The notes under the pieces: generated by a model | Seen by the model: the letters and a program-made list of their open reading frames with translations, nothing else | Databases searched by the model: none | What the model was told of the DNA's origin: nothing | Position numbers and translations under genes: made by a program | Origin: Clostridiales bacterium | GTDB lineage: Bacteria; Bacillota; Clostridia; Clostridiales; Caloramatoraceae | NCBI GenBank assembly: GCA_029240935.1 | Contig: JARDZI010000003.1 | Span: 1-35,004, forward strand | Direction of reading: 5' to 3' | Length of the DNA stretch: 35,004 bases | Part shown: positions 1 through 35,004 of the stretch, piece by piece | Position numbering within the stretch: the stretch's first letter is position 1 | Layout: the number at the start of each line of letters is the position of its first letter

Positions 1-4
1 GTAG

Positions 5-80
5 GACCATCGGTGCCAGCCATATGAGATTATGAGATTTCATGAAATCTCATAATCTCATATGGCTGGCACCGATGGTC
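5..80. repeat. Perfect 76-bp palindrome, copy 1 of the CAGCCATATGA family, with a variant interior
   Basis: gaccatcggtgccagccatatgagattatgagatttca is followed directly by its exact reverse complement, centre 42/43. Confidence 0.95.
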
Positions 81-92
81 TTAATGTAGGGA

Positions 93-105
93 CGAACAGT
101 GTTCG
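93..105. repeat. Small inverted repeat cgaac-agt-gttcg
   Basis: Direct reading; lies in gtagggacgaacagtgttcgcacgag, resembling a common intergenic repeat. Confidence 0.4.
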
Positions 106-238
106 CACGAGGGCATTTTGAGTTTTGGCTATACCTGTCACCTTAAGACCCGATACTTTTTACAAAATGAAGGAATAATGGAATATTTATAGAATTTATA
201 AGTAGAATTTAGTAGTAATGGGAAAGGAGTTGTGAGAA

Positions 239-1132
239 ATGAAAAGGCATACAATCCTATTTATTTTAACACTTGCCCTTATCACATTTCTTACCAGTTG
301 TAGCTCCATCTTATTTTCGAAAAAAAATAATAAGAATATTGATTCCACTGTTAGCTCTGTCACGAAAGAGGTTTCAAAGGATGTTTCAGTTCTGACTCCG
401 GAAAAGATAAAGGAAAAATACAAAACTGAAAACATAGGAGAAATTGTTGAAATATATGATTACAAAAACTATATACTTGTACAGTATGTGAATGAAAGTT
501 CCAAGCAGTGCTTTGACTTGTATAATCTTGAAACAGGTGATAGGGACATATTATCAGTGGGTTCTGAAGCAGAAATATTTAACTTTTCAAGTGGTGATCA
601 CATAGAATTAAAGGCTACAGGACTCGATCAGTTCAGCGGTATAAAAGGTTTTCCTTATTATATAGTCTGCAACAGAGTAGAAGAGGTAACAGGAAGGGAA
701 AATGATTTCCATGTGGGAAAGAGAGAATTATATAAACAAATTAATGAGGAAGAGGAATTTGGAGTAAAAAGAGATGGAATGCTTTCTGATATGAAGGTTA
801 CCTTGACAGGCTTTGAAATGGAATTTGCACCCCAAAAGGGCAAGGAGATGGAGTTTTATGCCGGAAGTGTAACAACACAGGCTATGAAAACCTCCTATGA
901 TAATATTACTAATCAATTTTTGATAGAACTGATTAGTACGACGGTTAGCCCTGAAATGCTAAAAAAGGAAATTGAGGAGCAGAACAGATACATTGATTCT
1001 ATAGAAGTTAAGGAAAAAGGTGCAAATTCATTAGTAATAGTTAATCTGAAGGATACCGGAAAGCTTTATACTGCTGAATGGGAACAGGATGAATTTCCAA
1101 GGGTTAGATTTATATTTCGAAGTTCCAGATAA
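239..1132 (+). CDS. Putative lipoprotein of unknown function
   Basis: 297-aa ORF; N-terminal signal with lipobox-like LTSC. Confidence 0.8.
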   Translation: MKRHTILFILTLALITFLTSCSSILFSKKNNKNIDSTVSSVTKEVSKDVSVLTPEKIKEKYKTENIGEIVEIYDYKNYILVQYVNESSKQCFDLYNLETGDRDILSVGSEAEIFNFSSGDHIELKATGLDQFSGIKGFPYYIVCNRVEEVTGRENDFHVGKRELYKQINEEEEFGVKRDGMLSDMKVTLTGFEMEFAPQKGKEMEFYAGSVTTQAMKTSYDNITNQFLIELISTTVSPEMLKKEIEEQNRYIDSIEVKEKGANSLVIVNLKDTGKLYTAEWEQDEFPRVRFIFRSSR

Positions 1133-1167
1133 AATTTATAAAAGAGAAAAAATTCTAATTTTACATA

Positions 1168-1198
1168 TTGACCTTAACACCGCGTAAAGGTCTATACT
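1168..1198 (+). promoter_or_regulatory. MerR-type promoter: TTGACC-19 bp-TATACT with a dyad in the spacer
   Basis: TTGACC (1168-1173), TATACT (1193-1198), 19-nt spacer; dyad GACCTT...AAGGTC; 25 bp upstream of the MerR-family start. Confidence 0.75.
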
Positions 1199-1222
1199 TC
1201 AAGCTGAGAGGTGGAGTGCATA

Positions 1223-2182
1223 ATGATAAAGATAGGTGAAGTGGCTGCAAAGTATGAAATTTCAAACAGGACCCTTCGTTATTGGGAAGAAACGGGCATA
1301 CTTAATAGCTGCCGAATGGAGAATGGATACAGATATTATGATGAGCTGAATGTTAAGAAAATAAGGCAAATAAAACTGCTTAGAAGACTCAGGCTGCCTA
1401 TACAGGATATACAGCGTATATTTGTATCAGGAGAACTTTCAGCTGCAGTTGAGGTATTGACGAGACATATGGAAGAAACAAAGAATGAAGGGGAAGAGCT
1501 GAGGGCTCTTGGAGTTGTATTGGAGCGCCTTATTGAAATACTTCAAAGCAAGCAAGGAATGACAGGGGTATTTGAATATCTTGAAGTTTATAATAATTCT
1601 GCAGCCCTGGAAATTAAAAATGCACTCCAAATAACGCTCTCAGAAAGGAAAAATACCATGTCAGAAAACTCGTCCTATAATCAGACAGGTGATGTTAGAA
1701 TAATCAATTTGCCGAGGATGACAGTTGCTAGCTACTGTGCAGTAAGTGAAACACCGGAAAATGACTGTACAAAGGTAATGGATAAATTAATTAGGGAATA
1801 TTCCCTGTATGAAAAGCCAGGCTTTAGACATTTTGGATTTAACAACCCAAGCCCTGAACCGGGCAAGAAAGAGTATGGATATGAGATGTGGGCTGTTATA
1901 CCTGAGGATTTTGAAGCTCCAAAACTTTTCATTAGAAAGGAGTTCAATGGAGGGCTATATGCTGCAATTCCAACCTTCTTGCCTGACATTGGTGAGAGGT
2001 GGGGGCTGCTTTATGAATGGGTACAGAATAATGAAAATTACGAGGTGGACTGGAATCCAGAGATACTCCGTAGTGAGCTTGAAGAATGTATGGACTATAT
2101 CACTTTCAATTCTGAGGAGACTCCTGAAGTAAGAAAGCAGCTTGATCTACTTATGCCCATAAGGAGAGTAATTAAGCCATAG
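1223..2182 (+). CDS. MerR-family regulator with C-terminal GyrI-like effector-binding domain
   Basis: MIKIGEVAAKYEISNRTLRYWEETGIL helix-turn-helix; C-terminal GyrI-like pattern; ATG at 1223 preferred over the track start at 1211. Confidence 0.85.
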   Translation: MIKIGEVAAKYEISNRTLRYWEETGILNSCRMENGYRYYDELNVKKIRQIKLLRRLRLPIQDIQRIFVSGELSAAVEVLTRHMEETKNEGEELRALGVVLERLIEILQSKQGMTGVFEYLEVYNNSAALEIKNALQITLSERKNTMSENSSYNQTGDVRIINLPRMTVASYCAVSETPENDCTKVMDKLIREYSLYEKPGFRHFGFNNPSPEPGKKEYGYEMWAVIPEDFEAPKLFIRKEFNGGLYAAIPTFLPDIGERWGLLYEWVQNNENYEVDWNPEILRSELEECMDYITFNSEETPEVRKQLDLLMPIRRVIKP

Positions 2183-2221
2183 GTAAAAATAGAATCCACT
2201 TTGGAGGAAGTAGTTTTAGTT

Positions 2222-2249
2222 AAGACACAATTTCATTAAATTGTGTCTT
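2222..2249 (+). terminator. Intrinsic terminator hairpin
   Basis: 12-bp stem aagacacaattt-catt-aaattgtgtctt after the MerR gene. Confidence 0.75.
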
Positions 2250-2281
2250 TATAGTATTATGTTCTATAAATAATAAGGAGA

Positions 2282-2488
2282 ATGAATATGAATAACAAAT
2301 ATCATAAGAATAAAAACCTTTTGTTTTGGTCGATTTTTGGGACAGCCTCCTCTTACCTAATTTTTATGTTTATGTTTAATTTTATAGGCAATGGAACCAT
2401 TGAAGGAGCTATTTTAGCTGGAACAGTAACTATTTGTGTGACAATTTGCTATTGTACTGGGAAACTTTTAGATAGTAAAGATAAATAG
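2282..2488 (+). CDS. Small membrane protein
   Basis: 68-aa ORF with two hydrophobic segments; upstream AAGGAG. Confidence 0.6.
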   Translation: MNMNNKYHKNKNLLFWSIFGTASSYLIFMFMFNFIGNGTIEGAILAGTVTICVTICYCTGKLLDSKDK

Positions 2489-2551
2489 CATCATTTAATT
2501 ATTATACAATTAATAGTTAAATTTTATTATAATAAAAGGAGGTTTTTATTA

Positions 2552-3016
2552 ATGAAGGTTGGCATAATTGTTCATTCTCATACAGGTCACACACTTAGTG
2601 TAGCCCAAAAGCTCAAGGAGGTGCTTGTTTCTGCAGGACATTTGGTGAATCTTGAACAGGTAAAGGCTGTTAACGAGGACCCATCAGCAGCTAAGAATAT
2701 TCAACTTAAGACGAAACCTGACATAGTTGGATATGATGTACTGATCTTTGGAGCACCAGTTCATGGCTTTTCACTTTCCCCTGTTATGAAAGCATATTTA
2801 GCACAGATATCTACATTACAGGGCAAAAAAGTTGGCTGCTTTCTTACGGAATATTTCCCACTAGCATCCATGGGAGGAAATCGTGCTATGGGAGAGTTTA
2901 AAAAGGCCTGTGAAGATAAAGGTGGAAATGTGTTCCAAACTGCAATTGTAAACTGGTCCATGGGGCAGCGTGAAAAAAAGACAGCTAATGCGCTGGAGAA
3001 ATTGGGTAAATTATAA
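2552..3016 (+). CDS. Flavodoxin-family protein
   Basis: MKVGIIVHSHTGHTLSVAQKL phosphate-loop pattern; DVLIFGAPVHGFSLSP. Confidence 0.8.
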   Translation: MKVGIIVHSHTGHTLSVAQKLKEVLVSAGHLVNLEQVKAVNEDPSAAKNIQLKTKPDIVGYDVLIFGAPVHGFSLSPVMKAYLAQISTLQGKKVGCFLTEYFPLASMGGNRAMGEFKKACEDKGGNVFQTAIVNWSMGQREKKTANALEKLGKL

Positions 3017-3087
3017 AATGAGGAATGGCAGCCATATGACTTATTACTTAATTAAGTAATAAGTCATATGGCTGCCATTCCTCATTT
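3016..3087. repeat. Palindromic family, copy 2
   Basis: aaatgaggaatggcagccatatgacttattacttaa followed by its exact reverse complement, centre 3051/3052. Confidence 0.95.
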
Positions 3088-3161
3088 AATATTTAAATAG
3101 TAAAGGCCTTTTCAATTCAAATAAGCTATTGGAAAACTGATTTTTACTATGCTAGTCTTAT

Positions 3162-4037
3162 ATGGTATGGTCTACAAAGCAAAAATTTCAATTAGCAGTT
3201 GCAAAAGGGGATGAGGTATTGAGCTTTGAAGCAGATATTAAAAAAGCATATGCAATAATAGATACTAAAAGAAAAATAGTTGGGGTTAAGCTTCTAGCAA
3301 CAGAGGAAGAATATAATTTCTATAAAATAGAACCATTAAAGAACCCATTATCCTATTGTGTTGCAGTAAAATCAGCATCATTAGGCCATAGGATTAAATT
3401 TAATGCTGAAACCTCAGGATGTGGTGGGAGTTCAAGAGTTCTAGGGTTAGCTAAACCAAGTTCAACCTATTATGATGGAACTGATTGCTTCAATTTAGGC
3501 CTTTACAAGGATAAGGAATTGGCCAAGCAATGTGCAAGTCAAATCGTTGTTTTAGATAGATCAACATATGGAGTGGTTATACAACCTATTGAATATTTTA
3601 GTGAATCTATGGCTCCTGATGTAGTGTTGATAATTTGTAATCCAAGAGAATGTATGAGAATTATGCAGGGTTATTCCTATCATTATGGTGTTACAAAAAG
3701 CATAAGTATGTCTGGGAATCAGGGAATCTGTTCAGAGCTTACTGCATACCCACTGAAGAATAATACTATTAATGTTTCATTTTTATGTTCAGGAACAAGG
3801 TACTTAGCTAGTTGGGAAGAAAATGAGGCAGCAGCAGGAATGCCCTTTTCTATGTTTTCAAAGGTTATTGATGGAGTCTACCAAACAATCAATCCTATAG
3901 AAATGGATGAAAGAAAGCAAAAGATTCAAAAGAATTTGCAGGAAGTCAATATAAATGATCTATCCATTGAGTATGGAAAGACCTACTATACTGAATTAGA
4001 AAAACTAAAAAGGGAAATGAAAAAAGATGAAGCGTAA
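3162..4037 (+). CDS. DUF169-family protein
   Basis: Pattern with conserved Cys segments (SGCGGSSRVLGL, CNPRECMRIMQGYSYHYG, GNQGICSE) recognised as DUF169-like. Confidence 0.7.
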   Translation: MVWSTKQKFQLAVAKGDEVLSFEADIKKAYAIIDTKRKIVGVKLLATEEEYNFYKIEPLKNPLSYCVAVKSASLGHRIKFNAETSGCGGSSRVLGLAKPSSTYYDGTDCFNLGLYKDKELAKQCASQIVVLDRSTYGVVIQPIEYFSESMAPDVVLIICNPRECMRIMQGYSYHYGVTKSISMSGNQGICSELTAYPLKNNTINVSFLCSGTRYLASWEENEAAAGMPFSMFSKVIDGVYQTINPIEMDERKQKIQKNLQEVNINDLSIEYGKTYYTELEKLKREMKKDEA

Positions 4038-4824
4038 GAATAAGAATGAAAGAATTATTATATCTTTAACAAGAACAGCTTTAGTTCTTGGGTTTTTACT
4101 CGCATGGGAATTCTGTGCAAGAAAAGGTTTCTATAACGGGTTTTTTACTAGCTATCCAAGTGAAATATTAATGGACCTTGTAGAATTTTATAAAAGTGGT
4201 GCCTTAGCAAAACATACAGCAATAACTCTTACAGAAGCCTTTTTAGGATTGCTTTACGGAACCCTCATAGGTATTGTTACTGCAATAATCTTTGGATATT
4301 TTTCTGCACTAGGAAAGGTTATATCTCCCATAATAACTGCTATTAGCGGTATTCCACAATTAACACTAGCACCAGTTTATGTACTTTGGTTTGGATTAGG
4401 TTTGACTTCGAAAATATTTCTTGCAGGATTAATGGTGTTTTTTAATGTGTTCTTCTCCACATATAATGCAATAAAAAACATTGATAGAAGATTAATAGAA
4501 TCAGCCAACCTCCTTGGGGCAAGTAACATAAGAACCCTAAGAACTGTGGTTATTCCAGCATGTATGCCATGGATTCTATCTGGTATCAGAGGAGGAGTAG
4601 GTTCAGCATTAGTTGGAGCAATCATTGGAGAGTATATAGGTTCCTCCGGGGGATTTGGATGGATGATTACATACTCAACTTCATTCTTCAACATTAAAAG
4701 AGTTATGTCCTGTATCTTAATTCTATTGCTGGTAGGAATTATTTTAAACAAGCTATTAGACTTTGCAGAATCAAAGATGCTTATATGGAAAACTGATACA
4801 ACATTATCTATGAAACAAAAATAA
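4027..4824 (+). CDS. NitT/TauT-type ABC transporter permease
   Basis: SsuC/TauC-like; EAANLLGAS-type loop (ESANLLGASNIRTLRTVVIP); overlaps the DUF169 stop. Confidence 0.9.
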   Translation: MKRKNKNERIIISLTRTALVLGFLLAWEFCARKGFYNGFFTSYPSEILMDLVEFYKSGALAKHTAITLTEAFLGLLYGTLIGIVTAIIFGYFSALGKVISPIITAISGIPQLTLAPVYVLWFGLGLTSKIFLAGLMVFFNVFFSTYNAIKNIDRRLIESANLLGASNIRTLRTVVIPACMPWILSGIRGGVGSALVGAIIGEYIGSSGGFGWMITYSTSFFNIKRVMSCILILLLVGIILNKLLDFAESKMLIWKTDTTLSMKQK

Positions 4825-4883
4825 TTATTAAATATGTGAAAACATAGAAATAAATTAAAAATAAACAATTTTAGGAGGAAAAC

Positions 4884-5906
4884 ATGAAAAAGATATTGAG
4901 TATTTTATTAGCAGTTATATTAGCAACAACTTTATTAGCAGGGTGTGGAAGTAAAAAAACAACTGATGAGAAAACACCGGCAAATGGTGAAAAGACAAAG
5001 GTTGTAGTATCTGAATTCCGTGCACTTGGATGGTTACCAGTTCATGTTGCATATCAAAATGGATACTTTGATGAGGAAGGACTTGATCTAGAATTTGCAG
5101 TATATGGAGATGGACCTGTTGCATTTCAAGGAATGCATGCTGGTGACTCTCAATTTTGTTTGCTATCTGTTGAACCTGTTTTAAGAGCATATGAGGAAGG
5201 TTTAGAGTCAACCTTTGTTGCAGCCGTACAAAATACTAGACTTTATGCATTTGTTGGAGCAAAGGATATAACTGATGTAAAGCAGCTAAAGGGTAAAAGC
5301 ATATTTGCAGGTGCCCCAGGTTCTTCACCTTATTCATTTGTATCAAACATACTAAAGAACGCTGGCCTAAACCCAGAAACAGATGTTACATTTGTTAACA
5401 TGCAATATGGAGCATCAATGGTTGCTCTTTCCCAGGGAACAATTGCTGCAAGCTATATGAATGTGGATAATAGAATTGAATTTGAAAAAATAGATGGAAA
5501 TGTGCTTGTAGATACAGCTGATTTAGAAACTCGTAAAGAAATATTTGGTTCTGAACTGTTCGAAGGAGAAATAATCACTACTACAAAGAAATTTGCAGAG
5601 GAAAATCCAGAAACAGTACAAAAGTTTGTTAACGCTGTTGTAAAGGGTAATAAGTGGATTCAGGAGCATAGTGACAAGGAAGCAGCAGAACTAGTAGCAC
5701 CTTTGTTTGAAGGTAATCCAGTTGACACTTTAACAAAGAAAATTAACATATTTAAACAGGCATACTCATCAGATGGAATGATTTCAAAGGAAGGATATGC
5801 TGCTGTTGAAAAATTTGCAATTGGAGTAGGAATTATAAAAGAACCAATTGGATATGAAAATATAGTAGATATGACTTTTGTAGAAAAAGCAAACCAAGGT
5901 AAATAG
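4884..5906 (+). CDS. NitT/TauT-type ABC transporter substrate-binding lipoprotein
   Basis: Lipobox LLAGC; HVAYQNGYFDEEGLDLEF motif typical of SsuA/THI5-like proteins. Confidence 0.9.
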   Translation: MKKILSILLAVILATTLLAGCGSKKTTDEKTPANGEKTKVVVSEFRALGWLPVHVAYQNGYFDEEGLDLEFAVYGDGPVAFQGMHAGDSQFCLLSVEPVLRAYEEGLESTFVAAVQNTRLYAFVGAKDITDVKQLKGKSIFAGAPGSSPYSFVSNILKNAGLNPETDVTFVNMQYGASMVALSQGTIAASYMNVDNRIEFEKIDGNVLVDTADLETRKEIFGSELFEGEIITTTKKFAEENPETVQKFVNAVVKGNKWIQEHSDKEAAELVAPLFEGNPVDTLTKKINIFKQAYSSDGMISKEGYAAVEKFAIGVGIIKEPIGYENIVDMTFVEKANQGK

Positions 5907-5931
5907 TATTAAATATAAAATTTAATTCAAT

Positions 5932-5963
5932 ATTGTAGTGGCAGGCTGACCTGCCACTACAAT
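5932..5963. repeat. Hairpin attgtagtggcagg-ctga-cctgccactacaat
   Basis: 14-bp perfect inverted repeat between substrate-binding and ATPase genes. Confidence 0.9.
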
Positions 5964-5989
5964 GAGGTATATATAGAAAGGTGAAATAC

Positions 5990-7006
5990 ATGGCATATAT
6001 AGAATTTAAGGATGTAAATAAATCCTTTGGGGATAATCATGTATTAAAGAATATTAATTTATCTGTTGAGAAGGACTCATTTGTTACACTATTAGGCTCC
6101 TCAGGCTGCGGAAAAACTACTTTGCTGAGATCCTTTGCAGGCTTAGAAGGCATTGAAGGTGGAAAAATCATGCTAGGTGGAGAGGATATTACAAACAAAC
6201 ACCCGAGGGAACGTAATGTAAGTATGATATTTCAACATTATAGCTTGTTCCCTACAATGACAGTATATAATAACATTGCATATGGATTGAAAATAAAGAA
6301 GCTAAGCAAGGATAAGATAAAAGAAGAAGTGAAGGCAGCTTTGGAAGCTGTGGAGCTTTTGGATAAAATGAAGAGCTACCCATCACAGTTATCAGGTGGT
6401 GAGCAGCAGAGGGTAGCTATTGCTAGATCTATTGTTACAAGACCAAAGGTGTTATTGCTTGATGAACCTTTCAATGCAATTGATGCTAAACTCAGAAAAG
6501 AACTTCAATTGAAAATTAAGGAAATCCATAAGAAATATGGCATGACATCTATAATGGTCACACATGATCAGGATGAAGCAATGACAATGTCTGATACAAT
6601 TCATTTTTTCAAAAATGGAAACATTGAACAATCAGGCTCACCCTTAGATTTATATATGAATCCTAGAACCTCCTATGTTGCCTCTTTTATGGGAAACTAT
6701 AATATCTATCAACCAGAAATATTTAGTAAAATAACCTCTGGTAAATATTCAGGATCTAAAACTACAGCCTTCAGACCGGAAGCTTTGAGTATAAGTGATA
6801 TTAACAAAGAGAAAGCCCAGGGCGAAGTTTATAATTTTAGTGGAGAGATATTAGACATTATTCCACAACAGAATGTAGCTAGGTTTATTGTCGGAGTTGG
6901 GGATTCAAAAATATTTGCTGATACCATAATAGACCAATTAAGTAAGTTTAAAAAGGGGCAGATGGTGAATCTGTCCATAGGTAAGAATAAAATTCTATAT
7001 TACTAG
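5990..7006 (+). CDS. NitT/TauT-type ABC transporter ATP-binding protein
   Basis: Walker A GSSGCGKTT, signature LSGGEQQR, Walker B VLLLDEPF; ATG 5990 preferred over GTG 5981. Confidence 0.93.
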   Translation: MAYIEFKDVNKSFGDNHVLKNINLSVEKDSFVTLLGSSGCGKTTLLRSFAGLEGIEGGKIMLGGEDITNKHPRERNVSMIFQHYSLFPTMTVYNNIAYGLKIKKLSKDKIKEEVKAALEAVELLDKMKSYPSQLSGGEQQRVAIARSIVTRPKVLLLDEPFNAIDAKLRKELQLKIKEIHKKYGMTSIMVTHDQDEAMTMSDTIHFFKNGNIEQSGSPLDLYMNPRTSYVASFMGNYNIYQPEIFSKITSGKYSGSKTTAFRPEALSISDINKEKAQGEVYNFSGEILDIIPQQNVARFIVGVGDSKIFADTIIDQLSKFKKGQMVNLSIGKNKILYY

Positions 7007-7009
7007 AAA

Positions 7010-7072
7010 AATGGCAGCCATATGACATATTACTTATTTGTAAAATAAGTAATATGTCATATGGCTGCCATT
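7010..7072. repeat. Palindromic family, copy 4-type variant; likely bidirectional terminator
   Basis: aatggcagccatatgacatattacttatt-tgtaa-aataagtaatatgtcatatggctgccatt between convergent genes. Confidence 0.93.
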
Positions 7073-7078
7073 CCTCAT

Positions 7079-9001
7079 TTACCCCTTCTTAAATTTCACA
7101 ATTGCCTTAAACAAATCCCCATCAATCTTTATTTCAAAGCTTCCACCACATAAAGCCACAAAGCTTTGGACTATTGCAAGGCCTAGGCCTGAGCCTTCAG
7201 TAGTTCGGGATTCATCTCCACGGACAAAGCGCTCCATTAGGTCATCTGCACTGATGTTCATTTCATAGGAGGCGATATTTTTAAAGGAAATGAGGATTGA
7301 ATCTTCATCCTCTCTAAGATCTATATACACCCTTGTGTTTTCCTGGGAATACTTTAAAATGTTTGAAATAAGGTTGTCAAAAACACGATAGAGCTTTCTT
7401 CCATCAGCATTTATATATATTTTTTCTTGGGGTAGATCTATCTTAAAGCTTAACTTAGATTCCTGTATTTTATCATCCAGCTCTGCAATACTCTGGTTTA
7501 TCAACTCTACAATATCAATCCTCTCAATATTCAACTCAATATTTCCACTCTGTGCCTTTGAAATATCAAATATGTCCTGTGTTAGAGATGTAAGCCTTGC
7601 AGCTTTTTTACTTAAAACCTTGACGTAGTCATTTGTATGCTCTGGTGAGAGAGTTTCCCTTCCCAGCAGGTCAATATAATTAACCATGGCTGTAAGAGGA
7701 GTCTTTAAGTCATGGGATACATTTGTAATCAGCTCAATTTTCATCCTTTCACTTTTAAGCTGCTCCTGAACTGCTATGAATACCCCCTCTTGTATGTTGC
7801 TCAAATCCTCTGCAGTTTTATGCATGGGAGACTCCACTGGCAGAATAAGCTTAGTATTAAGGTCCCCATTTCTTATAAGCTTAGTATGGTCAACAACCCT
7901 TCCAATGTCATCAATAAGCTTCCTATAGTCATTAAGATAAATATAGAAAAGATATACTCCAAGGCCAACAAATAATAGGGAGAAGATTCCTCTAGAGCTT
8001 TCAAGTGAAGCTAATGAAAGAAGTATTAGAACTATCTCAGTACCCACCAGAGAAAGAAGCCTAATAAGCATTCCCTTCTGGAAGGGTTTTTTATTCTCAT
8101 AGCTGTGATAAAGCTTAAGTACCCAGTTTATTGAGTTGTTTGTGAAAAAATGCTTTTTGTTTACACAAAGATCCAATAGCATAAGGTATGCCCACCAAAA
8201 ATAGATGGCTGCAATTATAATTACCCCTATGGAGTCATCAATATTTGGTACAAGAAAAAGCATAAATAAAGATATAACTGCCTTAACCTCAAGCCACAAC
8301 TTGCCTGAGTAATAGGCAAGCTGACCTGAGAATTCCTTTCTGCTTGTTCTTTTTATAGAGGAGAATATCAATAATATAACTCCTATTATAAAACACACTC
8401 CAACAACTGGTACGGCTAGATTTAAAGTCTTCCATTCCAAATAGGAATTATAAATTCCTCCCCCATGTGTACTAAACCTGCTTTTTACTCCCATAATGAC
8501 TTTAAACTCATTTAGACTTGGATTTTTAAAAGTCTTGAATTTATCTATCATTTCGGAATATACTTCGTCACCATAGGGATCTAATGACTTAGTATCATCA
8601 ATTATAGAAAAATGGCTTCCATCCCAGATAAATAGATAGTTATATTCTCCAGGCTTATTTTTTAAATAATCAACTGCCTCATTATAGTTTTCTATTTCCA
8701 TATTGGTTTTAATAACCTGTTTTTCAATGTTTTGCTCATTCTCAAGAACACTGAAATAAGTCAGGTTTGTACTACCCCAGGTGTAATCCTGATTTCCTGT
8801 AAGTGTTTGAAACAACATTTCAAAATTTGTGTTAATAATAGCTTTAAATCTTACAGTATCCTTATAATCAGAGGTCCCTATACTATCATAGTGGCTTGCT
8901 AAAAAGATTCCTCCAATAGTCGAAGCAACAATCAGATTAATTCCAATAAAAAAAGCAAGCCATGATAATAACGGGTTAGATTTTTTCAATTTTGTATCCA
9001 A
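7079..9001 (-). CDS. Membrane sensor histidine kinase
   Basis: H-box NVSHDLKTPLTAMVNYIDLL; GSGLGLAIVQ G-box; N-terminal transmembrane segments. Confidence 0.93.
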   Translation of the reverse strand: MDTKLKKSNPLLSWLAFFIGINLIVASTIGGIFLASHYDSIGTSDYKDTVRFKAIINTNFEMLFQTLTGNQDYTWGSTNLTYFSVLENEQNIEKQVIKTNMEIENYNEAVDYLKNKPGEYNYLFIWDGSHFSIIDDTKSLDPYGDEVYSEMIDKFKTFKNPSLNEFKVIMGVKSRFSTHGGGIYNSYLEWKTLNLAVPVVGVCFIIGVILLIFSSIKRTSRKEFSGQLAYYSGKLWLEVKAVISLFMLFLVPNIDDSIGVIIIAAIYFWWAYLMLLDLCVNKKHFFTNNSINWVLKLYHSYENKKPFQKGMLIRLLSLVGTEIVLILLSLASLESSRGIFSLLFVGLGVYLFYIYLNDYRKLIDDIGRVVDHTKLIRNGDLNTKLILPVESPMHKTAEDLSNIQEGVFIAVQEQLKSERMKIELITNVSHDLKTPLTAMVNYIDLLGRETLSPEHTNDYVKVLSKKAARLTSLTQDIFDISKAQSGNIELNIERIDIVELINQSIAELDDKIQESKLSFKIDLPQEKIYINADGRKLYRVFDNLISNILKYSQENTRVYIDLREDEDSILISFKNIASYEMNISADDLMERFVRGDESRTTEGSGLGLAIVQSFVALCGGSFEIKIDGDLFKAIVKFKKG

Positions 9002-9680
9002 TGCCCCACACCACCTTTAAATATTTAGGCTCCTTTGGATTTATCTCGATTTTTTCCCGGATCCGCCTTATATGTACTGCTACAGTATTTTCAGCATTAA
9101 ATCCAGGCTCCTTCCAAATCCTTTCATAGATTTCGTTAATAGAAAAAACGCGGTTCAGGTTGGATATTAATAGTTCAATTATCCCATACTCAGTGGCTGT
9201 AAGCTTTACCTGTTCTCCATCAACAGTGACGATTTTTGATTCCGTATCAATGGACAGTCCGCCTGTTGTAATCTGGGAGGGCTTTTCTACAATGTTACCA
9301 AGGCTCATATATCTTCTCAACTGGGATTTTACCCTAGCCATAAGCTCAAGTGGGTTAAAGGGCTTTGTTACATAATCATCTGCCCCAATATTTAACCCCA
9401 GTATTTTATCCGTATCCTGTGACTTTGCGGAAATTATTATAATAGGAATGTTTTGCTGCTCCCTAATCTTTAGGGTTGCCCTTATTCCATCAAGCCTCGG
9501 CATCATAATATCAAGTATAATCAGGTGAACAGCCTCCCTGTTAACAATCTCAAGAGCCTCAATCCCATCATATGCCTTTAATATGTTATAGCCCTCATTA
9601 GCCAGGAAGATTGCCGTTGATTCAACGATTTCCTTATCATCATCAACCACCAGTACATTTGGTTTATCCAATATGACCAA
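8976..9680 (-). CDS. OmpR/PhoB-family response regulator
   Basis: VLVVDDDKEIVE receiver, LIILDIMMPRLDG, C-terminal winged helix; overlaps kinase start. Confidence 0.94.
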   Translation of the reverse strand: MVILDKPNVLVVDDDKEIVESTAIFLANEGYNILKAYDGIEALEIVNREAVHLIILDIMMPRLDGIRATLKIREQQNIPIIIISAKSQDTDKILGLNIGADDYVTKPFNPLELMARVKSQLRRYMSLGNIVEKPSQITTGGLSIDTESKIVTVDGEQVKLTATEYGIIELLISNLNRVFSINEIYERIWKEPGFNAENTVAVHIRRIREKIEINPKEPKYLKVVWGIGYKIEKI

Positions 9681-9758
9681 CCCCTTTCACCATAGTCCCG
9701 GTTTTTTCTAGCCTAAATATATAATAACCTACACTTCTTACAAATCAGTTACCAAAAA

Positions 9759-9780
9759 TCTTAAGACTTTCTTAAAATAT
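9759..9780. promoter_or_regulatory. Candidate response-regulator direct repeat tcttaagactt/tcttaaaatat
   Basis: 11-bp-period direct repeat in the divergent region between the regulator and the secreted protein gene. Confidence 0.35.
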
Positions 9781-9790
9781 ACCACAACAT

Positions 9791-9858
9791 AGGAGTAACA
9801 GCCATATGACTTATTACTTATTCATGAATAAGTAATAAGTCATATGGCTGTCACTCCT
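9791..9858. repeat. Palindromic family copy in a divergent intergenic region
   Basis: aggagtaacagccatatgacttattacttattca|tgaataagtaataagtcatatggctgtcactcct, one outer mismatch. Confidence 0.93.
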
Positions 9859-9902
9859 TGCATATACTATTAAATGGATAAAATATTTAAAGGAGGAGAA
9901 TT

Positions 9903-12900
9903 GTGAAAAAACGTGGTAAATCCATTATTAGTATTCTTGTTATTATTCTCCTTATAGTGGCTGAGCTGCTGCCCAGTCCTGTAAGTGCTGCAGCTTTACC
10001 TGTCATAAAGGAAGTTACTGAGTCCCATACTCTCCTATTGACTACTCCCAATTTTCAATTACCTAATACTAGAGTAAAACCGGCCCAACTGAGGAATGTA
10101 AGGTACATTTATCAAAAGGACGTTAAAAGAGTAGATCTAAGCAAATATTTTAATAGGGATGGCTCAATCAAGCCACCAGTTGGAATTAATATAGCACCTG
10201 GAAATATTCTTGTTGATGAGAGCATGAAAGCATCACTATATGTTCTGGGGAAAAATCCTGATGGAACTTTGATTGCAAGACAACCTACCTTAAATGAGGT
10301 TTTTGAAAACTTCGAAATACCTGAACAAACAGTCAGATATAACACATCTAACATTATTGATTTACAGCCTGCCATTCATAATGCTCGTATAGGTAAGGCG
10401 AATCCAGCTAATATGGGAACAGTTACAGTTAAATTTATCCCTCCAATAGATGCCACTTCAAATAATCCACCACAACAGAAATTAGCTTCAATCAGCAGTG
10501 ATAAAGAAAAAGAGGAAGTAGATAAGGCTTTAGCTGGAGGGTGGAGGCATAGCTTTGATAAAGCAGTACTTAATGCTTATTTGGCTGATGGAACCAAATT
10601 AAGCGTGAAACTAAGTGGTGAAATAGCATTGAATATGTCTTTTGATACAAAATATACAGCATTCAGTGGATACAGATTTGGAATAAATGGAGCTGAAATG
10701 ATAAAACTTAAAGCTGCTCTTGATGTTAAAATAAACAAGGAAATTTATATACCTATAGTAGGTGTAGATATACCCTTCGCCATTGGAAGAGTACGTGCAG
10801 GATTGTTTGTAGTGGTTGGAGTTAATGGGGATATAACACTTGTGGTTTCAGGTGAAGAAGGTATGAGCTTTAGTGCTGGTATTAAAGGAGGCACATGCTT
10901 TGCAATACCTACCTCATTTAACACCTATGGAGAGAGGCATACTTATTTTGCAGCAGAGTGTGACCCTAATGGACAGATTACTGCATATACCTATTTAACA
11001 CCTACAGTATCATTAGAAGCATTGGGAATCAACGTGATCAAAGCAGAATTGAGGCTTGGCTTTAAGGCACATGCAATAAAAAAAGATACTCTGTTGGATT
11101 ATGGAATGAATGCTGTTGCTCAATTCTATGTAGGTGTACTTGGAGTAGGAACCAATATATTTAATGTAGACATTCCTTTGTTTTCACGCCAAAAGGAAGC
11201 GGCACCAGGAGGATTCTTCTTCTATGGTGATCTTTGTGCATACAGAGATGATACGGTGATGGCAGTGTTTAGGGCAAAAGCAGCTGGTGAAGAATTGCCT
11301 GAGGATATGGACCCCTTTGCAGATAAGCTGCCCTATGCTGGTCCAATACAGATTTACTATTATAGAGGGGACACTACTAAGCCCTATAAGATTATTAATG
11401 CTTCCATAGCCTCTGAAGCTAAGGGAATATTGAATTATAACTTTAAAATGGTAAGTGGAATAGATGTAGTAAAAAATGATTCAATTAGAATAGTTATTCC
11501 TAATAATAGTGAAGCCATAAGCAAGAATATATTTTCTACTATGCCATTTAAGGGAATAGGATTGGAGAAGGCTGATTTTTTCAATGAGCTGGCATTTGGT
11601 CAGGTTCAGCCTGTTAGTGGAGTCAGGGATATGCCAGGTTGGGCTAATACTGTAACTAAAACTGAGTTGGGTATGCAGGTGATATATTGTAAAAATAAAA
11701 ATGCTCAGATCAAGTTCGTTGATCCAACTAATAAAGTGAAAACTGTTACAAAGACTGCTACCACAGATAGCCAGGGGAAATTTATTATCCAAAATGATGG
11801 GAAGAAATCTATTATAAACAGTTTTGATATTAGACCATATAGAAAAGCAATTCCATATATAAATATTGATGGCTTTGATATAGAAGGAGCACCGATTGAT
11901 ACAACTGCAGGTATATATTTTGTAATGGGAACTGATTATCGTACGGATTTTATTGGCAAGACCCTTATAAAAAATAGTGATGGTACATTAAAGGAAGTTA
12001 CAGTAAACACCTTAGATGAAATTATTGATGCTGAGCAAATTGTTTCTGAAGAACATACCAGTGGAGATCATTTTATTGCTGTAAATAAATATGGTACAAA
12101 AAGGATAAATAGTAAAATAGATTACAATACAAATGCTTATTATGTAGAGAACATGGATTTCATTTCGAATATGGCTAAGATTATGGCTTCAGAGGGAGCA
12201 ACAGTTGATGTGAGAGATTATATTATGGGAAGCAAAAAGCAGCTTATATATAATGAACATGCTGCCCTGGAGCTGAATGAAAAGAACAATAGTCAAATTG
12301 AACTGTTTAAGGGACCTGCTGCAGATGAGTCGGACATTGCAATTGATTTAGGTCAGACATTATCCAGTAGCCATGCATACCACAGAATGTTAATAAAGGA
12401 TGGAGACTATAAAGTGGATTTGGGAAGGAATAGAGCCCCAAGCGCTCCTACTGCGCCAATTAAAAGAAGGGTTTCTGGTATAACTATTGATGTATTTAAG
12501 GAGAATTTTGAAGACACTTCAAATCCACTGCAGCAAAAGGGAGTAGATGCTACTGTAACATTAAATATGGGCGGTGGTGGTTTAGAAAACGGGTTAGCCT
12601 CATCTATAATATATATAGATACTAATGCAACACTGGATATTGAGGGCTATAAGCTGATAGCAATACAATCAGATCCATGGATAATCAAGGGTGAAAGGCA
12701 TACTACAGGCACTACACCTGAACAAAAGCTTAAGGATGAGATTGCCAGGTTCATGGAGGAAGGCCCAATTTACTTTAAAAGATTTGTGATTAATCCTCTT
12801 TCCTATGAAAATAACCTGAAAAAGAACTGGAGTCCTGCTGCAAATACAATAAAACATGAACTAGTCATAGATTACCAAAAAGGTTCAATGATCATAGATG

Positions 12901-13232
12901 GAATTAAGGTTGACAATGTGGCTAAAGGAAGCATGGTTAATGGGAAACTTTACTTTCCCGCAGCACCCTTTGCTAAGATGATGGGTGGCACTTCAAGCTT
13001 TGATGCAAAAGCTAGAAAGCTAACCCTGAATGCAGGAGGTCGTAACATCGTTCTTAATACCGCATCTAAAACTGCAGTTATAAACGGCAAAACAATATCA
13101 ATTCCATCTGGTAGTTCGGGAGAAGATAATAATATTGAGATTAGTGCTGAGACCATATCAAGTTTGTTTGGAGCAAGTGTTAAGATTGATACAAAAACCC
13201 AGAGTGTGAAGGTTAATTTCACAGGGAATTAG
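9903..13232 (+). CDS. Large secreted protein with C-terminal copper-amine-oxidase-N-like domain
   Basis: GTG start, N-terminal signal peptide, 1109 aa; C-terminus IDGIKVDNVAKGSMVNGKLYFPAAPFAKMMGG... resembles this domain. Confidence 0.75.
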   Translation: MKKRGKSIISILVIILLIVAELLPSPVSAAALPVIKEVTESHTLLLTTPNFQLPNTRVKPAQLRNVRYIYQKDVKRVDLSKYFNRDGSIKPPVGINIAPGNILVDESMKASLYVLGKNPDGTLIARQPTLNEVFENFEIPEQTVRYNTSNIIDLQPAIHNARIGKANPANMGTVTVKFIPPIDATSNNPPQQKLASISSDKEKEEVDKALAGGWRHSFDKAVLNAYLADGTKLSVKLSGEIALNMSFDTKYTAFSGYRFGINGAEMIKLKAALDVKINKEIYIPIVGVDIPFAIGRVRAGLFVVVGVNGDITLVVSGEEGMSFSAGIKGGTCFAIPTSFNTYGERHTYFAAECDPNGQITAYTYLTPTVSLEALGINVIKAELRLGFKAHAIKKDTLLDYGMNAVAQFYVGVLGVGTNIFNVDIPLFSRQKEAAPGGFFFYGDLCAYRDDTVMAVFRAKAAGEELPEDMDPFADKLPYAGPIQIYYYRGDTTKPYKIINASIASEAKGILNYNFKMVSGIDVVKNDSIRIVIPNNSEAISKNIFSTMPFKGIGLEKADFFNELAFGQVQPVSGVRDMPGWANTVTKTELGMQVIYCKNKNAQIKFVDPTNKVKTVTKTATTDSQGKFIIQNDGKKSIINSFDIRPYRKAIPYINIDGFDIEGAPIDTTAGIYFVMGTDYRTDFIGKTLIKNSDGTLKEVTVNTLDEIIDAEQIVSEEHTSGDHFIAVNKYGTKRINSKIDYNTNAYYVENMDFISNMAKIMASEGATVDVRDYIMGSKKQLIYNEHAALELNEKNNSQIELFKGPAADESDIAIDLGQTLSSSHAYHRMLIKDGDYKVDLGRNRAPSAPTAPIKRRVSGITIDVFKENFEDTSNPLQQKGVDATVTLNMGGGGLENGLASSIIYIDTNATLDIEGYKLIAIQSDPWIIKGERHTTGTTPEQKLKDEIARFMEEGPIYFKRFVINPLSYENNLKKNWSPAANTIKHELVIDYQKGSMIIDGIKVDNVAKGSMVNGKLYFPAAPFAKMMGGTSSFDAKARKLTLNAGGRNIVLNTASKTAVINGKTISIPSGSSGEDNNIEISAETISSLFGASVKIDTKTQSVKVNFTGN

Positions 13233-13243
13233 CAACAAGGATA

Positions 13244-13315
13244 AATGGCAGCCATATGACTTATTACTTATTACTTTTGAAAAAGTAATAAGTAATAAGT
13301 CATATGGCTGCCATT
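13244..13315. repeat. Palindromic family copy with symmetric arm expansion
   Basis: aatggcagccatatgacttattacttattactttt-gaaa-aaagtaataagtaataagtcatatggctgccatt. Confidence 0.93.
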
Positions 13316-13422
13316 ATTTAAGGTTATCTTAAGGTTTGAACTATAAAATAAAAATATGAAATGAAAACAACAAAATAATGATAAAGGCTTTAAGAAGAGA
13401 AGCTTAAAAAGGAGGATGTAAC

Positions 13423-15366
13423 ATGAAAAAGAAATTTACCCCTTCTAGGATTGCTGCAGTACTTTTGTGTCTAGCATTTTTAACTTCCTGCGGTGCAAAT
13501 TCTGCACAAAAGAAAGCAGATACTGAAGCTGTTACAGATAATAGTGAAGGTGCAAATGCAAGCTTAGTTACAATGGACATGGTTACTTATGAGGAGGATG
13601 ATTATTATACAGACTGGAAAAATGAAAATCCAAACTATATTGAATTAAATGGAACCTCAGCAAGTATAAATGGCTCAGGTGCAGAGGTGAAGGAGAATAA
13701 GATCACCATAACAAAAGCAGGAGTGTATGTAATAAGTGGTAAATTGAAAGAGGGTCAAATAATTGTTGACGTTCAGGATAAGGGGATGGTTAAGCTGGTT
13801 TTAAATGGTGTAGAAATAAATTGCTTTGACAGCGCACCAGTTTATGTGAAGAATGCTGGAAAAACTATTATATCCTTGGAGGCTGGAACCCAGAACATCA
13901 TAACAGATGGAGAAAACTATGTTTTTTCTGATGCTACAAGGGATGAACCAAGTGGAGCAATATTCAGCAAAGCTAACCTTACTATAAATGGAAGCGGAAC
14001 CCTAACTGTTAATGGAAATTATAAGGATGGAATTGTAAGTAAAGACGATTTAAAAATTACAGGAGGAAATATTAATGTATATGCAACTGATGATGGTCTT
14101 ATGGGACGAGATATGGCGCTGGTTAAGGAAGCAAACATAACCATCGAAGCTGAGGGAGATGGAATTAAATCAACAAATGATACTGATGCTACAAAAGGCT
14201 TTATAGCAGTGGAAGGTGGAACCTTTAAAATAACATCGGGAGCAGATGGGATACAGGCAGAAACAGCAGTGCTTGTTGCTGGTGGGGACTTTACAATTTC
14301 TACTGGAGGCGGCAGTATAAACAGCAGCGACAAGACCGAAAATAACAATGGACCCTGGGGAAAAGGAAATAGTAATACAAATACTAGTACTAGTACGCAA
14401 ACTAGTGAAACTGAAACTAATAGCACAAAAGCAATTAAATCAGCCTCGGAAATTTTAATAACCGGAGGTACCTTTAATATTGATTCTTCTGATGATGCCA
14501 TCCACAGCAACAACAGTGTTAACATAACAGGTGGAGAATTTTCCATAGCATCTGGTGATGATGGAATTCATGGGGACTCAACTATAACAATAAAGGATGG
14601 AAAGATAAATATTTCGAAAAGCTATGAAGGAATTGAGAGTGCTGTTGTATCTGTTTCAGGTGGCGAGATTCATGTTGTAGCAAAGGATGACGGTATAAAT
14701 GTTGCTGGAGGTAATGACGGGTCGTCCATGAATGGCCGACCTGGACAGAATGGCTTTGCCACTTCAGGAGACAACAAGCTTAACATATCTGGAGGATATA
14801 TTGTAGTTAATGCAACGGGTGATGGACTGGATGCAAACGGTTCAATTTACATGACAAGTGGTACTGTTGTTGTAAGTGGTCCAACAAGCAGCGGCAATGG
14901 TACTCTAGATTATGACGGAGTATTTCAAATGAGCGGTGGACTTATAGCTGCTGCTGGAAGCTCAGGAATGGCACAAGCACCCTCAGAGGAGTCAACCCAG
15001 TATTCTATAATTATGAATTATTCCAGCACACAGCAGGCAGGCACCCTTGCTGCACTTAAGGATAGTAATGGGAGCACCGTTGTGGCATTTAAACCTGAAA
15101 AGGAATATCAATCCCTAGTTATTAGCGCACCTGAGCTTAAAAAAGGTGGGACTTACACTCTTTATACAGGGGGAACCTCAACTGGAGCCCTATCAGATAG
15201 ACTTTATACTGGAGGATCCTATGAAGGAGGAACAAAGGTAGTAGAATTTACAATTTCAACCTCTGTAACATGGTTGTCCGAATCTGGAGTAACAGAAGCA
15301 GGAAGCTCAGGACCAGGAGGTGGCAACAAACCAGGATTTGGTGGTGGACCTGGGAAAGGGAAATAA
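13423..15366 (+). CDS. Lipoprotein with carbohydrate-binding-type (DUF4353-like) repetitive beta structure
   Basis: Lipobox FLTSCG; repeated ITGGxFxI.SGDDGIH-type units. Confidence 0.75.
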   Translation: MKKKFTPSRIAAVLLCLAFLTSCGANSAQKKADTEAVTDNSEGANASLVTMDMVTYEEDDYYTDWKNENPNYIELNGTSASINGSGAEVKENKITITKAGVYVISGKLKEGQIIVDVQDKGMVKLVLNGVEINCFDSAPVYVKNAGKTIISLEAGTQNIITDGENYVFSDATRDEPSGAIFSKANLTINGSGTLTVNGNYKDGIVSKDDLKITGGNINVYATDDGLMGRDMALVKEANITIEAEGDGIKSTNDTDATKGFIAVEGGTFKITSGADGIQAETAVLVAGGDFTISTGGGSINSSDKTENNNGPWGKGNSNTNTSTSTQTSETETNSTKAIKSASEILITGGTFNIDSSDDAIHSNNSVNITGGEFSIASGDDGIHGDSTITIKDGKINISKSYEGIESAVVSVSGGEIHVVAKDDGINVAGGNDGSSMNGRPGQNGFATSGDNKLNISGGYIVVNATGDGLDANGSIYMTSGTVVVSGPTSSGNGTLDYDGVFQMSGGLIAAAGSSGMAQAPSEESTQYSIIMNYSSTQQAGTLAALKDSNGSTVVAFKPEKEYQSLVISAPELKKGGTYTLYTGGTSTGALSDRLYTGGSYEGGTKVVEFTISTSVTWLSESGVTEAGSSGPGGGNKPGFGGGPGKGK

Positions 15367-15370
15367 TAGA

Positions 15371-15427
15371 TGGCAGCCATATGACTTATTACTTATTCTG
15401 AATAAGTAATAAGTCATATGGCTGCCA
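15371..15427. repeat. Palindromic family copy between convergent genes
   Basis: tggcagccatatgacttattacttattctgaataagtaataagtcatatggctgcca. Confidence 0.94.
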
Positions 15428-15445
15428 GTTTTTATTTTTAAGTTT

Positions 15446-15841
15446 TTATTTTGCCGAATAGTCCAGATTCCATGTTACACCATAACAGTCTGTTATCACT
15501 GCGTGGAAGGAACCCCAAAAGGTCTTTTGTAATGGGAATGCTACTTTTCCCTTCTTTTCAAGGGCTTCGTATAATTTGGTTATTTCCTCCTCGCTGCTAA
15601 GCAGTAATATAAGGGATATATTACTCTCTTCCTGTTTTTCTCCAAACACGTCTGTAAGATACAATATACAATCATCATTAATAACCAATTCTGAATGAAT
15701 TATTTTGCCTTCATGTCCTTTGAACATATCCTTCCCATCAGCAAGTTGAACATCCTTTACTTCTCCTCCAAAAATCCCCTTATAATATTCAATTGCCTCC
15801 TTACAGTTTTCAATACTGATATTAGGTATTATCTTTTTCAT
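15446..15841 (-). CDS. VOC/PhnB-like protein
   Basis: IPNISIENCKEAIEYYKGIFGGEV...; C-terminal FWGSFHAVITDCYGVTWNLDY. Confidence 0.85.
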   Translation of the reverse strand: MKKIIPNISIENCKEAIEYYKGIFGGEVKDVQLADGKDMFKGHEGKIIHSELVINDDCILYLTDVFGEKQEESNISLILLLSSEEEITKLYEALEKKGKVAFPLQKTFWGSFHAVITDCYGVTWNLDYSAK

Positions 15842-16079
15842 ATAATTATCTCCTTCGCTTTTTTTAAGGTTTGTAGATTAATTATATTTATACCTATAGC
15901 TAGTTGCAATATTTTTCTTATAAAGTGCATGAATTCGTCTTAAACTTGTAGAAGTATTGCTGGCATTAGGGAATGAAAAGCTGGTATTATAGACTTTTAT
16001 TGTAAAAGGATAACAAATCATTATAATAAAATTATACCTAATTGTGAAATTGGAGAATGGATTGAAAGGAAGATAAAAT

Positions 16080-16622
16080 ATGAGTATTCATTATGAAGTT
16101 ATTTCCGAAGATAATATTATTTGCATCAAGGATTTATGCAATGAATTAATGGCTTATCAAAAATTCAAGGCAAACATCCATCCAGAACTGTTTGATAGCA
16201 TGAGATTTGAAACCAGAATGATTCCCTCAGTCAAGAGTGCTAAAGCTAACCATATAATAGTAGCTAAAGATGATGATGAAATTGTTGGATATGCCTATAG
16301 TAATATTTCGCCAAAGGAGACATATTCTAATGATTTTGCTACCTTAAAATGTGACTCTTTCTTTGATTTTGACTCAGTAAAAAATGATGAAGTAGGATGT
16401 CTTTCTCAGTTTTTTATAAAAGAGGGTTATCGTAATTATGGTATTGGCAGCGTTTTGTTTGAAAAGTCCATGGCTTGGTTAAATTCATTTAGTTCAATTA
16501 GAGATTTTTTTATCTTTGTATCAAACGGGAATGATAATGGGTTAAAATTCTATAAAAGTAAGAGCTTCAAAGTAAGCCATCAGATACTCGATGGGTTTAT
16601 TACAGTGCTGAGAAATGATTAG
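16080..16622 (+). CDS. GNAT-family N-acetyltransferase
   Basis: LSQFFIKEGYRNYGIGSVLFEKSMAWL acetyl-CoA-binding pattern. Confidence 0.85.
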   Translation: MSIHYEVISEDNIICIKDLCNELMAYQKFKANIHPELFDSMRFETRMIPSVKSAKANHIIVAKDDDEIVGYAYSNISPKETYSNDFATLKCDSFFDFDSVKNDEVGCLSQFFIKEGYRNYGIGSVLFEKSMAWLNSFSSIRDFFIFVSNGNDNGLKFYKSKSFKVSHQILDGFITVLRND

Positions 16623-16625
16623 AAA

Positions 16626-16649
16626 AATGGCAACCATATGGCTGCCATT
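16626..16649. repeat. Minimal or collapsed family copy with only the outer ends
   Basis: aatggcaaccatatggctgccatt, lacking the TTATTACTTATT interior. Confidence 0.8.
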
Positions 16650-16651
16650 AT

Positions 16652-17134
16652 TTATTGTTTGCCTATCAATTCTACTATTCTCTCCTCAAGCTTTGAAGGA
16701 TTTGTGGTTGGTGCGAATCTATCCACTACGTTGCCTTTGGAATCAACAAGAAATTTAGTGAAATTCCACTTTATTGCATCTCCCATTATTCCTTTTTTCT
16801 GAGCAACTAAATGTTTGAAAAGGGGATGGGCATTAGTTCCATTAACTTCAATCTTCTCAAACAGAGGGAAAGTAACGCCGTAATTGATTTCACAAAAGCT
16901 TTTAATATCTTCGCTTTTCCCAGGTTCTTGATTTGCAAATTGATTTGATGGGAAGCCAAGTATTTCAAATTTTTGGTTTCCAAGTTTTTCATACAATGCT
17001 TGCAGCTCCTTGTACTGTGGTGTAAAGCCGCACTTGCTTGCCGTATTTACTATTAAAAGCACCTTGCCTTCATAATCCTTTAAACTCTGGTCATCTCCAT
17101 CGATGGTTTTTGCTGTTATAGAATATATTGACAT
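16652..17134 (-). CDS. Glutathione peroxidase family, cysteine type
   Basis: NTASKCGFTPQYKELQALYE, LGFPSNQFANQEPG, KWNFTKFLVD motifs; Cys codon TGC. Confidence 0.93.
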   Translation of the reverse strand: MSIYSITAKTIDGDDQSLKDYEGKVLLIVNTASKCGFTPQYKELQALYEKLGNQKFEILGFPSNQFANQEPGKSEDIKSFCEINYGVTFPLFEKIEVNGTNAHPLFKHLVAQKKGIMGDAIKWNFTKFLVDSKGNVVDRFAPTTNPSKLEERIVELIGKQ

Positions 17135-17183
17135 TTTGCATCCTCCTTCAAGTTATTGTTAATATTATTATATCATAAAATAC

Positions 17184-17195
17184 ATTGTGTGCAAT
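17184..17195. promoter_or_regulatory. Candidate MarR/OhrR operator ATTGTGTGCAAT
   Basis: attg-tgtg-caat dyad in the divergent gpx/MarR intergenic region. Confidence 0.4.
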
Positions 17196-17295
17196 ATAAT
17201 TTTGTAAAATTAAATTGTAAAATATATATTAACATATTACTGGATTTCCTTTATAATATAAATTAAGATAAAATTAATGTAGGAGATGAAAGATT

Positions 17296-17736
17296 ATGAC
17301 AAAAGATGATGGTTTAAAGCTAGAAAATCAGCTTTGCTTTTCTATATATGCTGCCTCCAGGACAATAACAAAGAAATACCGACCCTATCTTGATGGGCTT
17401 GGAATAACTTACCCCCAGTACCTTGTAATGATGGTGCTCTGGGAAAGGGAAACAATATCTCTAAAGGAACTTGGTAATAAGCTGTATCTTGATTCAGGAA
17501 CCCTGACTCCACTTTTAAAGAGAATGGAGAGCATGGAGCTATTAAAAAGGGAGCGATCTAAGGAGGATGAGAGGATTCTTTGCGTAACAATTACGGAAAA
17601 GGGAATTGAAATAAAGAAAAAGGCAATAGAAATACCGGAGTGTATTTTAAAATCCTTAAATAACGAAGTATCATTTCTTTCAGAATTGAAGAGAAATATA
17701 GACAAACTTTTATTGGATATGAAGGTTAAGGAATAA
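17296..17736 (+). CDS. MarR-family regulator, OhrR-like
   Basis: LENQLCFSIYAASR with N-terminal Cys, LDSGTLTPLLKRME, RSKEDERI wing. Confidence 0.85.
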   Translation: MTKDDGLKLENQLCFSIYAASRTITKKYRPYLDGLGITYPQYLVMMVLWERETISLKELGNKLYLDSGTLTPLLKRMESMELLKRERSKEDERILCVTITEKGIEIKKKAIEIPECILKSLNNEVSFLSELKRNIDKLLLDMKVKE

Positions 17737-17756
17737 GTAATAAGTCATATGGCTGC
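17731..17756. repeat. Half copy of the palindromic family (right arm only)
   Basis: gaataagtaataagtcatatggctgc with no left arm nearby; its start overlaps the MarR stop. Confidence 0.85.
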
Positions 17757-17757
17757 T

Positions 17758-18126
17758 AGAGGAGCTTGCGCACCTGATTTTGAGGAAAGACAACCAGAAA
17801 TCAAAGCAACCTTCCAGAAAAACAGGTAAGTTCCCTATGGCCAAGCCACCTTTGCTACCTTTGGCACACAACTGGCGGATCATCGTGAGTCCTCTGCAAA
17901 AATCATAGTGCCGACTCTAATTAGGGTAGGTGAATTAGATCAAACTACACCCCTTATTCATTCTTTTAATCTTTTGCAGTTAATTCCAGGTTCCAAAATG
18001 CAGATTTTCCCCAATGCAGCACATATCACCAAGTATGAAGTGGGTGAAGACTATAACCAAGCTGTTGCCGAATTTCAAGCACCCTATGAACCGGAAGCTG
18101 CACTGCCATTACTAACCTTGTTATAA
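17758..18126 (+). pseudogene. Truncated alpha/beta hydrolase (proline-iminopeptidase-like) remnant
   Basis: Frame reads ...KNR*VPYGQATFATFGTQLADHRESSAKIIVPTLIRVGELDQTTP...IPGSKMQIFPNAAH; 5' part absent, in-frame TAA at 17827. Confidence 0.7.
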
Positions 18127-18206
18127 TTTGAATCAGACAAATAATAAACCTATTGTATGTAATTGTAATCCTAGTATGTGAGTTAAATATTAATCTGGGG
18201 GAATGT

Positions 18207-19460
18207 ATGATGAAAATTGCTCTGCATAAAAATATTAAAAAGGAAATTATAGTTTATTTGTTTATATTAGCACTGACGGCTCTCGGCCTTGGCCTTAGTG
18301 ATGGGGTTTTTTCAAACTATTTTAAGGATGCATATAATGTGAATGCCTTTCAAAGAGGGCTTATTGAGTTTCCAAGGGAATTGCCTGGGGTTTTGTGCAT
18401 TGTTGTTGTATCTATCTTGTCCTATCTTGGGGATATTCGTATTGCAATTATTGCTCAGCTTCTAAGTACCATAGGACTTATATTTCTAGGGTTTTTAACC
18501 CCTCCCTTTGCTGTAATGCTTATATTCCTATTCATAAACTCCATGGGGATGCATCTATTTTTTCCTCTTTCAGACAGTCTTGGTATGTCCCTCATAAAGG
18601 GTGAAGATGTAGGTAAAAGAATGGGTCAGTTTAAAGGCATCAGCACTGCTTTTAGTATGATTGCAAGCGTTATAGTATTTTTAGGTTTTAGATTTGAAAT
18701 TTTTAGTTTAACTTCACCGGTAAAGGCTGTATTTATTATATCTGCAGCGGTTTTTGCAGTTGTTTTCATATTATTTCTTTATATGAACAGGCTTATAAAA
18801 ACACCAATCAAGGAAAACAGGAAATTAAAGCTTATATTTCGAAAAGAATATAAATACTATTATGTTCTGGCAATAATGAATGGAGTGCAAAAGCAGATTA
18901 TGGCTGTGTATGGTCCATGGGTACTTATAGACCTTCTTAGTAAAAAGGCAGATACACTTGCAATCCTTGGAATAATCGGATCCTTTATAGGAATATTCTT
19001 TATTCCTGCAATTGGCAGATGGCTTGACAGATATGGTATTAAAAAACTGCTGTATGCAGATGCTCTATCTTTTATAGGAGTATATATTGCCTATGGCATA
19101 CTGGCAGCAGGCTTTTCAACAGGGTTCCTCGCAACAGCAGGTATACCTGTCATGTTAATATTTGGATTGGTCATACTGGACCGTATGTCTATGCAGATGG
19201 GTATGATAAGAATAATTTATCTTCGATCTATTGCAGTTAAGGAATCTGATATCACTCCAACTCTGTCACTTGGCATAAGCATGGATCATATTGTATCCAT
19301 AATATGCGCATTCCTGGGAGGAGTTGTTTGGAGCAAACTTGGGCCTCAGTATATATTCTTCTTTGCAGCAGGTCTTTCAGTTATTAATCTTATAGTTGCA
19401 AAGAAAGCAGTTATAAAGGAAAAGGTGAGTACTCTAGCAGAAAGTGTAACAAATATATAA
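18207..19460 (+). CDS. MFS transporter
   Basis: Multiple hydrophobic helices; GLGLSDGVFSNYFKD, MGQFKGISTAFS; ATG 18207 after gggggaatgt. Confidence 0.85.
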   Translation: MMKIALHKNIKKEIIVYLFILALTALGLGLSDGVFSNYFKDAYNVNAFQRGLIEFPRELPGVLCIVVVSILSYLGDIRIAIIAQLLSTIGLIFLGFLTPPFAVMLIFLFINSMGMHLFFPLSDSLGMSLIKGEDVGKRMGQFKGISTAFSMIASVIVFLGFRFEIFSLTSPVKAVFIISAAVFAVVFILFLYMNRLIKTPIKENRKLKLIFRKEYKYYYVLAIMNGVQKQIMAVYGPWVLIDLLSKKADTLAILGIIGSFIGIFFIPAIGRWLDRYGIKKLLYADALSFIGVYIAYGILAAGFSTGFLATAGIPVMLIFGLVILDRMSMQMGMIRIIYLRSIAVKESDITPTLSLGISMDHIVSIICAFLGGVVWSKLGPQYIFFFAAGLSVINLIVAKKAVIKEKVSTLAESVTNI

Positions 19461-19473
19461 TTACAAAATGATC

Positions 19474-19535
19474 AATGGCAGCCATATGACTTATTACTTT
19501 TACACGAATAAGTAATAAGTCATATGGCTGCCATT
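19474..19535. repeat. Palindromic family copy at the left boundary of the sorC-grd cluster
   Basis: aatggcagccatatgacttattacttttacacgaataagtaataagtcatatggctgccatt, imperfect only near the loop. Confidence 0.93.
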
Positions 19536-19537
19536 TT

Positions 19538-20476
19538 TTATATGGCTGCCAGTATAGCATGTGCCGTTTCTAGATCAGTTATAAGTACGTTGATCAAGCT
19601 GCCTCGGGCGGCACCTATTATAGCGGAAAGCTTTTCAGAACCACCACCCACACCAATGCGGAGGGGAATTCTTTTGTAGCTGTTTATATCTATGGCGAGA
19701 ACACGATCATTTATACCGCTTTCGATTATCTTGCCCTTTACATCAAAATAATGTGTACATATCTCACCTACTGAGTTATTGCTCTGGAGAATATCATACT
19801 CTGACTTAGATATGTATTTCCTATGGACAAAGGCAGAGTTGTTTGACATATCTCCAATACCCACCAGTGCAATAGTACAAGCCTTCATAGTGTCATAGAC
19901 ACGGGAAAAGAAGCTTTCTTTCATCAGAGAGTCACGAAGCTCCTTGTTTTCCAAAATAATTGGAGCATACATGAAACAAGGTTTTGCATGTAGGACCTCT
20001 GAGGAGTGCCTTACAATGTCATCTGAATTAATATGTGCTTCCTCTGCATTAAGTCCCCCAACTAGCTGTGTGACTGTTAGGTCTTTTCTTTCGATGGGCT
20101 GGAGATTATTTACCAGGGAAGATAATGCTCTACCTCTTGAAAAGCCAATTATATCCTTATCCTTTATGATACGCTCAAGATAAGAAGAAGCCGCTGTTCC
20201 AATAGCTTCATTGATGTCACCATCCGTATTATTGACAATGATTATTTCGTTAAGTTCTAAAAGGGATTCCAATTGTATTTCCAATTCAACATTTTGATGC
20301 TCGTATTCCTGTATAACAATCTTGACTATTCCTGTTTCAAGACACTTCTTAAGGATCCTATTGACCCTTTGCCTTGACATGGACAATTTCTTTGCTATAT
20401 CATCCTGAGTCATTCCCAGCTTGTAATAGTAATATGCAACCTTTGTATATTCATTTCTGGTATTTACATCTTGCAT
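19538..20476 (-). CDS. SorC/DeoR-type sugar-binding transcriptional regulator
   Basis: AYYYYKLGMTQDDIAKKLSMSRQRVNRILKKCLETGIVKI helix-turn-helix; GVGGGSEKLSAIIGAARGSLINVLITD C-terminal motif. Confidence 0.9.
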   Translation of the reverse strand: MQDVNTRNEYTKVAYYYYKLGMTQDDIAKKLSMSRQRVNRILKKCLETGIVKIVIQEYEHQNVELEIQLESLLELNEIIIVNNTDGDINEAIGTAASSYLERIIKDKDIIGFSRGRALSSLVNNLQPIERKDLTVTQLVGGLNAEEAHINSDDIVRHSSEVLHAKPCFMYAPIILENKELRDSLMKESFFSRVYDTMKACTIALVGIGDMSNNSAFVHRKYISKSEYDILQSNNSVGEICTHYFDVKGKIIESGINDRVLAIDINSYKRIPLRIGVGGGSEKLSAIIGAARGSLINVLITDLETAHAILAAI

Positions 20477-20677
20477 AGTTTCACCTACTATTTTCTATTA
20501 AATTTTATGTTTATATTATACCATCTCCTAATATTTTTTGCATAGTACATACAGATTTGCATTTGGCACCTTTTTATATTACTTGATTATGGGGCTGTTG
20601 GTTGTTTGTTAATGTACCGCTAAAAATTGTTAAATATATATTTACAATAAAAAGAAAGTATGATAGACTTAGTTAAA

Positions 20678-20710
20678 GTTACAAATGCTCACTTAAATTA
20701 CAAATGTAAC
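20678..20710. promoter_or_regulatory. Candidate operator: gttacaaatg...attacaaatgtaac
   Basis: Direct repeat ttacaaatg and dyad TTACA-AA-TGTAA between divergent sorC and the aldolase gene. Confidence 0.4.
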
Positions 20711-20831
20711 ACAAGTGACATTGCTTAGTTATCCAATAGCAGGAGCAAGCTGGCAGCGCGAGAAAAAACTTTCTTGTGTAATTATAATTATTACAAGCTA
20801 TAGCTAATAAATAGAAAAGGGGTTAGTTAAT

Positions 20832-21632
20832 ATGGCAAACAAAACTCATCGCTTTAATCACATATTCAGAGAGGATAAGAAAACATTCATTATGGCCATG
20901 GATCATGGAAATGGGTTTAATGTTCTTCCTGCAATGAAGTATCCAGGCAAAATTATAAGTGAGGTTGCAAGAGCAGGAGCAGACGCTTTTTTGGCAACAG
21001 TTGGGCTTGCAGAAAAATTTGCTGATGACTTTCATGGAAAAGGTATTATTATGAGGCTTGACGGCTCTTGCTCATACCTAGGCTCTAAGGATAAGCCTCT
21101 TCAAACTGTAGTAAGTGTTGAAGATGCAATAAGGTTAGGAGCTGATTCTGTAATTAGCATGGGATTTCCAGGTTCTAAATGGGAAGATCAAATATTAATG
21201 GATTTATCAAGAAATATTCATGATTGTAACAAATGGGGTATTCCTTTAGTAGCTGAAATGCTTCCAAGAGGCTTTGAAGGTGGAGAAGACTCTCGTACTC
21301 CAGAAAGTATTACCTTTGTATGCCGTATGGGTGCTGAAATGGGTGCTGATATAATAAAAACAGAATATACTGGTGATCCTGAAAGCTTTAAGGAATTGTG
21401 TGAAAGTGTATATGTACCGGTAGTAATATTAGGTGGCAGTAAAAAAGTATCAGAAGAGAAGCTTCTTACTGATATTAAGGATGCTATTAGTGCAGGTGGT
21501 GCAGGTGTTGCAATGGGTAGAAACATATGGAATCATGAAAATCCAGCTAGATTTGCAGGTGCTATAGCGAAGCTTATTCATGAAGATTGCAGTGTAGAAG
21601 CGGCACTTAAAGAGCTAAATAGAAAGTTCTAG
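20832..21632 (+). CDS. DhnA/LsrF-type class I aldolase
   Basis: FIMAMDHGNGFNVLPAM, IIKTEYTGDPESFKELC, VVILGGSKKVSEEKLL, GRNIWNHENPARFAGAI. Confidence 0.85.
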   Translation: MANKTHRFNHIFREDKKTFIMAMDHGNGFNVLPAMKYPGKIISEVARAGADAFLATVGLAEKFADDFHGKGIIMRLDGSCSYLGSKDKPLQTVVSVEDAIRLGADSVISMGFPGSKWEDQILMDLSRNIHDCNKWGIPLVAEMLPRGFEGGEDSRTPESITFVCRMGAEMGADIIKTEYTGDPESFKELCESVYVPVVILGGSKKVSEEKLLTDIKDAISAGGAGVAMGRNIWNHENPARFAGAIAKLIHEDCSVEAALKELNRKF

Positions 21633-21642
21633 GAGGTATAAT

Positions 21643-22677
21643 ATGAATAGTAAATATAAGGTAGCAGTTATTACTGATGTGAACAAATTAGAATTTGTTG
21701 AAAAAGAGCTAAAACAGCCTGAAGACAACCAGGTTCTCGTAAAGGTTGATAGTTGTGCCATTTGTACCCTTGAGCAGAGAGTTTATGGAGGCGTTATGAA
21801 GCGTTATCCCTTTGCAGGAGGTCATGAGGTTTCTGGTAGGGTTACTGCTATTGGAAGAAATGTAAAAAGCCTTAGTGAAGGGGACAAGGTTACTGCAAGA
21901 TTGCTTACAAGCTGTGGAGAATGCTATTATTGCAGAAGTGGACACGAAAACCAATGTGTTATATCCTTTAAGGCAGAAACCCAGGAAGGAATAAATGGAC
22001 CAGGGGGTTTTGCAGAATATATGCTGCTGGATGCAAAGAGTCTTTATAAAGTTGCTGATGATTTGGATTTGACCTATGCATCACTAGCAGAACCTCTTGC
22101 AGACTGTGTTCACAGCGTTAATAATGCAAATATTGAGCTTAGTGATGATGTTGTGGTTATAGGTGTTGGAATCATGGGTGCTTTTCACATTAAACTTGCA
22201 AAGCTAAAGGGTGCTCGTGTTATTGCCTGTGAGGTTGATGAAGCCCGCCTTGAAATTGCAAAAAAAATGGGAGCAGACATTCTTATTAATTCAAAGGAAG
22301 TTAACGCGATTCAAAAAGTAAAAGAGGTTACAGAGGGGAGAGGTGCTAATGTTGTGTTCTGCACCGCAGCAATTCCTGAGCTTGCTTCAGATAGTATTCA
22401 GATGATTGGTAAGCTTGGACATGTTATTATGTACTCATCCTTCCACCCAGATAAGCCTGTAGAGTTAAATGTCAATAGTGTACATTCTACAGAAATGAAT
22501 ATCACTGGAGCTGTAAATGCAAATACAAGTGATTATTTAATGGCAACAAGATTGCTCTCTTATAAGATGATTGATCCATCACTTCTTATCTCGGAGGTTG
22601 TACCCTTTGAAAGTATCGAATATGCTTTCCAACGTGCAATAGACCCGAAAACATACAGAATTATTGTAAAAATGTAG
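21643..22677 (+). CDS. Zinc-binding MDR alcohol/polyol dehydrogenase
   Basis: GGHEVSGRVTAIGRNV, CGECYYCRSGHENQC structural zinc motif, GVGIMGAFHIKLAKLKGARVIACE. Confidence 0.9.
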   Translation: MNSKYKVAVITDVNKLEFVEKELKQPEDNQVLVKVDSCAICTLEQRVYGGVMKRYPFAGGHEVSGRVTAIGRNVKSLSEGDKVTARLLTSCGECYYCRSGHENQCVISFKAETQEGINGPGGFAEYMLLDAKSLYKVADDLDLTYASLAEPLADCVHSVNNANIELSDDVVVIGVGIMGAFHIKLAKLKGARVIACEVDEARLEIAKKMGADILINSKEVNAIQKVKEVTEGRGANVVFCTAAIPELASDSIQMIGKLGHVIMYSSFHPDKPVELNVNSVHSTEMNITGAVNANTSDYLMATRLLSYKMIDPSLLISEVVPFESIEYAFQRAIDPKTYRIIVKM

Positions 22678-22755
22678 GGGTTTCTGGAACATAAAAGCAC
22701 TTAAGGGCTAATCGCAGTAAATATGCGTTTACCATATATGTCTTGTCACCATAGG

Positions 22756-22785
22756 AGATGGATGGTACATTGCTACTATCCATCT
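22756..22785 (+). other. Intra-operon hairpin before the permease gene
   Basis: agatggat-14 nt-atccatct. Confidence 0.5.
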
Positions 22786-22832
22786 AAGCTCTGGAATCAT
22801 AACCATATTAAATGAAAAGGGGAGAGGGTTTT

Positions 22833-24194
22833 ATGTCAAACAATCAAAACGGAAAACTTGGTTTACTAGACAGCTCAACTATTCTTATTGGCGGTATGAT
22901 AGGAAGTGCAATTTTTTCTCTTTCAGGTATGACAATTCTTAACGCTGGGCCTGCTTCGATTCTATCCTGGATTATTGCAGCTGTTGTTCTCTTTGCATAT
23001 GGTCTCCAAACAGCGGAACTTTCAACAATTTATCCACGTTCAGGAGGAATATTTGTATTCCCATCAAAATCACTTGGCAAAAATGAAAAGCAAGGTCGTC
23101 TCTGGGGCTGGATTTCAGCCTGGGCATACCTATTTGGCTGCTGGGCAGGGGCTGCTTTCTCAGCCATTTATGTTAGTATTTATCTTGGAGTTGCTTTTCC
23201 AGCTCTAAACAATTATCAAGTTCCAATGGCAATTGCTACAGTTGTTATCTGCGGTCTCTTAAATTTAGTTAATATTGCTGTTACAGGTAAGGCAAACACA
23301 ATACTTACATTTGGTCTTGCTGCAACAATGCTTATATTCATTGTGATTGCCTTGTTTGGTGGTCAATGGGATGCAAGCATGTTAACTCCTTTCTTTACCC
23401 AGGGCGCTGAAGGTGCATTTGGCTTCATGGGTGCTATTCCAATTGCAATGGTTGCATATGGTTCCATAGTAGCAGTTTCCTTCATGGTAGGAGAGATAAA
23501 AGACCCAAGCAAGACAGTTCCGAAGGCTATGACAATCGCGATGGTAGTAGTTGTTGCCCTCTATGTTCTAGTTATGGTTTCAGTATTAGGTCTTGTTTCT
23601 TCTGGATTTTTACAGGAGAATCCAGGAATGGCTTACATTCCACTATATGCAGCAGCATTCACAAAGCTTGCAGCTATTCCATGGCTGACAAAGCTCATCT
23701 CAATTTCAGCAGTTTTAGCCCTGGTAACTACAATACTTGTAGTAATGGCTCTATCAGCTCGTGCTTTACAGGCTTGTGCTATAAGTGGTATTCTTCCTAA
23801 ATTCCTTGCAAAGAACAATGAAAAGACAGGCGTTCCAGTAAATGCACAATTTATTGTTATACTGATTGTTGGAGCGATTTCTGCTTTCCCAAGTTTTACA
23901 AACTTAATAGTAAATCTTGGTTCTTTATGCAATGCAATTGTGGTAGCTATCATTTGTATGACAATTGTTGCAGCTCGTAAGAGGAACCCATCTGTTCAAA
24001 ATGGTTTCAAGGCTCCTGGAGGAGATATTCTTCCAATTGCAACTCTAATAATCATCATAGCTGCATACATACCAGGCATTCTTAGTGGTGGATGGCAGCT
24101 TTGGGCATGGACGGTTGGTTACTATTTAATTGGTATGATCATTTATTATATAGGCACCAGGAAGCTTGACTCAAATAAAACAATAGAAATGTAA
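22833..24194 (+). CDS. APC-superfamily amino-acid permease
   Basis: LLDSSTILIGGMIGSAIFSLSGM start pattern; about 12 hydrophobic segments; PKAMTIAM. Confidence 0.88.
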   Translation: MSNNQNGKLGLLDSSTILIGGMIGSAIFSLSGMTILNAGPASILSWIIAAVVLFAYGLQTAELSTIYPRSGGIFVFPSKSLGKNEKQGRLWGWISAWAYLFGCWAGAAFSAIYVSIYLGVAFPALNNYQVPMAIATVVICGLLNLVNIAVTGKANTILTFGLAATMLIFIVIALFGGQWDASMLTPFFTQGAEGAFGFMGAIPIAMVAYGSIVAVSFMVGEIKDPSKTVPKAMTIAMVVVVALYVLVMVSVLGLVSSGFLQENPGMAYIPLYAAAFTKLAAIPWLTKLISISAVLALVTTILVVMALSARALQACAISGILPKFLAKNNEKTGVPVNAQFIVILIVGAISAFPSFTNLIVNLGSLCNAIVVAIICMTIVAARKRNPSVQNGFKAPGGDILPIATLIIIIAAYIPGILSGGWQLWAWTVGYYLIGMIIYYIGTRKLDSNKTIEM

Positions 24195-24230
24195 TTTATC
24201 TAGAATTTGTTTCCAAAATATGACCTTTTC

Positions 24231-24262
24231 ATTCTGCCATGCAGGTAACTGCATGGCGGAAT
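24231..24262 (+). other. Strong intra-operon hairpin with GUAA tetraloop upstream of ribF-like gene
   Basis: attctgccatgcag-gtaa-ctgcatggcggaat, 14 bp including one T.G. Confidence 0.8.
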
Positions 24263-24291
24263 TATTAAATTGGAAAAGGAGCTGATTTACC

Positions 24292-25182
24292 ATGAGACAT
24301 ATTAGTGGTAATGATTTTTATATGAGTAACACTTGCCTAGCTTTTGGAAGCTTTGATGGTGTTCATAAAGGTCACCGTGCGGTTATTAACAAATTGCTTG
24401 AAATCTCAAAAGATGGACTAACATCGGTTGTTCTGAGCTTTGAATATGATGAAGCACTGCTTTCTGAGAAAAAGATTCTTTCCACAGAGGAAGAAAAGAA
24501 GTATCTTTTGATCAAAAATGGACCAGAAGTTATGATTTCATATAAAATTAACGAACAAAACAAAGATACTAAAGTCGAGGACTTCATCAAAGATATTCTG
24601 GTAGATAAATTAGGTGTGAAGGTCATAGTTACTGGAAAAAATGATAGTAATATCAATGTACTGCTTAAATGCTCCCTAAAATATGGTTATAAACTTGTTG
24701 AGTGTGAAACTGTATTTGATGAGGGTGAGCCTGTTACATCAGAGTGTATTATGAAGGAGCTTGCAGAGGGTAATCTTAAAAAGACAAATGAACTCCTTGG
24801 GCACCCATACCTGCTCATGGGTCAGGTTATGCATGGAAAAGCCCTAGGTAGAACAGTGGGTATGCCAACAGCTAACCTTGGCTTCTGTAAGATAAAGCAG
24901 CTGCCTGCATATGGGGTTTTCGGTACCCTTTCGGAGATTGGTGACAAAAACGTAAAGGGTCTTACTAATATTGGACAGCGGCCATCTGTTGATAATTATA
25001 ATTATGTTACAATCGAGACTTTCCTCCTTGACTTCTCAGGGGATTTGTATGACAAAACAATTGCTCTTGAGATATGTGCATTTATCAGAGGAGTAAAAAA
25101 GTTCAATAATCTTGATGAGGTAAAGGCCCAAGTTAATAAGGATATAGAATCAATCAGAGCATATCTGGATCAAATAGCTTGA
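24292..25182 (+). CDS. ribF: RibF-like riboflavin kinase/FAD synthetase
   Basis: GSFDGVHKGHRAVI nucleotidyltransferase motif; GRTVGMPTANL and GLTNIGQRPSV kinase motifs. Confidence 0.85.
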   Translation: MRHISGNDFYMSNTCLAFGSFDGVHKGHRAVINKLLEISKDGLTSVVLSFEYDEALLSEKKILSTEEEKKYLLIKNGPEVMISYKINEQNKDTKVEDFIKDILVDKLGVKVIVTGKNDSNINVLLKCSLKYGYKLVECETVFDEGEPVTSECIMKELAEGNLKKTNELLGHPYLLMGQVMHGKALGRTVGMPTANLGFCKIKQLPAYGVFGTLSEIGDKNVKGLTNIGQRPSVDNYNYVTIETFLLDFSGDLYDKTIALEICAFIRGVKKFNNLDEVKAQVNKDIESIRAYLDQIA

Positions 25183-25208
25183 AATAATATTTATAAGGGG
25201 GATATATC

Positions 25209-26699
25209 TTGAATCCATTATTATTAGTAAAGAAGGAGCCCTATAAGTTATATATTAATGGTGAGTTTGTAGCTTCTGAATCAGGTAAAACCTTTGAAGT
25301 TATTAACCCAGTAGATAATCAACCATTTGCATCAGCCTATAAAGGTGGTATAGCAGATGTAAAAAAAGCAATAATTGCAGCTAGGCATGCATTTGACGAA
25401 GGTCCTTGGAGCAAAATGTCAGCTAAGGAAAGAAGTAAACTACTCCTGAAAGCAGGACAAATTCTTTCTAGAAGAGTGGAGGAGTTTGCAACTATTGAAA
25501 CACTAGAATGTGGCAAGCTTTACATGAGTGCATTGTATTATGAAGCACAGATGAGTATAGATGCATTTGAATATTTTGCAGGTAAAGCTCGCTGTCTTGA
25601 GGGAAAGGTTGTTCCCTGCGACACGGGGCACTTGAATTATGTGCTTTGGCAGCCCTGTGGAGTGGTAGGCGAAATTCTTCCTTGGAATGGACCTTTTATG
25701 ATGGGTTGCCAAAAGGTATGCGCAATACTTGCAGCTGGTAATACAGTTGTTATTAAACCTTCCTCCTGGGCATCTCTTAGTATGCTGCTTATTGCTGAAG
25801 TCTTCCATGAAGCCGGTTTCCCGGCAGGTGTTGTAAATGTTGTTACTGGCCCTGGAAGTGAAGTTGGAGATGAGCTTGTAAGGAACCCTCTTGTTGATAT
25901 GGTGTCCATGACCGGAGGGACAGAGGTAGGTAAGCACATTATTGGTAGTTCCAAGGATACAGTAAAGGATATTGCGCTGGAGTTAGGTGGCAAAAGTCCA
26001 AATATTGTTTTTAATGATATTAATGTGGATGAGATAGTTCAATGGGCTAAATTTGGCTTTACCAACAACGCTGGACAGGTTTGCGTATCTGGTACAAGAT
26101 TGATACTACATAGGAATATTTATGAAGAATTTATAGGTAAGTTAAAGATAGAATGTGAAAAAATGATACCTGGCAATGGATTTGATTATGAAAAGGGTGT
26201 AAATTTCAGCACCTTGATATCAAAAGAGCATGCAAGTAATGTATGGAACTATATTAAAAAAGGAAAGTCAGAGGGGGCAAGGGTTATTATGGGTGGAGAA
26301 CCATATGATGATCCTGAACTTGCAAAAGGAAATTTTGTTCCACCTACAATTTTTGCAGATGTAACACGGGATATGACAATATTCCAGGAAGAAATATTTG
26401 GTCCTGTTCTGTGCATAACACCCTTTGAAACAGAGGAGGAAGCAATTGAAATTGCCAATGCAACAAAATACGGACTTGCTGGGGCTGTGTTCTCAGCAAA
26501 CATCAAGCGAGCCCTGAGAGTTGCACAAAATATAAAAGGTGGACAAATCTATGTTAACACCTATTTTAGTAAGGGTATGATAGAATCACCTGGCACAGGG
26601 TGGAAGGAAAGCGGTATTGGTGTGGCAGGTATTCAAAAATACATGATTTCAAAGACTGTTTTTGTTGATATGCAGGATGGCAGCATACCACCAGCATAG
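25209..26699 (+). CDS. NAD(P)-dependent aldehyde dehydrogenase
   Basis: LELGGKSPNIVF, NNAGQVCVSGTRLILH catalytic Cys, EEIFGPVLCITPF; TTG start after AAGGGGG. Confidence 0.93.
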   Translation: MNPLLLVKKEPYKLYINGEFVASESGKTFEVINPVDNQPFASAYKGGIADVKKAIIAARHAFDEGPWSKMSAKERSKLLLKAGQILSRRVEEFATIETLECGKLYMSALYYEAQMSIDAFEYFAGKARCLEGKVVPCDTGHLNYVLWQPCGVVGEILPWNGPFMMGCQKVCAILAAGNTVVIKPSSWASLSMLLIAEVFHEAGFPAGVVNVVTGPGSEVGDELVRNPLVDMVSMTGGTEVGKHIIGSSKDTVKDIALELGGKSPNIVFNDINVDEIVQWAKFGFTNNAGQVCVSGTRLILHRNIYEEFIGKLKIECEKMIPGNGFDYEKGVNFSTLISKEHASNVWNYIKKGKSEGARVIMGGEPYDDPELAKGNFVPPTIFADVTRDMTIFQEEIFGPVLCITPFETEEEAIEIANATKYGLAGAVFSANIKRALRVAQNIKGGQIYVNTYFSKGMIESPGTGWKESGIGVAGIQKYMISKTVFVDMQDGSIPPA

Positions 26700-26745
26700 A
26701 CTTAACACTTTGTTATGAAGGACTATGTAATTGCTATATGCAAGT

Positions 26746-26832
26746 CATTGCCAGAGGCAATGTCATACTGAACCTGGCAAAGGAACTTTAAAGGCATATT
26801 GGAAAAGATCCTTCACTTCGTTCAGTATGACA
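26746..26832. repeat. Compound inverted repeat in the aldh-grdB gap
   Basis: cattgcc-aga-ggcaatg (26746-26762), overlapping tgtcatactgaac (26761-26773) ... gttcagtatgaca (26820-26832). Confidence 0.8.
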
Positions 26833-26931
26833 AGTAAGCTTTCTTAGCAACGACAAGTAGGGTACCTTTATTCTGGTGCTAATACGTGGAATTTTAATGA
26901 GCAGAAAAACCTATTGGAAGGAGTGATATTT

Positions 26932-28266
26932 TTGGCTCTACTTAAAGCAGTGCATTATATCAACCAATTCTATGCAGGACTTGGCGGAGAGACTATGGCA
27001 CATGTAGGCCTTAGCGTTCTAGAAGAAAAGAAGGGACCTGCAATTGGACTTGAAAAATTTTGGAATGGTGAAATGGAAGTAGTAAATATAATTGTTTGCG
27101 GAGACAATTATATTAATAATGATGATAATTTCCAAAGTATCATCCCAGAAATCAAGAATATTATAAATAAAGCGAAGCCTGATGTATTTATTGCAGGACC
27201 TGCATTTAATGCGGGGCGTTATGGCGTGGCCTGTGCAAAGCTATGTGACTATGTAAGGAGGGAATTGGGCATTCCAAGCGTAACAGCTATGTGGCATGAG
27301 AATCCTGCAGTAGATATGTTTGTAAGGGATAACTATATTGTGGCCACAAGTGAAACAGCTGTGGGCATGTCAAAATCCCTGCCTGGGCTGGCAAAGCTTG
27401 CTCTGAAGCTAGCAAAGAAGGAGCTTATAGGTCCAGCAAGATTCGAAGGCTACCTAAGGACTGGACATAGATATAATGAATACAATGAAAAAACAGGAGC
27501 TGAAAGGGTACTTGATATATTGCTGAATAAGCTAGGGAGTAAGCCATACCTAACTGAGATACCCTTGAGGGGTTTTGAGGCTGTGGCACCTGCTTCAAAG
27601 GTGACAGAGCTTAAAGCTGGGAACATTGCACTTATCACAACAGGCGGCCTTGTGCCAATGGGTAACCCTGATAAAATAAAGCAGGCATTTGCTGTTACAT
27701 ATGGAAGATATGATATGGAAGGTGTAAACTCTCTAAACAGGGGCGTATATGAATCCATTCATGGAGGATATGATACTACTTTTGCCACAAATGATCCCCA
27801 TCGTCTTATTCCATTAGATGAGATGAGGAATCTAGAGAAGGATGGAGTAATTGGGGGTGTATACAAATATTTCTTCACAACCTGTGGTGTAGGGACCAAT
27901 GTTGAAAGCAGCAAGAATATGGGAAGGGGAATAGCAGCAGAGTTGAAAAGTGCAGGGGTAAGTGCAGCAATTCTGACTACCACTTGAGGAACATGTACAC
28001 GTTGCGGTGCAACGATATCCAAGGAATTAGACAGGGAGGGGATCCCAAATGCTCATGTAACAGCCTTTACATCAATAGCTTTTAATGTAGGGGCCAATAG
28101 AATAGTGTTCGGTGGAGATTTTACTTCCCCAACCGGGAATCCTGAGCTTCCTATAGAAAGAGAAAAGGCATATAGACGTAAGATATTAGAGAAGGCATTA
28201 GAGGCAATAGCACAGGATGTACAAGGCCCGACCATATTTGCAGTTGATGAAAGCAGGGAGGGATAG
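26932..28266 (+). CDS. Selenocysteine-containing GrdB/GrdF/GrdH-like reductase component B subunit
   Basis: Full-length Grd-B-family motifs; in-frame TGA 27985-27987 read as Sec gives AAILTTTUGTCTRCGATISKE and extends to TAG 28264-28266; TTG start after GGAAGGAG. Confidence 0.93.
28000..28014 (+). promoter_or_regulatory. Candidate bacterial SECIS hairpin
   Basis: cgttgc-ggt-gcaacg, perfect 6-bp stem, loop GGU, beginning 12 nt after the TGA. Confidence 0.85.
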
Positions 28267-28270
28267 AAAA

Positions 28271-29581
28271 GTGAAATTAACAAGGCAGTATTTTAATATA
28301 AAGGATATATTATGGGGAGACAGAACATCTCTCTTTGAGGGTATTCTCACTATTTGCAAGCAGGAGCTTAAGACCCAGGTTAAAGCACTATTTAAAGCAG
28401 TTGAGGATATAGACTTTGAAATTGTAAAACCAGGAGAAAACACCCGTATAATACATTTGCTAGACACCCTTCAGCCTATGTATAAGGAAAGTGGCAATGG
28501 GATGCAGTATTCTGGATTCTTTGGAAGCCCTGTTACAGTTGGAGATGGTGTAACAAATATACTTAGAGGGCTTACTGTCATGGAGAGTGCAGCTCTGCCA
28601 TGGAATGAGTCAAGTGCAAGCAGTGGTTTGCTTTATCCCAGGGATGCTATAATGGATATGACAGGACCTATTGCTGGATTTACTCCATTTAGCGAAACCA
28701 TTAACCTTGTTATTATATATAAATTAGCAAAGGATAAATCCTCAATAGAGTATGATAATGATATTCGTCTTATTGGAATTAAGATTTCCACTTATATTGC
28801 AGCATTAACAAAGAATATGATGCCAGATGAAAGTGTATGTTATACAATTGATGAGGTTAATCCTGAGCTGCCTAATGTTGTTTTGGTATGGCAGTGCCAG
28901 AATCAAGGACCATATTCAAACACATTTTTGTATGGACAAAGCATAGATAATCTTGTACCTACATTATTGCATCCTAATGAGCTATTAGATGGCTGTGTAG
29001 TAAGTGGAAACTATGTATGGCCTGCTTTTAAGGTACCAACCTATCTCCATACCAATCATCCTATAGTTATGGAGTTATACAAAAATCATGGAAAAACCCT
29101 GAATTTCCGAGGAGTAATATTCTGTCGAAGTCACAATCCAACCAATTGGCATAAGGAGAGATGTGCAAATTTTAACGTAAAGCTGGCAAAGTATCTGAAT
29201 GCCAATGGACTAATTATGGCATGGGAAGGTGGAGGCAATGCAGCTGTTGACGGCATGCTTACCATACAATGCGCAGAGAAAAATGGCATTAAGGCCTCTG
29301 GAATTACCTTTGAATTTGGCGGAAGTGATGGTACAGAAGGAATACTTCTAGTTGATGATGTACCAGAAGCCGATGCAATTATAAGTGGTGGATCCATTGA
29401 AAAGCATTACAAGCTGCCAGAGGTTGAAAGAGTGGTTGGAGGAGATGTTCTAAGGTTGAATAAGGAATCTGGTGGATTTTTTCCACCAGCTGATAAGTCG
29501 ATTGAGTTTGATACTACTACCCATCTTTATTTGTCTGGTAATCAATCTGGACATAGTAAGCTTTTTGCTGAAGCATATTGA
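28271..29581 (+). CDS. GrdE/GrdG/GrdI-like reductase component B partner lacking the canonical processing Cys
   Basis: VIIYKLAKDKSSIEYDNDIR, LPNVVLVWQCQNQGPYSNTFLYG, SGNYVW, HPIVMELYKNHGKTLNFRGVI; GTG 28271 with GGGAGG upstream. Confidence 0.85.
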   Translation: MKLTRQYFNIKDILWGDRTSLFEGILTICKQELKTQVKALFKAVEDIDFEIVKPGENTRIIHLLDTLQPMYKESGNGMQYSGFFGSPVTVGDGVTNILRGLTVMESAALPWNESSASSGLLYPRDAIMDMTGPIAGFTPFSETINLVIIYKLAKDKSSIEYDNDIRLIGIKISTYIAALTKNMMPDESVCYTIDEVNPELPNVVLVWQCQNQGPYSNTFLYGQSIDNLVPTLLHPNELLDGCVVSGNYVWPAFKVPTYLHTNHPIVMELYKNHGKTLNFRGVIFCRSHNPTNWHKERCANFNVKLAKYLNANGLIMAWEGGGNAAVDGMLTIQCAEKNGIKASGITFEFGGSDGTEGILLVDDVPEADAIISGGSIEKHYKLPEVERVVGGDVLRLNKESGGFFPPADKSIEFDTTTHLYLSGNQSGHSKLFAEAY

Positions 29582-29618
29582 TATATAAATCTTGTTATTC
29601 TATATAACCCAGTGAATT

Positions 29619-29765
29619 CATCCAGCTAAAGCTGGATATCGGGATTCAGGTGGGGGCTCTACCCAGCCTGAAGTCTTGGAAATTGATAAAGATTCTAGGC
29701 TTCCATGCCTGCAGGGGGAACTGTAACACTAACAGCCAGGCATGAAAACCTGCCGTTACAATATG
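29619..29765. other. Structured intergenic region with several inverted repeats
   Basis: atccagc-taaa-gctggat; ttcagg...cctgaa; tgtaac...gttaca enclosing aggcatgaaaacct. Confidence 0.5.
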
Positions 29766-29823
29766 TAATGCAATTTCTTTATCCTAGTATATATAGCTTA
29801 AAGTTGTTCGAGGAGGAATAAAA

Positions 29824-30975
29824 ATGATTTGCCGCATTTTTGGTAAAACTGGATTGAAGGTGTCTGAACTTGGCTTTGGCTGTATGCGTTTGCCTCTTGT
29901 CAGAGCTGATGTTAAATCCCAGTATGGTCATGAAGAAATAGATGTTCCCAAAACAACTGAAATTCTCCACTGGGCTATCGATAATGGAGTGAACTATATA
30001 GATACAGCATATTCCTATAACAATGGAAACAGCGAATTAGTTCTAGGACAGATACTAAAGGGTGGTTATAGGGAAAAGGTATATCTAGCGGACAAACTAC
30101 CAAGTTGGATGGTTCAGACAAGGGAAGATATGGATAGATTATTGAATGAATCTTTGAAAAGGCTGCAAACTGATTATATTGATTTTTATCTTGTTCATGC
30201 TGTTAATATACTGTTTTGGCCTAATCTTGTAAAGAATGGACTATTCGAGTTCCTTGATTCAGCCTTGGCTGATGGCAGGATACATTATGCTGGCTTCTCA
30301 TTTCACGATGATCTGGGTTTGTTCAAGGAAGTTGTGGATTCCTATCCATGGTCCTTTTGCCAGATTCAGTATAATTATCTAGACGAAAATTATCAGGCTG
30401 GCAAAGCTGGACTGGAGTATGCAGTAGACCGCGGACTTGGAGTAGTTATTATGGAGCCAATGCGTGGAGGCAGGCTAGCTTCCAATATCCCACCTGATGT
30501 ACATCAGCTATGGGAACAGTCAGAAATCAAGAGGAGCCCTCCTGAATGGGCACTACGTTTTCTATGGGATCATCCAGGTATTAGCGTGGTTTTGAGCGGA
30601 ATGAATGAAATGGAGCAGGTGAAGGAGAACGTCCGAATTGCGGGTCAAGCTCATCCAAACACTCTTACTATAGCAGAAAAGGCACTGATTGATAAGGTTA
30701 AAGCAATATACCATTCTAGAATGAAGGTTAATTGCACTGCCTGTCGCTATTGTATGCCATGCCCAGCAGGTGTGAACATTCCAAACTGCTTTGCCATGTT
30801 TAACAACGCCCATATGATGGACGATATTCCAACCTTTCAAACCTCTTATAATATACAAATTGGTTCGGATCATAATGCATCTAACTGCATTGAATGTGGA
30901 CACTGTGAAGAATTATGCCCACAAGGCATACCGATACGAGAAATGCTAAAGGAAACAACAAGGCTCTTTACATAA
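29824..30975 (+). CDS. Aldo/keto reductase with C-terminal 4Fe-4S motifs
   Basis: GFGCMRLPL, IDTAYSYNNGNSE; C-terminal CTACRYCMPCPAGVNIP and CIECGHCEELCPQ. Confidence 0.92.
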   Translation: MICRIFGKTGLKVSELGFGCMRLPLVRADVKSQYGHEEIDVPKTTEILHWAIDNGVNYIDTAYSYNNGNSELVLGQILKGGYREKVYLADKLPSWMVQTREDMDRLLNESLKRLQTDYIDFYLVHAVNILFWPNLVKNGLFEFLDSALADGRIHYAGFSFHDDLGLFKEVVDSYPWSFCQIQYNYLDENYQAGKAGLEYAVDRGLGVVIMEPMRGGRLASNIPPDVHQLWEQSEIKRSPPEWALRFLWDHPGISVVLSGMNEMEQVKENVRIAGQAHPNTLTIAEKALIDKVKAIYHSRMKVNCTACRYCMPCPAGVNIPNCFAMFNNAHMMDDIPTFQTSYNIQIGSDHNASNCIECGHCEELCPQGIPIREMLKETTRLFT

Positions 30976-30979
30976 AGAG

Positions 30980-31041
30980 TGGCAGCCATATGACTTATTA
31001 CTTATTCATGAATGAATAAGTAATAAGTCATATGGCTGCCA
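30980..31041. repeat. Palindromic family copy at the right boundary of the grd cluster
   Basis: tggcagccatatgacttattacttattcatgaatgaataagtaataagtcatatggctgcca, between convergent genes. Confidence 0.94.
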
Positions 31042-31048
31042 GTTATTA

Positions 31049-31717
31049 TTATATTAATACAAAGATGATAACTTCAAATACATTGGCAATAAAGTGTGAT
31101 ATTGTGCTAACCCATGCATTTTGTGTTTTATGGAAAACCACACCATATAAAAAACTGTTGATAAATATAATCAAAAGTCCGTAAGCTACTACTATAGGGT
31201 TTCCCTCTTTAAAATGTCCTAGAGTAAACAATAGTGATGAAGAGAGCAGCACAGGTATAATTGGTAGGGCTTTGCTTAACTGCTTTTGGAAGAATGCCCT
31301 CCATGCAATTTCTTCACCTAAAGCAAAAACGAAAAACTGAATTACTGAGGATATACTTAGTTCAATTGCTATAATGCCTCCTGCTCTTGTTATTTCATAT
31401 TCTATGTATTCAGGTAGAAATAATAATGAGATTACAATTGAAGCTGCATGGATAATTAAAGGAAGCATAATCCAGAACCAAATCTTTTTGTCCTTTATAC
31501 TAGTTCCAATTGCTTTAATATCAAGCCCACTTCCTCTAAATGGCTGTTTTTCGATAGTTTTATTGACAAAGAAAAAAATTACTCCAAGGAAGATTGCCCC
31601 TCCTGCAATACTTAGTCCGAACAAATTTGTAAAGGATAGAATTACCATTGCCAGCATTATGATTAAAGGTAATTTTTTTATACTTTTCATTAAAGGTGCT
31701 TTTTTAGCAGTTTCCAT
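31049..31717 (-). CDS. CPBP-family intramembrane metalloprotease
   Basis: GEEIAWRAFFQKQL and later FTLGHF, hydrophobic. Confidence 0.88.
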   Translation of the reverse strand: METAKKAPLMKSIKKLPLIIMLAMVILSFTNLFGLSIAGGAIFLGVIFFFVNKTIEKQPFRGSGLDIKAIGTSIKDKKIWFWIMLPLIIHAASIVISLLFLPEYIEYEITRAGGIIAIELSISSVIQFFVFALGEEIAWRAFFQKQLSKALPIIPVLLSSSLLFTLGHFKEGNPIVVAYGLLIIFINSFLYGVVFHKTQNAWVSTISHFIANVFEVIIFVLI

Positions 31718-31807
31718 ATGTTACCCTCCATTAAATAAATAATTTTTTTACAGGTTTCTTGCAACATCTTCAATATGATTGTTAAAAGTTCTTATTTATT
31801 CCCATAT

Positions 31808-33142
31808 TTATTTAAATCTTTCTTTTGGTATTTCAACTTTACTGGATTTTAAATAATGATCAAAGAATTGAAGTATATCTTCATTTGTTGTCTCAATGCA
31901 ATACCTAGCATCCACACTTGTATCCACAGCTCCTGTATCCAGCATCTTTGACAAGAAAGGTGAGATAATTGGTAAATCTGTAAAACTCAAGTGATCGGAG
32001 CCCTTAATCACCACTTGATAAGAGTTCAGAGCATTTCTAGAAGCAACCATGTTTGCATAAACAGCTTGAGACTCAATAGCCACATTATAATGGGATTCAT
32101 TATAGAAATTCATTATTGGTTTCGGATAAGGAATATCTGTAACAATATCTTGTCCATTTTCAAAGCCTATTATTTCTCCCAACATTGTACCATCAACTAC
32201 AATGACTGCGTCCACATCTTCGTCCTCTCTACCAATCTGTGCTGCAGTAGCACCGCCTATTGAATGACCAAAAAGTCCAATATGTTCTAAATCAATGCTT
32301 TGGTATACTGCATCAGCATTGGAGGAAGTAGTCATTTTTTTTATATAATCCAAAACAAATGTCATATCCTCTATTCTTAGCTTCAACCATTCTTGTGTCA
32401 GTTTATAGGTTTCCTCATCACTAATTTCTCCATTCTCAGCTTTCATAGCATTATTCATAAATTCCATATTGGCTATTATAGTTTTCCCATCCTCCTGCTT
32501 TGTCATAAAGGCATGATAGGTATGATCAATGCTGCATACAATATAACCATGGCTTGCCAATTCTTGATATGTGGAATAATTACTCATGCGATAGCCAAAT
32601 GAACCATGAGAAAAAACCACCAATGGAAATTTACCCCTTAGGATAGATTCTTTCCGTCCTGATTGATCTACCGGATACCAATATTGTATGGTTATTTTTC
32701 TGCTATCCTTCTCTTCTGTAAAATATTCTTCCCTTGATTCATCCGTCAAAGTATAGCTTTTGGTACCCACTGGATATTCTCCGGTTGGTTTAATATCATT
32801 GTATTGTGGGAATATGAGTACTGGAAGTACTGTTATCCCAATTAGTAAAACCTTGCTTATGGATCCAAATATTAACCTGATCTTTCTAGGTTCAGAGCTT
32901 GACCTCTTACGAACAAAAAAAAGTATCCCTAGAAGAGCCTGAATCCCCAAAACTAACCCCAGCATAAACCACTGAAAACCCCAATTGATAATTGGACTTA
33001 TGACAAGAAGAAGAAAGGTTAAAAATAATATAATACTTGTAATATGTTTTTCCTTTTTGAAGTTTGACTTTTTCAATAAACTTAATACCATAAAAACAAT
33101 TTCTACTAAAATTAATACCCCTAATACTATAGCTCCTAACAT
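31808..33142 (-). CDS. Membrane-anchored alpha/beta hydrolase, PAF-acetylhydrolase-like
   Basis: N-terminal transmembrane helices; VVFSHGSFGYR, IGLFGHSIGGATAAQ nucleophile elbow. Confidence 0.85.
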   Translation of the reverse strand: MLGAIVLGVLILVEIVFMVLSLLKKSNFKKEKHITSIILFLTFLLLVISPIINWGFQWFMLGLVLGIQALLGILFFVRKRSSSEPRKIRLIFGSISKVLLIGITVLPVLIFPQYNDIKPTGEYPVGTKSYTLTDESREEYFTEEKDSRKITIQYWYPVDQSGRKESILRGKFPLVVFSHGSFGYRMSNYSTYQELASHGYIVCSIDHTYHAFMTKQEDGKTIIANMEFMNNAMKAENGEISDEETYKLTQEWLKLRIEDMTFVLDYIKKMTTSSNADAVYQSIDLEHIGLFGHSIGGATAAQIGREDEDVDAVIVVDGTMLGEIIGFENGQDIVTDIPYPKPIMNFYNESHYNVAIESQAVYANMVASRNALNSYQVVIKGSDHLSFTDLPIISPFLSKMLDTGAVDTSVDARYCIETTNEDILQFFDHYLKSSKVEIPKERFK

Positions 33143-33153
33143 AATTTCTCCCC

Positions 33154-33720
33154 CTAATTTGTTTTTACCTGTACAAGAAAGGCTTCATAGGCTTCACTAT
33201 GTATTTTTTCTGCCTCCCCATCCGATAGAGTTATGCTCTTTGTAGCTATCAAGGATGCAATGCCATGTAAAAAGATCCATGTTTTCATATAAAGATTTTT
33301 AGCTGCATCCAGGCTAATCCCAAGGTTCCTGGAGGTTAATCTTGCTGCTTCTAAATTTCCTTCATCTGCAAACATGTCTGAAAATCCATTCAATCCAAAG
33401 CATTCTGACATAAACAATACTTGAAAAAGATTGCTCTCATTTCTTGCAAAAGCAATATATGCACGACCAATTTCATGAGAAAAATTCTCCCCATGGGCTC
33501 TGCTCATCGCATATTCATCAAAATACTTCCCCAGATACCCATAGAAATCCTTTTTTAAATCTGCCATGGAAGTATAATGGCTGAAAATAGGCTGAGTTGA
33601 GCATTCAATGACCTTTGCAAGGCTTCTGGCATTTACAGCTGCATAACCTTTTTTTCTGGTAATTTGTAAGGCTGCTTCTAGAATCATTTCTTTTGAAATC
33701 TTTTGTTTCGGTGGCATCAT
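33154..33720 (-). CDS. TetR-family regulator
   Basis: ISKEMILEAALQITRKKGYAAVNARSLAKVIECSTQPIFSHY helix-turn-helix. Confidence 0.92.
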   Translation of the reverse strand: MMPPKQKISKEMILEAALQITRKKGYAAVNARSLAKVIECSTQPIFSHYTSMADLKKDFYGYLGKYFDEYAMSRAHGENFSHEIGRAYIAFARNESNLFQVLFMSECFGLNGFSDMFADEGNLEAARLTSRNLGISLDAAKNLYMKTWIFLHGIASLIATKSITLSDGEAEKIHSEAYEAFLVQVKTN

Positions 33721-33733
33721 ATCACCTGCATTT

Positions 33734-33777
33734 TATAAAATTTGTTATATAACATATGTTATATAACAAATTTTATA
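33734..33777. promoter_or_regulatory. Perfect 44-bp palindrome, likely TetR operator
   Basis: tataaaatttgttatataacat|atgttatataacaaattttata, 13 bp upstream of the TetR start. Confidence 0.85.
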
Positions 33778-33795
33778 TTAGTATTTTAATTTTGT

Positions 33796-33810
33796 CAATG
33801 GCAGCCATTG
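33796..33810. repeat. Short relic related to the palindromic family
   Basis: caatggc-a-gccattg. Confidence 0.55.
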
Positions 33811-33909
33811 TTTATTGTCTACCTCTAGGATGAGGGATATAATAAAACTGAAGTCAGATGTGTAAACATTAAAATTATATATAAAATATTGTATTGGAGG
33901 TATGATTTG

Positions 33910-34476
33910 ATGACCCTCAATGAGACATTAAAAATTATTAAACATCGGAGGAGTGTCAGGAGCTTTAAAGATGAACAGATTAAGGATGAAGAATTACATT
34001 TGGTACTGGAGGCAGGGCTTTATGCGCCAAATGCCGGGGACCAGGCATGGCATTTTACAGTAATTCAAAACAAGGAACTGCTGGAAAGACTAAATCTTGC
34101 AGCAAAAGAAGCTGCCAAGCAAATGGATATTGAAGGTTTGAGGGAACTGGGGAATAATGAGAAGTTTAATTGCTTGTATGGTGCACCTACATTGATCATA
34201 GTCTCTGGAAATGAGCAGTCACCTGTACCCCTTGATGCAGATTGTGCTGCAGCAAATCAAAATTTGCTGCTTGCTGCAGAGTCAATTGGACTTGGATCCT
34301 GCTGGATTTTTTTTGTCATGTTAGCGTTTTATTCGCCACAGGGATCTGAATTACGAAAAGAATTGAAAATACCAGAGGGTTACAAACCCTACTGTTCAGC
34401 GGTGTTTGGATATAAGAAAGCTGAGGTTGTTAATGCAGAAGAGAGAAAGCCCAATCTTATTACATACATTAGATAA
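33910..34476 (+). CDS. Nitroreductase-family protein
   Basis: IIKHRRSVRSFKDEQIKDEEL, APNAGDQAWHF, AAESIGLGSCWI; ATG 33910 after GGAGG. Confidence 0.92.
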   Translation: MTLNETLKIIKHRRSVRSFKDEQIKDEELHLVLEAGLYAPNAGDQAWHFTVIQNKELLERLNLAAKEAAKQMDIEGLRELGNNEKFNCLYGAPTLIIVSGNEQSPVPLDADCAAANQNLLLAAESIGLGSCWIFFVMLAFYSPQGSELRKELKIPEGYKPYCSAVFGYKKAEVVNAEERKPNLITYIR

Positions 34477-34621
34477 TTTAACTGATAAGTTAGCTGTTTT
34501 AATTAAAATCAGTTAGGACATTTACTTAGTATACAGCTTTTAAGCAGCATCATGAGTAATGACACTGGAAACTGGAACTAGTGAAAATTAAACCTATAAA
34601 TAGATTGTGAAAGGAGAAATT

Positions 34622-34990
34622 ATGGAAGGAAACAGGACTACTTATAAATCAATTGATGAATATATTTTACAATTTCCTCCTGAGATACAGGATATACTTA
34701 ATACTTTAAGAAAGGTGATAAAGGAGGCAGCACCAGAGGCAAAAGAAAAGATAAGCTATCAAATGCCTACTTTTGATTTGCATGGAAACTTGGTGCATTT
34801 TGCTGCTCATAAAAATCACATAGGCTTTTATCCAGCTCCAAGTGGAGTTGAAGCATTCAAACAAGAACTCTCTGAGTATAAAAGTTCAAAAGGGGCAATA
34901 CAATTTCCAATAGAAAAGTCACTACCCTATGAATTAATAATCAGGATAGTTAAATTTAGAGTCGCTGAGAATATTAAAAAAGTGAAATAG
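34622..34990 (+). CDS. DUF1801/YdhG-like protein
   Basis: IDEYILQFPPEIQDILNTLRKVIKEAAPEAKEKISYQMPTF ... HIGFYPAPSG. Confidence 0.88.
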   Translation: MEGNRTTYKSIDEYILQFPPEIQDILNTLRKVIKEAAPEAKEKISYQMPTFDLHGNLVHFAAHKNHIGFYPAPSGVEAFKQELSEYKSSKGAIQFPIEKSLPYELIIRIVKFRVAENIKKVK

Positions 34991-35004
34991 GGAGTGGCAA
35001 TAAG

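Follow-up and report, generated by a model that had tools for sequence, protein, structure and literature searches.

A Grd-type subunit without the pyruvoyl-forming cysteine, encoded beside its selenoprotein partner in a putative operon for anaerobic riboflavin breakdown

The described enzymes closest to the gene pair studied here, finH and finI, are the Grd-type reductases. Glycine and sarcosine reductase (GrdBE and GrdFG) share with FinHI the domains PF07355 and PF09338 and the selenocysteine-containing motif UGTCTRC, and a cysteine-derived pyruvoyl group has been located by mass spectrometry in C. difficile GrdE (peptide 242-266) and PrdA (421-427) (PMC9908766). The D-proline reductase PrdA/PrdB is a distant homologue (45.7 bits to TIGR04480); PrdA, unlike FinI, derives its pyruvoyl group from Cys421 (PMC9908766), and no link of this enzyme to fin-type genes was found in the data examined. 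Cysteine loss in a Grd alpha subunit is of a kind already known from GrdI and FarE. Betaine reductase GrdHI is a GrdB/GrdE-type pair in which GrdI, like FinI, lacks the pyruvoyl cysteine (SGSFMPCSSK). Fluoroacetate reductase FarBE is a pyruvoyl-free Grd-type enzyme whose substrate is unable to form a Schiff base (PMC10838667), and FarE lacks the two cysteines and, as with betaine GrdI, is not a proprotein (PMC10838667, citing Bednarski et al. 2001).

A second line of background comes from a 2026 preprint (PMC12934955), which reports that C. scindens converts riboflavin to lumichrome anaerobically and describes a fin neighbourhood with genes for a RibF, a class I aldolase, an alcohol dehydrogenase (ADH), an aldehyde dehydrogenase (ALDH) and the two Grd homologues finHI. 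Induction of this neighbourhood by riboflavin together with lumichrome production was shown for C. scindens only (PMC12934955). The neighbourhood of F. fissicatena is without finHI and has an extra aldehyde-alcohol dehydrogenase at its flank, and the product of this strain is hydroxyethylflavin (PMC12934955). According to the same preprint, the sole characterised pathway for the riboflavin side chain needs oxygen; the preprint itself contains no enzymology, and the word selenoprotein is absent from it.

The window, by which we mean the whole stretch of 35,004 nucleotides that was analysed, carries homologues of finB, C, D, G, H and I together, with 47-75% identity to those of C. scindens. On the forward strand lie a finC-like class I aldolase of the DhnA/LsrF type (PF01791; 20832..21632; 62% to C. 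scindens), a finD-like Zn alcohol dehydrogenase (21643..22677; 63%), an APC permease (22812..24194) with two APC homologues in the C. scindens neighbourhood, a finB-like second RibF (24292..25182) with a conserved riboflavin-kinase domain and a degenerate FAD-synthetase domain, and a finG-like aldehyde dehydrogenase (PF00171; 25209..26699), followed by finH and finI. A SorC/DeoR-type regulator with a sugar-binding domain, 44% identical to the C. scindens regulator, is encoded divergently from the operon (19538..20476, reverse strand). Because the gene set is orthologous and the order in C. scindens ATCC 35704 (APC-RibF-aldolase-ADH-regulator-APC-ALDH-GrdB-GrdE; genome G724) agrees with finB, C, D, G, H and I of the preprint, we regard the window as carrying a fin-type operon. 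The C. scindens FinHI is the same orthologous pair with the same operon content, the same cysteine loss and selenocysteine (Sec) in FinH; the window differs in its order (aldolase-ADH-APC-RibF-ALDH-finH-finI), in its divergent regulator and in having one APC gene rather than two. Outside the Lachnospiraceae, Lutispora saccharofermentans has the same gene set as the window, and in Alkaliphilus peptidifermentans an aldehyde:ferredoxin oxidoreductase (AFOR) replaces the ALDH. The gene that immediately follows finI (29824-30975), for an aldo-keto reductase with a 4Fe-4S dicluster domain, was found in no orthologous locus and was not counted as part of the operon. An Rfam scan of the window found no FMN riboswitch, a SECIS element being its sole match.

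The finH-like gene (26932..28266, forward strand), which starts with TTG behind an AAGGAG ribosome-binding site, encodes a GrdB-type selenoprotein (PF07355) with Sec as residue 352, side by side with the gene for the PF09338 subunit. An in-frame TGA (27985..27987, forward strand) lies in TTTUGTCTRC, a SECIS_4 element (RF01990) follows directly 3' of it (27988..28025, forward strand; Rfam 39.7 bits, gathering threshold 38), and the organism's own genome encodes a tRNA-Sec (63.5 bits), so that all three features by which we recognise a selenoprotein are present. The serine of the STUG motif has been named as a possible carbonyl (formylglycine) site (PMC10838667). The equivalent position (window 27976-27987, TTTU) is threonine in the FinH of the window and in those of loci L003 and L005, so that neither candidate carbonyl site of Grd systems is present here. 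An imperfect inverted repeat (26763-26830; TCATACTGAA ... TTCAGTATGA) between the ALDH and finH genes is possibly a mobile or regulatory element.

The finI-like gene (28271..29581, forward strand) has a GTG start with GGGAGG upstream and encodes a GrdE/GrdI-type subunit of 436 residues (PF09338, 426.6 bits) that is 75% identical to its C. scindens ATCC 35704 orthologue. Its motif reads LDGC242-VVSGN-Y248-VWPA252-FKVPTYLHTNHP; the segment GC-VVSGN-Y-VWPAFKVPTYLH (28991..29050, forward strand) aligns Tyr248 (TAT, 29012-29014) with the pyruvoyl position, and the cysteine in SGN-C that marks a GrdE is lacking. In alignment A1, column 248 is cysteine in 25/25 GrdE/GrdG, tyrosine in 16 and leucine in one of the 17 FinI, and phenylalanine in one FarE-like protein and in 4/4 GrdI, a label to be read with the partners of L120 and L121 passing the GrdH cutoff and that of a third reaching 770 bits against 775. 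Column 252 is likewise cysteine in 25/25 GrdE/GrdG and in 0/17 FinI, with alanine in the window. The earlier note on this DNA had claimed that the pyruvoyl-forming cysteine is missing, that both cysteines of CVSAC are replaced and that the partner keeps its selenol machinery; the first two claims are borne out by these columns and the third by the presence of UGTCTRC in every FinH seen. The canonical motif that it gave was correct as well, GrdE/GrdG homologues reading DGA-x-x-SGN-C-V[SA]xCDK. The source genome encodes a second, normal GrdE on contig C385 (SGNCVSACDK; DGAVVSGNCVSACDKNPTYVH), downstream of genes that read as a thioredoxin reductase and a thioredoxin-like protein. Sequencing error or chance as the cause of the cysteine loss was ruled out, the change being common to the 17 members of the clade.

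The FinI set comprised the window protein, ten orthologues from a search for related loci and six from Lachnospiraceae. The other FinI are 53-91% identical to that of the window and the remaining Grd subunits about 40% or less, and FinI forms a single clade (SH-aLRT 99) in a tree built by a quick method, unrooted and with very long FarE-like and PrdA branches. Separate cysteine losses in the Grd lineages are likely, with the reservation that the tree is unrooted and has long branches. The clade is sparse, since a class-wide search of 392 genomes gave three close FinI only. FinI is 31-34% identical to GrdI, which falls in a separate clade, and the family models for described reductases scored below their cutoffs: FinH reached 420.6 bits against 775 for NF040795 (betaine GrdH) and 461.5 against 602 for TIGR01917 (glycine reductase), FinI reached 146 against 675 for NF053623 (FarE), and the score for NF040793 (sarcosine reductase GrdG) was 256.1 against 780. 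FarB is without CxxC (PMC10838667), whereas FinH keeps it. No solved structure related to FinI by sequence was found in the PDB, and a FinI model (pLDDT 88.7) gave no significant fold match in Foldseek (best E = 0.03). Genome G401 encodes a FarB/FarE-like pair (L126:3220-4587 with L072) that scores 484 bits against the FarE model (cutoff 675), in which SxxC (UGTSTRC) takes the place of CxxC and the region of the GrdE motif is shorter.

Taken with its gene context, FinI is probably an unprocessed alpha subunit without a pyruvoyl group, part of a Sec-dependent Grd-type reductase, FinHI, in an operon for anaerobic riboflavin breakdown. We lean towards carboxymethylflavin as the substrate of FinHI, such that lumichrome would be displaced from its N10 CH2-COO- group and energy conserved as acetyl phosphate. 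The gene content, the fin orthology, the lost cysteine and the retained Sec are read from sequence, and the substrate and the following six steps are deduced from them. The route was first drawn from the gene neighbourhood, before PMC12934955 came to light. FinB would phosphorylate riboflavin to FMN, FinD would oxidise the 4'-hydroxyl to a ketone (4'-keto-FMN), and the class I aldolase FinC would split C2'-C3' to give DHAP and 10-formylmethylflavin, which FinG (AFOR in two loci) would oxidise to 10-carboxymethylflavin. The FinH selenolate would then attack the carbon of N10-CH2-COO- and expel lumichrome, and the carboxymethyl group would pass to the selenoprotein GrdA and, via GrdC/D, to acetyl phosphate. 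A retro-aldol reaction of 4'-keto-FMN to DHAP and 10-formylmethylflavin is a simple route to a two-carbon stub, and this stub is that of hydroxyethylflavin and formylmethylflavin. Carboxymethylflavin resembles an N-substituted glycine in which the nitrogen has neither hydrogen nor a basic lone pair, and lumichrome, which would leave as a well stabilised anion, is a good leaving group. Flavin N10 is fully substituted and conjugated and therefore forms no Schiff base; since the leaving group is also good, we propose that a pyruvoyl activator is unnecessary. The pyruvoyl site would be filled instead, by Tyr or Leu in FinI and by Phe in GrdI and FarE, whose leaving groups are trimethylamine and fluoride. 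The hydroxyethylflavin of F. fissicatena is what the route would lead one to expect of a strain without finHI, in which formylmethylflavin would be reduced. Counting against the route are that no role in flavin transport is known for the APC permease and that excess ribitol or ribose brought no reported growth benefit to C. scindens, a result explicable in that the proposed route would release neither.

Comparison across genomes bears on this proposal. If FinHI acts on an aldehyde-derived carboxylate, an aldehyde-to-acid enzyme is expected always to lie nearby, and an ALDH or AFOR was found near FinHI in 17/17 loci (ALDH in 15, AFOR instead in L010 and L012) as against 0/16 canonical Grd loci, GrdBE and GrdFG; the stretches searched around FinI were for the most part longer than the canonical ones, but every ALDH/AFOR match is no more than 2.5 kb from FinH or FinI. 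Genes for the aldolase, the Zn-ADH and RibF adjoin FinHI in 11/17 loci and form a separate unit in a twelfth genome (G696), so that 12/17 FinI genomes have both FinC and a second RibF. Among 397 Lachnospiraceae genomes, FinC occurs in eight, FinI in seven and both in six (hypergeometric p = 3.7e-11, a value made too small by shared ancestry); in five of these six genomes the two genes are linked, which supports the co-occurrence. The FinC-type proteins of the two genomes without FinI, G466 and G587, are relatives at 41-48%, encoded among sugar-uptake genes with no RibF. GrdA is present in 15/17 FinI genomes; it was not found in the source metagenome-assembled genome (82.7% complete) or in G396, which counts against the route. 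Pairs of FinC/FinD-like aldolase and Zn-ADH (40-48%) also occur at L186, L187 and L188, within clusters for sugar importers or PTS from other Lachnospiraceae, and such pairs are possibly the source of the fin pair. An Fe-ADH lies near 3/17 loci only (L005:10823-12013, L010:13096-14307 and L011:11264-12478; 50-62% identical); it could interconvert hydroxyethyl- and formylmethylflavin and was left out as evidence.

The absence of FinB and FinC from 5/17 FinI genomes also counts against the route and means that the substrate there is made elsewhere, imported or different. In these five loci (L006, L008, L007, L011 and L012) FinHI is accompanied by ALDH or AFOR without RibF or FinC, as it would be if FinHI were a pyruvoyl-free Grd-type reductase for some other X-CH2-COO- compound from the adjoining aldehyde oxidoreductase, with the riboflavin link confined to some hosts. 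Two of them (L006:1483-11827 and L008:1151-12620) carry, besides a class II aldolase and a Zn-ADH of another kind, a TIM-barrel protein that resembles sugar isomerases and an ABC importer for sugars, and possibly represent a second version of the pathway or use another N-substituted polyol substrate. The other three (L007:5605-7598, L011:6287-11151 and L012:2983-7484) share an HTH-cupin regulator and a second type of APC permease (about 50% mutual identity), which L107 has as an additional gene; this suggests uptake of a flavin fragment or other compound. We nevertheless consider a different substrate unlikely, because FinI is one clade with the motif alike in RibF-bearing and RibF-free loci, the core ALDH of the short loci shares 65-72% identity with that of the window, and cross-feeding with hydroxyethyl- or formylmethylflavin could account for the short loci.

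A role in flavin overflow, which the authors of PMC12934955 prefer while considering damage chemistry possible, would have FinB run in reverse, with FADH2 pyrophosphorylase activity, and the fin genes dispose of excess reduced flavin; some prokaryotic FAD synthetases de-adenylylate FADH2, as reported there. The conservation of FinB speaks against this. The half that has eroded is the adenylyltransferase, with the FxFG loop deleted in 8/11 sequences and the SSxxIR-type motif changed, and the riboflavin-kinase half is strongly conserved (GRTVGMPTAN); the functional meaning of these three motifs we take from general knowledge of RibF. Another RibF above the family cutoff is encoded elsewhere in 10/12 genomes with FinB, and this pattern would fit a dedicated FMN-making kinase. 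We judge a reversed FinB improbable, the physiological reason for the pathway, overflow or energy, being a question apart from the direction of FinB.

Processing of FinI at Cys242 (TGT, 28994-28996) or at a serine, so that it would still carry a carbonyl, is very improbable: Cys242 occurs in 15/17 FinI and Ser245 in nearly all, but the Cys242 column is the canonical alanine, with Ala in L081, L082 and every other aligned Grd subunit, and Ser245 is family-wide and Gly in L081. The relocated site that the earlier note had suggested for Cys242 is ruled out by this alignment, and the check it had proposed for a conserved processing cysteine elsewhere found none common to all 17 FinI. Its numbering of the pyruvoyl cysteine at about 242 holds for C. 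difficile (PMC9908766); Cys242 of the window shares the number only, the true counterpart being residue 248. The uniqueness that it implied for the cysteine loss falls with the GrdI and FarE lineages, and the same precedent (PMC10838667) makes its proposal that FinI may not be processed the best reading of the protein.

The cysteine-free subunits suggest a rule for the Grd family, in which the pyruvoyl cysteine is kept for primary and secondary amines (glycine, sarcosine and D-proline) and is absent where no Schiff base is possible. Cysteine loss would then follow from a substrate that forms no Schiff base, a reason that GrdI, FarE and FinI would have in common. The gene neighbourhood of the window suggests that FinI and its Sec-containing partner remove the final carbons from vitamin B2 anaerobically, leaving lumichrome. 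Each fin gene is now assigned a specific proposed reaction, and a reason is offered for the halt at hydroxyethylflavin in the strain without finHI. Lumichrome and formylmethylflavin are reported MR1 ligands (PMC12338742), and the pathway thus bears on host immunity. The proposal predicts that gut bacteria need selenium to form lumichrome anaerobically; if it is true, selenium-dependent anaerobic catabolism of vitamin B2 would be a route of substrate-level phosphorylation.
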